Shown here piece after piece: positions 1-64,000 of a stretch of DNA of 64,000 nucleotides. A program made the translations under genes and the position numbers. The number at the start of each line of letters is the position of its first letter. Within the stretch, counting starts at the first letter, position 1. A model generated the notes under the pieces. It ran no database searches, was not told where the DNA came from, and was given only the letters and a program-made list of their open reading frames with translations. Source of the DNA: Desulfurispirillum indicum S5 (GTDB taxonomy: Bacteria; Chrysiogenota; Chrysiogenetes; Chrysiogenales; Chrysiogenaceae); the NCBI RefSeq assembly GCF_000177635.2, contig NC_014836.1:1810001-1874000 (forward strand). Reading direction: 5' to 3'.

Positions 1-614
1 TCGTAGGTGAGCTGGGGAATGCACTCGGGGTCCCCACCGCTGTTGTAGTGGTAGGTCGTCGTGGGGTAGAGGTGGTGGCTCAGCTTCTGCCACAGCTCAC
101 TGACCGGAGAGCTCATGGCGCCTTTCATCTCATTGTACACAATGCCCCGGTACGTCAGACCGGAATGGCAATCTGCGGGCTCCTGAAATTCCAGACGGTG
201 CCCCTCCTGGAGAAAGTCGTACCTATCGAGGCTGGCAAAAAAGACCGCGTCCAGGTAGACCTCAAGCAGGTTCATGAAATCCTTGCGGTTTTTGCTGGCA
301 AAGGGGTACGCCGTCCAGTCGCTGCCCGTAAAGGCGTTCATGAAGGTGTTCAGGGAGCGGCGGGTCATCATGAAAAACGGATCCCGCACGGGAAAACGCT
401 CGCTGCCACACAGCACAGTGTGCTCGAGGATATGGGCAACGCCGGTGGAATCGGCAGGGACGGTGCGAAAGGCGACACTGAAGACATTCTCTTCATTATC
501 GGCAGCTATATGGTAGTGGCGGGCTCCGGTGCGGATATGCACATATTCTTCCACTGTGATTTGCAGAGAGTCGATGAAGCGCGAACCTTTGAGTTGAAAT
601 GTGGGATATGGCAT
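1..614 (-). CDS. M16C family zinc metallopeptidase (presequence protease-like), partial
   Basis: The minus strand is open from an ATG at 614 to the window edge, giving about 204 N-terminal residues; the rest lies outside. Residues 61-65 are HILEH, the inverted zinc motif HxxEH of M16 peptidases, followed by LCGSERFPVRDPF, which is typical of the M16C (PreP/Cym1-like) subgroup. A downstream acidic segment (IVYNEMKGAMSSP) fits the third zinc ligand region. A purine-rich ribosome site (GGAGAAGGAGAA) lies upstream of the ATG. Family members degrade peptides inside a closed clamshell. The gene diverges from the C39/RimK cluster. The M16C assignment is firm; the substrate is unknown. Confidence 0.9.
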   Translation of the reverse strand, partial: MPYPTFQLKGSRFIDSLQITVEEYVHIRTGARHYHIAADNEENVFSVAFRTVPADSTGVAHILEHTVLCGSERFPVRDPFFMMTRRSLNTFMNAFTGSDWTAYPFASKNRKDFMNLLEVYLDAVFFASLDRYDFLQEGHRLEFQEPADCHSGLTYRGIVYNEMKGAMSSPVSELWQKLSHHLYPTTTYHYNSGGDPECIPQLTY

Positions 615-754
615 AGGGCTGATGTGTTCTCCTTCTCCGGGAAGTCTCTGGGGAATCCTAACCAATTCAGCTCCTCCCGTAAACGGGAAATGGCAGACGG
701 GTCTTATTTGGCCGCAGGTGTCCGGTTTTCCGCAGCTTCAGGGCGAATTTCCTG

Positions 755-782
755 TTTACCTTTTCCATTTTTGGTATAAAAT
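755..782 (+). promoter_or_regulatory. Possible promoter for the amidoligase cluster
   Basis: A TATAAA hexamer followed by AT lies at 775-780, about 30 bases before the ATG at 809. The only upstream TTTACC-like -35 element is at sub-optimal spacing, so this is a weak call based on the -10 sequence and position. Confidence 0.35.
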
Positions 783-808
783 TTTCACCTCTTACCTGGA
801 GGGCACCC

Positions 809-1552
809 ATGGAGCAGCAACTATCCCTTACCATTCTCCCTCAGCCCGATGACACCACCTGTGGACCAACGTGTCTGCACAGCATTTACGAATACTACCA
901 CGACCCGCTGCCCCTGTCGCAGATCATTGCCGAAGTTCCCACCCTCGCGGAGGGCGGTACCCTGACGTCACTGCTGGGAGCCCACGCTCTGGGGCGCGGC
1001 TACAGCGCGCAAATGTACTCCTACGACCTGAATATGTTCGACCCCACCTGGTACGGCCTGAGCTCTGCCCAGCTGCAGCAGAAGCTGCAAGCGCGCATGG
1101 AATTCAAGGCCGACAGCAAGTTCACTGTCGCCACCAGGGCCAATATGGATTTCCTCGACCTGGGGGGAAAGTTTATCTTCGAGGATCTCACGCCGGAGCT
1201 TATCCGGCGTTTTCTTTCACGGAATATTCCGATCATCACCGAACTGAGCGCCACCTATCTCTACCGCAGCGCCCGCGAGTTCGGCTACGATATGGTCTTC
1301 GACGATGTACGGGGCGAGCCATCGGGACACTTTGTCGTCATGAGCGGCTACAGCCGGCCCGGCAAAACCGTTCATATTTCCGACCCTCTGATTCCCAACT
1401 TTTATGCACCGTCAACACCCTACGCGGTCCCCATCAGTCGACTCATCTGCGCCATTCTCCTTGGCGTCCAGACTTACGGGGGAACACTGCTGATCATTCA
1501 ACCCAAGCCAGAACAAGGAAAAACCCATGCACGCACTCATCGTAGTGAATGA
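809..1552 (+). CDS. C39-like (papain-fold) peptidase
   Basis: A 247-residue protein whose N-terminus has the papain-like C39 pattern: TTCGPTCLHSI around residues 16-26, with the candidate catalytic Cys in CGPTC. A late SGHFVVMSGY segment supplies the candidate His, and ISDP follows as the Asp region. No signal peptide or membrane segment is visible, so it is probably cytoplasmic. The start has a GGAGGG ribosome site. It overlaps the next gene by 26 bases, which implies coupled translation. In bacteriocin systems C39 domains cleave leaders after a double glycine. Here there is no ABC transporter, and the neighbours (two ligases and an amidohydrolase) suggest it trims or recycles a peptide-like product. 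That role is inferred. Confidence 0.75.
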   Translation: MEQQLSLTILPQPDDTTCGPTCLHSIYEYYHDPLPLSQIIAEVPTLAEGGTLTSLLGAHALGRGYSAQMYSYDLNMFDPTWYGLSSAQLQQKLQARMEFKADSKFTVATRANMDFLDLGGKFIFEDLTPELIRRFLSRNIPIITELSATYLYRSAREFGYDMVFDDVRGEPSGHFVVMSGYSRPGKTVHISDPLIPNFYAPSTPYAVPISRLICAILLGVQTYGGTLLIIQPKPEQGKTHARTHRSE

Positions 1553-2996
1553 TCCCGCTGACTGGGAACTGGACATACCCGGAGTGGAGATGGTCTCCGC
1601 CTGGAGCTATCTTACCTGTGACAGCTACAGTAAAATGCGGCGACTGAGGATCTACAACCTCTGCCGTTCCTACAGCTACCAGAGCTTCGGCTACTACGTC
1701 TCCCTGCTGGCAGCGGCGCGTGGACACAAGCCATTTCCCACCGTCAAGGCCATCCAGGACATGGAATCCAGCTCCATTGTGCGACTGATGTCCAGCGAAA
1801 TGGACAAGCTGATTCAGAAGAACCTGGGCTACCTGCAGTCGGACAGTTTCGAGCTGAGCATCTACTTCGGCAGAAACCTGGCAAAACGCTACGATCGCCT
1901 CTCTGCGTACCTCTACCGCTTCTTTGAAGCTCCTTTCCTGCGCGCCTACTTCCAGAAGGTGGGCAACCGCTGGCAACTGGAGACCGTTACTCCCATCGCC
2001 GCCAACGACATTCCCGACGACCACAAGGAGTTCATCGCCGCAACCGCCAAGGAATTCTTTCCCCGGCAGCGCACCCTGGCTCCGCGCCGTGCGGCCCGGC
2101 GCTACGACCTGGCGATACTGGTCAATCGCGATGAAGCCCTGCCGCCATCGGACGAAAAGGCCCTCAATCGCTTTGTGAAAGCGGCCAATGGCCTGGGCCT
2201 GGCGGTGGAATTTATCGGACTGGAGGACTTTGCCAGGCTACCCGAATTTGACGCGCTGTTCATCCGCGAAACCACCAATGTGAACCACCACACCTACCGA
2301 TTTGCCCGCAAGGCCGAAGCCGAAGGCCTGGTGGTGGTGGATGACTCCCTGTCCATTCTGAAGTGCAGCAACAAGGTGTACCTCAACGAACTGCTGGAGA
2401 GCAAAAAACTCCCCACACCCCGCACCATCGTCATTCACCGCGACAACCTCGACGTGGTGGTGGAGCAGCTGACCTTCCCCGTCATCATCAAACAGCCGGA
2501 CAGCTCCTTCTCCCAGGGGGTGCTCAAGGCAGAGAATATCGAGCGCTACCACGAGATCACCTCCCGCATGCTGGAGGATTCGGCGCTGCTGATCGTGCAG
2601 GAATTTATCCCCACATCATTTGACTGGCGTGTGGTAGTCTTTGATGGTCACCCGCTGTGTGTGTGCAAATATTACATGGCCGCGCGTCACTGGCAGATAC
2701 TGCGCAAAGATGCCAAAACCGGCCGTTTCAGCGCCGGCAAGGCGGAGACCTTCGCCGTGGAACACGCTCCGCGCCAGGTGGTGGAGCTGGCCCTCAAGGC
2801 CGCCAATCTCATCGGTGACGGTCTTTACGGAGTCGATATCAAGCAGCGTGACAAAGAGCTCTATGTCATTGAAGTCAACGACAATCCCAATATTGACTCG
2901 GGAGTCGAAGACCTGGTGCTGAAGGACGAACTCTACGAAAGAATCATGCGGGTATTTCTCAAACGTATTGAAAGACGCAAGGAAGTCGGATACTGA
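1527..2996 (+). CDS. RimK-like ATP-grasp ligase with N-terminal RLAN domain
   Basis: A 489-residue protein. The N-terminal half resembles the RimK-like ATP-grasp N-terminal (RLAN) domain, and about residues 190-480 form a RimK-type ATP-grasp fold. Visible motifs include FPVIIKQPDSSFSQGV (nucleotide-binding loop), VQEFIPTSFDWRVVVFDG, and the metal-binding end YVIEVNDNPNIDSGVED. RimK-type ligases join an amino acid to a carboxylate via an acyl-phosphate. It lies between a C39-like peptidase and a GCS2-like ligase, with overlapping or near-abutting reading frames. This matches a gene neighbourhood known from comparative-genomic studies of amidoligases, for which no product is established as far as I know. 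The ATP-grasp call is firm; the substrate is unknown. Confidence 0.9.
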   Translation: MHALIVVNDPADWELDIPGVEMVSAWSYLTCDSYSKMRRLRIYNLCRSYSYQSFGYYVSLLAAARGHKPFPTVKAIQDMESSSIVRLMSSEMDKLIQKNLGYLQSDSFELSIYFGRNLAKRYDRLSAYLYRFFEAPFLRAYFQKVGNRWQLETVTPIAANDIPDDHKEFIAATAKEFFPRQRTLAPRRAARRYDLAILVNRDEALPPSDEKALNRFVKAANGLGLAVEFIGLEDFARLPEFDALFIRETTNVNHHTYRFARKAEAEGLVVVDDSLSILKCSNKVYLNELLESKKLPTPRTIVIHRDNLDVVVEQLTFPVIIKQPDSSFSQGVLKAENIERYHEITSRMLEDSALLIVQEFIPTSFDWRVVVFDGHPLCVCKYYMAARHWQILRKDAKTGRFSAGKAETFAVEHAPRQVVELALKAANLIGDGLYGVDIKQRDKELYVIEVNDNPNIDSGVEDLVLKDELYERIMRVFLKRIERRKEVGY

Positions 2997-2997
2997 C

Positions 2998-4233
2998 ATG
3001 ACCTCCCAAACCGAACTGCACCTGTTCGAAGGCTACGGCATCGAACTGGAATATATGGTGGTGGATCTCAGGAGGCTGAACGTTCTGCCCATTGTGGATC
3101 GCCTTCTGCAGGCTGTCTCGCGTCAGGAGGAGTGCTCCACCGTACAGCGAGGCAAGTTCGCCTGGTCCAATGAACTGGCCCGCCATGTCATCGAGATCAA
3201 AACCCATGAACCGACCCGCAAGCTGATGACCGTTCCCGAAGGCTTTCAGAAGGAGATACAGTTCATCAACAAGGTGCTGGAATCCATGGGCGGAGTACTG
3301 CTGCCCACCTCCATGCACCCCTGGATGAACCCCGAGCGGGAGATGCAGCTGTGGCCCTATGGCAACCGCGCCATCTATCAGGCCTATGACCGCATATTCA
3401 ACTGCCACGGGCACGGGTGGGCCAATATCCAGAGCGCCCACATGAACCTCCCCTTCAGTGGCGACCAGGAGTTCCGCGCTCTGCATGCGGCCATCCGCAT
3501 GGTACTGCCACTCATACCGGCCCTCTCCTCCAGCTCGCCGATCATGGATGGCAAGCTGACGGGAATCAGCAATAACCGCCTGACCATGTACCGCCAGAAT
3601 CAGCACAAGATTCCCCTGATTGCCGGTGGCATCATTCCGGAAATCGTCAACTCACAGGCAGACTATGAAGAGCGTATCCTCAAGCCGATGTACAATCAGA
3701 TCGCGCCCCACGATCCCGACGGCATCCTCCAGCACGAATGGCTGAATTCGCGGGGAGCCATCGCCCGCTTTGACCGCAACAGCATTGAGCTGCGCCTGTT
3801 GGATATCCAGGAGTGCCCCCTGGCGGATATCAGCATCATGCACTTTATCGCTGAACTCGTCCGCTCCTTCATCGAAGAGCGCTGGTGCCCCGCTGATACC
3901 ATCACCACCTTTCCCGGAGAAGCGCTTGGCACCATCCTCGACCACACCATCGCCAGGGCCGAGAACGCCATCATCGACTCCCGCGAGTACCTGGAAATAT
4001 TCGGGCACAAGGGTGCCACCTGCTCAGCCCAGGAGCTTCTGGGCATCATCATGGATGAAATCATCATGCCCACGTCACCCTTTTACGAAACCCTTTCAAC
4101 CATTATCGGCGAGGGCAGCCTCTCCACACGCATCGCGCGCTCCCTGGGTACGGAGCTGCCAAAAAAGAAGATGCTGACCATCTACGAAGAACTCTTCCAC
4201 TGTCTGCATAACGGCATCATTTTCCATGGCTAG
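2998..4233 (+). CDS. GCS2-family carboxylate-amine ligase
   Basis: A 411-residue protein read from the ATG at 2998, one base after the previous stop and behind an AAGGAAG ribosome site. An in-frame start ten codons upstream (2968) is possible but lies inside the preceding gene. The start FEGYGIELEYMVVD has the GIExE-type metal/ATP-binding signature of glutamate-cysteine ligase 2 relatives. Later motifs include STMHPWMNPERE, NCHGHGWANIQSAHMNLPF and the arginine-rich SIELRLLDIQECPLADI. GCS2 enzymes form an amide bond with glutamate's gamma-carboxyl. Here the acceptor is unknown, and true glutathione synthesis is not implied because no glutathione synthetase homologue of the standard type is adjacent. 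Confidence 0.85.
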   Translation: MTSQTELHLFEGYGIELEYMVVDLRRLNVLPIVDRLLQAVSRQEECSTVQRGKFAWSNELARHVIEIKTHEPTRKLMTVPEGFQKEIQFINKVLESMGGVLLPTSMHPWMNPEREMQLWPYGNRAIYQAYDRIFNCHGHGWANIQSAHMNLPFSGDQEFRALHAAIRMVLPLIPALSSSSPIMDGKLTGISNNRLTMYRQNQHKIPLIAGGIIPEIVNSQADYEERILKPMYNQIAPHDPDGILQHEWLNSRGAIARFDRNSIELRLLDIQECPLADISIMHFIAELVRSFIEERWCPADTITTFPGEALGTILDHTIARAENAIIDSREYLEIFGHKGATCSAQELLGIIMDEIIMPTSPFYETLSTIIGEGSLSTRIARSLGTELPKKKMLTIYEELFHCLHNGIIFHG

Positions 4234-4939
4234 ACCCGTTCGCGTTCTTCTGAGCTGCGAGCATGGCGGCAACCAGATTCCCGACGAATACACCGCGCTC
4301 TTCGCACCACACTGCGATATCCTCAACAGCCATCGTGGCTACGACATGGGCGCGCTTGAAATGGCCCGTGCCATAGCCGATGCCACGACAGCTCCCCTCT
4401 TCGCCTGCGAAACTTCGCGACTGCTGGTGGATCCCAATCGCAGCCCCTGGCACCATCAGCTCTTTTCCCGCTATACCCGTGCACTTTCCCGTGAACAGCG
4501 CCATGCCATCGTGCAGCAGTACTACGCCCCCTATCGCGCTGCCATAGAGCAGTTCATCCGCCGCAGCATCGAGGAGAACAAGGCCGTACTGCACCTGAGC
4601 ATTCACAGCTTCACCCCGGTGCTGGACAACGAAGAGCGGCAAGCCGATATCGGCGTCCTCTACGACCCACGCCGCAAGCGGGAGGTTCACTTCGCCCAGC
4701 GCATCGCAGAGGCATTCCGGGAGTCTCATCCTGAATTGCGCTGCCGAAAAAACTACCCCTATCGTGGCATCAGTGACGGACTCCCCAGCTTCCTGCGAAA
4801 AGTTTTTGACTACGAAGTCTACATGGGAATAGAATTGGAGTTCAATCAGGCGCTCTTTGAACACGACCGGCCCCAGTGGGATGAACTCGCGGCCACACTG
4901 ACGCGAACGCTGTCCACGGACTTTCCCGCCAGGCGCTGA
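4226..4939 (+). CDS. N-formylglutamate amidohydrolase-like hydrolase
   Basis: A 237-residue protein overlapping the ligase gene by 8 bases. It carries the family landmarks LLSCEHGGNQIPDEY near the N-terminus, HRGYDMGALEMAR about residues 33-45, and LHLSIHSFTPV about residues 122-132. The His and acidic residues in these motifs bind zinc in the N-formylglutamate deformylase/carboxypeptidase-like fold. The classical enzyme acts in histidine degradation, but no hut genes are near. Its place at the end of a ligase cluster suggests it hydrolyses an acyl or amide group on the cluster's product. Confidence 0.88.
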   Translation: MARPVRVLLSCEHGGNQIPDEYTALFAPHCDILNSHRGYDMGALEMARAIADATTAPLFACETSRLLVDPNRSPWHHQLFSRYTRALSREQRHAIVQQYYAPYRAAIEQFIRRSIEENKAVLHLSIHSFTPVLDNEERQADIGVLYDPRRKREVHFAQRIAEAFRESHPELRCRKNYPYRGISDGLPSFLRKVFDYEVYMGIELEFNQALFEHDRPQWDELAATLTRTLSTDFPARR

Positions 4940-4997
4940 ACTCTGGCATTCATGCAACACGGACTTTTACCATATTCAATGAAGGACACCCACCATC

Positions 4998-6014
4998 ATG
5001 CCTATCCGCAAGCGATCCCTTCAATTTCCAGTGCTGGCTCTCGCGCTGACACTGCTTCTCACGGCACCAGCATCCAGCTACACCTTTCTCTTTCACACCA
5101 TAGACCGCGCCAAACCCCTGGAACTCACCTTCATCGCCCGCAAGGATCCGGGAGGGCTGCACAGCCTCAACACGGAGACTGGCGGTATCCTGCGCCAGCG
5201 TCACGCCCAGCGCTTCGCGGTAGTTCCAGCTGGCAGCGTTGTCGCCCGCCTGGAAAACACCAGCCTGGAATACGAGCTGGAACAGTCGCGTCTGCTGCAC
5301 ACCCAGCGTGAACGGGAGCTGCAGCGGGCTACCCGCCTGCGTCAGCAGGGACTGATCTCTTCCGAAGCCTTCGACGACATCGAACTCGCCTATCAGACCG
5401 AACGGCTGCGCCGCCAGTTTCTGCAGCGCCAGGTGGACAAGACCACGGTGCGCGCACAGAGTGAGTTCTATGTCACCCAGACCTTCGGCAGCATCGGCGA
5501 GTATATGGCACCCGGTACCCCACTGGTGGAGGGCTACGATACGGCAAACTTCTCCCTGAGCATCACCCTGCCGCCATTCTACGCCGAGCTCTTCCCACAC
5601 ATGGACTTCTTCAGGCGCAAGCGCGACGGCAGCCTGAGTGTTCTGGAGCAGGCAGGCATATCGCCAGTGCGCGAAAGTTCCGGCGCCCTGCGCATCACCT
5701 TCCCCGACACCTTTGACGAAGTGGATCTCAATGAAACCGTGCGCATTGTCGGCAGACTGCACTCCGACTATGCCACCATACCCTTTGCCGCCGTTTTCCT
5801 GGACGAAGGGCAGTACGCCGTCTACACCCACCGTGACGGGCATATCGAAAAGGTGATCCTCGATGATGTGGTCATTTTCAGCGACCGCATCAGCTTTCAC
5901 AACCAGCGGCAGCTGACCAATTACCTGCGCTCGGTCACCGGTGTCACCCGCCACAGTGAGATCGAGGATATTCTCAACCACCAGCCCGACGCCATAGAAA
6001 TCCAGGTGCGCTAG
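4998..6014 (+). CDS. RND efflux periplasmic adaptor (membrane fusion protein)
   Basis: A 338-residue protein with an N-terminal hydrophobic segment (about residues 10-27, ending TAPASS) that looks like a signal peptide. It is followed by a short lipoyl-like half, a coiled-coil hairpin rich in Glu, Arg and Leu (about residues 90-150) and beta-rich C-terminal domains. This is the architecture of HlyD/AcrA-type adaptors, although sequence similarity is low. Its stop directly abuts the start of the RND pump, so the two are one transcription unit. It begins only 58 bases after the amidohydrolase gene. No outer-membrane channel gene is present in the window. Confidence 0.8.
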   Translation: MPIRKRSLQFPVLALALTLLLTAPASSYTFLFHTIDRAKPLELTFIARKDPGGLHSLNTETGGILRQRHAQRFAVVPAGSVVARLENTSLEYELEQSRLLHTQRERELQRATRLRQQGLISSEAFDDIELAYQTERLRRQFLQRQVDKTTVRAQSEFYVTQTFGSIGEYMAPGTPLVEGYDTANFSLSITLPPFYAELFPHMDFFRRKRDGSLSVLEQAGISPVRESSGALRITFPDTFDEVDLNETVRIVGRLHSDYATIPFAAVFLDEGQYAVYTHRDGHIEKVILDDVVIFSDRISFHNQRQLTNYLRSVTGVTRHSEIEDILNHQPDAIEIQVR

Positions 6015-9000
6015 ATGTTCGAGCTTATTCAGCGCAAGCGCCTCGGGGTGCTGTTTATTGCCTTCGCCATTGTCATTTCCGGCATCACCAGCTACATCAA
6101 GCTCCCCAAGGAATCCATACCCGACATCACCATCCCCGTGGTCAATATCGTGGTGACCCACACCGGTGTCGACGCCCTGGGCATGGAAAAAAACGTCACC
6201 CAGAAGATCGAGAACTCCGTGCGCAGCGTCTCGGGCATCAAGCGCATGACCTCCACCTCATCGGAAGGGCTCAGCTCCATCTCCATCGAATTCATGACCC
6301 ATGTGAATATCCGCACCGCGCTGCAGGACGTGAAGGACAAGGTCGATCAGATCCAGTCGGAGCTGCCCGCCGATGCCGACACCCCGATCGTCTCGGAGAT
6401 CAACCTCTCGGAATTCCCCATCATGTTCCTCAACCTCTCGGGCAATGACCAGGGACTTCTCGAATATCTGGCCGATATGCTTGACGACGAACTCTCCGCC
6501 ATCCCCGGCGTTCTGGGTATCGACATCTACGGCAAGCGCGACCTGGAGATATTCGTTTCCCTTGATCTGGACCGCATTGAAGCCCTGGGAGTAGACCCGA
6601 TCCAGGTCGGCCAGCAGATTCTGCGCGAAAGCATCACCGTCAACAACGGCAAACTCTACGTGGACGGCAACGTCTTCCATGTCAAGACCGACGGAGAGTT
6701 CAACAGCCCCGATCCCATCCTGAATCTGAAAATCCCGACCTCTGCCGGGTTCACCTACCTGCGCGACCTGGGCACCGTGGACTTTGTGGAAAAGGAGGAC
6801 CGCACCCTCTCACGCCTGGATGGCAAGCCCTCGGTCAGCCTCAGCATCAAGAAGCAGGCCGGCAGCAACCTGCTGGGCATCGCCGCCCAGGTCTACGCCA
6901 TCGTGGACTACTTTAACGAACACCGCCCCGACGGCGTGGAGGAAATCGCCATCACCGGCGATCAGGCCGTGGAGATCCAGATGATGCTCGAAGACCTGGA
7001 AAACAGCGTCCTGACAGCCCTGCTGGCGGTCTTTCTGGTAACCTGCTTCATCCTGGGCGGGCGCAATACGGTGATCGTCTCCCTGGTTATTCCCTTTTCC
7101 ATGCTCTGCGCCTTTGCCATTCTCAGCGCCATGAATGTCACCCTGAACATGATCGTGCTTTTCAGCCTGATCCTGGCCCTGGGCATGCTGGTAGACAACG
7201 CCATTGTCGTGGTGGAAAACATCTATCGCCTCTCCACCACCATGCCCCTGAGCCACGCCGTCATTCGCGGGGTGCGCGAAGTCGCCGTGCCCATCACCAC
7301 CTCGACCCTGACCACCCTGTGCGCCTTCATCCCCCTGCTCTTCTGGGACGGCGTGATCGGCGACTTCATGAAGTACCTGCCCATCACCCTGATCATTACC
7401 CTCAGCGCTTCGCTGGCAACGGCCATCATCCTGACCCCTATTATTTCGCGGATATTTCTGCATCCTCACAAGCGAGTCTTCCGCAAGCCGCCACTGCTCA
7501 AAGTGTATGAAAAATCCCTGCTGTGGTCGCTGCACCACCGCAAGACCGTCATCACAACCGCCTTCGGCCTGTTTGTGGCAACCCTCTTCCTCTATGGCAC
7601 GTTCAATACCGGCATGGAACTCTTCCCCGCCGTTGAAACCCGTAACGCCGTCATAAAACTCGACATGTCCAAGAACACCGACCGCGACACCACCGACCAA
7701 GCCGTGCGGACCATTGAAGGCATAGTGGAAGGTTTCGCCGATGTGGAATCCTACGTCTCCACGGTGTTCCAGGGCAGGGCTCAGATAAACATTCAGTTTT
7801 ATGAGCAGGAGCTGCGCACCCAGAGCAGCTTCAAGACCATCGACGATATCCGTGACGCGCTGCCCGCCTTTGCCATGGGCACCACCGAGGTACTGGCCCG
7901 GCAGGACTCCCCCACCTCCGCCTACGACCTCACCATTGAGATAACCGGCGATGACTACGGCCCCATGGAGCAGGTGTTTGAGCAGCTTGTCAGCCGTATG
8001 GAGCGCGATGAACGCATTGTGGAAATCCAGGATAACTACGACAAGGAGAACTTCTACCTGCGCGTGCTCCCCGACCGTGACATGCTCTACCACCACGGCT
8101 TGACCACCCGCGATGTGTCCAGTGCCATCGACCTCTTTTTCAAGCGCCAGAAGGTCATCACCATCTATGATGACCGCAACGAGGAGTTTGATATCGTCCT
8201 GGGAGTGCAACCGGAGTACTCCTCCATTCCCCGCATGCTCGCGCACACCATACCCAATCCCCAGGGACAGCAGGTCGCCCTGGGGGAACTGATTGCCATT
8301 GAGTACAGCAACATGCTCTATCAGGTGAACCGCAAGAACAACCAGCGGGCCATCACCATAGAGTCACAGGTACGCGACGGCATCAACGCCTTCACGGTTC
8401 AGCAGGATCTCGACGCCTTTATCAGAACGCTGGAGCTGCCTGCCGGTGTTTACGTGAACTTCGCCGGGCAGGCCGAAGACCAGCAGGAAACCATGGAATT
8501 TCTCGTCTGGGCCTTCTTCACGGCGCTGTTTCTGATCTTCACTGTGCTGATCTTCCAGTTCCACTCCTTCATGATCCCCCTTATCATCGGCATGACCGTG
8601 ATATTCAGCATCATGGGCGTGCTGCTGGGCCTGTTGATCATGGGCATGCCTTTTGGCATTGTCATGGTGGGAATCGGAGTGGTGAGTCTGGCGGGCATTG
8701 TGGTCAACAACGCCATCGTGCTCTTCGATTATATTCTGCGCCGCTACGAGAAAACCGGCGACATGTACAAAAGTATTGTCAACGCCGGCAAAATCCGCCT
8801 GCGTCCCGTACTGCTGACCGCCACGACCACCATGATGGGCCTGATGCCCATGTTCTTCGCCATAAGCATCAATTTCACCGGGCTCAGCATTGCCCACGGC
8901 ACAGAAAGCTCCCAGTGGTGGCAGTCCATGTCCGTCACCATTGTCTTTGGCCTCATGGTCTCTACCGTGCTGACTCTGATCGTCGTGCCGACGATGTTCT

Positions 9001-9131
9001 ACCACCACCATCTTATGAAGACCGCGGCATTGCAGTGGATTCAGCAGAAGCGTCAGCAAAGGCAATCAGCACTCCCGATGGCAACCCCCACTCCCCGCTC
9101 CCTGCGAAAGTGGTATAACCGCAGAAAGTAA
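6015..9131 (+). CDS. RND superfamily efflux transporter (AcrB/MdtB-like inner-membrane pump)
   Basis: A 1038-residue protein of the usual RND length. It has an N-terminal membrane helix, a large periplasmic loop, a central group of six helices, a second loop and a C-terminal group. In the fourth helix GMLVDNAIVVVENIY matches the proton-relay region, with a single Asp where AcrB has two. The repeat-two equivalent VSLAGIVVNNAIVLFD is also present. RND pumps export hydrophobic compounds, drugs or metals using the proton gradient. The substrate cannot be read from the sequence. Proximity to the upstream ligase cluster raises the possibility that it exports that product. A strong terminator follows immediately. 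Confidence 0.93.
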   Translation: MFELIQRKRLGVLFIAFAIVISGITSYIKLPKESIPDITIPVVNIVVTHTGVDALGMEKNVTQKIENSVRSVSGIKRMTSTSSEGLSSISIEFMTHVNIRTALQDVKDKVDQIQSELPADADTPIVSEINLSEFPIMFLNLSGNDQGLLEYLADMLDDELSAIPGVLGIDIYGKRDLEIFVSLDLDRIEALGVDPIQVGQQILRESITVNNGKLYVDGNVFHVKTDGEFNSPDPILNLKIPTSAGFTYLRDLGTVDFVEKEDRTLSRLDGKPSVSLSIKKQAGSNLLGIAAQVYAIVDYFNEHRPDGVEEIAITGDQAVEIQMMLEDLENSVLTALLAVFLVTCFILGGRNTVIVSLVIPFSMLCAFAILSAMNVTLNMIVLFSLILALGMLVDNAIVVVENIYRLSTTMPLSHAVIRGVREVAVPITTSTLTTLCAFIPLLFWDGVIGDFMKYLPITLIITLSASLATAIILTPIISRIFLHPHKRVFRKPPLLKVYEKSLLWSLHHRKTVITTAFGLFVATLFLYGTFNTGMELFPAVETRNAVIKLDMSKNTDRDTTDQAVRTIEGIVEGFADVESYVSTVFQGRAQINIQFYEQELRTQSSFKTIDDIRDALPAFAMGTTEVLARQDSPTSAYDLTIEITGDDYGPMEQVFEQLVSRMERDERIVEIQDNYDKENFYLRVLPDRDMLYHHGLTTRDVSSAIDLFFKRQKVITIYDDRNEEFDIVLGVQPEYSSIPRMLAHTIPNPQGQQVALGELIAIEYSNMLYQVNRKNNQRAITIESQVRDGINAFTVQQDLDAFIRTLELPAGVYVNFAGQAEDQQETMEFLVWAFFTALFLIFTVLIFQFHSFMIPLIIGMTVIFSIMGVLLGLLIMGMPFGIVMVGIGVVSLAGIVVNNAIVLFDYILRRYEKTGDMYKSIVNAGKIRLRPVLLTATTTMMGLMPMFFAISINFTGLSIAHGTESSQWWQSMSVTIVFGLMVSTVLTLIVVPTMFYHHHLMKTAALQWIQQKRQQRQSALPMATPTPRSLRKWYNRRK

Positions 9132-9163
9132 AAAAAGCACCCTGCCAGGCAGGGTGCTTTTTT
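9132..9163 (+). terminator. Rho-independent terminator after the RND pump, probably bidirectional
   Basis: An A-tract, a GC-rich stem AGCACCCTGCC / GGCAGGGTGCT with a very short loop, and a run of T bases directly follow the pump's stop codon. The A-tract on the other side would serve the convergent lpxC gene too. Confidence 0.88.
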
Positions 9164-9191
9164 GCTGTAACAACGATGTGAGCTTGTGGTT

Positions 9192-10070
9192 TCAGGGCAG
9201 ACCGATAGCCGCCAGGGAAAGGTGAGCCGGCTCGGTCAGGTACTGGGAGACCAGCCCGCGACACAGACGGTTGTTCAGTTCGTGGCCAGACTTCATGGCC
9301 ACCACCTTCCCGCGCAGTCTCACACCACACAGGGCCAGGTCGCCAACACAGTCCAGAATCTTGTGGCGCACAAACTCATCCTTGTAGCGCAGACCATGGG
9401 GATTCATGACCTTGTAGTCGTCTATCACCACCGCATTGTCGAGACTGCCGCCTTTGGCCAGGCCAATGGAGCGCAGGTAATCCACATCCTTCTTGAAGGT
9501 GAAGGTTCGCGAGCGGGAGATTTCGCGCTCGAAAATCTCCTGGTTGATGGCGTAGCTGGCGCGCTGAGACGTCAGCAGTTTATGGTCAAACTCAATGGTA
9601 AAGTCGATCTCGTACTCCGAAGCGGGAAGGATCTTGATAAAGCGATCGCCATCCACAATGGAAAAAGGGCGATTGATGACGATCTCCCGACGGGAGCTGT
9701 CCTGTTTCACAATACCGGCTTCCTTGATCAGCAGGATGAAAGAAGCCGAAGAGCCGTCAAGGACGGGGACTTCGGGGCCGTCAATATCGACACGGGCATT
9801 GTCGATGCCCAGTGCGTACAGGGCAGCCATCAGGTGCTCCACCGTGCTGACCGTCACATTGTCACGTCCGAGGGTCGTCGCGAGCTGGGTATTGACAACA
9901 TACTCACAGGCGGCGGGAATAACCACAGGGGGCGCCATGTCTGTGCGCACAAAATATATGCCGGTATTCTCCTTTTCCGGGTAGATCGTCATACGGACCT
10001 GTGCACCGCTGTGCAGGCCTATTCCGTAAATGGATACCGGGCTGAAGAGAGTCTGTTGCTGTGTCTTCAT
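9192..10070 (-). CDS. lpxC: UDP-3-O-acyl-N-acetylglucosamine deacetylase
   Basis: A 292-residue protein read from the ATG at 10070, which has a GGAG site upstream and starts like known LpxC proteins; a longer in-frame start at 10121 is unlikely. LpxC catalyses the committed, zinc-dependent deacetylation in lipid A synthesis, in the cytoplasm. Zinc ligands are visible as H79 (TVEHL), H236 and D240 (RHKILDCVGD), and H263 (SGHE) is the catalytic His. GIGLHSG near residue 17 and the LDGSS motif near 104 are also typical. Its presence shows the organism makes lipopolysaccharide. It stands alone, convergent with the RND operon. Confidence 0.97.
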   Translation of the reverse strand: MKTQQQTLFSPVSIYGIGLHSGAQVRMTIYPEKENTGIYFVRTDMAPPVVIPAACEYVVNTQLATTLGRDNVTVSTVEHLMAALYALGIDNARVDIDGPEVPVLDGSSASFILLIKEAGIVKQDSSRREIVINRPFSIVDGDRFIKILPASEYEIDFTIEFDHKLLTSQRASYAINQEIFEREISRSRTFTFKKDVDYLRSIGLAKGGSLDNAVVIDDYKVMNPHGLRYKDEFVRHKILDCVGDLALCGVRLRGKVVAMKSGHELNNRLCRGLVSQYLTEPAHLSLAAIGLP

Positions 10071-10280
10071 CGCTACTGTTACTCCAGGTATGCTTTGCGC
10101 GTTCAGGGTACGGCTTCTCAATCACCCCTAAGACTTTGCAATATTCTTGCCCAAAAGAGAAAACCTGCATAAGCAGCAGGTTACACCCAATAAACACGAC
10201 AGAGCCAAGGCTTCTGTAGGCATTTGACTACAGGTAATCGTGGTGTAGCCGCAACACAAAGTCACAGCGCGAAGCGCCAG

Positions 10281-11099
10281 TCACGAAAGTCGAATTTTCA
10301 CCCAGATGGGGCAATGATCCGACGGTTTTTCCAGAGCGCGAATCTCGTAATCGATGCCACCATCGAGGAGTTTTTCTTCAAGGGGAGTGGTAACCAGCAT
10401 GTGATCGATGCGCAGCCCCCGCTTGGGTTCGCGCTCAAACCCACGGCTGCGGTAGTCAAACCAGCTGAGCTCCTGCATGTCGGGAAAGAGCAGCCGATGT
10501 GCGTCGCGCAATCCCCAGTCGGTTAAGCTCTGGTACCACAGGCGCTCTTCGGGGAGGAAGCAGCACTTCCCGCTGCGCAGCCAGCGGCGCGCGTTGTCTT
10601 CGCCAATACCCACATCGGAATCGGTCGGAGCTATGTTCATATCCCCCATCAGCAGCAGCTGCTGCGCTGGCTGATGGCACTGCTGCAGATAAGCAGTAAG
10701 GTCCGCATAGAACTTCTCCTTGGCGGGAAACTTCTGGGGGTGGTCGCGACTCTCCCCCTGGGGAAAGTACCCATTGAGCACGGTGATGCGACTGCCATCG
10801 GAAAGGGCATAATCAGCGCCGATAAAGCGGCGTTGGACATCGGGGCCATCGCCGGGAAAGGACTTGCGCACACTGTTAGGCTGTGCGCGTGAAAGCAGGG
10901 CCACGCCATAGTGCCCTGGCTGCCCGTGAAATTCACTGCAATAGCCAAGTTCCCTGATGGCGTCCACAGGAAAGAGCTCATCGCTGACCTTGGTCTCCTG
11001 CAGGCCGATGACATCTGGCTGATACTTCTGGATAATGGCTTCGAGCTGGTGGAAGTGGGCGCGGATTCCATTGATATTGAAACAGATAAAGGTTTGCAT
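10281..11099 (-). CDS. xth: Exodeoxyribonuclease III (AP endonuclease)
   Basis: A 272-residue protein with the full exonuclease/endonuclease/phosphatase fold. Landmarks are NINGIRA near residue 8, the metal ligand Glu in LQETKV near 34, GHYGVALLSR, LMGDMNIAPTDSDVG (about 150-164), RIDHMLVTTPL (about 231) and the terminal SDHCPIWVKI. Exonuclease III cleaves abasic sites and removes 3' blocking groups in base-excision repair. The gene is monocistronic: a strong terminator lies upstream in the same direction, and lpxC starts about 210 bases downstream. Confidence 0.96.
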   Translation of the reverse strand: MQTFICFNINGIRAHFHQLEAIIQKYQPDVIGLQETKVSDELFPVDAIRELGYCSEFHGQPGHYGVALLSRAQPNSVRKSFPGDGPDVQRRFIGADYALSDGSRITVLNGYFPQGESRDHPQKFPAKEKFYADLTAYLQQCHQPAQQLLLMGDMNIAPTDSDVGIGEDNARRWLRSGKCCFLPEERLWYQSLTDWGLRDAHRLLFPDMQELSWFDYRSRGFEREPKRGLRIDHMLVTTPLEEKLLDGGIDYEIRALEKPSDHCPIWVKIRLS

Positions 11100-11109
11100 G
11101 ATTCACCAT

Positions 11110-11160
11110 AAAAAAAAATACGCAGGACGGGGCGGGGTGCCTGAGCCAATCGTCCTGCGT
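11110..11160 (-). terminator. Rho-independent terminator of the SprA-related gene
   Basis: Read on the minus strand, ACGCAGGACG and CGTCCTGCGT (11151-11160 and 11120-11129) form a 10-bp stem followed by TA and a run of T bases (11110-11118). It ends the gene at 11174-11719 and sits just before xth. Confidence 0.85.
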
Positions 11161-11173
11161 TAAGGTAAAAGAA

Positions 11174-11719
11174 TCACGCCAGAATATCAATGTGAAAACC
11201 GGAGAAAGCGCCCGCCGGCGCGTCGGTTTCCCTTTCCCTCTCCCGCTCAAGGCGCACAAGCTCCTGACGTGCTTCACGCTCGGCAGCGGAGGCCTGCGCA
11301 GCCACCTTCACATCCTGGGGAGATGGTTCCGCCGGGGCCAGAGCAGCCCGTCGCACCACCTCCATCTTGAGGATAGTGGCCTCTGGATCTCCCGCGACCG
11401 GCGACGTGTCAATGGACACCTCACCACCCACCGCATAGCGCTGTCCATCGGAGCCAACCACAAAGTCATAGCTGATGCCACTGGTAACATAGGGGCCACC
11501 CACGGCCGCGTGAGCCTGCTCGTGGGCCCGGACTTCCTGGTCCCGCTTTCTGAGCTCCTGAACCTGGCGCTCTTCACGGGTATCCAGCTCGTCCGGCTGC
11601 TGTTGTCTGCGGCTCTGCGCCTCAACCTGGCCATGGCCTTTGTGAAGCTCTGAGCCCTGGGAACGAGAGAAGGAGGAAGACACCATCCACGGGTCTGTAC
11701 CGATGCTGGATATTTCCAT
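11174..11719 (-). CDS. SprA-related putative metalloprotease (HExxH)
   Basis: A 181-residue protein from the ATG at 11719, preceded by CAGGAGGAGG. Residues about 20-65 are polar and charged (Gln, Arg, Glu), likely disordered or coiled. The core holds HEQAH at residues 66-70, an HExxH zinc motif. It is followed by a [13 protein letters not shown] segment and [10 protein letters not shown] with a glutamate that could complete the site. This matches the SprA-related/catalase-like family often annotated as putative metalloprotease. The C-terminus is Arg/Glu rich. Function is not established. No secretion signal is visible. Confidence 0.8.
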
Positions 11720-11908
11720 AATCGCCTCCTCCTGGCAACAGGCACCACAGCCGTCCCCTTTTCCCTTCGGCAGGGTGCCGGGCAAACTTGAGAGGCTCGC
11801 CTGACCCCCTGACACACCCGTGGAAACTTCCAACACTTTTCCCTTTTCTTTCCCGTCCGGGAAGGCCAATATGGCAGAAAAATCAGCACCTTTTCCCAGG
11901 AGGACACC

Positions 11909-12676
11909 ATGAATCCCGTTGCACTGGTTACCGGGGCCGCCCAGTCCATCGGCCGGGTCATTGTCGAACACCTCTGCCGTGAAGGCTGGCACGTGGCAGC
12001 TCTGGACGCAGATTCTCCGGCCATAGAGTCGGCCCGCCACACATGGTCAGCGGGCAATGACAGCATCCACTGGATCTGCGCTGATGTCTCCAGAGAGGCG
12101 GAAGTGTCGCAGGCTATTGAGGAGGTGCGTGAACGCTGGCAGCGCCTTGATGGCGTCGTCAATAATGCTGCCATCAGCAGCGCGCACTCCGGGCCACCGG
12201 AGACACTGTCCCTGGAACAGTGGCGACGTGTGCTTGAGGTCAACCTCACGGGAACCTTTCTGGTCAGCCGATGTGCGCTGCCCCTGTTGCGAAGTTCCAG
12301 GGGAGCCGTAGTCAACATTGCCTCTACACGGGCCCTGCAGTCAGAACCCTTCAGCGAAGCCTATGCCGCCAGTAAAGGCGGTGTCCTGAGCCTTACCCAC
12401 GCGCTGGCGGCTTCAACGGCAGGAGAAGTTCGCGTCAACGCCATCAGCCCCGGCTGGATAGATACCGGCCCCTGGCTCCCGGCGGAGCGCCGGCAGCCCC
12501 TGTGGGAAAACCCGTCCGACCACCAGTGGCACTGGTCGGGGAGAATCGGCTTGCCACAGGATATCGCATCCATGACAGCCTATCTCCTGTCATCCGCAGC
12601 CCAGTTCATTACTGGACAGAACTTCACCATAGACGGCGGCGTTTCGCGCAGGATGACCTATCCTCCGAGCCCCTGA
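11909..12676 (+). CDS. SDR family NAD(P)-dependent oxidoreductase
   Basis: A 255-residue short-chain dehydrogenase of classical length. TGAAQSIG at residues 8-15 is the cofactor-binding glycine motif, NNAA at 85-88 is the structural motif, S139 is the catalytic serine, and Y152/K156 (YAASK) form the YxxxK active site. The end [17 protein letters not shown] is the usual SDR C-terminus. Cofactor preference and substrate are not clear. The ATG follows a CAGGAGG site. It appears to be a single-gene unit diverging from the SprA-related gene. Confidence 0.93.
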
Positions 12677-12691
12677 AGCACAAACGTGCTT
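12676..12691 (+). terminator. Short possible terminator after the SDR gene
   Basis: A 6-bp stem AAGCAC/GTGCTT with a four-base loop overlaps the stop codon and is followed by only a few T bases. It is weak. The rest of the gap to 12949 shows nothing recognisable. Confidence 0.3.
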
Positions 12692-12949
12692 TCTCCATGA
12701 GACACGCAGTCACGATTTCCAGAGAAGCACGGATAAAACGGCTGCAGTGGACTTCACCCAGGAGAACCCTTCCGGACTTTCATTCGCTGCTGACAGCCAT
12801 CAGGGTGAAAGCAGTTTCACGCTCTCACTGTTTTGGCAGGAAAATATGCGCTTCAGGATATTGCGCCACAGGGAGGATGAGGCTACAGTGACCTGCGAAG
12901 GCAGAGTCACCATCTGACCTTCCGGTACGAGATCAGCCAAGGAGGCACC

Positions 12950-13609
12950 ATGAAACCTTCACGAGCATACCCCATCGCCATGGTGGTTTTCTTCACTCTT
13001 TTTCTGAGCGCCTGCGGAACCAAACTTCCGCTCGGCATGGATGAGGCCGAATGGAATACCCTGTCATCACAGCAGCGCCTGGACGCGCGGGCAAAGCAGG
13101 CAGAACTTGACCAGGCCAGGGAGCAGCGGCGCACGGCGGAAGCCCAGCAGCAGGCAGCACAAACCCGGCTGCGGGAACTGGAAGCTGCCCGTCAGCTGGC
13201 CGAACTCGAAAAATTCCGCTGCGAAGCCCGCTACGGAGATCGGGTACAGTGTGTCCTCCATGAGGCGCAGATATACCGTTCCCGCCAATGGCAGTCGGTA
13301 CAGCCCATTGCCCTTGACGTCGTGCGCGGCACTGAGGTTGAAGCAGCGGTCCACCAGCAATCCGAACGCTCCCTTCGCACCATCGACTCCGTCTTCGGCA
13401 CTTTTGACGGTCAGACATTCACCATCTGCCGCGACAGCGGCTCCCGCTCCCTGTCACAGCACAACTGCATCCGACTCGTCGGTACCTTTGAGGACTTCCG
13501 GCGCGGAATCAACCGACCTGTGGAAGCTCCGGAGTTCTTACGGGGAAAACTGCGCTGCTCCCTGGCTCCTGCTGAGGGAATGCCAAGCGAAATCATCATA
13601 AGGCGGTGA
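12950..13609 (+). CDS. Lipoprotein with coiled-coil segment, function unknown
   Basis: A 219-residue protein. The N-terminus has a positively charged start, a hydrophobic stretch and the lipobox LSAC, so Cys at about residue 22 is the predicted lipid-attachment site. Residues about 40-85 are rich in Gln, Glu, Arg and Ala and predicted to form a coiled coil. The remainder is a small domain with several cysteines (FRCEARYG, VQCVLHEA, FTICRDS, LRCSLAP) that I do not recognise. An AAGGAGG site precedes the ATG. The next lipoprotein gene starts 4 bases later, so the two form an operon. Confidence 0.8.
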   Translation: MKPSRAYPIAMVVFFTLFLSACGTKLPLGMDEAEWNTLSSQQRLDARAKQAELDQAREQRRTAEAQQQAAQTRLRELEAARQLAELEKFRCEARYGDRVQCVLHEAQIYRSRQWQSVQPIALDVVRGTEVEAAVHQQSERSLRTIDSVFGTFDGQTFTICRDSGSRSLSQHNCIRLVGTFEDFRRGINRPVEAPEFLRGKLRCSLAPAEGMPSEIIIRR

Positions 13610-13613
13610 TCCT

Positions 13614-14597
13614 ATGCGTCACAAGATTCTGCGGTTCGTCCCTATACTCATGGCCATTTCCGCGCTTGCCTTCGGCTGCTCGGCACCCCGCGTCATCGAA
13701 CCCCCCGAAGTACAGGAAGTGCAGCCAGAACCTCCCGTCCATGAGCTGGTTTTCATGCGCTGCGGTACCCTTGACATCCTGATTGAGCCTGTTTCAGCGC
13801 ACCGGCTGATCCTGAGCACCAGTACCCTCACCCTGGAAATGACAGCGGTGCCAAGCGCCTCCGGCGCGAAATACGAGGCTGCCGATGATGGTTTCTCTTC
13901 CTTCTGGAGCAAGGGAGAGACGGCCACGCTGGTGCTGCGCAACCAGGTGTACCCGGAATGCCGCACCACCGAACCCATACACCTGCCCTACCGGGCAACC
14001 GGAAACGAACCCGGCTGGCGCCTGGACATAACCGAGCATCAGCTCATCCTCTCATACCACTACGGGGCTGGCCGCCTGAGCGCGCCAAAACCACCCGCCC
14101 AGGTGCAGCGTGGCGCCAAAGTGCGTTACGAGGTCACGGAAAAGCCGCATTCCCTGCGCGTTGACATAGAACCACAGATCTGCGTCGACACCATGACGGG
14201 CATGCCCTCTCCCCACAGGGTATCGCTGTATCTCGACGGGGAAGAACTGCAGGGATGCGGTGGCGATCCGCACCATCTCCTGCAGGACAGACAGTGGCGT
14301 GTTCGGGAAATTGGAGGCGAAAGCGTGCCTGAGAATCTCCAGGTGACCCTTGCCTTCGGACCTGAGCGCAGACTGCAGGGCAGGGCTCCCTGCAACCGCT
14401 TTGCCGGCACCTACCATCTCAGTGCCGAGGGCCTGCTGATCCAGCAGGTCGCCGCGACAAAGGTCGCCTGTCCACCAGCCACCATGCAGCTGGAGCAGCT
14501 CTTCTTCTCTTTGCTGGAAGGAGTCTCCCGCTTTGAAATGGGCAGGGACGCACGGTTGACACTGCACTCCGCCCAGGGGAGCATCATAGCCGACTAA
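13614..14597 (+). CDS. Multi-domain lipoprotein: MliC-like, COG3650-like and META/HslJ-like domains
   Basis: A 327-residue protein with a signal peptide ending in the lipobox ALAFGC. About residues 45-115 resemble MliC, the lysozyme-inhibitor fold (FMRCGTLDI, then FSSFWSKGETATLVL). About residues 120-220 begin TGNEPGWRLDI, the hallmark of the COG3650 family. About residues 225-325 are a META/HslJ domain (LLQDRQWRVREIGGESV, NRFAGTYHL). Such modules occur in envelope-stress lipoproteins. It is probably anchored in the outer membrane and may resist host or competitor lysozymes; that is inferred. It is co-transcribed with the preceding lipoprotein. Confidence 0.78.
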   Translation: MRHKILRFVPILMAISALAFGCSAPRVIEPPEVQEVQPEPPVHELVFMRCGTLDILIEPVSAHRLILSTSTLTLEMTAVPSASGAKYEAADDGFSSFWSKGETATLVLRNQVYPECRTTEPIHLPYRATGNEPGWRLDITEHQLILSYHYGAGRLSAPKPPAQVQRGAKVRYEVTEKPHSLRVDIEPQICVDTMTGMPSPHRVSLYLDGEELQGCGGDPHHLLQDRQWRVREIGGESVPENLQVTLAFGPERRLQGRAPCNRFAGTYHLSAEGLLIQQVAATKVACPPATMQLEQLFFSLLEGVSRFEMGRDARLTLHSAQGSIIAD

Positions 14598-14625
14598 CCG
14601 GTACGGTCTCTCACAAACCGTGTTT

Positions 14626-16221
14626 TCAGGAGCCAGTTCCCCACACCTGCACGTGTTTCAGGGTAAAATGGAAGCAGGCTCCCTGATCGCTGTTCTCAAC
14701 ACCCATATCACCACTGTACCGGTCTTCAACAATCCGCCGGCACAGATACAATCCCATCCCTTTATGGCGGGACTTGAAAGCAGTGGTGACATACGGCTCA
14801 AATATGCGGGGCAGCAGTTCGTTGTCTATACCCCCAGCGTTATCAGCCACGCTGACGCTCAGGTTGCCGGAAGCAGGGTCGAGCTCGGCCCGCACCAGCA
14901 CATGCACCTCACTCAAACCACGCTGCTGCATGGCATCCAGAATATTTCTGAAGAGGACGATGAAGATTTCCACCACATCCTTGCGGTACACATTGACATG
15001 CAGGTCGGGATCAATGTGACAACGCAGCTCCGGCAACGGCGCGCGCCCTGAAGAGGCCAGCTTGAATGCCTGCTCACACAGGGAGCGCAGTCCATAGTCC
15101 TCCCGTGAGCTTTGCTGCGATCCATAGAAGTCCGTAAACTGGGTAATGGTCTCGGAAAGACGGAATATCTCCGCAAGAGCCTGTTCAATGCGCTCTGACA
15201 TGACTTCCTTCGTCAGTAAACCCATCTGCTCCAGCTCTTCCAGCTCCTGCATGCACATTGCCGCCACATTCAACGGCTGCCGCCAGTGGTGCGCCAGGTC
15301 AACCAGCAGGCGATTCATGGCCTGCTGACGGTTCTGATCGGCAATGACCTGCTCCTGCTGACGAGTCGTCTGGACCGCCTCACTGATGATGCTGGCCTGT
15401 CGCTCCAGCGTGTCATGGAGTTTCTCGCGCTGTTCATGGTTGCGCTCAATCCAGCGCACCAGCATCTGAAAGGCAACGAAAAGCCCCACAAGGCCAACCA
15501 GAAATATGAGCCCATGGGTCAGGATCAGGTAGGTAATGGTATTGCTTTCCAGCGCATAGTAAGGCGCCAGCGGCACCGAGATACTGACGCCACCGCGCAC
15601 CTGACCAACAACATAACCCTGATGCGCGTGACACTTCAGGCACCCCTCCACCGTCATCATGGGCCGCATCAGGCGAAAATACGCCTCGCCTTCAATGGTG
15701 CTGAATTCAAAAGACTCCCGCGAGCCTGCTTCAAAGCTCAGCAACGCACTGCGCTCCCACTCATCGGGAGTGTTGGAAGGCCGCAGGGGATCAAGACTGG
15801 TGATGCGCCCTTTGATGCCATAGAGCTCGCTGAACTCATCGACAACCTGGCGCAGCATATAGGCCGGATTCATCAGGGTAAGGGGCTGACCGGATGGCGT
15901 TGCGATGTCCCTCTCGGGAATATGGTACAGATAGGGATTCGGTGGCGTGCGTTCATTGGAGGGAACATAGATACCGCCATGCTCCGTGGCCCAGGCGCGA
16001 AACGCCTGATCCTTATTGAAGTTGGCAATGGCGGTATTTTTCACCAGTTTATGGGTAATGGAGCGCATGTGGTGGAGGTTCCAGGCCAGGGAACTGGAGA
16101 TAAGCACAAGCCACACCAGCAGACCCGACAAGGCGATGCGGCGCACCAGCGCCATATCCTGGGTGAGCGTGCGCCTGTCGTTTTCTGTCCGGGATCCATT
16201 GCGCTCACCGCTCATAAACAC
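14626..16221 (-). CDS. Membrane histidine kinase with Tll0287-like (DUF3365) sensor and CxxCH motif
   Basis: A 531-residue protein starting at GTG 16221 (GGAG at good spacing) or ATG 16215. There are two membrane segments (about residues 30-48 and 228-255). The periplasmic region matches the DUF3365/Tll0287-like domain and contains CLKCH at residues 194-198, a c-type heme attachment motif, so redox or gas sensing is plausible. The cytoplasmic part has a phosphoacceptor region LAHHWRQPLN (H311/H312) and a HATPase_c domain with ADNAGGI and GMGLYLCRRI. No response regulator is adjacent. Confidence 0.87.
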   Translation of the reverse strand: MFMSGERNGSRTENDRRTLTQDMALVRRIALSGLLVWLVLISSSLAWNLHHMRSITHKLVKNTAIANFNKDQAFRAWATEHGGIYVPSNERTPPNPYLYHIPERDIATPSGQPLTLMNPAYMLRQVVDEFSELYGIKGRITSLDPLRPSNTPDEWERSALLSFEAGSRESFEFSTIEGEAYFRLMRPMMTVEGCLKCHAHQGYVVGQVRGGVSISVPLAPYYALESNTITYLILTHGLIFLVGLVGLFVAFQMLVRWIERNHEQREKLHDTLERQASIISEAVQTTRQQEQVIADQNRQQAMNRLLVDLAHHWRQPLNVAAMCMQELEELEQMGLLTKEVMSERIEQALAEIFRLSETITQFTDFYGSQQSSREDYGLRSLCEQAFKLASSGRAPLPELRCHIDPDLHVNVYRKDVVEIFIVLFRNILDAMQQRGLSEVHVLVRAELDPASGNLSVSVADNAGGIDNELLPRIFEPYVTTAFKSRHKGMGLYLCRRIVEDRYSGDMGVENSDQGACFHFTLKHVQVWGTGS

Positions 16222-16491
16222 ACCCGCACTCCGTGGGATAGAGCAGGCTGCTGATTGTTTTGCGGCATTTCAGCGGGCTGATAGAGAACATCATGCGCAA
16301 ACCACACCTCCTCCCTGCCGGCAACTGGGGAAGCGCAGGAAGGGATCAGATCAAACAGTAGAGACCACTTCAAATTTCTTACCACTGCAGCTTAACAGCT
16401 CGTGAGCCATACTTCAAATCAACAGTGCATCGCAACCGGGAACAGCCATATGGAAGACCAAACTGACAGGCGTTCATGGCCCGCGAAGAAC

Positions 16492-16935
16492 TCAGTCGGT
16501 CTCCCCCTGTCTGACCAGCGCCACCAGTACATTCAGGTTCGTAATATACTGCTTCAGTTTCTCTTCGCTTTCCGGATTGAAGATGTTTCCGATAATTTTG
16601 CGATACGACTTCTCCAGCCTGGCATATTCCGTCTGACCCTTCTCCGTGAGGGCAACATACTGGGCCCGTGAGTCTTTCGCGTCCTGGGTACGACTCACCA
16701 GTCCCGCCCGCTCCAGCCGATTGACGACACCCGTCAGGGTCCCTTTGGTGATCAGGGTGATCTCACTGACATCCTTGTGCTTCATGGGGCCTTTTTCATC
16801 AAGGGCCTTGAGGACCTTGTACTGCGAAGGGGTCACGCCCAGTTTGCTGGTTCTTGAGTCCACGGCGTGCTTGTACGCCTTTTCAAATTCAGTAATCTTC
16901 ATTATCAGCTTGTTAATGGTATCTCGTTTTGACAT
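16492..16935 (-). CDS. MarR family transcriptional regulator
   Basis: A 147-residue protein with a winged helix-turn-helix: LTPSQYKVL-like GVTPSQYKVLKAL, then MKHKDVSEITLITKGTLTGVVNRLERAGLV (recognition helix and wing, about residues 57-85) and AKDSRAQYVALTEKG. This is the standard MarR length and layout. A GGGAGAAG site precedes the ATG. MarR proteins usually repress their own or nearby genes in response to small ligands. No clear target is adjacent. The gap 16222-16491 on its downstream side holds nothing I recognise. Confidence 0.93.
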   Translation of the reverse strand: MSKRDTINKLIMKITEFEKAYKHAVDSRTSKLGVTPSQYKVLKALDEKGPMKHKDVSEITLITKGTLTGVVNRLERAGLVSRTQDAKDSRAQYVALTEKGQTEYARLEKSYRKIIGNIFNPESEEKLKQYITNLNVLVALVRQGETD

Positions 16936-17088
16936 GGTACTTCTCCCTGTAAATAGTGCTCACTTCATCCTCGGGGAAAATCCTCCCCATGACTGCCATG
17001 CAGCCTGATCATAAGAGAAGTTACCATGCCAATGTCACCCGAAAGTCACAGGAGGAGAATTAATTGTGAATCTTCGCGCTTTGACATT

Positions 17089-18507
17089 TCAGGGTTCAGT
17101 TGCTGTGTTTTCCAGCAGCAACTCCATTTCGTTCAGGTGTCGCACCAGTATGGAGTAGTAGTTGCGAATGCGCTCCACATAGATTACGGGCTCGCTGCCC
17201 CTGGCGCGACCAAAGGAGAGGTTTTCGTAGTACTGGGGATGAGAGAGTTTCGGCAGCACGTCCCTGAGCCCGGCCCAGGTGTCAGGATCGTACCCCAGCT
17301 CACCGGCCAGGGTTCGGGCATCATAGACATGCCCCATGCCAACATTATACGCCGCCATGGCTATCCAGGTTCGGTCAGGTTCACGGATACTTTCGGGCAG
17401 GCGGCTGCGCAGGCTGGCCACATAACGGGCACCGCCGTCAATGCTCTGGGCCGCATTCAGACGGCTGGATATTCCCAGGTCGCTGGCCGTACGCAGGGTC
17501 AGCATCATTATTCCCCGCACCCCGGTGGGGCTGCGGGCAGCCGGATTCCAGTGGGATTCCTGATACGCCTGGGCGGCCAGCAGGCGCCAGTCAATGCCAT
17601 AGGCCTCACCGGCGCGCTCAAACATGGCGCGAAAGCGTGGCAGCCGTTCTTCTATACTGTGAAGGAAACGCCGCGTGTCGACGTAATCAAAATTTTCCAC
17701 AGGAGCATAGTGCCGCGCAATAATTGCCTGCAGGCGCGAAGAGAGCACCATTTCTCCGTGCCAGGCGGACAGGGCTTCCACCAGATCACCGGAGCCACGG
17801 GGCAGCAGCCAGACCCGGTCAAAGGCCAGGGGCAGGGTGAACTCCACAGTCAGCTCCGGAAAAAAGCGGCGATTCATGGCCACCACATGGGACTGGGCAA
17901 TAGTGCAGTCGGCTTCCTGCTCCCAGATCCGCCGCAAGTGGACTTCTTCGCTGGAAAACGGTTCAATGGTCCAGCGCGGAGTCGGCACATGGGACTTGCG
18001 CAGTTCGCCGAGGAGAAACTTATAGGAGGTGTGGCTGCTGAGCAGCAAGGACGTGCCCAGCAAGTCTTCATGAGACATGGCCCTCGTGCCGCCACGGCGG
18101 CAGACGACCTGCTTGTGCACTTCATAGAAGGGGGGGCTGAAGTCAAAGCGACCTTCCCAGCGTGGGGTACGGGTAAAACCCGCTGCGGCCAGGTGGGCCT
18201 CCCCGGCCTCAAGGGCCGCGACAATCTCGTCCACAGAGCCTCGCTGATCAAAGCGCACCGGTATACCGAGAAAGCTGGCGAACTCACGGGCCAGGTCGTA
18301 TTCAATGAGATCGGGTTCCTCAAAGGCGTACTGAACCACGGGCTGCAGGGTCAGAATCACCAGCTCGCCCTGTTCCCTGATCAGCTCAAGCTGGCTGGGC
18401 CCCTGGCTGAGCCATTCCGTAAAGCGGATGACGCCGCCAGCGAACAGAAGTGTTATCAGAAGGGCAAACAGGAGAAGCTCATTACGGATGGAGCCAGGCG
18501 CAGTCAT
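17089..18507 (-). CDS. mltF: Membrane-bound lytic murein transglycosylase F
   Basis: A 472-residue protein with one N-terminal membrane anchor (about residues 10-27). A solute-binding-protein family 3 domain (about residues 40-265, including FSPPFYEVHKQVVCR) is followed by a SLT domain (about 290-430). The catalytic Glu lies in AAQAYQESHWNP, and GVRGIMMLTLRTA and AMAAYNVGMGHV are the other SLT motifs. The family cleaves peptidoglycan glycan strands to 1,6-anhydro products. The MltF architecture (regulatory SBP domain plus SLT) is clear. A GAGGGA site precedes the ATG. Confidence 0.93.
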   Translation of the reverse strand: MTAPGSIRNELLLFALLITLLFAGGVIRFTEWLSQGPSQLELIREQGELVILTLQPVVQYAFEEPDLIEYDLAREFASFLGIPVRFDQRGSVDEIVAALEAGEAHLAAAGFTRTPRWEGRFDFSPPFYEVHKQVVCRRGGTRAMSHEDLLGTSLLLSSHTSYKFLLGELRKSHVPTPRWTIEPFSSEEVHLRRIWEQEADCTIAQSHVVAMNRRFFPELTVEFTLPLAFDRVWLLPRGSGDLVEALSAWHGEMVLSSRLQAIIARHYAPVENFDYVDTRRFLHSIEERLPRFRAMFERAGEAYGIDWRLLAAQAYQESHWNPAARSPTGVRGIMMLTLRTASDLGISSRLNAAQSIDGGARYVASLRSRLPESIREPDRTWIAMAAYNVGMGHVYDARTLAGELGYDPDTWAGLRDVLPKLSHPQYYENLSFGRARGSEPVIYVERIRNYYSILVRHLNEMELLLENTATEP

Positions 18508-18606
18508 GGGAATCCCTCTTTTGTCACGTTCTGGCCATCTTACATTTCACCGTGACCATCGTCCACCGTGAATACACCCAGATGCCACAGACTCTCTGAA
18601 AAGGGC

Positions 18607-20571
18607 CTACAGCAGTGCTTCATTCGCCTCCTGGATAATTTCGATCTGCCGCCTCGCGATATACTCCTTCAGAGACTCCTGATTCTGACGATCGCACTGA
18701 AGCAGCAAGGCCACAATGCTCATGCGCCCAATACCCTCAACCCGCTGCAGGGTTCCCCGGGCCTGGATGGTTTCATATCCGGCCGCCCGGGCTCCGGTCA
18801 CCAGGGTCACTTCCACTTCCATGCCTTCACGCAGCCAGTCCGCCGCCATGGTATGGAAGGTGGCGGACTGCAGTGACAAGTCAAACAGGCGCTCCTGCAG
18901 GACATTCCCTTCCGACGCCACGATAATTTTCACGGTGTCAGGTACCTGCAGTCGGACATAGCGGCGCTGCCGGGTACGATTTTCCTTGAAGGAAAACTCC
19001 TTGAGGGTGACCCGCATCTGATCTTTATCGAAATCCCTCAACCGTGCCAGAACAGATTGCCCCAGCAGTTCGCTCTCAAGGTAGACTTTCTTCTCCAGCA
19101 GCAACGCGTAAAACTGTTTGCGGGGCAGTATCAGATCCACGCTGTCCACCCCCAGGCCAGCGATGGAAACACTGGCCTGGACGCACATCCCCTTGAGGCA
19201 ATTACTCAGATGCACCTGCTGCCGACGCTGGTGCACCTCGCGAAAACGCGCGAGGATCGACTCACTTTCGCGGATCGCCTCCAGATCCGAGCTCACCACC
19301 TCCATGCTGCGGGCATCGATAATCAGGTTCCGCCCCAGGGTCTGGCCATGGCGTAACGCCTCCAGGGCACTGCGGGCAAACGCCATCTCATCTTCACCCT
19401 CCACGGCCTCGGCGATACTGAAACTGCAGGTAATGCTGCCCACAAAGGGGAATTCGTGCTGCGCCACGATGCCACGCAAGCGGTGCACGAGATTCTGAAT
19501 AACGATGTGGTCACTGTTGGGAGCGATGATCATCAGCTCCTCATCGTCCCAACGCCCCAGAATATCAAAATTGCGGATATTTTCCTTCAGCAGGGTAGCC
19601 AGGCACAGCAGCACTTCATCGGAACACTCCTGTCCCAGGGAAACATCAATATCATCACGATAGTCCACCGCCAGCATCACCACCGACAGCGGCGAACGGT
19701 AACGCCGGGCATACTGAATCTCGCGGTTGAGCAGAAACGAACACTTGGCGCGGTTGTGCAGGCCCGTCAGCGGGTCGACGGTCGCCAGTTTTTCCAGCTC
19801 CTGCTGCTGGTGCTCCAGGTCTGTCATATCGGTCAGCGTGATAATGGAAATATTCTCCCCCATGGGGAACTTTTTGACCCGCATGACAAAGAACCGTTCC
19901 TGATGGGTACGGCTGTCCAGCATCTTGATCTTGCACGAACCATGGGCTTCCTGGTGCCAGTTCTCGGTCCGCGGAAAAAAGCACCCGTCCTCATCCAGGA
20001 AAAACGGGCGGATGCAGCTGTAATTCTGCGCCATCACCTGCAGGCTGGAGCACTGGAAGTAGTCCAGGGCTGCGCGGTTGGCACCGATAATGCTGCTGCG
20101 ATCCGCCACAACGATCAGGCTGTCCTGACTGTCGAGAATCTTCTGAATCAGCCGGATCTGCTGATGTTCCTTCTCGCGCAACAGCACATCGCGCATGGTG
20201 CGCCCGATACTCTCCAGCAACTTCTCGCGGCTGATGGGCTTCAGGACAAACTGGCTGACGCCGATATCAATCGCCTGAATCATCAGATCCGTCTCACTGT
20301 GGGCCGTGGTGAGAATAATATGGGCGTCGGGCTGAAGCCTGCGGATCTCGCGGCTCATCTGCAGGCCATCCATAACCGGCATCCGCACATCGCTGATCAC
20401 CATGTGCGGCTTGTGTTCCCGGAATAATTTCAGACCTGCCCGCCCATCTTCCGCCACATAGACTTTCTTGAAGCGTCGCTGCAGAAACTTGGCAATATTC
20501 TCGCGTACGCCTGGCTCATCCTCCACATAGAGTACCGTCAGCCGGGCAAGCCATTTTTCACTGTTATCCAT
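18607..20571 (-). CDS. Response regulator: REC, PAS, degenerate GGDEF and PilZ domains
   Basis: A 654-residue protein. REC spans residues 10-125, with the phosphoacceptor D61 in VISDVRMP and K111 in VLKPIS. A PAS-like segment follows (about 145-255). A diguanylate-cyclase domain begins VDPLTGLHNR (265-274), but the signature reads RWDDEEL at about 340-346 where GG(D/E)EF is expected. Both glycines are lost, so catalysis is unlikely. A C-terminal PilZ domain carries RQRRYVRL, the RxxxR c-di-GMP-binding motif. It probably acts as a c-di-GMP receptor or adaptor. It lies 99 bases downstream of the PAS kinase in the same direction, a likely two-component pair. Confidence 0.86.
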   Translation of the reverse strand: MDNSEKWLARLTVLYVEDEPGVRENIAKFLQRRFKKVYVAEDGRAGLKLFREHKPHMVISDVRMPVMDGLQMSREIRRLQPDAHIILTTAHSETDLMIQAIDIGVSQFVLKPISREKLLESIGRTMRDVLLREKEHQQIRLIQKILDSQDSLIVVADRSSIIGANRAALDYFQCSSLQVMAQNYSCIRPFFLDEDGCFFPRTENWHQEAHGSCKIKMLDSRTHQERFFVMRVKKFPMGENISIITLTDMTDLEHQQQELEKLATVDPLTGLHNRAKCSFLLNREIQYARRYRSPLSVVMLAVDYRDDIDVSLGQECSDEVLLCLATLLKENIRNFDILGRWDDEELMIIAPNSDHIVIQNLVHRLRGIVAQHEFPFVGSITCSFSIAEAVEGEDEMAFARSALEALRHGQTLGRNLIIDARSMEVVSSDLEAIRESESILARFREVHQRRQQVHLSNCLKGMCVQASVSIAGLGVDSVDLILPRKQFYALLLEKKVYLESELLGQSVLARLRDFDKDQMRVTLKEFSFKENRTRQRRYVRLQVPDTVKIIVASEGNVLQERLFDLSLQSATFHTMAADWLREGMEVEVTLVTGARAAGYETIQARGTLQRVEGIGRMSIVALLLQCDRQNQESLKEYIARRQIEIIQEANEALL

Positions 20572-20670
20572 GGAAAATCCTCCGGTTGATGGGGTGAATC
20601 AACCTGCCTCGGTGTACACACCCGAAGCAGAGCACAGGTCCGTGCGACTGTCCTGCGATAGCTGGCGGGC

Positions 20671-23448
20671 TCATTTGCGCAGGGTGATCATGAACATGGC
20701 ACCCTCCCGGGTATTCGCCACACTCAGTGTCCCGCCCATATTTTTTTCGATGATTTCCTTGGCCATATAGAGGCCGATTCCGGTGCCATGTCCAGGGCCC
20801 TTGGTGCTGAAGTACGGCTCAAAAACCCGGTCGATGGGGTCCGTGGAAATACCGCCCGCATTGTCTTCGATACTCAGCATACACTCGGCATCCCGTCCCT
20901 CAATCCTCACGCGGATGGCGGGATGCGCAACGTGCCTTTCAACCAGCACATCCCTGGCATTATTGATGATATTGATCAGCACCTGAGCGTACTCATTGGG
21001 ATATCCGGAAACCCGGCCATGCTGACAGGGGAGGTGCTCTATGCTGACCGTTATGCCATGAGTTTTCAGGCTGGCATCGATCAAAGCCAGGGAGCGCTTC
21101 AGCACCCCTTCCGGGCAGAAGGGCACCTTCTCGCGATCGGGCTTGAAGAAGTTGCGGAAGTCGTCGATGGTGCGTGACATGTAATCGATGGCCTCCATGG
21201 ACTTACTCACCATGCTGTCAAAATACGCATCGGTGAGTTCGCCGAATTCGCGGGCGTCCTGAATCTCCTCCAGGGTGGTGGACAGCGAGGTGAGGGGCTG
21301 GCGCCACTGGTGGGCAATATTGCCGATCATCTCGCCCATGGCAGCCTGACGTGACTGGATCAGCAGCAGCTTGTCCTTTTCCCGCAGCCGTTCCTCGGCG
21401 CGGAAGCGCTCGCTGATGTCATAACAGGTGCCGATAAACCCAGCGAAAACATCATCGAGGTCGTAGATGGGCCGTCCAACGTCGAGAATTTCCCGGTATT
21501 CGCCGCTGTGGTGGCGCAGCCGGTATTCCAGTTCAAAGTTTTCCCGGGCATGGAAGGCCTTCCAGAAAGCCTCGGTGTAGCGGTCGTAGTCATCGGGGTG
21601 AATGAGCTGATTGATGTTGCCCTCAAAGGGAGTACTGACGTCGGTGGGAATAAACGCCAGCCAGGTGCTGTTGAAGTAGTCGTAGTGGCCCGCAGGCCCA
21701 GTACGCCAGACCATGGTGGGAAAGTTGTCCAGCAGCGAGAGGAAAAAGCTGTGGGAGCGTCTGATGCCGTCCTCGTTGCGCTTGCGGGCGGTGATATCAC
21801 GACACACCGCCAGCACCGTATCAAAGCACAGTGCCGTCTCAGAATCGAAGACGATGTCACACTCCAGATCGATTTCCGGCGTAATCTGGCACTCAAAGTA
21901 CTGCAACTCCACCATGCCCATATAGCTGAACTCAATGACTTTGGGAATGCCACTGGTAAAAACATCCTCGATGGAAAGACGCAGCAGCTTCTCGATATCA
22001 TCGGCGAAGCTGATCTGCTGCAGGGTCTTTCCGCTGAAATCCTCTCGGGCAAAACCCGTTGTCATTTCAAAGGCGATATTGGCAAAGAGAATGCGCCCGT
22101 CGCGGTCAAAGCGGAGAACCAGATCCTGGGTGTTTTCCACCAGCGCGCGGAACTGCTTTTCCTGCAGAGCCAGCAGGTGGCGGGACTGCTCCTGAGTGGT
22201 GACATCGCGAACCACCGCCAGATAACCGCAGCTGCCACTGGCACTGCCGCGCATCTGGCTTACCAGCGCCAGGTAGTGGCGTTTCTGACCATGGAGGTCA
22301 AGGCTGTAGGAAAACTGACTGGGAAGGCCGGTGGCATTGACCTCATCCAGGGCCTGCTCCAGCTTGCAGGATACTGCCGCTGGGAGAACCGACTGAAAGT
22401 GTTTCCCCAGGAACTTTTTCGGCGAGCTGAGCAACGACTCGGGATCGGGAGCATGAAAGCTGCGGATGCGTCCATCCTGGTCAAAGACAAAGAGAATATC
22501 CTGCATGGATGCCACCAGCGAGGAGAGTTCCGTCTCCCGCTCCTGCAGGTTGCTCTCCGCCCGCTTCCGCAGCTTGCGAAAGTGCATCAGCAAGTTAATG
22601 ATGACAAACTGGCCGACGACCAGAACGCCAAGGACGATGATAAACAGCGTCGCCTGGTGCTGCTGACGATCCAGGGTCCGTGTGTGTTCCGTGATATCGT
22701 TGATCACGCCGGTGAGCACGTTGGTAAAGGGATCATAACTGGCAAAGATGCGCACGAAAGCGCTTTTGCCATCAGCCCGGGTAATTTGCAGCGTCTGTTC
22801 ACTGCGCATACCAAATTCCAGCAGGTTCTGGTGAAAGTGGTCCAGGGTGATGCGATCCTCGGGCACCACCATGGCGTGAAGTTCGTCATAGGAGATCTGC
22901 TGGTCCCCAATGCCCAGTATGGCCGCCGCCCCCTCGGTGAGGAAAATCCGCATGGAGTTTCGATCCAGTGTCCAGTGCCCGAATCCCGCAATCTGCTCGG
23001 CAAAGCGATCCTGGGTGTAGACTCGATCCAGCAGGTAGATCAGGTCACTGCCAGCGGAGAGATCCCTGACCGTCGAAAGCCGAACCTTTCGGCCCTGTCG
23101 CTCAAACAGCCAGGTAAAAACCTCCACCTGCCGGATTTCCCCCGAAGCCAGGCGGTGTTGAAAGTGCGCATACTGCGTAGGTGCCTCACGATGCAGCTGC
23201 AGTGCCCGCTGCGCCGAGGCATCGGGCAGAATATTGATCTGTCCCATGTGCATCCGGCGCAGGGTATCAATATCATAACCGTAGAAATCCACAGCCGCCT
23301 GATTGGCATCCAGAATAGTGCGCGTCTGTTCATCAATCAGCAGCATGACCGAACCATGCTTGAGGAAAGCACCATAGGTGAAGAGCTCTTCGCCTGAGGC
23401 CACAGACAACGACATGCAGAGCACGATACAGATCAAAGGTATACGCAT
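20671..23448 (-). CDS. Hybrid-input PAS histidine kinase
   Basis: A 925-residue kinase. A signal peptide (about residues 1-19) precedes a periplasmic PAS-containing region, one membrane segment (about 265-290, LFIIVLGVLVVG), and at least three further PAS domains. The transmitter domain has GNIAHQWRQPL with H713 as phosphoacceptor, then INNARD (N box), EDNAGGI and GTGIGLYMAK (G boxes). This HQWRQPL type is common in epsilon- and deltaproteobacteria and in Chrysiogenetes. The protein lacks a receiver domain; the REC-GGDEF-PilZ protein downstream is the probable partner. The start is supported by a GAGAGG site. Confidence 0.9.
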   Translation of the reverse strand: MRIPLICIVLCMSLSVASGEELFTYGAFLKHGSVMLLIDEQTRTILDANQAAVDFYGYDIDTLRRMHMGQINILPDASAQRALQLHREAPTQYAHFQHRLASGEIRQVEVFTWLFERQGRKVRLSTVRDLSAGSDLIYLLDRVYTQDRFAEQIAGFGHWTLDRNSMRIFLTEGAAAILGIGDQQISYDELHAMVVPEDRITLDHFHQNLLEFGMRSEQTLQITRADGKSAFVRIFASYDPFTNVLTGVINDITEHTRTLDRQQHQATLFIIVLGVLVVGQFVIINLLMHFRKLRKRAESNLQERETELSSLVASMQDILFVFDQDGRIRSFHAPDPESLLSSPKKFLGKHFQSVLPAAVSCKLEQALDEVNATGLPSQFSYSLDLHGQKRHYLALVSQMRGSASGSCGYLAVVRDVTTQEQSRHLLALQEKQFRALVENTQDLVLRFDRDGRILFANIAFEMTTGFAREDFSGKTLQQISFADDIEKLLRLSIEDVFTSGIPKVIEFSYMGMVELQYFECQITPEIDLECDIVFDSETALCFDTVLAVCRDITARKRNEDGIRRSHSFFLSLLDNFPTMVWRTGPAGHYDYFNSTWLAFIPTDVSTPFEGNINQLIHPDDYDRYTEAFWKAFHARENFELEYRLRHHSGEYREILDVGRPIYDLDDVFAGFIGTCYDISERFRAEERLREKDKLLLIQSRQAAMGEMIGNIAHQWRQPLTSLSTTLEEIQDAREFGELTDAYFDSMVSKSMEAIDYMSRTIDDFRNFFKPDREKVPFCPEGVLKRSLALIDASLKTHGITVSIEHLPCQHGRVSGYPNEYAQVLINIINNARDVLVERHVAHPAIRVRIEGRDAECMLSIEDNAGGISTDPIDRVFEPYFSTKGPGHGTGIGLYMAKEIIEKNMGGTLSVANTREGAMFMITLRK

Positions 23449-23730
23449 GATCCTCTCACCACTTTCATTTTCAGTGAGCCCGAACCTGTGTTGTACCTGT
23501 TCCGAGAAAGTCTCTGCAATATCTTTTTATCAACTTATTCCATGGCAAATTACCCATTCTTTACCCATGCTTCCAGTAGGAATGCAGAATATATTCAGCG
23601 TACCGTTTTCCAGGCCATTCAGGCATGCAGCCATTTTTTCATTTTCCCCGTGCCATTCCCCGCCTGGTGTGCGAGAATTTCCGGAACTCCTCACGATGGC
23701 AACAGCTTGCTGAAATACTTAAAAAATACG

Positions 23731-23850
23731 CAGGCAATTGAAAAATGCTCAGGTGCAAGGCGCTCGCGGAGCGTGGAATGAAGCGTACTTCCCGTACGTT
23801 GCAATGACGCGCGACGGCGGGCAACACCGCAGATGAGGGTTTTTCAGCAG
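23731..23850 (+). repeat. Dispersed 120-bp repeat, family A, copy 1
   Basis: Runs from CAGGCAATTG to TTTTTCAGCAG and matches an inverted copy at 40625-40743, with conserved ends and a hairpin-like centre (GCGTACTTCCCGTACG). It fills part of the 515-base gap 23449-23963, in which I see no gene. Confidence 0.8.
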
Positions 23851-23963
23851 CCTGCTGAACCTTTTCCCGCCATTCCGGGAGCACACCAAGTGGCCGGGGA
23901 AGTTCATGGATACGCTTACGAATGGCATCACACCTCCAACACTCAAGAGTACCGGAAAGCACC

Positions 23964-24452
23964 ATGCGGAAACTGAGCCAAGCCATCTGCCTCAAGCCAG
24001 CCGAGGCCCTTATCGGTGAACATCCTCAGACCATCTACACCATCCTTGGCTCCTGCGTCTGCGTGATCATGCACAGCCCACGCCTGAAGATCACCGGCAT
24101 CACCCATGCCCTGATGCCCTCCATCGGCCAGGCCAGCACCACCACTCCCCTGAAGTACGCCGATGGCTGTGTGCGCTTTCTCCATGACGCCTTCCGCTCC
24201 CGTGGCGTCAAACCCCACGAACTCACCGTCAGCGTCTTTGGCGGCAGCCGTATGGCAAACCAGCCAAGGCGTCACGCCTGGATAAGCGTCGGAGAGCTCA
24301 ATGTGGAAGTTACCCTCACCCTGCTGCGCGAACTTGGCTACCCCATCAGCCACCAGGAAACCGGAGGCATCAATGGCCGTAAAGTCTTCATCAACTGCGC
24401 CAGCGGAGAGGTTCTGCTCAAACGCCTGCCCACGCTTCCCGAGTGCCTGTGA
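23964..24452 (+). CDS. cheD: Chemoreceptor glutamine deamidase CheD
   Basis: A 162-residue protein read from the ATG at 23964; an in-frame start at 23922 lacks support. TILGSCVCV gives T26 and the catalytic C31, and GITHALMP gives H48, the Cys-His-Thr triad of CheD. VFGGSRM and NGRKVFIN are further family motifs. CheD deamidates receptor glutamines and interacts with CheC in some species. There are no che genes next to it here, so it is an orphan. It lies downstream of the kinase's promoter region in the opposite direction. Confidence 0.94.
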   Translation: MRKLSQAICLKPAEALIGEHPQTIYTILGSCVCVIMHSPRLKITGITHALMPSIGQASTTTPLKYADGCVRFLHDAFRSRGVKPHELTVSVFGGSRMANQPRRHAWISVGELNVEVTLTLLRELGYPISHQETGGINGRKVFINCASGEVLLKRLPTLPECL

Positions 24453-24502
24453 CAGGAGAGTTGCCGATGCAGACACTTTTCTTCCGCCCCCGCTGAATGG
24501 CT

Positions 24503-24531
24503 TTGACAGTAACGCCCGCTTTCGGTAAAAG
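24503..24531 (+). promoter_or_regulatory. Sigma70-like promoter of the cobalamin operon
   Basis: TTGACA at 24503-24508, a 17-base spacer and TAAAAG at 24526-24531 (4 of 6 -10 matches). The predicted transcription start is at about 24538, directly before the riboswitch. Confidence 0.65.
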
Positions 24532-24544
24532 AAACAGCAACAGA

Positions 24545-24715
24545 TTCCGGTGTCTGGCACTGCCCGTGTCAGATGAAAAGGGAAGCGGGGTGCAACTCCC
24601 CCACGGACCCGCCACTGTGAGCGACGACGACGGATCACTTTGCCACTGGCCTCTCAGGTTGGGAAGGCGATCGGGAGGATGAATCGCAAGTCAGGAGACC
24701 TGCCGGAATCACACA
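24545..24715 (+). promoter_or_regulatory. Cobalamin riboswitch
   Basis: The conserved core is recognisable: GATGAAAAGGGAAGC, then GGTGCAACTCCCCC, CGGACCCGCCACTGTGA, a GGGAAGGCG segment and the B12 box GCAAGTCAGGAGACCTGCC at 24686-24704. In this family, binding of a B12 coenzyme switches downstream expression off. The genes that follow make cobalamin, as expected. A terminator-like hairpin at 24808-24855 is the probable expression platform. Confidence 0.95.
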
Positions 24716-24807
24716 GGCCTGCACGGCAGACCTGTGTACTCAACCCTTCCCGGGTATGGAAGGTGGGTGCCGGTTCGGACATTTTCGGGTTTTGCTCGCA
24801 ACGTGTA

Positions 24808-24855
24808 CCTCCTGTGTTCCCCTGCTTGCCCGGGATACAACGCAGGAGGCTTTTT
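24808..24855 (+). terminator. Expression-platform terminator of the cobalamin riboswitch
   Basis: CCTCCTGTG (24808-24816) pairs with CGCAGGAGG (24841-24849), with one G-T wobble, followed by C and five T bases. The 3' arm is also a strong ribosome-binding sequence for an ATG at 24857, so the hairpin could act on transcription, translation or both. Confidence 0.6.
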
Positions 24856-24856
24856 C

Positions 24857-24973
24857 ATGCCAGCTTTTTTTGCTTGTATCCCGCTGTCAGTCTTACCATG
24901 GCAGCGGATGTTTCCCCCGAATTCCCCTGGTGCCGCCCGAACCGTCACGGACACCACGGGAGGCAACCCGTGA
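24857..24973 (+). CDS. Possible 38-residue leader or small protein upstream of cobT
   Basis: An ATG sits 8 bases after the AGGAGG in the riboswitch hairpin. The frame runs 38 codons and its TGA overlaps the cobT start (TGATG), the geometry of translational coupling. The peptide begins MPAFFACIPLSVLPW and is otherwise Pro/Thr rich. I recognise no family, and it is not a CbtB-type protein. It may be translated only to couple cobT to the riboswitch, or the match could be accidental. Confidence 0.4.
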   Translation: MPAFFACIPLSVLPWQRMFPPNSPGAARTVTDTTGGNP

Positions 24974-26034
24974 TGAAGCCCATCATCGACACCATCACCG
25001 CCCCCAGCGCCGAAATCCGCGCTGCCGCCCAGGCCCGCATTGACAGCCTGGCCAAACCCCTGGGCAGCCTGGGCAGGCTGGAATCCATCGCCGCCCAGGT
25101 GGCCGCCATCAGTGGCACCATCACCCCCGCCCCCCGCAGGAAGTGCACCATCGTCATGTCCGCTGACCACGGCATCGTGGAAGAGGGCATCGCCTGCGCT
25201 CCCCAGGAAGTCACCGCCATTCAGACCATCAACATGCTCAAAAACCTGACGGGCATCTGCGTGCTCAGCAACGCCAATGGAGCCGATGTGCGCGTGGTGG
25301 ATATCGGCATCAAACCCAACATATCCCACCCCGGCCTGATTGCGCGCAAAGTGCGCCCCGGCACCGCCAACTTCGCCAAAGAAGCGGCCATGGAGCGCCA
25401 CGAGGCCGAACAGGCCGTCCTCACCGGCATCCAGGTGGTTCAGGAGCTGGCACACGAAGGCTATAACCTGATCGGCACCGGCGAAATGGGCATCGGCAAC
25501 ACCAGCTGCAGCAGCGCCATCTTCATGGCCCTGACCGGAGCCAGCGCCGACGAGGCCGTGGGCAAAGGGGGCGGCATCACCGACGAAGCGCTGGCCCGCA
25601 AAAAACAGGTCATCAGCGCCGCCCTGGCCCTGCACCAGCCGGACCCCGCCGACCCCCTGGATGTACTGTCCAAAGTGGGCGGACTGGACGTGGCGGGCAT
25701 GGTGGGCTGCTTTCTGGGCGCTGCCCACAGTAAAGTCCCCGTGGTGATCGACGGCTTTATCTCCGCCGCCGCCGCCCTGGTGGCCTGCCGCCTCAATCCG
25801 CTGGTGCGGGAGTACCTGATCCCCTCCCACCGCTCGGCGGAGCCCGGCTACGTCCGCATTATGGCGGAACTGCAGCTGGAACCCCTGCTGCACCTGGATA
25901 TGCGCCTGGGCGAAGGCACCGGCTGCCCCCTGGCCTTCGGCATTGTGGATGCGGCCCTCAGTATGCTGAGCACCATGGCCACCTTCGATGAAGCCATGAT
26001 CAACCGCGACTACCTGGTGGATATACGACCATGA
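24973..26034 (+). CDS. cobT: Nicotinate-nucleotide--dimethylbenzimidazole phosphoribosyltransferase
   Basis: A 353-residue protein from the ATG at 24973 (GGGAGG upstream). It converts dimethylbenzimidazole and nicotinate mononucleotide to alpha-ribazole phosphate, the lower ligand of cobalamin. Motifs visible are SLAKPLGSLGRLE at the start, MSADHGIVEEG, GEMGIGNTSCSSA and the C-terminal RLGEGTG, whose Glu is the catalytic base. First structural gene behind the riboswitch. It overlaps cbiK by 4 bases (ATGA). Confidence 0.96.
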   Translation: MKPIIDTITAPSAEIRAAAQARIDSLAKPLGSLGRLESIAAQVAAISGTITPAPRRKCTIVMSADHGIVEEGIACAPQEVTAIQTINMLKNLTGICVLSNANGADVRVVDIGIKPNISHPGLIARKVRPGTANFAKEAAMERHEAEQAVLTGIQVVQELAHEGYNLIGTGEMGIGNTSCSSAIFMALTGASADEAVGKGGGITDEALARKKQVISAALALHQPDPADPLDVLSKVGGLDVAGMVGCFLGAAHSKVPVVIDGFISAAAALVACRLNPLVREYLIPSHRSAEPGYVRIMAELQLEPLLHLDMRLGEGTGCPLAFGIVDAALSMLSTMATFDEAMINRDYLVDIRP

Positions 26035-26942
26035 AACACCCCGAATCCGTTCCCCAAAGCGCCATTGTACTGGCGGCCTTCGGCACCACCTACCCCGCCA
26101 CCCTGGAACCCATCCTGGCCATGCTGCGGGACATCGAGCAGCGCTATCCCGGCATCCCCGTCCGCCTGGCCTTCACCTCCAACTTCATCCGCCGCAAGTG
26201 GCATGAGCGCGCCGCCGACGCGGCATATCGCCGTGACCACCCGAACATTCCCCAGCAGATCTTTGCCGTCAAAAACGTGCTGGGCGCCATGGCCGATCTG
26301 CAGCATGAAGGCTGCCGCAACATCGTGGTGCAGCCCGTGCTGATCGTCGATGGCGAGGAATACCGCGACCTGGTGGCCTGCGTGGAAGCCCTGGGCGCCA
26401 TCAGGGCCCATAAACCCCACCTGCAGCCCTTCGCCAAAGTCGCCATCGGCAAGCCCCTGCTGGGCTCCTTTCACCACCGTGAGCAGCTTGACGCCCTGGT
26501 AGCGGCCCTCAAACCCGATATCGACGCCGCCCGCGCCGCCGGAGCCGCCCTGGTCTACATGGGCCACGGCAACGAACACATGGCCCAGGGCGCCTACTAC
26601 GAGCTGGAAATTCTGCTGCGCCGCCAGTATGGCATCCCCGTCTGCATTGGCCTGGTGGAAGGCCTGCCCGACTTTGAAACCGTACAGGAAAAGCTGGTCG
26701 CCGCCGGAGCGCGCTCCGTGCTCCTGAAACCCCTGATGTACGTGGCCGGAGACCACGCCCGCAACGACATGGCCGGCGACGAAGAGGACTCGTGGCTCAC
26801 CATGCTTCAGGGCGACGGCTATACCGTGACCACGGTGCTGGAGGGCCTGGGACAGAACCCCGCCGTGCGCCGCATCTTCCTGGATTGCCTGGAGCAGGCC
26901 GCGCAGGAAGCCGGAATCGCACTGGAGGGCACCCATGGGTGA
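26031..26942 (+). CDS. cbiK: Sirohydrochlorin cobaltochelatase CbiK
   Basis: A 303-residue class II chelatase that inserts cobalt into sirohydrochlorin, the entry to the cobalt-early pathway. Candidate metal-binding residues are H179 and H183 in MGHGNEH and H242 in VAGDHARNDM. ILAAFGTT-like IVLAAFGTTYP near the start and AGDEEDSW are CbiK signatures. There is no N-terminal signal peptide, unlike the periplasmic CbiK variants of some sulfate reducers, so it is cytoplasmic. It overlaps cobA by 8 bases. Confidence 0.94.
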   Translation: MKHPESVPQSAIVLAAFGTTYPATLEPILAMLRDIEQRYPGIPVRLAFTSNFIRRKWHERAADAAYRRDHPNIPQQIFAVKNVLGAMADLQHEGCRNIVVQPVLIVDGEEYRDLVACVEALGAIRAHKPHLQPFAKVAIGKPLLGSFHHREQLDALVAALKPDIDAARAAGAALVYMGHGNEHMAQGAYYELEILLRRQYGIPVCIGLVEGLPDFETVQEKLVAAGARSVLLKPLMYVAGDHARNDMAGDEEDSWLTMLQGDGYTVTTVLEGLGQNPAVRRIFLDCLEQAAQEAGIALEGTHG

Positions 26943-27654
26943 ACTCATCATCGTGGGCGCCGGTCTGGGCGGCCAGTCCATAACCCTTGCCGGCATCGAA
27001 GCCATTCGCAACGCCGAAGTGGTCCTCTACGACCGGCTTATCCATCCCGACATCCAGCAGTACATCGCCTGCGAAGGCCGGGATGTGGGCAAGCGGCCCT
27101 ACCACGCCCACTGCATGACCCAGGCCCAGATCAACGCCATGATCGTGGATGAACTGCAGCAGGGCAAGCGCGTCGTGCGCCTCAAGGGCGGCGACACCTC
27201 CGTCTTCGCCCGCACCATCGAAGAGGTGGAAGCCGCCCGCGCCGTGGGTGCCCGCGTCACCATCATTCCCGGCGTCACCTCGGCCTCATCCCTGGCCGCC
27301 AGAGTGCAGAGCGCCCTGACCGACCGGCGCAGCGTGCCGGGAGTGGTCTTCATCACCGGTCACACCAAGGCCGACACTCTGGAAACCAGCTACCGCTGGG
27401 ACGCCCTGTGCGCCCTGGGCTTTACCATTGTCGTCTACATGGGCGTCAAAAACATACCCACCATCCGCCAGCAGCTGCTGTCACACGGCATGGCCCCCTC
27501 CACGCCCATCCTGATCGGCCAGAGCCTGGAAACCGCACAGGAACGCATCTTCACCACCACCCTGGACGACGTGCTCACCTGCATCGACAGCCAGCGCGTC
27601 AGCCACCCGGCCACCATCATCATCGGTGATGTGGCCATGTTTTCGGCACTCTAG
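26935..27654 (+). CDS. cobA: Uroporphyrinogen-III C-methyltransferase
   Basis: A 239-residue SAM-dependent methyltransferase making precorrin-2 from uroporphyrinogen III. GAGLGG near residue 8, VVLYDRLIH, RLKGGDTSVFAR (about 82-93) and IIPGVTSASS (about 109-118) are diagnostic. It is the stand-alone CobA form, not fused to a CysG dehydrogenase domain; the dehydrogenase function is encoded separately at 34438. Its stop abuts the cobO start. Confidence 0.94.
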   Translation: MGELIIVGAGLGGQSITLAGIEAIRNAEVVLYDRLIHPDIQQYIACEGRDVGKRPYHAHCMTQAQINAMIVDELQQGKRVVRLKGGDTSVFARTIEEVEAARAVGARVTIIPGVTSASSLAARVQSALTDRRSVPGVVFITGHTKADTLETSYRWDALCALGFTIVVYMGVKNIPTIRQQLLSHGMAPSTPILIGQSLETAQERIFTTTLDDVLTCIDSQRVSHPATIIIGDVAMFSAL

Positions 27655-28176
27655 ATGCTCCCCCAGGGGTACGTGCAGATCTATACCGGCAACGGCAAGG
27701 GCAAAACCACCGCCGCCCTCGGCCTGGCGCTGCGCTGCGCCGGGGCCGGAGGCAGAGTTTTCTTCTGCCAGTTCCTCAAGAAGGGCGATTCATCGGAGTG
27801 GGCCGCCCTGCAGCAGCTGCAGCAGCGCATCACCCACCGCGCCTTTGGCAGCGGGAAGTTCATCCGCGGGGAACCTGCGGAAGAAGATCGCCAGCTGGCA
27901 CGCGCTGGCCTGGAGGAAGCCCGCCGCGCCCTGCAGTCGGCAACCTATGATCTGGTCGTCCTCGATGAACTCATCGCCGCCCTCAACAGGCAGCTGGTGA
28001 GCCGCGCGGAGATACAGGAGCTGCTGGCTCTGCGGCCAGCGCACACCGAACTGGTGCTGACCGGCCGCAATGCCCCGGACTTTCTGCTGCAGCAGGCCGA
28101 TCTGGTGAGCGAAATGCGCGAAGTGAAGCACTACTTTCAGCAGGGAGTAGCAGCGCGCAGGGGAATGGAAAAGTAA
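27655..28176 (+). CDS. cobO: Cob(I)alamin adenosyltransferase (CobO/BtuR type)
   Basis: A 173-residue protein with the P-loop GNGKGKTTAALGLALR at about residues 12-27, RGEPAEED-like acidic patch, and DLVVLDELIAALN as the Walker-B region (about 99-111). It transfers the adenosyl group of ATP to cob(I)alamin or cobyrinic acid diamide, forming the Co-C bond. Length and motifs match the family. It starts directly after the cobA stop. Confidence 0.95.
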   Translation: MLPQGYVQIYTGNGKGKTTAALGLALRCAGAGGRVFFCQFLKKGDSSEWAALQQLQQRITHRAFGSGKFIRGEPAEEDRQLARAGLEEARRALQSATYDLVVLDELIAALNRQLVSRAEIQELLALRPAHTELVLTGRNAPDFLLQQADLVSEMREVKHYFQQGVAARRGMEK

Positions 28177-28185
28177 GGACAAAAC

Positions 28186-29217
28186 ATGCAGCAAGGCAAC
28201 CATGGCGGCAATATCTTCCAGGCAGCGGCCTTCATCGGGTGCGACCCCGGAGATATTCGCGACTACAGCTCCAATGTGGCCGACTGGCAGCCCGAAGGCA
28301 TCGCGGACATTGACCTGCCCGGCCTGTTGGCCCGCCTTCCCGAACCCCACAGCCAGACCCTGAAGGCCGCCTGCGCCGCAGCCTCTGGCCTCAGTTCACA
28401 GCAAGTGTGGGTCACCGCCGGAACCACCGAGGCCATAGAACGCATCTGCCAGCTTTACGGCGGCAAGCGCGTCACCATCCTGGGGCCAACCTACAGCGAC
28501 TACGCCCATGCCGCGCGCCAGTACAACCTCGACATCCACATGCTCCTGGCAGAGCCGCAGCACGGCTTTCGTCACGACTTCGCCACCCTGAACGTGGACG
28601 GTGACCTGTGCTTTCTGTGCAACCCCAATAACCCCACCGCCACCACAGCCTCCCGCCAGGAAGTGCTCTCCCTGGTACAGCGCCACCCCCGAACCCTGTT
28701 TGTGGTGGATGAGTCCTACCTGCCCTTCCACTGCGACGAAGCCGCGCTGACCCTGGTGCCCCACCTGACACCCAACCTGCTGGTGCTGCGCTCATTCTCC
28801 AAAATCCATGGCATTCCCGGCCTGCGCCTGGGCTTTGCCATGGGTGGCAGCGCCGATCTGCTGGAAAAACTTGAAAGCCGGTGCTCCCTGTGGAGTGTCA
28901 ACAGCATCGCCCAGGAGATGGGAATGCGCCTGCTGAGCGCAGACAGCACCCGCGTCGCCCGAACCATGGCCAAGCGTCGGGACTCCATCTACCGGGAACT
29001 TGCCGCCTTCCCCTGGCTCACCCCCCTGCCCTCGGCGGTGAACTTCCTCCTCTGCCAGCTCCACGGACGCGACGCCAGCCACCTCTTCCGGCACTGCCTG
29101 CAGCAGCGGGTGCTGATCCGCGACTGCAGCAACTTTGCCGGACTGGACAGCTCCTGCATCCGCTTCAGCATCAAGGAGGATATGCGGCCTCTCTCCCAAG
29201 CATTTGCGAGCTTCTGA
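28186..29217 (+). CDS. cobD: Threonine-phosphate decarboxylase-like PLP enzyme
   Basis: A 343-residue fold-type I PLP enzyme. HGGNIFQAA at the start, CNPNNPTA (about 144-151), VVDESYLPF (about 170) and SFSKIHGIPGLRLG (the PLP lysine in SFSK, about residue 204) match CobD/HisC-type enzymes. In the cobalamin pathway CobD makes aminopropanol phosphate from threonine phosphate. The operon position supports that assignment over histidinol-phosphate aminotransferase. An AAGGA site precedes the ATG. Confidence 0.88.
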   Translation: MQQGNHGGNIFQAAAFIGCDPGDIRDYSSNVADWQPEGIADIDLPGLLARLPEPHSQTLKAACAAASGLSSQQVWVTAGTTEAIERICQLYGGKRVTILGPTYSDYAHAARQYNLDIHMLLAEPQHGFRHDFATLNVDGDLCFLCNPNNPTATTASRQEVLSLVQRHPRTLFVVDESYLPFHCDEAALTLVPHLTPNLLVLRSFSKIHGIPGLRLGFAMGGSADLLEKLESRCSLWSVNSIAQEMGMRLLSADSTRVARTMAKRRDSIYRELAAFPWLTPLPSAVNFLLCQLHGRDASHLFRHCLQQRVLIRDCSNFAGLDSSCIRFSIKEDMRPLSQAFASF

Positions 29218-29300
29218 ATCCTGGCAGGCCTTGCACATACCGCCAATCAGGCTGACAATGGAAAACCCCGTGTGACAGGCACCCATATGAAGGAGCGTGT

Positions 29301-30344
29301 ATGAATCTGATGCTTTTTGTAAGCCTGAACCTGTTGAGCCTGGTGCTGGCCTTCATGCTGGACCAGTGGCTGGGCGACCCCCACTCCAGCCTCCACCCCG
29401 TCTGCCTGATGGGCCGCCTCAACCGCTGGCTGGAAACATTTCTGCACCCGTGGGGCTTTTTCGGCGGCCTCCTGCTGACCCTCTTCTCCGTCACCATGGC
29501 CAGCCTCCTGCCCGCCATAGCGCTGTACCTCAGCTGGCAGTGGCACCTGCTGGCCTATGTGGTCGTCAATACCCTCATCATCGCTATCTGCATCAGCAGC
29601 AAATCCATGGAAGAACACGCCCTGGCAGTCCACACACCCCTCGCCGCCGGAGAGCTGGAAAATGCCCGCCACGCCCTCTCCATGATCGTCAGCCGCCATA
29701 CCAGCGAACTGGACGAAACGGAAGTGGCACGCTCCACCGTGGAATCCGTCGCCGAAAACTTCACCGACGGCGTGCTCTCCCCCGCACTCTACGCCGCCCT
29801 GGGGGGAGGAACCGCCGCCATGTTCTTCAAAGCCATCAGCACCCTGGACTCCATGGTCGGCTACCGCAACGAACGCTACCAGCACTTCGGCACATTCGCC
29901 GCCCGCTCCGACGACCTGCTGAACTTCCTGCCCGCCCGCCTCAGCATCCTCGTCATCGCCCTGGCCACCCTGTTTACCCCCAGAGCCTCGGCAGCCGGAG
30001 CCCTTCGCGCAGCAGCCCGGTACCGCAAAGCCCACCCCAGCCCCAACTCCGCCCACAGCATGGCCGCCTTCGCCGGAGCCCTCGGCGTGCAGCTGGGCGG
30101 CCCCGCCACCTACCACGGCCAACGCAAGGAAAAACCCTGGATCGGCGATGGCACAGAACCCCTGAACGCCCAGACCATCCAAAACGCCACGCGCCTGTTC
30201 AGCGCCGCCACCATCGTGGTGATGTTTCTCGCCGTCGCCATATTCGGCATCACCTGGCACCCTGCCCACTGCTGTAGGGGGGGAACCGCGAATGGGGGAG
30301 ATATCACGCAAAGACCGTGGGGAGGGGAAACCGGAAGAGCTTAA
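29301..30344 (+). CDS. cbiB: Adenosylcobinamide-phosphate synthase CbiB
   Basis: A 347-residue membrane protein with four or five hydrophobic segments. LDQWLGDPHSSLHPVCLMGR near the start, STVESVAENFTDGVLSP (about 148-164), ALYAALGG, SMVGYRNERY and SPNSAHSMAAFAGALG are CbiB motifs. It attaches the aminopropanol linker to adenosylcobyric acid. The last roughly 22 residues (after HPAHCC) are Gly/Arg rich and encoded by the dispersed repeat beginning near 30280, so the natural C-terminus has probably been replaced or extended. An AAGGAG site precedes the ATG. It ends the first cobalamin operon. Confidence 0.93.
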   Translation: MNLMLFVSLNLLSLVLAFMLDQWLGDPHSSLHPVCLMGRLNRWLETFLHPWGFFGGLLLTLFSVTMASLLPAIALYLSWQWHLLAYVVVNTLIIAICISSKSMEEHALAVHTPLAAGELENARHALSMIVSRHTSELDETEVARSTVESVAENFTDGVLSPALYAALGGGTAAMFFKAISTLDSMVGYRNERYQHFGTFAARSDDLLNFLPARLSILVIALATLFTPRASAAGALRAAARYRKAHPSPNSAHSMAAFAGALGVQLGGPATYHGQRKEKPWIGDGTEPLNAQTIQNATRLFSAATIVVMFLAVAIFGITWHPAHCCRGGTANGGDITQRPWGGETGRA

Positions 30345-30468
30345 CCACGGAAGGCACAGAAGTTACCGCGAATGGACGCGAATAAACGCGAATGGAAAGG
30401 CAGGATCTCACGCCCGTTCGCTGCGCTCACTCAAGGCGCAGAGCACGCAAAGGAAAGGCAGTAAGAAA
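30327..30468 (+). repeat. Dispersed repeat, family C, left copy
   Basis: Contains TTAACCACGGAAGGCACAG, CGAATGGACGCGAATAAACG and CACGCAAAGGAAAGGCAG. The reverse complement recurs twice at 31893-32217. It has no coding capacity. The adjoining 30469-30602 shows nothing recognisable. Confidence 0.75.
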
Positions 30469-30602
30469 TTGGCCCCGTAAAGCTGTATAGAAAGTTGGTG
30501 TCCAGAAACGTGCAGGTTTTGTCCAATTTATGCGTTATTTATTGCTTACAACGCCACTTATTCAATATTGCGCTGCGCTTCAGAAAATCGTGCTCATACT
30601 TA

Positions 30603-31526
30603 GAGCTTGTCCATAAATAATTATTGACCATTATGATAGTTTGCTATAGAATGATTCAGTGAGAGATCATTCATGGCGGTGATTTATGTCTAAAGTGCAA
30701 TCATGGGAAGTCTCAGATGCTTTCTGGCAAAGAGTTGAGCCTTTGCTGCCAATCCATCAAAGAGATCTTGACAAGGTCTACAAGCGCAAGCCTGGTGGTG
30801 GGCGCAAGCGACTTAACCCCAGGAAGGCGTTTTCCGGCATTGTCTATGTTCTGCGCACCGGTTGTCAGTGGAAAGCGATACCCAAGGAGCAGTTTGGTTG
30901 CGCAAGTGCCGTGCACAAGTACTTCATTGAGTGGAGTAAGGCCGGTGTATTCGAAGCTATTTGGCGTCAAGGGCTGGCTGAGTATGACGAGATGGAGGGA
31001 ATTGCCTGGGAGTGGCAAAGCATAGATGGCGGAATGTACAAAGCACCAATGGCTCTTGAAACCGTAGGGAAGAACCCGACGGATCGGGGAAAAAACGGAG
31101 CAAGCGTCATGTCCTGGTGGACGGTCGTGGCGTCCCGTTGTCCATCGTCGTAACCGGAGCGAACCGGCATGATGTGAGCCAGCTTGAAGCTGTTCTTGAT
31201 GGCGTAGTCTTCGAGAAGCCTGCAGAGCAGGAGCAGCATCTTTGCGCAGATTGTGGCTACAAGGGAAAGCAGGCGCTCAGCAGCATTCTTCAGCGACGGA
31301 TACATACCCCATGTAAAGCAGCGAAAAGAAGAGATCGAGGACAAGAAGCGTGACCCATCAAAGAAGGCGAGGCGCTGGATAGTGGAAGCATCTATTTCCT
31401 GGTTCAACCGTTTCAGGAAGATTCATGTGCGCTTTGAGAAGCTTGAGGTCACTCACTACGGGTTGACGTGTCTTGCGGCAGCCATAATCACATACAGGAA
31501 AATCGGCGTAATTTATGGATAAGTTC
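30603..31526 (+). mobile_element. IS5-family (IS427-like) insertion sequence, 924 bp
   Basis: Terminal inverted repeats GAGCTTGTCCATAAAT (30603-30618) and the complement of ATTTATGGATAAGTTC (31511-31526) match at 14 of 16 bases. TTA flanks both ends, fitting the 3-bp target duplication of this group. The element carries one frameshifted transposase and interrupts a gene whose remnant lies at 31527-31885. Confidence 0.85.
30686..31522 (+). pseudogene. IS5-family transposase with a programmed -1 frameshift site and a second, probably inactivating frameshift
   Basis: The first frame (30686-31153) has the N-terminal DNA-binding part (VEPLLPIHQ, GGGRKRLNPRKAF, LRTGCQWKAIP) and the first catalytic Asp in WQSIDGGMYKA. 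At about 31098-31104 the zero frame reads A-AAA-AAC, a canonical -1 slippery heptamer. Slipping there leads into the frame encoding SKRHVLVDGRGVPL and GANRHD with the second Asp. Near 31285-31295 the coding shifts again by +1 into the frame with RWIVEASISWFNRF (catalytic Glu region). The first shift resembles the OrfA/OrfB fusion used by this IS group; the second has no slippery site and suggests decay or a sequencing error. Confidence 0.8.
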
Positions 31527-31885
31527 TTAAGCTCATGGCAGGTTTCGACGTACTCGTGTCTTAGGGCCTCGTATGGTTGACTGTTGTACTCCTTCCTAAA
31601 CCACTCCCGTTCTTCTGCCGTTGGTTCATCCAAATATTCCTCGACTTCCCAAAGATAATCTTGTTGGTCTCTATTTGATGAGTGCCAAATATCCAGTTCT
31701 TCAATTGGTTCTTGAAACAAGAATGGCAGCATATATAAATTGCTAAGCATTGCAATTTGCAGTCGATGCCTGGCTTGTTCTTCGTGACCCGCCCTGAATT
31801 CTGCAAGCGCCCAATACAAATCAAATATTGGCTCGCCTATATCATCAGGAAATTCTGATTCAAACCAAGAATAGAAATCTAGGCC
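31527..31885 (-). pseudogene. Remnant of a conserved hypothetical gene cut by the IS element
   Basis: The minus strand encodes a coherent acidic, helix-rich segment (from DFYSWFESEFPDD through YWALAEFRAG and QARHRLQIAM to YEALRHEYVETCHEL). It continues into the IS at its C-terminal end and starts at the edge of the family C repeat. It lacks a start codon and its own stop. The pattern resembles tetratricopeptide-type helical proteins, but I cannot name a family. The IS evidently inserted in it, and the repeat region removed or replaced the 5' part. Confidence 0.6.
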
Positions 31886-31892
31886 TTCCCTC

Positions 31893-32217
31893 TTTTTCCG
31901 TGCCCTCCGTGTTTTCCGTGGTTAATCTCTCCCCGCCTTTCCTTTGTGACTTTGCGAGCTTGGTGTGAGATATGCCTTTATGGTTCTTTGCTTTTATTCG
32001 CGTTTATTCGTGCCCATTCGTGGTTAAATCCTCTTTTCTCCCTGCCTTCCCTGGCGAGCTTCGCGGCTTGGCGTGAGGTATGTCTTTCCCTTTTTTTCCG
32101 TGCCCTCCGTGCTTTCCGTGGTTAATCTCCCCGCCTTTCCTTTGTGCCTTTGCGAGCTTGGCGTGAGATATGCCTTTATGGTTTTCTGCATTTATTCGCA
32201 TCCATTCGTGGTGAACC
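31893..32217 (-). repeat. Dispersed repeat, family C, two tandem copies
   Basis: Two units of about 95 bp (about 31894-31986 and 32093-32184) are nearly identical (CCGTGGTTAATC, CCGCCTTTCCTTTGTG, TTTGCGAGCTTGG, GTGAGATATGCC). Each is followed by an ATTCG-rich piece (TTTATTCG, CATTCGTGGT). They are inverted relative to 30327-30468. The stretch has no gene. Confidence 0.8.
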
Positions 32218-32243
32218 CTCTTGCTGCCAGCTATCCCTCTCCC

Positions 32244-32945
32244 CTACCGAAACTCCCGGCGCTGCAGTATGGCTGTCGACAGATACCCCGCGTCCTGGGG
32301 CGGGGTCTGGGTCAGCAGGTCGTACACCTGTTCTTCGGGCAGGGTGATGCGCTGGAACAGGGAGGCGTAGGCCAGGTCGGCCTGTCGCACAAACTGGCAC
32401 AGGGCGGGCAGGCGTTTGTGGACTTTCATCAGCACGACGGAACTGAAGCGTTCCAGCAGGGCGGGGAGTTCGTCCAGGGTTTCGGGCATTTCGATGACGC
32501 AGAAGGAGCCGTCCTTTTCGCACAGGGGGAGGCTCTGGGAGTTGGCTGCGGCGGAGTAGGCGGAGACGCCGGGCACCATCTCGGTGGCGATTCCCTGGGC
32601 CAGCAGTTTGTCGCGCAGGTAATTGAAAGTGCTGTAAACGGGCGTGTCGCCTATGGTAACGTAGCAGACTCGCTTTCCGGTTGCGGCCCAGCGGGCCATT
32701 TCGTCTGCCAGTGCGCTGTAACGGGTATCGAGATCGGCTTTGTTGCCGGTCATGGGAAAGTGGTACATGTGAATTTTTTCGGCGGGAATGTAGCGGGAAA
32801 CGATGTCGGCGGCGATGCTGCGTCCCGTGATGTCTGACTGTGGCACCACGACCATGTCGGCCTGTTCCATGGCGCGCACGGCCTTGATGGTGACCAGCTC
32901 CGGGTCGCCTGGCCCCAGGCCGATACCGCATATCTTTGCTGTCAT
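32244..32945 (-). CDS. cbiL: Cobalt-factor II (precorrin-2) C20-methyltransferase
   Basis: A 233-residue tetrapyrrole methylase. GIGLGPGDPELVTIKA at the start, VTIGDTPVYSTF (about 94-105) and MVPGVSAYSAAA (about 122-133) match CbiL/CobI. It methylates C-20 of cobalt-factor II using SAM. The start has a GAGGT site. It diverges from cobQ across roughly 30 bases, so the promoters of both must overlap. It is separated from the rest of the cbi methylases. Confidence 0.93.
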   Translation of the reverse strand: MTAKICGIGLGPGDPELVTIKAVRAMEQADMVVVPQSDITGRSIAADIVSRYIPAEKIHMYHFPMTGNKADLDTRYSALADEMARWAATGKRVCYVTIGDTPVYSTFNYLRDKLLAQGIATEMVPGVSAYSAAANSQSLPLCEKDGSFCVIEMPETLDELPALLERFSSVVLMKVHKRLPALCQFVRQADLAYASLFQRITLPEEQVYDLLTQTPPQDAGYLSTAILQRREFR

Positions 32946-32977
32946 TTTCTACCTCTGTAAATGGAGTACGATATACT

Positions 32978-34441
32978 GTGCAGGATACCGTAAACCCTCG
33001 TAAAGTGCCATCCATCATGTTCCAGGGCACCGGCTCCGGTGTGGGCAAGAGCCTGATCACTGCCGGTTTCTGCCGTCTGCTGCGGCAGCGGGGGCTGCGG
33101 GTGGCACCCTTTAAGTCCCAGAATATGGCCCTGAATGCCGGAGTGACGGCCCATGGGCTGGAGATGGGGCGCGCCCAGATTCTGCAGGCGGAGGCGGCGG
33201 GCATTGCGCCCGATGTGCGTATGAACCCGATCCTCCTGAAGCCCCAGGGGCAGTCCTGCTCCCAGCTGGTGCGCATGGGAAAGGTGGCGGGAACCTGCAG
33301 CGCACGCGAATACTACACCCTCTCCCGTGAGAATCTGGCCATTGCCACGGCGGCCTATGATTCCCTCTGCACCGAGTACGACATTATCGTCCTGGAGGGG
33401 GCGGGCAGTCCGGCGGAGATCAACCTGCAGGGCACGGATATTGTCAATATGCGCATGGCGCGTCACGCCGGGGCGCGGGTGTTTGTGGTGGGGGATATCG
33501 ACCGGGGCGGCGTCTTTGCCTGGCTCAAGGGCACCTACGACCTGGTTCCCGCCGATGCCCGTCCCCTCATCCACGGTTTTCTCATCAACAAGTTCCGGGG
33601 CGATGTCAGCCTGCTGCAGCCGGGTATAGAGATGTTCGCCGACCTGGTGCCGGTGCCGGTTCACGGGGTTCTCCCCTGGCTGCGCCTGAGCCTGGAGGAG
33701 GAGGACTCCCAGGATCTGGCTTCGGACCGGGGGAAGGCAGGTGCCACAGTGCATGTTGGCGTGGTGCGTCTGCCCCACATCAGCAATTTCTCTGACTTTG
33801 CCCCCCTGAAGGCCATGGAGGAAGTGCGCCTGAGCTACCTGGAGCAGCCGTCGCAGCTGGCGGAGTGCGACCTCGTCATTGTGCCCGGCAGCAAACACAG
33901 CCTGCACGATCTGGAATTCCTGCGACGCTCCGGTTTTGCTGCCGCCCTGCAGGAGTATGTCGGCACGGTTCCCATCATGGGTATCTGCGGTGGACTGCAG
34001 ATGCTGGGGCAGCACCTGGAAGACCCCCAGGGCGTGGAAGGGCTGGCGGGTGGAGCCGCCGGGCTGGGGCTGCTGCCCCTGACCACCGTCATGGCACGGG
34101 AGAAGACCCTGCGTCGGGGCAGCTGGGCGGGAGCGGGCCGCTGGCAGGGGCAGGCCCTCAGCGGCTACGAAATGCACGTGGGGCAGTCCCGCATCCACAG
34201 CGATGTGGAGCAGCTCTGCACCGATGACCTGTGCCTGTGGGATGGCTCCCGGCGCGTCTTCGGCACCTACCTGCACGGGATCTTTGAAAACGCCGCCAAT
34301 CTGCGCCTGCTGGCCGGTCTGCTGCGTCTGCCCCTGCCCATCGTGGACTATCAGAGCGAAAAGGAACGCCAGCTGGACCTGCTGGCCCATACCATCGCAG
34401 AGCACTGCGACATCGACGCCATGCTGGAGGGGCTGCTGTGA
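32978..34441 (+). CDS. cobQ: Cobyric acid synthase
   Basis: About 487 residues. Start candidates are GTG 32978 (GGAG upstream, chosen), GTG 33005 or ATG 33017. MFQGTGSGVGKSLITAGFCR carries the P-loop of the dethiobiotin-synthetase-like domain, FKSQNMALNAGVT is a CobQ signature, and the C-terminal glutamine amidotransferase domain has GICGGLQMLGQ (nucleophile Cys) and GTYLHGIFE. It amidates four side chains of adenosylcobyrinic acid a,c-diamide. The next gene starts 4 bases before its stop. Confidence 0.95.
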   Translation: MQDTVNPRKVPSIMFQGTGSGVGKSLITAGFCRLLRQRGLRVAPFKSQNMALNAGVTAHGLEMGRAQILQAEAAGIAPDVRMNPILLKPQGQSCSQLVRMGKVAGTCSAREYYTLSRENLAIATAAYDSLCTEYDIIVLEGAGSPAEINLQGTDIVNMRMARHAGARVFVVGDIDRGGVFAWLKGTYDLVPADARPLIHGFLINKFRGDVSLLQPGIEMFADLVPVPVHGVLPWLRLSLEEEDSQDLASDRGKAGATVHVGVVRLPHISNFSDFAPLKAMEEVRLSYLEQPSQLAECDLVIVPGSKHSLHDLEFLRRSGFAAALQEYVGTVPIMGICGGLQMLGQHLEDPQGVEGLAGGAAGLGLLPLTTVMAREKTLRRGSWAGAGRWQGQALSGYEMHVGQSRIHSDVEQLCTDDLCLWDGSRRVFGTYLHGIFENAANLRLLAGLLRLPLPIVDYQSEKERQLDLLAHTIAEHCDIDAMLEGLL

Positions 34442-34911
34442 AACTCGTCTACTACCCCTTTCTGGTCAATATCAACGCCAAACGCCTGCTCTTTATCGGT
34501 GGCGGCACGGTAGCGGCCCGCAAGATCAATGCCCTGCTGCCCATGGAGCCCGCCATCCGGGTCGTCGCCCCGCGCGTCTGCGATGAGCTGCGCGCCCTGG
34601 CAGCCGCCCAAACCATTGAAGTTATCGAGCGCGAAGGGCTTGAGACCGATCTGGAGCAGTGCGACTACGCCTTCTTGTGTACCGACAACCGGGAGCGCAA
34701 CGCCGCCCTGGCCGCCCATGCCAAAGGGTTGCGCGTGCCGGTCAACGTAGCCGACGACCCCTGGCTGTGCGATTTCCACCTGCCTGCGGTGCATATTGAC
34801 GAGGATGCCTCGCTGGTTGTCTCCGTCTCCACCCAGGGCAAAAGCCCCACCACCGCCCGCAAGCTGCGGGATCGTATCCGTGATCTGTTGAACCGGGGGG
34901 AGCTGCCATGA
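34438..34911 (+). CDS. sirC: Precorrin-2 dehydrogenase (SirC/Met8p-like)
   Basis: A 157-residue protein with an N-terminal NAD-binding fold (LLFIGGGTVAARKI, about residues 17-30), FLCTDNRERN, and VNVADDPWLCDFHLPA with the conserved catalytic Asp region. SLVVSVSTQGKSPTTARKLRDRI completes the family pattern. It oxidises precorrin-2 to sirohydrochlorin, the substrate of CbiK, so it supplies the step missing from the stand-alone CobA. At 157 residues it lacks the C-terminal ferrochelatase-related helices of Met8p. Overlaps (ATGA-type) link it to cobQ and cbiA. Confidence 0.88.
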   Translation: MKLVYYPFLVNINAKRLLFIGGGTVAARKINALLPMEPAIRVVAPRVCDELRALAAAQTIEVIEREGLETDLEQCDYAFLCTDNRERNAALAAHAKGLRVPVNVADDPWLCDFHLPAVHIDEDASLVVSVSTQGKSPTTARKLRDRIRDLLNRGELP

Positions 34912-36218
34912 GGGGCGTGCTGATTGCCGCCGAACGCAGCGGCTCCGGCAAAACCACCATCGCCACCGGCATCGCCCGCGCCCTGAGCCGCCGTGGCCTG
35001 CGGGTGGCGCCCTTCAAGTGCGGCCCCGACTATATTGACAGCCAGCACCTGGCCCGCGCCGCTGGCAGCACGGTGGAGAATCTGGATGCGGTCATGCTGA
35101 CGCAACGTGCCCTGGAGCAGGTCTTCGCCCGTGGCTGCCATGGCCGGGACATGGCCCTGGCGGAAGGAGTGATGGGCCTCTTTGACGGCATTGAACCGCG
35201 CCGCTTCGGTGGCAGCTCCTATGACGTGGCCGTGCAGCTGGGGCTGCCCGTGGTGGCCGGGCTGAACGCCTCTTCCTGCTCCTACACCATTGCCGCCCTG
35301 CTGCGGGGCCTGCAGAGCCTGTGCCAGGCCACGCCCCTGGTGGGCGTCATCGTCAATCAGGTGGCGTCGAGCAACCACGAACGACTGGTCCGCAGCGCCC
35401 TGGAACTGCATACGGATATTCCCCTGCTCGGCTGCGTGCCACGGCAGAGCAGCCCCCTGGCCCCCAGCCGCCACCTGGGCATTGCCACCGCGCCGGAAAT
35501 GGACGAAAACTATTACGAAACCTGCGCCGACCTGGTGGAGCAGCATGTGGACCTGGACGCCCTGAGCGCCATCCACCTGACCACCGCACCCCAGTGGCAG
35601 CCGGAAAATACCCCGCATGCCACCCGCCTCTGCGCCGTGGCGCGCGATGAAGCCTTCAGCTTTTACTACCAGGCCAATCTGCGGGAGCTGGAAGAGCGGG
35701 GTTTTGCCCTGCGCTTTTTCTCGCCCCTGGCCGGTGAGACGGTGCCCGAAGCCGACTGCATCTATGTGGGTGGCGGCTACCCCGAACTGCACGCCCCGCG
35801 CCTGTCAGCCCAGCATGACCTGCACCAGTGGCTGCGCCAGCACAGCGCCGCCGGACGCCCCCTGCTGGCTGAATGCGGCGGCATGATGCTGCTGACCAAA
35901 GGAATCTGGGACAGCCAGGGGCATTTCCACCCCATGGCCGGAATCTTCGACGCCTCCTGCCGCATGACCGACCGGCGCCAGGCCCTGGGCTATGTGCGGG
36001 TACAGGAACCGGCCGCCCTGGCAGGGCTGGTGGGCCATGAGTTCCACTACTCCGTTCTGGAAGACGTGCAGGAACCCAGTGCCTTTACGCTGGAAAAGGT
36101 GACCAATGGAAAACGCAGCCAGGATGGCTTCATCAGGGGCAGAACCGTGGCCGGATATGTGCACTTTCATTTTGGATCAGAGCCCTCGCTGCTGGACTGG
36201 CTGCTGGCAGGCGGCTGA
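34908..36218 (+). CDS. cbiA: Cobyrinate a,c-diamide synthase
   Basis: A 436-residue protein. The N-terminal P-loop GVLIAAERSGSGKTTIATG and FKCGPDYIDSQHL (about 33-45) are CbiA signatures; LAEGVMGLFDG follows. The C-terminal amidotransferase domain has ADCIYVGGGYPEL and LLAECGGMMLL with the nucleophile Cys. It amidates the a and c carboxylates of cobyrinic acid using glutamine and ATP. It overlaps sirC by 4 bases. Confidence 0.95.
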   Translation: MRGVLIAAERSGSGKTTIATGIARALSRRGLRVAPFKCGPDYIDSQHLARAAGSTVENLDAVMLTQRALEQVFARGCHGRDMALAEGVMGLFDGIEPRRFGGSSYDVAVQLGLPVVAGLNASSCSYTIAALLRGLQSLCQATPLVGVIVNQVASSNHERLVRSALELHTDIPLLGCVPRQSSPLAPSRHLGIATAPEMDENYYETCADLVEQHVDLDALSAIHLTTAPQWQPENTPHATRLCAVARDEAFSFYYQANLRELEERGFALRFFSPLAGETVPEADCIYVGGGYPELHAPRLSAQHDLHQWLRQHSAAGRPLLAECGGMMLLTKGIWDSQGHFHPMAGIFDASCRMTDRRQALGYVRVQEPAALAGLVGHEFHYSVLEDVQEPSAFTLEKVTNGKRSQDGFIRGRTVAGYVHFHFGSEPSLLDWLLAGG

Positions 36219-36293
36219 ACGCAGGAGGCTCTCACACAAAACCCGCAAAACCCCCAGGAAAGACAGAAGAAGTGTATTGTGAAAGGAAAAATA

Positions 36294-36914
36294 ATGGATA
36301 AAGGCCTGCAGATAGAGCACGACAGCTTTGCCATCATCGACGCCAACACCGACCTCAGCCGCTTCACCAGCAACGAACAGGTCATCGCCCGCAAGCTCAT
36401 CCATACCACCGGGGATCTGGAGTTTGCCCAGCTGACCAGCATCCTGCCCGGCGCTGTGGAGGCCGGTGTGGCGGCCCTGCGCCGTGGCGCGCCCATCATC
36501 TGCGATGTGGAAATGGTGCGCGTGGGCATCACCACCCGCTACCTGCAGCACTACGGTAATCCCGTGCTCTGCTTCATCAGCGAGCCGGAAGTGCTGGAGC
36601 GCGCCCGCGCCGAAAACCTGACCCGGGCCGAAACCGCCATGCTCTACGCCGCCGAACGCTACCCCGATGCCCTCTACGCCATCGGCAACGCCCCCACCGC
36701 CCTGCTGAAACTGCTGGAACTGACCGCTGCCGGCACCATGCAGCCCGCCTTTGTGGCGGGTTTGCCGGTGGGCTTTGTCAAGGCCGAGGAGTCAAAAGAC
36801 CTGCTGCGACAGACCACCATCCCCCACGTCACCAACCTGGGCCCCAAGGGCGGCAGCCCCTGCGCGGCCACGGTTATCAATGGTTTACTGGTGGTGCTGG
36901 CGCAGGGGCAGTAG
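36294..36914 (+). CDS. cbiC: Cobalt-precorrin-8 methylmutase
   Basis: A 206-residue protein from the ATG at 36294, with AAAGGAAAAA upstream; a GTG at 36279 is less likely. IEHDSFAIIDAN, RKLIHTTGDLEFAQL (with the catalytic His near residue 38) and PIICDVEMVRVGI are CbiC motifs, and LPVGFVKAEESKDLL near the end is also typical. It moves a methyl group from C-11 to C-12, giving cobyrinic acid. It is the last gene of the plus-strand unit and nearly meets cbiJ (8-base gap). Confidence 0.95.
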   Translation: MDKGLQIEHDSFAIIDANTDLSRFTSNEQVIARKLIHTTGDLEFAQLTSILPGAVEAGVAALRRGAPIICDVEMVRVGITTRYLQHYGNPVLCFISEPEVLERARAENLTRAETAMLYAAERYPDALYAIGNAPTALLKLLELTAAGTMQPAFVAGLPVGFVKAEESKDLLRQTTIPHVTNLGPKGGSPCAATVINGLLVVLAQGQ

Positions 36915-36922
36915 ACCTTTCC

Positions 36923-37600
36923 TTACCCCACCACCACCATTTCAATTCCCAGCTCCAGGCACGCTTCCCGCTTCTCGTCAAATCCACTGCCTGCCCCACT
37001 GTTTTTGGTGACCAGGCAGTCGATGCGGTATTCCCGGCACAGGGCCAGGTTAAAGTCAGTGGAGAACGGCCCCTGCAGGGCGATGATGCGGGAGCGTTCA
37101 AAGCCGGCGGCGACGCATTTGGCGATGGAGTCCTCAAAGGGCAGGACGCGGGCGTAGCCGCGTGTTGCCAGGGGGGCAAAGTGTGGAATAGTGTTGCTGC
37201 CGGTGGTGAAGAGGATGCGCTGATGGGGGGAGCCCAGCAGGTAGGTGGCGGCTTCTGCAGCGCTTTGGCAGGTGATGATTCCCGGTTGAGCCGCCAGTTC
37301 GGCCACGGGGCGTATGCGGTCTTCGTAGGGGATGGACTGCTGTGCGGCCACGGTGCGAGCGATGGCGCTGATTTCCCGGGCGTGGGGGTGGGTGGTGTCA
37401 ATAATGCGGGCGATGTCCTGCCCGGTGATGAAGTGGGCCAGGCTTTCGGCGCTGAAGCGGGTATGCAGGACGCGGCCGGGATAGCGTGCGCTGAATTCGC
37501 GCTGGCCGTAATCGGTGGCAACGCTGATGATCAGGGGCTGGTTTCCCAGCTCCGCCACGATCTGGTGGGTGGTGGAGGTTCCACCCAGCACGAGGATCAT
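36923..37600 (-). CDS. cbiJ: Cobalt-precorrin-6A reductase
   Basis: A 225-residue NADPH-dependent reductase of the CobK/CbiJ family. MILVLGGTSTTHQI at the start, IDTTHPHAREIS (about 68-79), PYEDRIRP, and IDCLVTKNSGAGSGFDEK near the C-terminus are diagnostic. It reduces the macrocycle of cobalt-precorrin-6A. Its start overlaps the cbiH stop (ATGA), so it is the last gene of the cbiF-cbiG-cbiH-cbiJ unit. Confidence 0.93.
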   Translation of the reverse strand: MILVLGGTSTTHQIVAELGNQPLIISVATDYGQREFSARYPGRVLHTRFSAESLAHFITGQDIARIIDTTHPHAREISAIARTVAAQQSIPYEDRIRPVAELAAQPGIITCQSAAEAATYLLGSPHQRILFTTGSNTIPHFAPLATRGYARVLPFEDSIAKCVAAGFERSRIIALQGPFSTDFNLALCREYRIDCLVTKNSGAGSGFDEKREACLELGIEMVVVG

Positions 37601-38343
37601 GGACGTTCCCCGTATTTGGCGGTGTAGCCGCGAGGGGTCACCAGCTTGCCGTTTTTGAGCCGGGTGCGCGTGCTGCCCACCATGACGACGGTGCTCATGT
37701 CGATGACTTCCAGGTCAAGTGCACTGAGGTGGCCGGTCCAGGTGCTTTCTCCTTCCCGGTAGCAGTGGCGCACGTATCCGCAGGCCAGGTCGCCCCTTTC
37801 TGTCATGAAGCGCTCCACGGTGTGGGCCAGCTGGGTGGTGCGTTTTTTGCTGCGGGGGTTGTAGATGGCGCACACGAAGTCGCCGCTGTTGACGGCTTCG
37901 ACGCGCTTGCGGATCAGCTCCCAGGGGGTGAGCAGGTCGGACATGGAGATGATGGCCAGGTCGTCGGCCACGGGGGCGCCCAGGCGTGCTGAAGCGGCCA
38001 GGGCGGCGGTGATGCCGGGGATGACTTCGATGGCATCGGTGTTGGTGGCCAGTTCATGGACCAGGGAAGCCAGGGAGTAGAGCGAGGCGTCGCCGCCGCA
38101 GACGAGGGCGACGCGGTTCCCCTGTTCCATGGCTTCGATGGCCTTTTCCACCCGCTCTTTTTCGCCGGTCATGCCATTGCTGAAAACCTGGGCTCCGGGA
38201 GGGATCAGGTGGGAGACCTGTTCAAGGTATGGTTTGTAGCCGCAGATATAGGTGGCGCTGGCGATGGCCGCGCGGGCGGCGGGGGCCATGTAGTCGCTGG
38301 TGCCGGGGCCGGTGCCGGCCACAAAAAGTATTCCCTCAGACAT
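37597..38343 (-). CDS. cbiH: Cobalt-factor III C17-methyltransferase
   Basis: A 248-residue tetrapyrrole methylase from the ATG at 38343, with AGGAGGAG upstream; the longer open frame to 38490 is antisense-like filler overlapping cbiG. FVAGTGPGTSDYMAPAAR, ICGYKPYLEQV, VALVCGGDASLYSLASL, VIPGITAALAASARLGAP and AIYNPRSKKR are CbiH/CobJ motifs. It methylates C-17 with ring contraction. It overlaps cbiG by 8 bases. Confidence 0.94.
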   Translation of the reverse strand: MSEGILFVAGTGPGTSDYMAPAARAAIASATYICGYKPYLEQVSHLIPPGAQVFSNGMTGEKERVEKAIEAMEQGNRVALVCGGDASLYSLASLVHELATNTDAIEVIPGITAALAASARLGAPVADDLAIISMSDLLTPWELIRKRVEAVNSGDFVCAIYNPRSKKRTTQLAHTVERFMTERGDLACGYVRHCYREGESTWTGHLSALDLEVIDMSTVVMVGSTRTRLKNGKLVTPRGYTAKYGERP

Positions 38344-39127
38344 GGTCGAACTCCTCCTGGACGATGGCGATGGTAACGGAATCAATGACGGTGCGGGGCA
38401 GCAGCAGCCGTGGATTGGCGGCGGCCAGCAGGGCCGAGGGCTCGGCCACACCGGGGATGCCCAGATGGCGCATGGGCCCATCGTGGGCAATAAAGTGAAA
38501 CAAGGGATTCTGGTAAGCGCTTTGGGGCAGAAAGCGCAAATAGAGCCCCAGGGAACTGGCGGCGGCCAGCAGACCGGCCTCGTCCTTTTTCACCCAGGCA
38601 GAGGCCAGCAGGCGCAGCTGGTCCGGGGTTATTCCCGCCTGCTGACAGCCGGTGGTGATGGCATGGAGGATGGTTTCCTGCGGGGTGCCCCGGCGACAGC
38701 CAATGCCCAGCACATGGCGGCGGTTGGCTTCGGTGGCGGTGGTAATGACGGGGGTGGCGCCGGTGACGGATGCCACGGCGTGGGCCAGCAGATTGGCTCC
38801 CCCTTCGTGGCCGGAAGCGGTGCTGATGGCAAAGCGTCCCACCTCGTCGCAGGTGACCACGGCGGGGTCCGTGTATTTGGAGCGCAGGTGGGGGGCGATC
38901 ATGCGGGTGACGATGCCCTGGGCCATGACGGCCACGATAGCACGCCGGGTGCCGTCCATGAGCCGCGCAAACTGGTCGCCGAGACTGTCATAGGGTACGG
39001 CGTGAAAGTCTGCGGCCAGCGGACGGGGCAGGTGCAGCTCAGCGCCAAGCTCGGTGGCAATCCGCTGCGCCAGCCGTGCTCCTGCTTCGGTCACGGCGAT
39101 GACGGCCACTTCAGGGGCGGGTGCCAT
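38336..39127 (-). CDS. cbiG: Cobalt-precorrin-5A hydrolase
   Basis: A 263-residue protein from the ATG at 39127, behind GGGAG; the frame is open to 39166. The N-terminal part has VAVMAQGIVTRMIAPHL, TDPAVVTCDEVGRFAI and LSGHEGGAN-like ASGHEGGANLLA. The C-terminal CobE-like part starts VLGIGCRRGTPQETI. It opens the delta-lactone and releases acetaldehyde. Translation overlaps both cbiF (17 bases) and cbiH. Confidence 0.93.
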   Translation of the reverse strand: MAPAPEVAVIAVTEAGARLAQRIATELGAELHLPRPLAADFHAVPYDSLGDQFARLMDGTRRAIVAVMAQGIVTRMIAPHLRSKYTDPAVVTCDEVGRFAISTASGHEGGANLLAHAVASVTGATPVITTATEANRRHVLGIGCRRGTPQETILHAITTGCQQAGITPDQLRLLASAWVKKDEAGLLAAASSLGLYLRFLPQSAYQNPLFHFIAHDGPMRHLGIPGVAEPSALLAAANPRLLLPRTVIDSVTIAIVQEEFDHV

Positions 39128-39878
39128 GGCTGAACTCCCGGTCGTAGAGCTTTGAATAGGCGCCAATGGCTCCCAGGGGCTTGCCGATGATGACGACGGC
39201 GTGTTTGTTGACGCCGCTGTCGGTTATCTGTGCGGCCATGTCGGTGATGGTTCCGCGTCGGATCAGCTCATCGGGCCAGCTGGCGCGGTAAACCATGGCC
39301 ACGGGCGTCTGGGGGCTCCAGCCCTGGTCGAGAAACTGGCGGGCGATGTCGCCGAAGCGATCCACCGAGAGGTAGAAGCAGAAGGTGCCGCCGTGGGAAG
39401 CCAGCCGCGCCACCGCTTCGTCCTGCGGCACCGGAGTGCGACCGGCAATGCGGCTGATGACCAGTGTCTGGGACTGCTCCGGCGATGTCAGTTCGGTGCG
39501 CAGCGCAGCAGCGGCGGCAAATACCGCCGTGACGCCGGGAATGACGTTGTAGGCGATTCCCAGCTTATCCAGCTCGGCCATCTGCTCCTGAATGGCGCCG
39601 TAGATGGAAGGGTCGCCCGTGTGCAGCCGTGCCACGCTCTGCCCCTGGCTGGTGGCCGCCGCCATGACGGCGAGAATTTCCTCCAGGTTCATGGAAGCGG
39701 AGTTGTGGATATGGGCGCCGGGAAGGCAGTGCTCCAGGATTTCCGGCGCCACCAGGCTGCCGGCGTAAATGACGGTCTGACACTTCTTGATGGCATTGAT
39801 CCCCTTGAGGGTGATCAGCTCGGGATCGCCGGGACCGGCACCGATGAAGTAAACGTGGGGAGTGGAAGCAGTCGTCAT
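39111..39878 (-). CDS. cbiF: Cobalt-precorrin-4 C11-methyltransferase
   Basis: A 255-residue tetrapyrrole methylase. VYFIGAGPGDPELITLKG, VIYAGSLVAPEIL, ARLHTGDPSIYGAIQEQ (about 80-96), NVIPGVTAVFAAAAAL and the late GKPLGA match CbiF/CobM. It methylates C-11. An AAGGA site precedes the ATG. A REP-like pair separates it from cbiE, so it may start its own transcript. Confidence 0.95.
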   Translation of the reverse strand: MTTASTPHVYFIGAGPGDPELITLKGINAIKKCQTVIYAGSLVAPEILEHCLPGAHIHNSASMNLEEILAVMAAATSQGQSVARLHTGDPSIYGAIQEQMAELDKLGIAYNVIPGVTAVFAAAAALRTELTSPEQSQTLVISRIAGRTPVPQDEAVARLASHGGTFCFYLSVDRFGDIARQFLDQGWSPQTPVAMVYRASWPDELIRRGTITDMAAQITDSGVNKHAVVIIGKPLGAIGAYSKLYDREFSHGTRP

Positions 39879-39898
39879 AGTATTCCTTATGGTTGTTT

Positions 39899-39975
39899 GG
39901 TGGATGCGCTTTGCTTATCCACCCTACGTATTGCTTGAGTGATTCTGTAGGGCGGATAAGTGTAGCGCATCCGCC
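39899..39975. repeat. REP-like inverted pair, family B, copy 1
   Basis: Two palindromic units, GGTGGATGCGCTTTGC..ATCCACC and GGCGGATAAG..GCATCCGCC, lie in opposite orientation separated by about 20 bases. Each can fold on itself and the two can pair with each other. It fills the gap between cbiE and cbiF. Confidence 0.8.
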
Positions 39976-39977
39976 TG

Positions 39978-40598
39978 TCAGTCGGTATTGTCCGTTTTCC
40001 TGATTCCCACCAGGCAGCTGAGGGATTCCTCGGGCAGAGGCGCTTCGGCGGTCACCGGAACGATGATTTCGTTCTCCAGGCTGAGGTTGGCCATCACCCA
40101 CAGGGCGAAATCGGCCCGCAGCTCTGGAAAGCGTTCCAGAAGCGCGCCTGGCGTGTGAGCCGTATCGCAGAGCAGCAGAAAGCGCTGGCTGGCCATGATT
40201 GCGGCCACATCCAGCCCCTGTCGCCCGTGGGCGGAAAAGAAGCGCGCATCCTGCCAGGGTTCGGCAATGGCGGCAAAGGCGGCCTGCACAATGCTGATGC
40301 CGGGGATGACTGTAATCGACTCCCGGCCAAAAGCGTTCACCACCGCGCGACTGAGGCTATAGAAACCGGCATCGCCACTGACCAGCACGCCCACGTGCTG
40401 GCCCGGATGGTTGCGGATGAATTCGATGGTTCCACTGACCAGGGGCACCGGCTCATGGGTGGGAATCCCCAGCCCCTGGGTCAGGCGCGGTGCGCCAATG
40501 GCCAGGTCAATCTCTTTCAGAGCGCGGCGGGCACGCTCCGTCAACAGATCAGGATGGCCGGGGCCCATGGAGATGATGGTTATACGCGGTTGATTCAC
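39978..40598 (-). CDS. cbiE: Cobalt-precorrin-7 C5-methyltransferase
   Basis: A 206-residue tetrapyrrole methylase starting at GTG 40598 with a GAGG site. IISMGPGHPDLLTERA, VLVSGDAGFYSLSRAV (about 71-86) and VIPGISIVQAAFA (about 97-109) match CbiE. It is not fused to CbiT, which usually follows and catalyses C15 methylation with decarboxylation. No CbiT is found in the window. The stop lies 2 bases from a REP element. Confidence 0.93.
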   Translation of the reverse strand: MNQPRITIISMGPGHPDLLTERARRALKEIDLAIGAPRLTQGLGIPTHEPVPLVSGTIEFIRNHPGQHVGVLVSGDAGFYSLSRAVVNAFGRESITVIPGISIVQAAFAAIAEPWQDARFFSAHGRQGLDVAAIMASQRFLLLCDTAHTPGALLERFPELRADFALWVMANLSLENEIIVPVTAEAPLPEESLSCLVGIRKTDNTD

Positions 40599-40624
40599 GG
40601 TTATCCTCTTTCAGGCTTCAGGCT

Positions 40625-40743
40625 TCTGAAAAACCCTCATCTGCGGCGTTGCTCGCGGTCGCTCGTCACTGCAGCGTACTCCATGTACGCCTCATTCCTC
40701 GCTCTGCGAGCGCCTTGCACCTGAGCATTTTTCAATTGCCTGC
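40625..40743 (-). repeat. Dispersed 120-bp repeat, family A, copy 2
   Basis: The reverse complement matches 23731-23850 over its whole length, with conserved ends (CAATTGAAAAATGCTCAGGTG and AAAAACCCTCATCTGC) and a variable centre. It occupies much of the 377-base gap between cbiE and cbiD. Confidence 0.8.
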
Positions 40744-40773
40744 TTAATTTGAGGTGCTTCTGAAAAGGCTCGT

Positions 40774-41008
40774 GGTGGATGCGCTGCGCTTATCCACCCG
40801 TAATCATTCACGGTACATTGGCAATCGCGCCAGCATTCCTCCCAGAGACGCTCACTTTCATCCATGGTTCGAGTCTCTGCCGCTCGCCATCCAGGCTCGC
40901 TCTCGGAACGCTGGCGCTCATGCGGAAAATCGCAGGTTAGATGTGAATAGTTACATCCAACCTCTGCTTGAGCACTCATGTAGGGCGGATAAACGGAGTG
41001 CATCCGCC
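40774..41008. repeat. REP-like pair, family B, copy 2, spread around a 180-bp insert
   Basis: GGTGGATGCGCTGCGCTTATC at 40774-40798 and GTAGGGCGGATAAAC..ATCCGCC at 40980-41008 are the same two arms as at 39899-39975. They are separated by about 180 bases of non-coding sequence that may be inserted. The right arm lies inside cbiD. Confidence 0.75.
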
Positions 41009-41986
41009 AATTGTTTCTGATAACAGTGCACCCGGCATATCAAACAGCAGCACCTCTACTCTCGCAAACCCCCAGTCCTTTTCAACCCGCTCGGCAATCC
41101 GCGTTGCCAGAGGATCAAATGCTTCAGGGTGGGCCTGACAGATCTCTTCCACCGTATTATAGGTGCCGGTCAACCCCAGCACGTGGGCCACGAAATCCTG
41201 AGCCTGGGGTGAGGCGCTGGAGTGGGTATTATAGAAGCCCATGGCCAGTTTGGCCAGTTTTCCGGGATGTCCGGCAATGGTCAGCTGCCGGACGCCCCGG
41301 TGGCGCAGGTACTCCAGGGCTTCGCCAAAGGCGTTGCTGACCAGGATAGTCTGTGCTGCGGGGCGCTGTGCCTGCAGGTGCTTCTCGCCGATCTTGCCGG
41401 GAACCAGCGTGATGGGATGGCCTTCGGCCAGCTGTACGTCGATTTCGCAGTGGATGGCTTCCACCAGGGCCTGCAGGCTCATGGGTTCCACGATTCCCGT
41501 GGTGCCGATGATGGAAATGCCCCCTTCAATGCCCAGGCGCGGGTTAAAGGTCTGGGCTGCCAGGCGTCTGCCTTCCGGCACCCGGATGGTCACGGTGGCG
41601 CCCCGGTCGGTGCCGATTTCAGCGCGCACATTGGCTTCAATCATGGCGCGGGGAACGGGGTTGATGGCCGCTTCCCCCACGGGAACCTGCAGGCCGGGCC
41701 GGGTGACCACGCCGACGCCCTCACCTCCGACGATATGGATCACCGAATCATGTTCACACAGCGCAACCTGCGCCCAGAAGGCCGCGCCATGGGTGACGTC
41801 GGGATCATCGCCCGCGTCCTTGATGACCATGGCGCCATGGGGGTGGCACTGCACCGGCAGCTCCATGGTGCTTTTGTCCGGGAGGGTGATGGATACGTGG
41901 GTGATGGGCCCATGGCCCATCTGGAAACGGGCGTGGGCCCTGGCTGCGGCGGCCGCGGCGGCTCCGCTGGTGAATCCTTTTCGCAT
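40976..41986 (-). CDS. cbiD: Cobalt-precorrin-5B C1-methyltransferase
   Basis: A 336-residue protein. MRKGFTSGAAAAAAARAH at the start, VIKDAGDDPDVTHGA (about 55-69), GGEGVGVVTRPGLQVPVGE, IEGGISIIGTTGIVEPMS and IAGHPGKLAKL are CbiD signatures. It methylates C-1 of cobalt-precorrin-5B. The last ten codons (ending FIRPT) are encoded by a REP element that also supplies the stop, so the native C-terminus was probably changed. No strong ribosome site is visible. Confidence 0.94.
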   Translation of the reverse strand: MRKGFTSGAAAAAAARAHARFQMGHGPITHVSITLPDKSTMELPVQCHPHGAMVIKDAGDDPDVTHGAAFWAQVALCEHDSVIHIVGGEGVGVVTRPGLQVPVGEAAINPVPRAMIEANVRAEIGTDRGATVTIRVPEGRRLAAQTFNPRLGIEGGISIIGTTGIVEPMSLQALVEAIHCEIDVQLAEGHPITLVPGKIGEKHLQAQRPAAQTILVSNAFGEALEYLRHRGVRQLTIAGHPGKLAKLAMGFYNTHSSASPQAQDFVAHVLGLTGTYNTVEEICQAHPEAFDPLATRIAERVEKDWGFARVEVLLFDMPGALLSETIGGCTPFIRPT

Positions 41987-42216
41987 GGGATCTGATGTTG
42001 TGATGAAGCGGGGCGGGTGTCAAGAAGTTTGACGCTGACAGAACCACAAAATACCTGGCTCCATTTCAGCCCCAATGCGCTGGGAATCCGCACATATGGC
42101 AATATCCTGGCTCGGAAAGTTTACTGAAAATTTACAGCAGGTGAAGTTTATTGGTGTTACCTTCCCGGGGTGCGCGGCTATCGCCATCCGGGAATTCTAT
42201 CTTTCGAGGGGGAGCA

Positions 42217-43935
42217 ATGAGAATAGTCTCAAAGCAGATTCTTCTTGTCCTGTGTTTTCTGATTTTTTTAATCACTGTTGGACTGGTGGGCCTTCACGGT
42301 ATCAGGCAGACCCAGGATGGGCTGGAGACAATCTATCACGACCGTGTGGTGCCACTGCGCGACCTGAAACACATATCCGATCTGTATGCCTTCAATATTG
42401 TCAACGTCACCCACAAGGCCCGCAATGGCAACATCACCATGTTTACGGCCCTGCGCATGGTGCAGGAGGCTGAGCAGCAGATCGAGGAGTTCTGGTCGGA
42501 GTATCTCGCCCGCGATTTTACCGAGGCCGAGCGTGAGATCCTTCAGGAAGTCCTCCCCCTGAAGCCCATTGTCGCTGAGAGCGTGCAGAAATTAAAGGGC
42601 ATCCTGCAGGAAAGCAACCAGCAGGCTTTGACCACTTTTGCCCGGCACGAGCTCTATCAGGTAATTGAACCCCTGACCAATAAGCTCTCGGAGCTGGTGG
42701 ATGCGCAGCTGGATATTGCCTTTGCGGAGTACCAGAGCGCGCATGACCGCTATGGGATGAATGTTGCGATCACGATGCTGATTCTGGGTCTGGCGATTCT
42801 GGTGAGCATGCTGTCCGGGTGGCTTATCACGCGCACCATCACACTGCCCCTGAATCAGGCGGTGCAATTTGCCCACGCCGTTGCCAGCGGAGATCTCACC
42901 CGCACCATCTCCAGCCGCAAGCGCGACGAGGTGGGGATGCTGCTCAACTCACTGAACAGGATGGTTACCAGCCTGTGCGCAACCGTGGGGCAGATCAACA
43001 TGGCCTCGACCGAGGTTGCAACGGCAAGCGAGCAGCTGAGCAGCGCGTCAACGCAAATGAGCACCGGCATGGCGCTGCAGACTGAGCGCACTTCGCAGAT
43101 TGCGGGCGCTTCGCTGGAAATGTCTCAGACGTCGGCGAGTATTTCCAGCAATATGGCTGATATACAGGGAAAAACACTCGCGGCCTTACGCCTGGCAAAG
43201 CAGGGCGAAGAGAAAGTGAAACTGTCGGCCACCGAAATGGTCACCATCGCCAGCCACGTGGATGAAGCTACCACCTGTGCCCGTTCCCTGGAGGAAAAAG
43301 CAGGCCGGGTTCAGGAAGTTATTCGCATGATTAACGATATTGCCGATCAAACCAATCTGCTTGCCCTGAACGCGGCCATAGAGGCGGCAAGGGCCGGTGA
43401 TGCCGGGCGCGGCTTCGCGGTCGTCGCCGATGAAATCCGCAAGCTCTCGGAGCGCAGCACCCTTTCCACCAGTGAAATCAGAACCATCATCATGGGCATG
43501 CAACAGGGAGTTCATCAGGTTGTCCAATCCATGACCAAGGTCAATGACAGGGCGCAGAATGGCAATTCCCTCGCCCAGGAGGTGGACAGCGCATTTACGG
43601 AAATTATTGGGGGGATGGAGAGCCTGCAGCACCTTATTGATCAAAGTGCTGCCTCTGTGGAAGAGATGGCGGTTACCGCCGAGCAGATTACCGAGGATAT
43701 CCAGACAATCGCCATAACGTCTGAGCAGACGGCAAAGGGAACAGAGGAAGTTTCGCGCTCCTCAAGTCAACTGGCCGTGCTGGCCTCCGACGTACAGACC
43801 AGCGTAGCTTTCTTTGAAATCAGGCAGAATGATGAAGAAACCAGGCAGCTGGCGTTTGTACCGACTCCGCTGTCAACGGACTTCGCGCAACCTGCTGGTG
43901 GCTGCACCGAACAGGCGGGCAAACGGGCCGGATAA
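42217..43935 (+). CDS. Methyl-accepting chemotaxis protein
   Basis: A 572-residue receptor from the ATG at 42217 (GAGGGGGAG upstream). Two membrane helices (about residues 7-29 and 185-207) flank a four-helix-bundle periplasmic domain. HAMP (about 208-260) and a methyl-accepting signalling domain follow, with the hairpin tip [20 protein letters not shown], then [17 protein letters not shown]. No C-terminal CheR-binding pentapeptide is visible. The ligand is unknown. No che genes are next to it. Confidence 0.94.
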
Positions 43936-44124
43936 ACGGCGGCCCGATGCAGAGGAAATGGAGTATTTTTTCTGGGATAATGAATATGGTGGAGGGAACG
44001 CCGACCTGGCGCAAAACAGTCTCAAAGCCCGCGCTCCTCGTAACTCCTTGATAATAAACGACGAAGTCATCTCACATAACCACTTCCCGACAACCGGACC
44101 AGAGAAACGATTTTCTCCCCAGAT

Positions 44125-44197
44125 TTGTGCGCCGCTTCGCGGTCGCATCCCTTCGGGACTCGCCTGCGGCTCGCGCCCCGTTTGCTTCGCAAGCCGT
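44125..44197 (+). repeat. 73-bp direct repeat, family D, copy 1
   Basis: TTGTGC...GCATCCCTTCGGGACTCGCC...TTTGCTTCGCAAGCCGT, nearly identical to 44479-44551, 354 bases away. It lies in the gap 43936-44552, where I see no gene. Confidence 0.8.
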
Positions 44198-44478
44198 GGT
44201 CCCGGCACCGGACGAGGGTAACGGGTTTACAGTCCGGCAGGATACCGAAAATAACGCTCCAACTTTCCAGTCTTATTGCCTCCCAGCGACATCGTTTCGT
44301 TGTAATTTCACCCGATCCGTGGCATGGATTGTCGGCCTTTTTTCGACTCGTTTTACCGGAGGGTCGAAACCGGGTCCTTCCTAGGGGTGCGGAAACATAT
44401 GCACCGCTTAAACACTATTGAAATCATCAGGATGTGCATCCTGTGCGGTACCGTAGGTTGGGCATGAAATTCAATCTT

Positions 44479-44551
44479 TTGTGCCCTGCTTCGCAGTGGC
44501 ATCCCTTCGGGACTCGCCTGCGGCTCGCGTTCCGTTTGCTTCGCAAGCCGT
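44479..44551 (+). repeat. 73-bp direct repeat, family D, copy 2
   Basis: The second copy of the family D repeat ends one base before the transposase start at 44553. It differs from copy 1 at a few positions only. Confidence 0.8.
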
Positions 44552-44552
44552 A

Positions 44553-45602
44553 ATGTTCGTTCTTTTCACCTTTCTGGCGCATCGGTTCCTGCCGAAATAC
44601 GACGTCCGGATGCAGCTGCTGATGTTCCAGATCAGGATGCTGCGCGACCGGATCGACGACCAGCGCATTGTCCCCACCCCGGAGGAGCGGGCCGAACTGC
44701 TGCGGCTGGGAAACGAGATCAACCACGACGTCGCCGATGTCATGCTGGTGGTCAAGCCGCAAATCTATCGGCGCTGGCTGAGTCCGAGGGCCAAGACCCG
44801 CACTCCGAAACCGGCCGGACGTCCCGGCACCGCCGAGGATATCGTGGCGTTGATCCTGCGCATGGCGACCGAGAACATCTCCTGGGGCTACAAACGCATC
44901 CTCGGCGAGCTCAAGAAACTTGGCATTTCCGTGGGGCTCACCACCATCCGCGACATCCTGAAGCGCTCCGATTGTCCGCCGCCTCCCGAGAAGACCAAGA
45001 GCAAACCCAACCTTCCCTGGTCGAAGTTCGTCAGCGCCCACATGGAATCGCTGGTGGCCTGCGACTTCTTCACCAAGCCGGTCTACACCCTTCGCGGCAG
45101 GTTCGACGCCTATGTGCTGGTCTTCCTGCATCTCGGCAGCCGCCGGGTCTACCTGAGCCAGCCGACCTTTCATCCCGACGAGGCCTGGGTGATGCAGCAG
45201 GCGCGGAATATGACCATGTGGCTCGATGACCACGGCATCGAGGCCAAATACCTGATTCACGACCGCGACACCAAGTTCACCAAGCAGTTCGACGCCTTCT
45301 GGAACCGAGCCGGGGTGCGCTGCATCCGTATCCCGCCGAAAGCGCCGCAGGCCAACGCCTTCTGCGAATCCTTCATCGGCACCTGCAAGCACCAGTGCCT
45401 GAACCACTTCGTCTGCTTTGGCCTTGGCCAACTGGCCCACATCAACCGCGTCTGGCTTGACTACTACCACACCCAACGGCCCCACCAGGGCACGGGCAAT
45501 AACGTCATCTCCGCCGATTTCCGCCGCACATCCGCTGGTCCGGTCAAGCGAGAGGAGCGGCTCGGCGGCATTGTCGCCTGGTATGAGCGGGAAGCGGCGT
45601 AA
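44553..45602 (+). CDS. Integrase-core (DDE) transposase
   Basis: A 349-residue protein from the ATG at 44553; the frame is open further upstream but only through the family D repeat. About residues 1-120 contain a helical N-terminal part and a helix-turn-helix (WGYKRILGELKKLGI). About residues 140-320 form the rve integrase core with the triad D in VACDFF, D in LIHDRDTKF and E in NAFCESFIG. It is similar to stand-alone integrase-type transposases. Terminal inverted repeats of its element are not obvious to me. It sits at the left edge of the defence island and could mark how the island arrived. Confidence 0.82.
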   Translation: MFVLFTFLAHRFLPKYDVRMQLLMFQIRMLRDRIDDQRIVPTPEERAELLRLGNEINHDVADVMLVVKPQIYRRWLSPRAKTRTPKPAGRPGTAEDIVALILRMATENISWGYKRILGELKKLGISVGLTTIRDILKRSDCPPPPEKTKSKPNLPWSKFVSAHMESLVACDFFTKPVYTLRGRFDAYVLVFLHLGSRRVYLSQPTFHPDEAWVMQQARNMTMWLDDHGIEAKYLIHDRDTKFTKQFDAFWNRAGVRCIRIPPKAPQANAFCESFIGTCKHQCLNHFVCFGLGQLAHINRVWLDYYHTQRPHQGTGNNVISADFRRTSAGPVKREERLGGIVAWYEREAA

Positions 45603-45757
45603 ACCACACTTCCTCGATGTAACATCCGCGCCCGTTTTCCGCAAAGTAGTATTGCTTCCGGAAAAGATTTCGGACGGCGGTTCGGTTTCCAAAAACGGAA
45701 TCGAATGGAATCGCTTCCCGGTTCGACAAACCATTTGCTTTTTCCGGCACGCCAAGC

Positions 45758-47131
45758 ATGAATGACACCGATTGCCAAAACGAACAGGGAGCACCGGGCC
45801 ATGTCATGATCGAATGCCTGAAACAAATCATCCGCGAATACGAGGAACTTGAGCCGCCGGGCGAACTGCTGCCCCGGCGTATCGCCATTGGCAGTCTGCC
45901 GGGCAAGGTCTCGGTGGTCACCAGCGTCAGGGGGAGCGGCAAGACCATCTTGCTGCGCCAGCGTATCCGGCAGCTGATCGAGGGAGGGGTGCCCCGTGAG
46001 AACATCCTCTCTCTCGATCTGGCCGACGACCGGCTTTACTGGCTGCGGCATGAAAATCCGGACCTCATCCTGGAGGCGTACTTCGAGCTCCATCCGCAGA
46101 AACGCGGCAGCGAGACGGTTCACTGTTTTTTCGACGAAGTGCAGGCGCTCCCGCACTGGCAGCTCTTCATCGAGCGCCTGATGCGCACCGAAAAGTGCGA
46201 GGTCACCGTCGCCGGGTCCTTGCTGCCCGCACCGGAGGAGGAAACCGCCAGCCCTCTGACCGGACGGATCGTCTCCTGGGAGATCTTCCCGCTTTCGTTC
46301 CGGGAATTCCTCGACGGCAAGGATATCGATAGCGACGGCCCCTTATCCACCAAGCAGCGGCTGACTATCCAGAAGGCATTCGAGGACTATTGGCAGGTCG
46401 GCGGCTTCCCCGGCGTGAACCGACGCGACCAGCAGCAGCGCGTTGAAGCCCATCAGGCGAACTGGAAAACCATCCTCGCCAGCATCATCGGGCATCACAA
46501 CATCTCCCACCCTCGGGCGGTGATCGATCTGGCCCACTGGCTGGTGGACAACACCGGCTTCTTCTATGCCATCAGTCACCTGACCGATTACCTGAAATCC
46601 CTCGGCCACCGGGTGCGCAAAAGCTCGGTGGTCGATTGGCTCGTCGCGTTCGAGGATGCCGGGCTGCTGTTCAGCGTGAACATCTTTTCCAACTCGCCGA
46701 CCCGGATCAGCGTCAATCCCCGCAAGGTCTACTGCATCGACCACGCCCTGGCGGCCTCGGTCAGCTCCGGCATCCTCACCAACCGCAACAGCCTGCTGGA
46801 GAATCTGGTGTTCACCGCGCTGCGCCGGGTGACGCCGGAGATCTTCTACCACAGGACCAAGACAGGCCGAGAGGTGGACCTTGTCGCGCTGCTGCCTTCA
46901 GTGCCGGGGCAAGAACAAGCCATCATGCTGGTCCAGGTCTGCGCCTCGCTGGCCGATCCCCGCGTCAGGCAGAGCGAAGTGCGTTCCCTCTCCGAAGCCA
47001 TGGTCGAGCTGGCGGTGGCGGAGGGGACCATCGTCACCTGGCGCACCGATGAGACCATCCCCGTGGGCTTCGGCACCATTCAGGTCGTGCCGGTCTGGCG
47101 GTTTCTGTTGGAGACAGAACCACGAATTTAA
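45758..47131 (+). CDS. AAA_14/DUF4143 family ATPase
   Basis: A 457-residue protein. Walker A is SVRGSGKT (residues 56-63) and Walker B is CFFDEVQ with D126/E127. About residues 50-170 form the AAA_14 domain. The C-terminal half is DUF4143 (about 230-420), with YCIDHALAASV, LLENLVFTAL and YHRTKTGREVDLV; the last resembles the PD-(D/E)XK-like core of this family. Such ATPases are common on mobile elements and near defence genes, with no firm function. An internal start at 45806 is possible because neither start has a clear ribosome site. It is convergent with the primase-helicase. Confidence 0.85.
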   Translation: MNDTDCQNEQGAPGHVMIECLKQIIREYEELEPPGELLPRRIAIGSLPGKVSVVTSVRGSGKTILLRQRIRQLIEGGVPRENILSLDLADDRLYWLRHENPDLILEAYFELHPQKRGSETVHCFFDEVQALPHWQLFIERLMRTEKCEVTVAGSLLPAPEEETASPLTGRIVSWEIFPLSFREFLDGKDIDSDGPLSTKQRLTIQKAFEDYWQVGGFPGVNRRDQQQRVEAHQANWKTILASIIGHHNISHPRAVIDLAHWLVDNTGFFYAISHLTDYLKSLGHRVRKSSVVDWLVAFEDAGLLFSVNIFSNSPTRISVNPRKVYCIDHALAASVSSGILTNRNSLLENLVFTALRRVTPEIFYHRTKTGREVDLVALLPSVPGQEQAIMLVQVCASLADPRVRQSEVRSLSEAMVELAVAEGTIVTWRTDETIPVGFGTIQVVPVWRFLLETEPRI

Positions 47132-47161
47132 AATAGCGGCTCGGCTTATTTTAGGTTCGTG
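47121..47161. terminator. Convergent hairpin between the DUF4143 ATPase and the primase-helicase
   Basis: CACGAATTTAAAATA (47121-47135) and TATTTTAGGTTCGTG (47147-47161) form a 15-bp stem with two wobble pairs. It lies across both stop codons and could terminate transcription in both directions, although it is AT-rich. Confidence 0.5.
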
Positions 47162-49563
47162 CCGTTTCCTAAAACTACGGTCTCCATCGGTTTGATCTCG
47201 TACCCCATGGCTCTATAGCCGCGCTGCCGTTTGTCCCACATGCGGTTGAGCTGGGGATGATCGGTCTCGGCATAGTCGTAGATGCGCACATCCTGTTTGT
47301 CGGCGTGTTCCCGGTGCAGGCGTCCCGCGTATTGCTGCAAGGTTCCCTTCCAGGATATCGGCATGGCCAGCACCAGGGTGTCGAGCGGCGGATGGTCAAA
47401 GCCTTCACCGATCAGGCGGCCGGTGGCGAGTAGCACCCTCGGTGCCGACTCATCCAACGCATCCAGTTCCGCGAACACAGCCGTTCGCTGCTTCTTCGAC
47501 AAGCGGCCATGCAGAATGAAACAGTTCTCGACCTCATCCCCCAGCGCCTCCCGCAACAGCGACAGATGATCCGTTCGCTCGGTAAGCACCAACACCTTTC
47601 GTCCTTCGCGGTAGGCGGCCAGTACATCCCCGGCGATGCGGCGGTTGCGGGTCGCATCGTTGGCAAGGATGCGGAACACATCCTGAATCGGTGAATCCGG
47701 CGGGATCTCCGGCGCGGGCAGCACCTTCGGCCATACTTCAAGTTGCGCCGGGGCGGTTTCCGGTCTGGCGGCGCTATGTCGGATAGGCCCGCACTGCATG
47801 AAGATGATCGGCTGATGACCGTCGCGGCGTATCGGTGTGGCTGTCAGGCCCACCACGAATTTCGCCTTGGCTTGTTTGAGGATCGCTTCGAAGGAAAAGG
47901 CCGACAGGTGGTGGCATTCGTCGATGATGATCTGCCCGTACTGGTCGAGCAGTTCGCCAAGATCCTCCCGACGGGAAAGAGACTGCATGACGGCGATGTC
48001 GATCTTGCCGGACGGTTTCTTCTTGCCGCCGCCGATGACGCCCAAGCTTCCTTTCGGGAACTCAAGAAATCCGGTCAATCGTTCCTGCCACTGCCGCAGC
48101 AGTTCGGTGCGATGGACCAGCACCAGCGTGCTGACCTTACGCCGGGCGATCAGGGCTGCTGCAGTGACGGTCTTACCGAAGGCCGTCGGGGCACAGAGTA
48201 CGCCGACCTCGTGTTTGAGCATCTCCCGTACCGCTGCCTTCTGGTCCTTGCGCAAGGTCCCGGTGAACTTGGCCGTCACTTTCCGTCCGGCCAGGCGTTC
48301 GTCCTGCAGCTCCGGATGGATGTCATTCTCCTGCAACAGGTCGAGTGCCGCATCGAGGCAGCCACGGGGCAGGCCGATATGCTGGGGGAAATTCTCGGCG
48401 CAGCCGATGATGCGCGGTTTGTTCCACACCGGCAGGCGCATGGCCTGGGCCTTGTAGAACTCCGAATTCTGGAAGGCTGCGAGTCGGATCAGGCGGTTGG
48501 CCAGCGGCTGGGGCAGATCGGCCTTGGCGATGAAAACCTGGTTGGCCAGCACCAAGATCAGCGATTCCGGTAGTGAACCGGTAATTCTTGCGGGCACAGG
48601 TGAAGGACGCTGCCATGGCTTATTGTCTTCTTCCCCGGCAACAAAGGCCACATCCAGGGGATGGCGGCTGCCGCTGGCCCGCAGGATGGCGTCTTCCAGG
48701 TCCCGCCGGGACATGGGGCGGATGGATGACAGAAAAGCCCACTGGTCCGAATGGGGTTGCAATTGTTCATTAACGAAGACGCTGCGCCCTGATTCCCTCG
48801 GCTGTTTCTGCAGGGGCAGCGCGATCAGATTGCCGAAGCCACCCTTGGGCATGGTGTCCTGGTTGGGAAACAGCCGATCGTAGCTGGCCAGGGATAATTG
48901 CCGGGTGCGGTCGCAGGTGTGGCTGATCAGTGCGGTCCCGAGCTGCCGGGCCTCGCGGGCCGGAACCGGCTCGGCAAAAAAGATCCAGGCGTGAGCGCCA
49001 TTTCCGGAGCGGGAAATCTCCAGCGACGCCGGAATGCCGAGTTCGCGACAGGATTGCATGAAAGCTTTGGCATCCTCCCGCCAGTCGGCCTCATCGAAGT
49101 CAACCGCCAAAAAACAGCAGCTGTCGTCGCTCAGGAGTGGATAGACGCCGATGGTCTGTTTCCCTGCCAAATGGTCATAGATCACCTGATCGGTCACCGG
49201 CAGCAATTGGCGCTGGTTGCAGTCGCCGCATTTCACCCGAGGCTTGTGGCAGATGCCGGGCTTCCACTCGTTACCACAGGCTGGTGAATAGCCTGACGTG
49301 CCCTTGGCCGAGTCCCAGCGCTGCGGATAGACATCCTCCCGCCCCCGAAAAAGCCGGCGGAACAGGGCGATCTTGTCGTCGGTGGTGAACTGGGTTGGGA
49401 CTGATATGAATTCAGGTGGGTCGGGGACAGGTTCAGGGATGGCAGGTTCTTCCCAGGCGATACCGTGCTGGGTCAGCAGATTTTTGAGGCGGGCGTTCTC
49501 CTCGCGCAGACGCCGTAGTTCATCGTGTTCATTCGGGCTCTTGTCACTCTTCGGCAAATCCAT
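47146..49563 (-). CDS. TOTE-type archaeo-eukaryotic primase fused to an SF2 helicase
   Basis: An 805-residue protein. A short coiled coil (residues 14-32) is followed by a primase domain. GYSPACGNEW and HKPRVKCGDC suggest a zinc knuckle. LAVDFDE gives D155 and D157, the catalytic DxD, and SGNGAHAWIFF gives H191. LFPNQD and GGFGNLIALPLQ are AEP-TOTE landmarks. A SF2 helicase follows, with Walker A APTAFGKT (458-465), DECH (548-551), GLTATPIRRDG and the C-terminal QYAGRLHR. It matches the primase and helicase modules of TOTE conflict proteins; no C-terminal nuclease is visible. The only ribosome site is very close to the ATG, so coupling to the upstream mini-ORF is likely. Confidence 0.85.
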   Translation of the reverse strand: MDLPKSDKSPNEHDELRRLREENARLKNLLTQHGIAWEEPAIPEPVPDPPEFISVPTQFTTDDKIALFRRLFRGREDVYPQRWDSAKGTSGYSPACGNEWKPGICHKPRVKCGDCNQRQLLPVTDQVIYDHLAGKQTIGVYPLLSDDSCCFLAVDFDEADWREDAKAFMQSCRELGIPASLEISRSGNGAHAWIFFAEPVPAREARQLGTALISHTCDRTRQLSLASYDRLFPNQDTMPKGGFGNLIALPLQKQPRESGRSVFVNEQLQPHSDQWAFLSSIRPMSRRDLEDAILRASGSRHPLDVAFVAGEEDNKPWQRPSPVPARITGSLPESLILVLANQVFIAKADLPQPLANRLIRLAAFQNSEFYKAQAMRLPVWNKPRIIGCAENFPQHIGLPRGCLDAALDLLQENDIHPELQDERLAGRKVTAKFTGTLRKDQKAAVREMLKHEVGVLCAPTAFGKTVTAAALIARRKVSTLVLVHRTELLRQWQERLTGFLEFPKGSLGVIGGGKKKPSGKIDIAVMQSLSRREDLGELLDQYGQIIIDECHHLSAFSFEAILKQAKAKFVVGLTATPIRRDGHQPIIFMQCGPIRHSAARPETAPAQLEVWPKVLPAPEIPPDSPIQDVFRILANDATRNRRIAGDVLAAYREGRKVLVLTERTDHLSLLREALGDEVENCFILHGRLSKKQRTAVFAELDALDESAPRVLLATGRLIGEGFDHPPLDTLVLAMPISWKGTLQQYAGRLHREHADKQDVRIYDYAETDHPQLNRMWDKRQRGYRAMGYEIKPMETVVLGNGTNLK

Positions 49564-49690
49564 ACTCCGCCATCAGATCGTCCATGTCATCGCCAACGCC
49601 CCAGCCCCAGTTGTGGCCTTCACTCCGGACACGTTCAAGCCGCTCGACAAAGTCTTCCTGCTCGCTTGGCTCAAGCGCCTGCTCGAACAT
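49544..49690 (-). CDS. Possible 48-residue ORF overlapping the primase-helicase start
   Basis: The minus strand encodes MFEQALEPSEQEDFVERL and ends in an acidic DDMDDLMAEYGFAEE. Codon pattern and composition look coding. Its stop lies 20 bases inside the helicase gene. No ribosome site precedes the ATG at 49690, and the frame is open back to 49714. I recognise no family. It could be a small protein coupled to the helicase or the tail of a deleted gene. Confidence 0.4.
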   Translation of the reverse strand: MFEQALEPSEQEDFVERLERVRSEGHNWGWGVGDDMDDLMAEYGFAEE

Positions 49691-49826
49691 GCGCACCAAG
49701 CGTTGCAATAGCCCGCTTCAAATCTCCCAGGGAGGAGCAACCTTAGCAATCCGGCCGGGAGGCATCGGTAAAGAGCCCAACGACACGGTTCTGGGTCAGC
49801 CTCTCAGGGCGAGGTTTTTCGGGCAT
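49691..49826 (-). pseudogene. Decayed N-terminal fragment of a type I restriction R subunit
   Basis: An ATG at 49826, 2 bases after the DUF262/DUF1524 stop and with AGGAG upstream, begins MPEKPRPERLTQNRVVGLF and continues TDASRPDC to a stop at 49743. In the same frame the sequence goes on GCSSLGDLKRA. R subunits often start with LTQNRVV-LFTD followed by LG-x-x-YLGDW, so this looks like that segment with a stop mutation and a truncation. It suggests that a second hsdR was once part of this operon. Confidence 0.55.
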
Positions 49827-49828
49827 GT

Positions 49829-51847
49829 CTATTGGCTCCTCTTTCTGAGTCTTCTTTTCACTTCGACATCAAGATCATCGCGAAAAACTTCTCTCATCGC
49901 CTGGTAATGTTGGTTAATAGCTACCTCATCCCAAGGATCTTCGTTCATCATCAAGTACTGTTTGATGCTGTCGATGGTGTTGTTCCGGTAGTATTCCTTC
50001 TTCGCCTGCGGCATGAAATTGCTCAAACGGGAGTTCTTGCTGTGGCTGATCAGGCAGAGGTTTCCGAAAGAGTTGAGTGTGTCGGCTGGCAATGTGTCAT
50101 GCCCCGGAAGCGGATTCTGGGGATAGTAATGTTCCACAGAGCTGCGGAATGTGAACTCGTAAGCTTTGATGACAGGGTCAGAATCCTTGTGCTTCAACCA
50201 AAGCAAATAGTCGAGATAGTTAAACACCAGGTTGTTCTCTATTTCCCCAAATGACAACCGGCTACTTAGATTGGCCTCGGATAATACGTCTGGTTGCGAT
50301 TTACATTTACCGTATCGGTCATAAATAATCTGGTAGTAGCCCGAATCGCTATGTCCCCCAAGGAACCGATCAAAAACAAAGGCCCTCGCCGCTCTTTTCA
50401 AATAGCCTAGATAGTGACCAGCGGCTAACTCTTCCCCCCTGTACAGGCTTTGATTTTTTTTGCCCTTTCTAAACAAATAGCTCAATGCGGCATTGAGCCA
50501 GTGCTTGTAAACAAGCGTCGGAGTCGATACGTGAAATGCGGCCAGGAGCATAAGAATCCGGCGGTTGATATCATCCTGGCCGTTTTCTTCCCCAAAGGTA
50601 TTAACATAGTAACCTTTCTCGGAGCGCCTCTTCTGCCCGCCATCGGACCACTTGTAGCGTTTCAGGCTCCAGCCATCCGTCCCCCGGATGAACTCCCGCT
50701 TGAGAATGTAGTGGTCGTACAGGAATTTACATTTCAGCAGGGCGAACCCAAATTCCTTCACTTCATCTGGATCGTCCTTTTTGAGCAACTCCTCTTCAAA
50801 TATGGCGATGAGGCGCTTGTCATCGAGAGGAATGTCCCTGCCGGTGGAGACCCGCAAAACATGCAGAAGGAAGTTCGGGAAGTTGATAACGGAATTGAAC
50901 CGTTCGGAAACCTCGTCATCGCCCCCAGATGACTCCCCATCCGCCTGGCCAACATGAGAAAGAATGTCCGTGAGCGTCATGGCGACCACGTCTCCTCCCC
51001 CTACTCGGGAGCCTTTGGCGACAGCCTCCTGAACATCATCAAAATCCTGTGGCAAGAACTGGCCCCAGTCCTGACGCCCGAACAATTCATGCCGCTGCTC
51101 CGGAGCAAATCCTGCCTGGACGTACTTCTCCATATTGGCGCAGGCTTCCCAAACGCGATGAAAACAGTCCTTGCTTTTCGTTCGTTCCGTCTCGTCCGGG
51201 ATTCGATTCAGCACCTCCAGAAGACGCGACTTGAGGACCTCATGCTTTTCAAGTTGCTCTCCTCGGTTATTCATGATCTCGAAGTAGTGATTCAGATCGG
51301 TATCGTGGGGTACGGTGACCCGCATGATCTGGACCTTCTCGAAGAGGTAGCCGGAAAAGGCAGCCTCCGAAACGTTATGCTCCGCCAGCTTCTGCGGCAA
51401 CACTTTCTGGATGATTCGATACCCGTTGAGAATGGCGGAATTGATGTCATCCGACGGCAACGTATCGGTGTGATTAGCAAATATTGCTGAGAAGGTCCGC
51501 TGAGAATGCTCCCGGCACTCGAAGTCCAACGCCAGACGGCTATACCAGGAGACGTCGGGTTTCCCCTCATTTTTCAGGAACGATACCAGGAGAGACAGGG
51601 TTGTGAGTCGTTGCTGGCCGTCTATGGTCTCATATACGGTAGCGCCATTGGCGGTTGGCCGCTCAAAGACCACCAACGTTCCGATATAGTAATGCTGTTC
51701 TCTGTTGCTGTAGTCGATAACATCCTGAATAAGTTGGGTGATCTCCCCCTCATCCCATGCATAGTTCCGCTGGTACATCGGGATTCGGTAGAGCACATCG
51801 CCTTCGAGAAGATGTTGGACGGAGAGCTGGTCAATGTGGTTGTTCAT
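49829..51847 (-). CDS. DUF262 and DUF1524 (GmrSD-like) protein
   Basis: A 672-residue protein. IPMYQRNYAW (22-31) and IDGQQRLTTL (75-84) are the nucleotide-binding DUF262 (ParB/Srx-like) motifs. MNNRGEQLEKHEVLKSRLLE is the third DUF262 motif. The C-terminal part is DUF1524, with SVEHYYPQNP (H573) and LNSFGNLCLISHSKNSRLS, the His-Me finger nuclease pattern. GmrSD relatives cleave modified DNA, with DUF262 coupling NTP hydrolysis to the nuclease. It overlaps the upstream DUF262 gene by 17 bases, so both are probably made together. Confidence 0.88.
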   Translation of the reverse strand: MNNHIDQLSVQHLLEGDVLYRIPMYQRNYAWDEGEITQLIQDVIDYSNREQHYYIGTLVVFERPTANGATVYETIDGQQRLTTLSLLVSFLKNEGKPDVSWYSRLALDFECREHSQRTFSAIFANHTDTLPSDDINSAILNGYRIIQKVLPQKLAEHNVSEAAFSGYLFEKVQIMRVTVPHDTDLNHYFEIMNNRGEQLEKHEVLKSRLLEVLNRIPDETERTKSKDCFHRVWEACANMEKYVQAGFAPEQRHELFGRQDWGQFLPQDFDDVQEAVAKGSRVGGGDVVAMTLTDILSHVGQADGESSGGDDEVSERFNSVINFPNFLLHVLRVSTGRDIPLDDKRLIAIFEEELLKKDDPDEVKEFGFALLKCKFLYDHYILKREFIRGTDGWSLKRYKWSDGGQKRRSEKGYYVNTFGEENGQDDINRRILMLLAAFHVSTPTLVYKHWLNAALSYLFRKGKKNQSLYRGEELAAGHYLGYLKRAARAFVFDRFLGGHSDSGYYQIIYDRYGKCKSQPDVLSEANLSSRLSFGEIENNLVFNYLDYLLWLKHKDSDPVIKAYEFTFRSSVEHYYPQNPLPGHDTLPADTLNSFGNLCLISHSKNSRLSNFMPQAKKEYYRNNTIDSIKQYLMMNEDPWDEVAINQHYQAMREVFRDDLDVEVKRRLRKRSQ

Positions 51848-53216
51848 AGTACCTCATCTCCTTGAACAGCTTCTCAATCGCCTTGGTTTTGCTGGAACGG
51901 TTCTGGGTGACAACCGGCAGGCTGTACCCCAAAAAGTCGCCGGGGTGGGTGGCATCCTTGAGCCGTTTGAAAAGGTTGTTCTCCAGGACGTAGTTGTCCA
52001 TGCTGGCGAGCTGGAGAACCTGCATCTGCAGACGCAGACTGTAAGCCCAGATGAAAATTTTCTCGATTGCCCGGGAAATCTCGGCAAACCCGAACTTGTC
52101 AATGTAATAGATGAGCAGGCAGTCGAACATCACCCGGACATACCGGTCACCGGTGCGATTCCTGCCTTCGTAGGACGTGACTGCCGCAAAGACTCTTTGG
52201 GCGAATCCGTTGAGGCCTGCCCTGCCGATGCGCTTCTGCAAAGCCTTGGTATCAACGGCCCAACCGACTTCGCCAAGATAGTGATCCGTCATCTCGAAAA
52301 AGCGGCGGCCGTTGATGATGATCTGGTCGAGGTAAAAAGGGAAAGCCATCGTGTGACCATCAATCTTCCGCTCGTAACCCCCGTTGTAGTGGTCAACGAA
52401 ATGGTGGGCCAGCCGGAGGTGTTCAATATAGGGGTAGTTTGAGATGGTCTCGATGTTGACGCCCTTGAAAAGGTCCGTATCCTCCTTGCCGAAGTACCTG
52501 GCGGGCTCCCCTTTGGTCCAGTTGCGGATTCGGTACAGGTATTGGGCGAAAAGTGTCGACAGCTCAGCGGTCTCGCTGTTCTCCCACTTGGCCACCGTGC
52601 CCCTCTTCAGATGGTCCTCGTGGCTGCTGAACTCACGCAGGTGGAACGCCTTGAGCAAATCATGGGGCTCAAGATCCTTGCCCCGGGCGTTCTGGGAATC
52701 GAAGAACTGGAAGGCTTCGGAGATATCGGTCAGGGTGAAGGTGACGACCTCACAGCGGTTGAGCAGGAAGTTGATCTGCTCTTCATCAAAATCCGCACGG
52801 TCGATGATGCGGGCGATCTCAAGGTAGTTAGCGTGAATGTTCACCTTGGAGATATCGCTCTCAAAGCAGGGGACGGGCATTTTGCGTTCAAGCTCATCCA
52901 GTTGCTCTTTAAGGTCGTTACGTTCCAGTCTGTCGCGGCGCAATCGGATCAAAGCATGGACCGCCAGCATCAGGGTAATGGTGCGTTGTTGGCCATCCAC
53001 GATGTTCTTCTGGCGGTCATCGAGATGGAAGACTACGGTACCGAGGCGGTAGGATGTCTTGTCTCTGAAAGCGCCGATATCCGAGAAGAGCTGACCGACG
53101 TGGCGGCTGGTCCATTTGTAGGGGCGCTGATATTGGGGGATGGCAAGATTGGGGGCGGCCAGGAGCTGGCGGACAGAGATGATCCCTTTTTGAAGAGGCG
53201 TGGCCACTACGTTCAT
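51831..53216 (-). CDS. DUF262 protein without a nuclease domain
   Basis: A 461-residue protein. IPQYQRPYKW (26-35), IVDGQQRTITL (72-82) and FFDSQNARGKDLEPHDLLKA are the DUF262 motifs. The C-terminal half is helical and lacks a recognisable DUF1524 motif. A GGAGAAGG site precedes the ATG. It is like the RloF-type proteins found in type I restriction loci. Together with the next gene it suggests a two-protein GmrSD-like system. The upstream gap 53217-53360 has AT-rich sequence but no clear promoter. Confidence 0.87.
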   Translation of the reverse strand: MNVVATPLQKGIISVRQLLAAPNLAIPQYQRPYKWTSRHVGQLFSDIGAFRDKTSYRLGTVVFHLDDRQKNIVDGQQRTITLMLAVHALIRLRRDRLERNDLKEQLDELERKMPVPCFESDISKVNIHANYLEIARIIDRADFDEEQINFLLNRCEVVTFTLTDISEAFQFFDSQNARGKDLEPHDLLKAFHLREFSSHEDHLKRGTVAKWENSETAELSTLFAQYLYRIRNWTKGEPARYFGKEDTDLFKGVNIETISNYPYIEHLRLAHHFVDHYNGGYERKIDGHTMAFPFYLDQIIINGRRFFEMTDHYLGEVGWAVDTKALQKRIGRAGLNGFAQRVFAAVTSYEGRNRTGDRYVRVMFDCLLIYYIDKFGFAEISRAIEKIFIWAYSLRLQMQVLQLASMDNYVLENNLFKRLKDATHPGDFLGYSLPVVTQNRSSKTKAIEKLFKEMRYYEQPH

Positions 53217-53360
53217 ATCACCTTCTCCTTGCCGCGAATATAACCATTATTTTATTCATTATCCTCACAGATCCAGCTATTTGCTCCAGGCTGTCACACC
53301 CCTTTGACATAGTTCTGCACCCGTTTGATGTCACAAGCCATGTCACGAGTTTGTCGCAAG

Positions 53361-54368
53361 TTATTCATTACCATGCTGCGCCAGCCACTGGCGGCCCTTG
53401 TCGGTGAGTCTGTATTTCTGCAAGCGGCTGTTGGGCTTGTCGGGAATGGTCATCTCAATCAGGCCGTCGGCCAGGGCCGGTTTGAGGTAGCGCTCGCGGA
53501 AGGATTTGCGATCCGAAAGCCCCAGGGCAGATTGCAGTGCCTCGCGGCCCATCTCGCCCCGGATCTCCGCCAGCAGCTCGCCGACTTGGGGGGCGACTTG
53601 AGGGCTGACTTGGGGGGCAGAGATGGTCACGGTATCCAGAATCATCCGCAGCATGAAGGCGATAAAAGGAGCGGAATCGGTCTTTTGGGTGCTTTCCTGA
53701 ATTGCCTGGTAGTACTCGGCCTGGTGCTCGAAGATCAGGCTTTCCACCGGGATGTCGGCGAACAGGGGATTCCAGCGAGCCAAGATCAGGCTCTGCCAAA
53801 GCCGCCCCATGCGGCCGTTGCCGTCGGCGAAGGGGTGGATGAATTCGAACTCGTAGTGAAAGACCGAACTGGCGATGAGCGGGTGGGCGTCGGTGGCGGC
53901 CAGCCAGCCGAACAGGTCACCCATCAGTTGCGGCACCCGGTCGGCGGGCGGGGCCATGTGGATCACCTGTTGGCCCGCCATCACCCCCACGCCGCCATGC
54001 CGATACAGTCCCGCTTCGTCGATCAGGCCGGACATCAAAATCCGGTGCGCCTCCAGCAGGTCCTTTTCCACACCGGGCTTCCAGGTGTCGAAGCGGTCAT
54101 AGGCGGCCAGGGCGTTTTTCACCTCCTGCACCTCGCGGGGCGGGGCGATGACCCGCTTGCCCTCCAGAATCGCGGTGATCTGCGCCTCGCTCAGGGTGTT
54201 GCCTTCAATGGCCAGCGAACCGCGAATGGTGCGAATACGGTTGATACGCCGCAGCCGCAAGGCTCTCGCCTGGTCAGTGAGCACGGTCAGCCGCCCGATG
54301 GCCTCGCTGATGGCGGCGACCCGGTTCAGGATCTCGAGGGTGATGGTATAGGGTGGCTGATATTTCAT
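53361..54368 (-). CDS. Fic family protein, class II with N-terminal inhibitory helix
   Basis: A 335-residue protein from the ATG at 54368 (GGGAGG upstream). HPFADGNGRMGR at residues 178-189 is an intact Fic core with catalytic H178. SLAIEGN at 51-57 fits the [S/T]xxxE[G/N] inhibitory motif, so activity is probably self-restrained. A C-terminal winged-helix-like part (about 270-335) could bind DNA; it includes QVSPQVAPQVGELLAEI. Fic enzymes usually AMPylate proteins. Its start overlaps the mini-ORF stop (ATGA). Target unknown. Confidence 0.92.
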   Translation of the reverse strand: MKYQPPYTITLEILNRVAAISEAIGRLTVLTDQARALRLRRINRIRTIRGSLAIEGNTLSEAQITAILEGKRVIAPPREVQEVKNALAAYDRFDTWKPGVEKDLLEAHRILMSGLIDEAGLYRHGGVGVMAGQQVIHMAPPADRVPQLMGDLFGWLAATDAHPLIASSVFHYEFEFIHPFADGNGRMGRLWQSLILARWNPLFADIPVESLIFEHQAEYYQAIQESTQKTDSAPFIAFMLRMILDTVTISAPQVSPQVAPQVGELLAEIRGEMGREALQSALGLSDRKSFRERYLKPALADGLIEMTIPDKPNSRLQKYRLTDKGRQWLAQHGNE

Positions 54369-54451
54369 GTCGCCTCCCTGGCTGCTTCTTCGATACAGGT
54401 GATCGCCTGGGTCATGCGGTTGGTGATGGTGAATGCGGGGGTAAAGGTCAT
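54365..54451 (-). CDS. 28-codon mini-ORF between the HNH nuclease and Fic genes
   Basis: The ATG overlaps the HNH stop (ATGA) and the TGA overlaps the Fic ATG (ATGA). The peptide begins MTFTPAFTITNRMTQAIT and ends CIEEAAREAT. FTPAFTITNRM resembles the start of other Fic-type proteins, so it may be the remnant of a Fic paralogue. Alternatively it only passes ribosomes from one gene to the next. Confidence 0.45.
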   Translation of the reverse strand: MTFTPAFTITNRMTQAITCIEEAAREAT

Positions 54452-55542
54452 GGCGCGGCTCCCTCCTTTGCAATAACATCAAACAGACCGGCCCGTTGAC
54501 AACCTTTGAGGAAGGCCGATTTCAGGAAGCTACTGTCTGCCAGTGGATTCTTATCGGCCTGCCGATTCAATGTAATCAGGAAGTCTGCAGGCGAGCGTTC
54601 ATCTTCCTGCCACTCATCAAGCACTTGTGTCAGCCAGTATTTTCCGGATGATTCGTCGCAGCATTTCGCCTTGTAACGCTCATCAATTCCGTAAACCTCT
54701 TTCCAGGCCTCGATCTCCTCGCGGACGGTGTCTGGGCCAAAGGTGAGTTGGATGTCGGCGGGTGTCAGGCGATCAATATCCGGGGTATTGAGGACGACAG
54801 TGATTTCGATTGGGGAGGCATCGGTCGCATAGGGATAGAAAGCCTTGCGGCGTCCGGTGGCATTGCGTGCCGGGTCTTTGCTGAGTTTGTAACTGCTATT
54901 GCAGTAATGGCAGGCCGGGGCGAGGTTGCGAAAATTGATCGAATTGAAGGGATAGATCGCCTTGGGTAGATAATGGTCATAGGCCTCGCGACCAGTGTGA
55001 TAAACACCAAGCATTTCCGTGATCCCGCAAAACGGACATTTGCCGGTGGTGTTCGCCTGCATGAATGCCTGATAGTGCTCATCAATCCGGCCGATCTTTT
55101 CCCGCAGCGCCGCAAGATCGAGCAGTTGCTGGGAATAGAGCCCCTTGAAAAATGACTCCAGTTGCCCGCTCAGATCAGGATGGATGGCGGCGATATCGGC
55201 ATAGCGGGCGATTTGGACTGCCGGGTCATTGGCACAGACCTTCTCGATGTCGTTGTTGGCCTGGTACCACCGATTGAGTCGGTCGATTTGCTTCGGGGTT
55301 AATGGGGCAAAGAGCTCATAGATCGCTTTGATGTCTTTGTAAAACTGCTTGCCACGCTCGGGGGCATTCGTCGCAAACCCGAAAGCTGAAAGAACTTCTC
55401 TTAGGTCTGGCTCGTTTTCAAACAGATCGAGACTGAAAGCCAATCCGATAGGCGCTTTGCACCACACCTCGAAAAAAATGAAGTCAATGAACGACTGCAT
55501 CTTCTCCATGGTATGGGGGACGTAGGTATAGGCGAACAGCAT
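54448..55542 (-). CDS. HNH nuclease-like protein partnered with the AAA ATPase
   Basis: A 364-residue protein. CPFC (C169, C172) and CHYC (C211, C214) can bind a structural zinc. YDHYLPK has the H190 that would be catalytic, and NFRNLAPACHYCN supplies the HNH asparagine (N206). The N-terminal 150 residues are helical and unrecognised. Its start overlaps the ATPase stop (TGATG). An ATPase-HNH pair of this layout resembles PtuA-PtuB (Septu) systems. The domain call is firm; Septu identity is inferred. Confidence 0.85.
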   Translation of the reverse strand: MLFAYTYVPHTMEKMQSFIDFIFFEVWCKAPIGLAFSLDLFENEPDLREVLSAFGFATNAPERGKQFYKDIKAIYELFAPLTPKQIDRLNRWYQANNDIEKVCANDPAVQIARYADIAAIHPDLSGQLESFFKGLYSQQLLDLAALREKIGRIDEHYQAFMQANTTGKCPFCGITEMLGVYHTGREAYDHYLPKAIYPFNSINFRNLAPACHYCNSSYKLSKDPARNATGRRKAFYPYATDASPIEITVVLNTPDIDRLTPADIQLTFGPDTVREEIEAWKEVYGIDERYKAKCCDESSGKYWLTQVLDEWQEDERSPADFLITLNRQADKNPLADSSFLKSAFLKGCQRAGLFDVIAKEGAAP

Positions 55543-57371
55543 CAGCCCTGTCCCTCCCCGCCATTATCCGAGCCAGCGTCGAGAATGGTCTTGATGAGCA
55601 GTACCTTTTCCACCGAGTCGCCGAGCTGGCGGTTGATCTCTGTAATGAGCTGCTCCTTGTCTTCGCCCTGTTCAAAACGCTGACGAAGACCCTCCAGCAT
55701 GGCCTGGGCATGGCCGCCGATGGTCTCGCGCTTGCCGAAGGTGGCCATGGTAATCTTGTTGATGGACGCACCGAGGGTGTTGTAATTCGGATTTCTAACG
55801 CTGACCTCGCCTGTCTCCCTATCCTTTTTGAACACCAGCACCTTTTCCGGTCGGCTGTCGGAGATCAGAAACGGCGTGTGGGTGGTGACAAGCATTTCAC
55901 GTTCATAACGCTTCATTGTCGATTGCTGCTGATTTCCCTCTTTTTCAGTCACTTTGAAACAATCATGCAGGCGGGTGACGAAGTTGGCGCGCCAGTCGGG
56001 GTTGAAATGGGTCTCCGGTTCGTCGAGCAGGAACAGGCTCTGGGTATTCTTGAACAGCAGGCAGAGGCCCAGGGTGTGCAGCAGCTGATGTTCGCCGTCG
56101 GAGAGGTTCTTGAGCATCACCGGCTCGGCCACGTCGGTCTTGCTGAACTTAACAAATTTAAAGCGCATGATGCGTTCATCCGAGGCAAGGGTCGGCACCG
56201 TCTCGCTCACATAGTGGCTGTCGGACTGATACAGATCGGCCTTCAATGAGTCGCTGACGGCAAAAAGGTTAAGCGTCAGCAGCACCTGAAAGGCCTGGAA
56301 CAGGGCGATGGGCGAGTGGTTGACTTCGAAATCGAAGTTATCGCGGAACGCCTGCCGGGTGGCGTCGTTGACCCGGTAATCGAGATAGAGGGTGTCGCTG
56401 GCCTCGTCGAGATACCAGCAGGTGGCGCATCGCATCAGGCGCGGGATGATTTTGTCGGCGGTGTCGCCGCCGTCAAGCAGTTGCACCAGGTTGATCCGAT
56501 ACCGCTTGGCCTGGCTCTCGCCTTCGCTGACGCTCAGGGCCGGGTGATTTTTGACAATATCCTCGGTGGACTCCTGCTTGTTCTGATCCCGACTGCCGAA
56601 GGCCGGGATCTGGTTTTCCTCCACCTCGATGCTGCGCCGGATGATGATGCGGAACTCCCTGAGTTCCTCGATTTTCACATCATCGCGAAAGGGTGTGAGC
56701 GCATTGGCATCCTGAAACAGCAGGTTGCAGAGCAGGATCGCCTGGCTGAAGCCGCTGTCGAGGTAGACCAGCCGCGATTCCGGGCGGCCGGGATAAGGCA
56801 GCTGCTGCTTCAGCGCCTGCCCGTATTCATCGAACTGGACAAAACGCATCTTGAAAAACGGCAGGCTGAGGATTTCGTTCTCGCCGGAGGAGTAGCCCAG
56901 AATGTAATCCGGTAGCAGTTGCCGGGCCAGGGTCTGCTCCACCGCGCCTTCCTGCTCCGCATGGTTGAGCAGGAGACACTTGGGCGCTTCGCCGGGCTGT
57001 TTGACGATGCGCACATGGGCCTGGCCGTCGTGGCCTTTGGACTTCAAGGCATCCTGCGGGCGGATCAGGTATTCGATCTCGAAGCCGTCCGGGATGGCGG
57101 TTTCACTGCGGAAGCCGCCGGGGTTGGTCTCTTCCTCGAACCGGAAGCTGTCCGGCAGGTTCTCCAGATAAATGCACTCCAAGTGGTAGAAGATTGCCGC
57201 CAGCGCCTCCAGCAGGTTCGACTTGCCGCTGCCGTTGGGACCGGCGCAGACGAAGGGGGCAAAGCGCTGCTCCTCCTGCAAGTCCCAGTCGCTGCGGAAG
57301 CGGTGCTCAAAACCCGCTTGCAGGCTGCGAAAGCCCTTCGGGTTGGTGATTTTGAGGCGTAGGAGTTTCAT
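55542..57371 (-). CDS. Restriction-locus AAA ATPase (RecF/PtuA-like)
   Basis: A 609-residue protein. GPNGSGKS at residues 44-51 is Walker A, LSDGEHQLL near 423 is the ABC signature-like motif, LFLLDEPETHFNP near 444-456 is Walker B, and TTHTPF near 494 is the switch His. The spacer between these (about 100-400) is long and variable. It belongs to the SMC/RecF-like family often found inside type I restriction loci. It starts 56 bases after hsdS, in a gap bearing a CGCGAAA-rich repeat, and is coupled to the HNH gene. Confidence 0.9.
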   Translation of the reverse strand: MKLLRLKITNPKGFRSLQAGFEHRFRSDWDLQEEQRFAPFVCAGPNGSGKSNLLEALAAIFYHLECIYLENLPDSFRFEEETNPGGFRSETAIPDGFEIEYLIRPQDALKSKGHDGQAHVRIVKQPGEAPKCLLLNHAEQEGAVEQTLARQLLPDYILGYSSGENEILSLPFFKMRFVQFDEYGQALKQQLPYPGRPESRLVYLDSGFSQAILLCNLLFQDANALTPFRDDVKIEELREFRIIIRRSIEVEENQIPAFGSRDQNKQESTEDIVKNHPALSVSEGESQAKRYRINLVQLLDGGDTADKIIPRLMRCATCWYLDEASDTLYLDYRVNDATRQAFRDNFDFEVNHSPIALFQAFQVLLTLNLFAVSDSLKADLYQSDSHYVSETVPTLASDERIMRFKFVKFSKTDVAEPVMLKNLSDGEHQLLHTLGLCLLFKNTQSLFLLDEPETHFNPDWRANFVTRLHDCFKVTEKEGNQQQSTMKRYEREMLVTTHTPFLISDSRPEKVLVFKKDRETGEVSVRNPNYNTLGASINKITMATFGKRETIGGHAQAMLEGLRQRFEQGEDKEQLITEINRQLGDSVEKVLLIKTILDAGSDNGGEGQG

Positions 57372-57375
57372 TTTT

Positions 57376-57407
57376 TAACCGCGAAATACGCGAAAAGCGC
57401 GAAATAG
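57376..57407. repeat. Short CGCGAAA-rich repeat between hsdS and the ATPase
   Basis: ACCGCGAAATACGCGAAA..GCGCGAAA resembles the ACCGCGAAT/CGCGAATAAACGCG pieces of family C repeats. It may mark the junction where the ATPase-HNH-Fic genes joined the restriction operon. Confidence 0.4.
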
Positions 57408-57427
57408 GTGTTGGGGATGAGAGGGCA

Positions 57428-59011
57428 TCATGGGATTGCCTTTTTGAGTTGGACGCGGTTGTGGACATCGTCGTAACCCTGGGTCAGGCGGCCCTGTTCC
57501 AGCGCCTCGAACACTTGAGTCTTGAGTTCGTCGTATTCCGCCACGCCCCAGTCCGGCGCATCGTCTTCCGCCAGCTCCCACAACCGTTGCCGGGCGGCAT
57601 CCATAAAAGCCTGCGCGGCAAAGGGGGCATCGCCCAGTTGCGCCAGCCAGACATTCAGCCACTCACCCAGAAGGGATTTACGGCCTTCGGCGGTTTGCAA
57701 TAAGGCAAGTTCTTCGGGTGCGGGCAACTCGAACAATGGCTCCATGGGTTGTATTTCCTCTATGACCATCTTTTCTTCCTCGGCAATCTCAGGCCCTTCC
57801 GCTGGCAGCGCCACCCGCGACAGATCCAGCTCGCCCTTGAACGCCTTCTGGCTGAGTGCGCCATAGAGGCTTTCCAGATCGGTTAGGCTTTGCTGGTAGT
57901 GAGATTTGAGGCCTTCGACCTTTTCGACAATGGTGGCGAATTGGTTTTGGAGGTCAATGGGAGGATAATAAATCGGAATATCCTCGATTTGGTTGGTACT
58001 GATATTTGGCTGAAGACCGGGAGGACAAAGTTTATCGACAGTGTTTTTGAAGAAGCTCGTATAGCAGTATTGCAGGAAAAATCTTTTGTTGATTGCAGCT
58101 TTATCGAAGACAAAGCGAGCTACCCGTTGATTCAACAGGCAAGGAAGATCGGCCTCTCTAACTGTTGCTGTTTTTACGACATCTAGTGACTTAATGATCG
58201 GACGAGTTAGAGCGATAAGCAGATCGCCTTCAGAAAGAGCAAATCGGATATAGTCTTCAATAAAATGGTTAGGAACAAAAGTGACATCATCCCATATGAG
58301 ATTCTCAAAATGGACGTTGGCTATTTTAACAAGACGGACATTCCCTTTTGTTACAAGATCCTTGCTTTTAAAAGCAAAGCCTCCCTGGACTTTAGTTGAC
58401 CGTCCAATTCGGTCTTTCTCCCACCCCTTCTCATTCCGTACGGGGTCGCCGAACATCTCCAGAAAGACGCTTTTGAGCAGATCGTCGAGTTGTTGCAGGT
58501 GTTGTTTGCGCCGGGCGATCAGCCCTTCCACCTTGCCGAGCAGATGGGCAATGCGCTTTTGGTCGTCGATTTCTTCGGGCACCGGAATTTCGTAGCTCTG
58601 AATCTCGCCGAGGCCGATGGCTGGATAGGCAGGGTCTTTGATGAGGCTTGAAGGTGGAAACTGTTTGAGTGCAAGCCGCAGATAGTCCCGATAAACGTTG
58701 TCTTTGGGGGTCAGGATCGCCAGGTGGCTGACGACATGGGCAGGATTCTGCAAAACATAAATGCGATCCTTGGTCGCAGACATGCCGCTTTTTGCAAATA
58801 GAATCGAGCCCTTGGGGTAAAGTTTCAGCTTTCGCTTTTTGGCTGTTTGGGCAGGCACCAGTTCAAGGTCGGATTCACTTTTACCGGCAAGCAAATCCTC
58901 CAGACTGCCAGCGCGAACGAAGGGAATGCCGCTGTCAGAAAATTCATCCGGTTTGGGAGCGCCTTGTCCTGCGGTGACATCCGCAATTGAGCTGATCGGA
59001 ACCTTTCTCAT
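57428..59011 (-). CDS. hsdS: Type I restriction-modification specificity subunit
   Basis: A 527-residue protein with two target-recognition domains (about residues 1-150 and 195-370), each followed by a long helix (DDQKRIAHLLGKVEGLIARR and LQNQFATIVEKVEGLKSHYQQ). These helices set the spacing between the two half-sites. FAKSGMSATKDRIYV and FAFKSKDLV lie in the two domains. The C-terminal 120 residues are an acidic extension beyond the usual S subunit. Its start overlaps the hsdM stop (ATGA). Confidence 0.94.
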   Translation of the reverse strand: MRKVPISSIADVTAGQGAPKPDEFSDSGIPFVRAGSLEDLLAGKSESDLELVPAQTAKKRKLKLYPKGSILFAKSGMSATKDRIYVLQNPAHVVSHLAILTPKDNVYRDYLRLALKQFPPSSLIKDPAYPAIGLGEIQSYEIPVPEEIDDQKRIAHLLGKVEGLIARRKQHLQQLDDLLKSVFLEMFGDPVRNEKGWEKDRIGRSTKVQGGFAFKSKDLVTKGNVRLVKIANVHFENLIWDDVTFVPNHFIEDYIRFALSEGDLLIALTRPIIKSLDVVKTATVREADLPCLLNQRVARFVFDKAAINKRFFLQYCYTSFFKNTVDKLCPPGLQPNISTNQIEDIPIYYPPIDLQNQFATIVEKVEGLKSHYQQSLTDLESLYGALSQKAFKGELDLSRVALPAEGPEIAEEEKMVIEEIQPMEPLFELPAPEELALLQTAEGRKSLLGEWLNVWLAQLGDAPFAAQAFMDAARQRLWELAEDDAPDWGVAEYDELKTQVFEALEQGRLTQGYDDVHNRVQLKKAIP

Positions 59012-60672
59012 CCAACCATCTCCCTCAGCTCCAGCAGCTCGCGCACAATGCCGCTTTGTACCTTGGCGAGTTGGGCGTCGTCTGCCTCGCCCACTTCCGC
59101 CTCAATAAGCCGCTTCAGAATGTCGGCAGGTTTGTCATAGACAACGTCTTCAAAAACATCCTCCTTGTAGCGCGACAGCGAAAGGTCGTAGTTGTTCTTT
59201 TCGTCCGCAATTTCGGATCGAGACACACAAAACCATTTCGCCGTGCGGTCGATATCGGTCTCGGGATTGCGGGCATGGAACTTGGCAACAATATCCTGCA
59301 AATCCCCATACCCCTCCTGCTTGCTGCGCTTGTCATCCAGCGAATAGCCGTCGGCCTGCATCTCGTAGAACCAGACATGCTCGGTGGCCGGTTGCGTCAC
59401 CTTGTCCTTCGGCCCCCAGACCTTGGTGAAGAGCAGGATGGCGGTACTGACCCCGGCGTAGGGCTTGAACACGCCGCTCGGCATTGTGATGACGGCCTTG
59501 AGATCGCAACGCTCCACCAGCATCTGGCGCAGGGTCTTGAATGCGCCGCCGGAGCCGAACAGCACCCCTTGCGGCACGATGACGCAGGCGGTGCCGCCTT
59601 TTTTCAGCAGGCGGTAGATGTTCTCAACAAACAGCAGCTCGGTCTTGGTGGTGGAGAGGCTCAGGTTTTCGTTGATGTCGCCCTTGTCGATGCTGCCGGT
59701 AAAGGGCGGGTTGGCCATGACGATGTCGTATTCGGCCTCTTCCAGATAGCTCTTGGAGAGGGTGTCCTTGTAGTCGATGTTGGGCTCGTCGATGCCGTGC
59801 ATCATCAGGTTCATCAACCCCAGGCGCACCATGGTGGCGTCGATGTCGTAACCGAAGAGGGAGGCCTGCAGAATGGCCTGGGCCTTCTCGGTCAAGCCCG
59901 CCGCCACCGAGGTGCGGACAAAACCGTCTTCGTCGGACTGCAAATCTTTCGCCCCCGCCTTTTTCGCCAATTCCGTAACGATGTACTGGTAGGCCCCGAG
60001 CAGAAAGCCGCCGGAACCACAGGCCGGGTCGGCGATGCGGTGGCCCAGTTGCGGCCGCACCAGATCGGCCATCAGCTTGATAATGTGGCGCGGGGTGCGG
60101 AACTGGCCGTTCTTGCCCGCCGTGGCAATCTCGGAGAGGAGCATCTCGTAGACATCGCCCTGGATGTCCTGAAAGGCCTGGCCCTTCTCCTGCGAGTCCT
60201 TCTCCATGATCTCGAAGATCTCGTCGATGGTCTTCACGGCCTCCACCAGCAGCGCCGGTTTGGGGATAATGAACACGGCGTTCTTCATGTGGTGGGTGAA
60301 GTTGCTCTCGGCCCCGTTCATGTCCTTGAGGAAGGGGAAGACCTTGCTCTGTACATGCTGCAGCATCTCTTCGGCCTGCATGCGCTTGAACTCGCTCCAG
60401 CGCAGGGTGCGCTTGTCGACGGCGTAGTTGTCGGCCCCCTCCTTGTCACGGTATTCGGGCGGAATCCACTGGCCCGCGAACTTGGAGGTGTAGGGCTCGC
60501 CGGTCCATTCGGCATCGGCCTGCTTTTTCTGGTCCAGCTCGTCGAGCCGCTTCATGAACAGCAGGTAGGTGATCTGCTCGATGGCGGTGAGCGGATTGCT
60601 GATGCCGCCGGACCAGAATTTGTTCCAGAGCTGGTCGATCTTGCTTTTGAGTTCGGGGTTGTTCTGCAGCAT
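59008..60672 (-). CDS. hsdM: Type I restriction-modification DNA methyltransferase subunit
   Basis: A 554-residue N6-adenine methyltransferase. The helical HsdM N-terminal domain is followed by SAM-binding DPACGSGGF at 215-223 and the catalytic NPPF at 321-324. FRTPRHIIKLMADLV is the conserved entry to the catalytic domain. With HsdS it methylates the recognition sequence and protects host DNA. It lies 2 bases after the KilA-N gene and is coupled to hsdS. Confidence 0.97.
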   Translation of the reverse strand: MLQNNPELKSKIDQLWNKFWSGGISNPLTAIEQITYLLFMKRLDELDQKKQADAEWTGEPYTSKFAGQWIPPEYRDKEGADNYAVDKRTLRWSEFKRMQAEEMLQHVQSKVFPFLKDMNGAESNFTHHMKNAVFIIPKPALLVEAVKTIDEIFEIMEKDSQEKGQAFQDIQGDVYEMLLSEIATAGKNGQFRTPRHIIKLMADLVRPQLGHRIADPACGSGGFLLGAYQYIVTELAKKAGAKDLQSDEDGFVRTSVAAGLTEKAQAILQASLFGYDIDATMVRLGLMNLMMHGIDEPNIDYKDTLSKSYLEEAEYDIVMANPPFTGSIDKGDINENLSLSTTKTELLFVENIYRLLKKGGTACVIVPQGVLFGSGGAFKTLRQMLVERCDLKAVITMPSGVFKPYAGVSTAILLFTKVWGPKDKVTQPATEHVWFYEMQADGYSLDDKRSKQEGYGDLQDIVAKFHARNPETDIDRTAKWFCVSRSEIADEKNNYDLSLSRYKEDVFEDVVYDKPADILKRLIEAEVGEADDAQLAKVQSGIVRELLELREMVG

Positions 60673-60674
60673 GG

Positions 60675-61505
60675 CTATTTTCCTTTTTCCAGTCGCCTGA
60701 TGGCCTTGCTTCCCACTATGGAAGTCATCTGTTCAATGGCCATTTTATTCAGCGCGACGAGTCTTTTATTTTGTGGGATTCCCTGCTTGATCAGCTCCGC
60801 ATTCATGCTTTCCAGGTTGGATAGCACAATGAGCTGCTGGATGGTCGCTTCATCCCGCATGTTGCCCTTTGCTTCGGGGTTTTGTTCTTTCCATTCCCTG
60901 GCCGTCTTGCCGAACAGAGCCACATTGAGCATATCGGCTTCGCTGGCGTAGGCGAACGCCTGCTGCTGTTTGGAAACCAGCTGCGGGATCAGGTTGTCTT
61001 TGATGGCGTCGGTGTGGATCTTGTAGTTGATTTTGGAAATGACGCGATTCACGTTCCACTCAAGCGAGATGCGGCTGTTTTCATCGGCCTTGAGGCGTTG
61101 ATAATCCTTGATGATGTAGAGCTTGAACTCGGCGGAGACCCAGGAAGCAAACTCAAAGGCGATATCCTTGTGGGCAAAGGTGCCGCCGTATCGCCCTGAT
61201 CTTGAAAGCATCCCCACAGCGTTGGTGGCGGCAATCCACTTCTGGGGTGACAGAGTAAAGGCGTTGGAACCGGCCTCATGGATAAAGGAGTCGAATTCGA
61301 CCCCTTTAAAATCCGGGTTGTTCAACTGTTCCCAAAGGCCAAGAAACTCGATGGTGCTGCGGCTGCGCATCCAGTTTTTAACCACATCCTTGGGCTCGTC
61401 GGGATTTTTGTAACGGGCGATGTCGGTCAGGGAAATGAAATCGTCTTCGTCTCCTTTGGACAAAACGGTGATTTCCGTGCCCTTGGCATTAATGGTCGCT
61501 TTCAT
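60675..61505 (-). CDS. KilA-N domain protein
   Basis: A 276-residue protein. ISLTDIARYKN near residue 25 and the segment to about 120 (WEQLNNPDFKGVEFD, SGRYGGTFAHKDIAFEFASWVS) match the KilA-N domain, a DNA-binding fold found in phage and restriction loci. The C-terminal half is helical, with a KQQQAFAYASEADMLN stretch. It lies between hsdR and hsdM. A regulatory or antirestriction-related role is possible but unknown. Confidence 0.88.
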   Translation of the reverse strand: MKATINAKGTEITVLSKGDEDDFISLTDIARYKNPDEPKDVVKNWMRSRSTIEFLGLWEQLNNPDFKGVEFDSFIHEAGSNAFTLSPQKWIAATNAVGMLSRSGRYGGTFAHKDIAFEFASWVSAEFKLYIIKDYQRLKADENSRISLEWNVNRVISKINYKIHTDAIKDNLIPQLVSKQQQAFAYASEADMLNVALFGKTAREWKEQNPEAKGNMRDEATIQQLIVLSNLESMNAELIKQGIPQNKRLVALNKMAIEQMTSIVGSKAIRRLEKGK

Positions 61506-61551
61506 CTTCCCGCCCTCCTAAAACCACCGAATTCGATGGGTTTAACTTCAG

Positions 61552-61581
61552 GATCATTTTCGTGACGCCACGAAAATGATC
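61552..61581. promoter_or_regulatory. Perfect inverted repeat upstream of the KilA-N gene
   Basis: GATCATTTTCGTG and CACGAAAATGATC are exact 13-base arms separated by four bases, 47 bases before the KilA-N start and after the hsdR stop. There is no T-run on either side, so an operator or an RNA hairpin is more likely than a terminator. Confidence 0.5.
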
Positions 61582-61619
61582 ATATTTTCCTTTGCCGTGT
61601 CTGTCGCGATTCATATTCA

Positions 61620-64000
61620 TCAAGCCGCCAACCGCTCGGTGAGCTGTAGTATTTCGTTGATCTCGGCCGGACTGAACACGCCGCGAATCCCCTGCGGGTG
61701 GATGACCGTGAACGGTGCGTTGATGAGGTCTTTCTTCTCGACCTTCTCGCGCTCGATGATGAAGCCCTTGAGCAGGTTCAGGAACTCCAACTGACGGCTG
61801 GAAAGGCTCGTGTGCTGCCCGATGAACTGATCGAAGGCTTCGCTGACCGTTTCCGGGAAGCTCTTCAGGATCTCGATGCCGAGGATGTGGCGGATGAACT
61901 GGATGAAGCGCGCCTTGCGGTTCTTGTAGACCTGGCGCAGCAGATCTTCGGTGATGTGGGGGTGCTCGGCATGGAGCAGCTCGGCCAGTTCAAGGGCCTC
62001 GTCAGCCGAGACATCCTGACCATTCTTGAGTTTTTGCAGAATGGGGTTGTGCGCGGTCAGCTCCGCGATCATGGCCTCGACCATCTCGCGGTAGCGGCTG
62101 ATGCTGACCGATTCGTGCTGGGGGCCGAACTCGACCATTTCCTTGCGGTGGATTTCATCTTTCAGGTCAAGGTGTGTTGGTCCGGGGCCGGTCTGTTGCT
62201 CGCGGAATTTCATCAGCGGGCCAAGGCGACTGTTTAGCTCGTCGAGGGCGTCCTCCAAGGCAACCGCATCTGTTTTGGCCCAGTAGTGGTTGCTCTGGGC
62301 GGCGCGGATCAACAACTCCTCGGCTTTGACGAAACTGACCGACAGCGGCAGTTCGCTGATCTGCTCGACGATACCTTCCTTGAGGGTTTCGGCCTTTTCC
62401 TTCTCTTCGCGGAGTCGGGCGAGTGAGTACTCCAACAGGTCGCGCTCGAAGCGCATGGCCTTGAAGTCGGCCTCGGAGACGGTGCGGAACAGCGGCTTGA
62501 TCTCGCCGCGCAAAAATTCCAACCGCTGGTGATTCAGGGTGATCCAGAAGTTTTCCTCATCGAGTCGGGAAAGCAGCGAGGCAGCCTCCTTGATGATGAC
62601 GGAGCTATGCGGCAGCTGGCTGATCTGCCGACGCAGTTTGGCGATTTCGCGCTCGGCAACCTGCGCCTGCGCAAGGTCGATGGCCTTTTCGATTTTATCC
62701 AGCCGCAAGCCGACCAGCCGCACCGGCAGGGGGAGCTGGGGTTTGAGTTCCTTGCCCTTGGGTTGCAGCTTGAAGTATTCGAAGTTGTCCCAGCAATCGA
62801 GGATGAGGAACACATCCTTTTCGGTACACCAGGGCTTGGGCTTGGCGGCTTCAAGCAGCCGAGTGCCGCGCCCGATCATCTGCCAGAACTTGGTGTAGGA
62901 ATAGACCGGTTTGGCAAAGACGAGATTGACGATCTCCCGCACGTCGATGCCGGTATCGAGCATATCGACGCTGATGGCGACGCGGGGCATGTCGTTGTTG
63001 GTGAACTGGTCGAGCAGGCCGCCCTTGCCATAGACACGCGGGTCATCCGAAACCAACACCTTGGCCAGCTCGCCTTTGTATTGGGGGAAGAGCTTGTCGA
63101 AGATCTCTTCAATGCGCCGGGCATGGGCCTTGGAGGAGCAGAAGAAGATGGTCTTGCCGGGCAGCACGCCATTCGGGTCCTTGATGCACTCCTCCATGAA
63201 CTCCTTGACGATGAGGGCGTTGGTCCCCTTGTTGATCACCTGCTTTTCGAGCTGTGAACCCTCGAAGTTGATCTCTTCGATCTCCTTGCCTTCCAGCAGC
63301 AGCTTTTTCTGGTCTTCCAGCGAGATGGTGCGTTTGCTGATCCCCTCCATCTGAAAGCGGGTCTGGATTTTCATTACCTGGAAGCTGCACAGGTAGGGCG
63401 GCACGTTGTTGACCGCCTCTTCGAAGGTGTAGGCAAAGGTGGGAAGGCCGTCTTCGCAGTGAAAGAGCTGAAAGGTGTTGTGGTCGATAATGTCGGTCGG
63501 CGTGGCTGTGAGGCCGAGAGTTATGGTCTTGAAGTAGTTGAGGACCTCGCCATAGGTGTTGTAGATGGAGCGGTGGCTCTCATCGACCACGATGAAATCG
63601 AAAAAGTGCGGTGACAGCTGCTGCGACTCGTCCCGGATGATGTTGAGCATGGTGGGATAGGTCGAGACGTAGATGCGGCGGTCCTTGGCGATGAGCTTCT
63701 CGCCGACGTTGGGCCAGCGCGGCTCGTGGGGCAGATGCTCCTTGAAGGCGGCCAGTGCCTGTTCGCGCAAGGCGATGCGGTCGACCAGAAACAGGACCTT
63801 TTCGGCGTGTCCGGCACGCATCAGGGCATCGACCTTGGCGATACAGGTGCGGGTCTTGCCGGTGCCGGTGGCCATGACCAAAAGAAAGTCACGCTTTTTC
63901 TGTTCGATGCCTTCCAACACGGCGCGAATGGCCCGGATCTGATAGTCGCGGCCCGCAATGGATGTGTTGATCAGCTCCTGGGTCAGGGGCTTGCGGTTGC
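61620..64000 (-). CDS. hsdR: Type I restriction endonuclease R subunit, partial
   Basis: The frame runs off the right edge; about 793 C-terminal residues are visible. RDYQIRAI is a helicase Q-motif, and VMATGTGKTRT is Walker A about 50 residues into the visible part. DESHRSIYN is the DEAD-box-like motif II, LGLTATPTD is motif III, and the helicase C-terminal part has DMLDTGIDVREIVNLVFAKP and QMIGRGTRLL. The last 200 residues match the EcoEI-type R C-terminus. The endonuclease domain is outside the window. With hsdM and hsdS it forms the restriction complex, but KilA-N intervenes. Confidence 0.95.
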   Translation of the reverse strand, partial: NRKPLTQELINTSIAGRDYQIRAIRAVLEGIEQKKRDFLLVMATGTGKTRTCIAKVDALMRAGHAEKVLFLVDRIALREQALAAFKEHLPHEPRWPNVGEKLIAKDRRIYVSTYPTMLNIIRDESQQLSPHFFDFIVVDESHRSIYNTYGEVLNYFKTITLGLTATPTDIIDHNTFQLFHCEDGLPTFAYTFEEAVNNVPPYLCSFQVMKIQTRFQMEGISKRTISLEDQKKLLLEGKEIEEINFEGSQLEKQVINKGTNALIVKEFMEECIKDPNGVLPGKTIFFCSSKAHARRIEEIFDKLFPQYKGELAKVLVSDDPRVYGKGGLLDQFTNNDMPRVAISVDMLDTGIDVREIVNLVFAKPVYSYTKFWQMIGRGTRLLEAAKPKPWCTEKDVFLILDCWDNFEYFKLQPKGKELKPQLPLPVRLVGLRLDKIEKAIDLAQAQVAEREIAKLRRQISQLPHSSVIIKEAASLLSRLDEENFWITLNHQRLEFLRGEIKPLFRTVSEADFKAMRFERDLLEYSLARLREEKEKAETLKEGIVEQISELPLSVSFVKAEELLIRAAQSNHYWAKTDAVALEDALDELNSRLGPLMKFREQQTGPGPTHLDLKDEIHRKEMVEFGPQHESVSISRYREMVEAMIAELTAHNPILQKLKNGQDVSADEALELAELLHAEHPHITEDLLRQVYKNRKARFIQFIRHILGIEILKSFPETVSEAFDQFIGQHTSLSSRQLEFLNLLKGFIIEREKVEKKDLINAPFTVIHPQGIRGVFSPAEINEILQLTERLAA

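What the first reader, a model, noticed from the sequence alone, without database searches (positions are those of the whole stretch)
49829..53216. Overlapping pair of DUF262 proteins, only one with a nuclease domain
The two genes overlap by 17 bases and both keep the DGQQR motif, but only the downstream one has the DUF1524 His-Me finger. GmrSD is usually one DUF262 plus one DUF1524. A duplicated DUF262 suggests a heteromeric sensor-effector arrangement, possibly against modified phage DNA.
Basis: partly seen in the sequence, partly recalled or inferred. Interest (0 to 1): 0.6.

Follow-up and report, generated by a model that had tools for sequence, protein, structure and literature searches.

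The report
TgvAB-type two-protein type IV restriction system
Two overlapping bacterial genes encode a pair of related proteins that very probably act together to cut chemically modified phage DNA; this is another copy of a two-protein defence system (TgvAB) described in 2024, so it is real and well conserved but not new in kind.

Summary
On the minus strand, gene A (53216-51831, 461 aa) and gene B (51847-49829, 672 aa) overlap by 17 bases. Both carry a DUF262 domain with DGQQR, and only B has the DUF1524 nuclease. The pair is not a local duplication. In every relative where the DNA runs far enough, A is followed by B on the same strand, usually with an 8-nt overlap (87 intact pairs; 414+ genomic relatives; 902 plasmids). 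A and B DUF262 domains form two separate, matching clades. The arrangement is already published as TgvAB (Vibrio cholerae VPI-2, 2024), where both proteins and both DGQQR motifs are required to restrict phages with sugar-modified hydroxymethylcytosine. A Vibrio genome carries this family in the same HsdM-HsdS-A-B-HsdR order as VC1769-65. The V. cholerae sequences were not held here, so direct homology to TgvA was not measured. I file it as a new member of a known kind. Added here: DUF7834 marks the partner, it occurs with B wherever this could be checked, and the model of A overlays DUF262 plus the helical linker of DndI without the nuclease.

The parts
51831..53216 (-). Gene A, TgvA-like partner protein, 461 aa (DUF262 + DUF7834, no nuclease)
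52641..53165 (-). A: DUF262/GmrSD_N domain (residues 18-192)
52983..52997 (-). A: DGQQR nucleotide-binding motif (residues 74-78)
   Evidence: DGQQR in 42 of 43 aligned relatives
51885..52607 (-). A: DUF7834 helical domain (residues 204-444)
   Evidence: E 5e-76; AF2 all helical, pLDDT mostly over 85
53225..53230 (-). Shine-Dalgarno AAGGAG of A
49829..51847 (-). Gene B, TgvB/GmrSD-like protein, 672 aa (DUF262 + linker + DUF1524 nuclease)
51218..51808 (-). B: DUF262/GmrSD_N domain (residues 14-210)
51608..51622 (-). B: DGQQR motif (residues 76-80)
   Evidence: invariant
49886..50221 (-). B: DUF1524 His-Me finger nuclease (residues 543-654; H573, N596, N605)
51831..51847 (-). 17-nt overlap of A and B (translational coupling), with the SD of B at 51863-51852 inside A

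Best explanation
[quoted passage not shown] By inference from TgvAB, BrxU, SspE and DndI, the DUF262 domains of A and B bind and hydrolyse NTP and sense hypermodified phage DNA. That switch licenses the DUF1524 His-Me finger of B to cut or nick the DNA. A is an obligate partner without a nuclease, equivalent to a GmrSD chain that keeps DUF262 plus a helical linker (DUF7834). Most simply, A and B form a heteromer that takes the place of the homodimer seen in BrxU and DndI. Shown here: domains, intact motifs, overlapping operon, invariable pairing and joint inheritance across phyla. Shown in V. cholerae by others: need for both proteins, both DGQQR motifs and the nuclease residues, and activity against glucosylated or arabinosylated hmC phages. 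Inferred: physical complex, role of DUF7834, and the target of this particular copy.
For: Domain make-up and motifs. A is always followed by B where it could be checked: 87 intact pairs plus partial or contig-end cases. A/B distance correlation 0.934 against a permutation maximum of 0.128. A and B are two clades (98/91 and 99/87 support) with matching branching. A Vibrio genome (L113) has HsdM-HsdS-A-B-HsdR, the order reported for VC1769-65. HsdM lies upstream of A-B in Shewanella, Pseudoalteromonas and Acinetobacter loci, genera named in the paper for the five-gene cluster. TgvAB: both genes, both DGQQR and H571/N602 of TgvB are required, and Tevenvirinae are restricted (PMC11411939). The AF2 model of A (pLDDT 91) aligns from residue 9 to 455 with DndI residues 4-474, 356 residues, Z 14.5, rmsd 6.4 A.
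Against: VC1767 and VC1766 themselves were not in the collections, so homology to TgvA was not measured directly. In the window the pair is not between HsdS and HsdR, though TgvAB is mostly outside that cluster (1,341 against 79 hits, PMC11411939). No complex was modelled. The target modification of this copy is unknown, and the related GrwAB has a different range (7-deazaguanine as well). Operon-linked genes share history anyway, so the distance correlation shows joint inheritance, not contact.
Confidence: 0.85

Rival explanations
1. B is a self-sufficient GmrSD enzyme and A is an accessory that shields it from phage inhibitors such as IPI* or controls its abundance. This is the alternative raised by Vizzarro et al.
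For: B has the full DUF262-linker-DUF1524 architecture. Single-chain relatives work alone (BrxU, Eco94GmrSD; PMC8565348, PMC4437046 abstract).
Against: TgvB alone gives no protection, and the DGQQR motif of TgvA is needed. A was never seen without B in about 100 loci where this could be checked, and its nucleotide motif is kept in 42 of 43, which is more than a passive shield needs.
Confidence: 0.15
2. The pair belongs to the GrwAB type of two-protein GmrSD rather than the TgvAB type.
For: GrwAB is also two DUF262 proteins with one DUF1524 (PMC12137116).
Against: In GrwAB the nuclease-bearing protein is named first and its partner, encoded by the second gene, has a long, different C-terminus. 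Here the partner is first and carries DUF7834. GrwAB-like pairs in the same phylum form another clade.
Confidence: 0.04
3. Neighbouring genes (Septu-like AAA ATPase and HNH protein, Fic, type I RM) are needed, and the pair is only part of a larger system.
For: Same-strand run HsdR-KilA-HsdM-HsdS-AAA-HNH-Fic-A-B. Fic relatives lie near A-B in L029, L055 and L060.
Against: The closest relative L011 (90/82% identity) lacks all of these within 9 kb, and the plasmid copy read stands without them. tgvAB alone protects E. coli.
Confidence: 0.05

Closest known systems
[quoted passage not shown] cholerae VC1767-VC1766; PMC11411939)
   Same: Two genes in the same order: partner with DUF262 but no nuclease, then DUF262+DUF1524. 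Same motifs; near a type I RM locus; the same five-gene cluster is found with this family in a Vibrio genome (L113).
   Different: Here the pair follows HsdS-AAA-HNH-Fic instead of lying between HsdS and HsdR. Target untested. The paper describes TgvA as similar to GmrSD only in DUF262; this family also carries DUF7834.
GrwAB (V. cholerae WASA VSP-II; PMC12137116)
   Same: Two-protein GmrSD-like system, one DUF1524, both DUF262 needed.
   Different: Reverse gene order, and a partner with a long unrelated C-terminus; separate clade for the similar pairs found here (L198, L199, L201, L203-L205).
BrxU / Eco94GmrSD / SspE / DndI single-chain enzymes
   Same: B has the same DUF262-linker-DUF1524 plan; best solved-structure matches are DndI (9jfl) and SspE (7drr), then BrxU (7p9k).
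   Different: They act as single proteins (BrxU and DndI as homodimers; PMC8565348, PMC11662687); here B always has a nuclease-less partner.

Membership tests
TgvAB | Two adjacent genes: first DUF262 without nuclease, second DUF262 + DUF1524 | tested here: met
[quoted passage not shown]
   A: Q30R31, D74-R78, F172-N176. B: Q26R27, D76-R80, F189-N193
TgvAB | His-Me finger residues H...N...N in the second protein only | tested here: met
   H573, N596, N605 in B; none in A
TgvAB | Sequence homology to VC1767 and VC1766 | tested here: inconclusive
   No held Vibrio genome showed TgvB numbering H571/N602. Indirect support: L113 has HsdM-HsdS-A-B-HsdR with this family.
TgvAB | (Not defining; found in 79 clusters against 1,341 tgvAB hits) position between HsdS and HsdR of a type I RM operon | tested here: not met
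   In the window the pair follows HsdR-KilA-HsdM-HsdS-AAA-HNH-Fic on the same strand. The paper reports most tgvAB outside such clusters.
TgvAB | Both genes required; restriction of phages with sugar-modified hmC | not testable with these tools
   needs phage assays
GrwAB | Nuclease-bearing gene first; partner with long C-terminal unknown domains | tested here: not met
   Partner is first, 461 aa, with DUF7834
Single-protein GmrSD/BrxU | Active without a DUF262 partner | not testable with these tools
   Genomic pairing is constant, which argues against it
SspE / DndI | Linked to phosphorothioation genes (ssp or dnd) | tested here: not met
   The genes scanned between 44.5 and 64 kb include no Dnd or Ssp modification genes

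The most novel reading that the evidence does not exclude
A (DUF262 + DUF7834) is the dedicated modification sensor: DUF7834 helps read the modified base and its identity sets the phage range, while B is a nuclease that only an A-B heteromer can switch on. Paired DUF262 systems with different partner types (TgvAB, GrwAB) would then be an evolvable scheme of exchangeable sensors on one nuclease.
Probability: 0.2. Interest if true: 0.5.

Novelty: new member of a known kind. Interest (0 to 1): 0.22.

Why it matters
Why TgvB needs TgvA is stated as an open question in the papers. The survey here gives that question a handle. The partner has a defined domain (DUF7834), it was never seen without its nuclease partner, it keeps the nucleotide motif, and it has moved with B across bacterial phyla, an archaeal bin and hundreds of Klebsiella plasmids. 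The best-fitting model is a GmrSD chain without its nuclease. Separate GrwAB-like pairs in the same phylum suggest that splitting the sensor over two chains is common in this superfamily.

Tried and rejected
Recent local duplication: rejected by the tree. DUF7834 as a divergent copy of B's middle region: hhalign aligned only the DUF262 part, although the whole A model can be overlaid on DndI residues 4-474 (helical overlays are weak evidence). V. cholerae tgvAB: searched in 228 held Vibrio genomes; 15 carry the family but none matches TgvB numbering. Island inserted at the tmRNA gene upstream of hsdR: no repeat of the ssrA 3' end in the window. NCBIfam has no model for either protein; PADLOC matches them only to HEC-06, Orf5 and SspE through DUF262. 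No paper in the library mentions DUF7834. A complex of A and B could not be modelled with the tools.

Full report
Observation. B (672 aa) has DUF262 and DUF1524. Both keep QR, DGQQR and FxxxN; only B keeps the His-Me residues. Each has a good Shine-Dalgarno sequence, B's lying inside A. Against the nearest relative, L011 (Desulfobulbaceae, 90% and 82% identity), changes are mostly at third codon positions, so both are maintained proteins.

Recurrence. In the phylum of the window genome, DUF7834 occurs in 6 of 51 genomes, and in all six the next gene is a second DUF262 gene; the DUF1524 hits at the same places complete the pair. A scan of GTDB species genomes with an alignment of A gave at least 414 relatives; the best 80 were read. 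Together with Vibrio and viral loci this gives 87 intact A-B pairs (one Vibrio locus was fetched twice), all on one strand, with overlaps of 8, 4, 11 or 17 nt in 70 of them. The remaining A genes sit at contig or locus ends or are followed by a B whose reading frame is broken. Hosts include Pseudomonadota, Bacteroidota, Verrucomicrobiota, Planctomycetota and a Methanobrevibacter bin. On plasmids the family is in 902 records, 854 of them Klebsiella; the Klebsiella plasmid copy read has the same order and an 8-nt overlap without a type I RM operon beside it.

Relationship of A and B. Profile comparison aligns only the DUF262 part (209 columns, 23% identity, probability 99.6). In a tree of DUF262 domains A is one clade (98/91) and B another (99/87), with the same sub-groups (for example window+L011, L016+L017+L025, the Vibrio group). 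Other GmrSD proteins lie outside. A divergent Vibrio pair (L207), which also has DUF7834, branches beside A and beside B respectively. Several outgroup branches are long, so deep placements are unsure. The pair is therefore old and inherited as a unit: the distance correlation is 0.934 against at most 0.128 in permutations, which shows joint inheritance but not contact.

Structure. AF2 models are good (A pLDDT 91.4, B 86.3). Solved relatives are DndI (9jfl), SspE and BrxU. The A model aligns with DndI residues 4-474 over 356 residues (Z 14.5, rmsd 6.4 A), that is DUF262 plus helical linker, short of the nuclease. This suggests, but does not prove, that A is a GmrSD-like chain without its cutter. 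BrxU and DndI are homodimers (PMC8565348, PMC11662687), so an A-B heteromer is a natural model; I could not test it.

Known system. Vizzarro et al. 2024 (PMC11411939) describe TgvAB: TgvA with DUF262, TgvB with DUF262+DUF1524, embedded in a type I RM operon. Both proteins, both DGQQR motifs and TgvB H571/N602 are needed, and it restricts Tevenvirinae with sugar-modified hmC. They report 1,341 homologous pairs. A review adds that T2 mutants that no longer glucosylate their cytosines escape, and describes GrwAB (PMC12137116). One held Vibrio genome (L113) has HsdM-HsdS-A-B-HsdR with this family, the published order. VC1767/VC1766 themselves were not in the collections, so the membership claim rests on architecture, motifs and gene order. 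GrwAB has the nuclease-bearing protein named first and another partner; pairs of that kind exist in the same phylum as a separate clade.

Context. The window genome is one contig of 2,928,377 bp; that size matches my memory of Desulfurispirillum indicum S5, which no tool confirmed. The pair follows a same-strand run HsdR-KilA-HsdM-HsdS-AAA(TIGR04435)-HNH-Fic, and is followed by a TOTE-type primase-helicase. L011 has the pair without these neighbours, so the pair is a separate cassette.

Verdict. The finding is real, correctly read in outline, and already explained by TgvAB: a new member of a known kind. What this adds is the DUF7834 signature of the partner, its constant pairing and the structural hint about what it is.

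Noticed in passing
window 54448-57371 (-): TIGR04435 'restriction system-associated' AAA ATPase (845 bits) overlapping by 1 nt a 364-aa HNH-like protein with no Pfam hit but weak PADLOC PtuB/PDC-M01B matches: a Septu-like pair inside a type I RM operon.
   Followed up: partly
window 53361-54413 (-); L029 12288-13871; L055 5432-6436; L060 6725-7751: A Fic protein directly upstream of gene A; relatives (53-71% identical) lie near the A-B pair in Rhodanobacteraceae and Acinetobacter loci, on either side.
   Followed up: partly
window 47146-49563 (-): An 805-aa TOTE-type archaeo-eukaryotic primase fused to a helicase, 265 nt downstream of B; a 724-aa relative lies near the pair in Bacteroides luti (L087).
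   Followed up: no
window 60675-61505 (-): KilA-N domain protein between hsdR (61620 to about 64433, running out of the window) and hsdM.
   Followed up: no
L198, L199, L201, L203, L204, L205: GrwAB-like pairs in the same phylum: DUF262+DUF1524 gene first, then a long DUF262 protein without a nuclease; the partner DUF262 domains form their own clade, weakly sister to their nuclease partners.
   Followed up: partly
L207 1013-4409: A divergent DUF7834 + GmrSD pair in a Vibrio genome, outside the main A and B clades but in the same order with an 8-nt overlap.
   Followed up: partly
plasmid collection; L216: TgvAB-like pairs on 854 Klebsiella plasmid records, most of the family's plasmids being typed conjugative; the one read is a 32-kb plasmid typed IncFII,IncX3 with the pair between an SprT-family protease and a phospholipase D-family gene.
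   Followed up: partly
L046, L050, L085; L217 8394-11129: A is intact but the B reading frame is broken or interrupted (an IS1 transposase in a Picosynechococcus plasmid), hinting at loss of the nuclease first.
   Followed up: no
L213 2294-3343 (window genome, outside the window): A third DUF262 protein (349 aa) with DGLQR in place of DGQQR and no nuclease; very long branch.
   Followed up: no
window 44481-47131 (+): IS integrase-core ORF followed by an AAA_14/DUF4143 ATPase (PADLOC PDC-S01) at the edge of the defence gene cluster.
   Followed up: no
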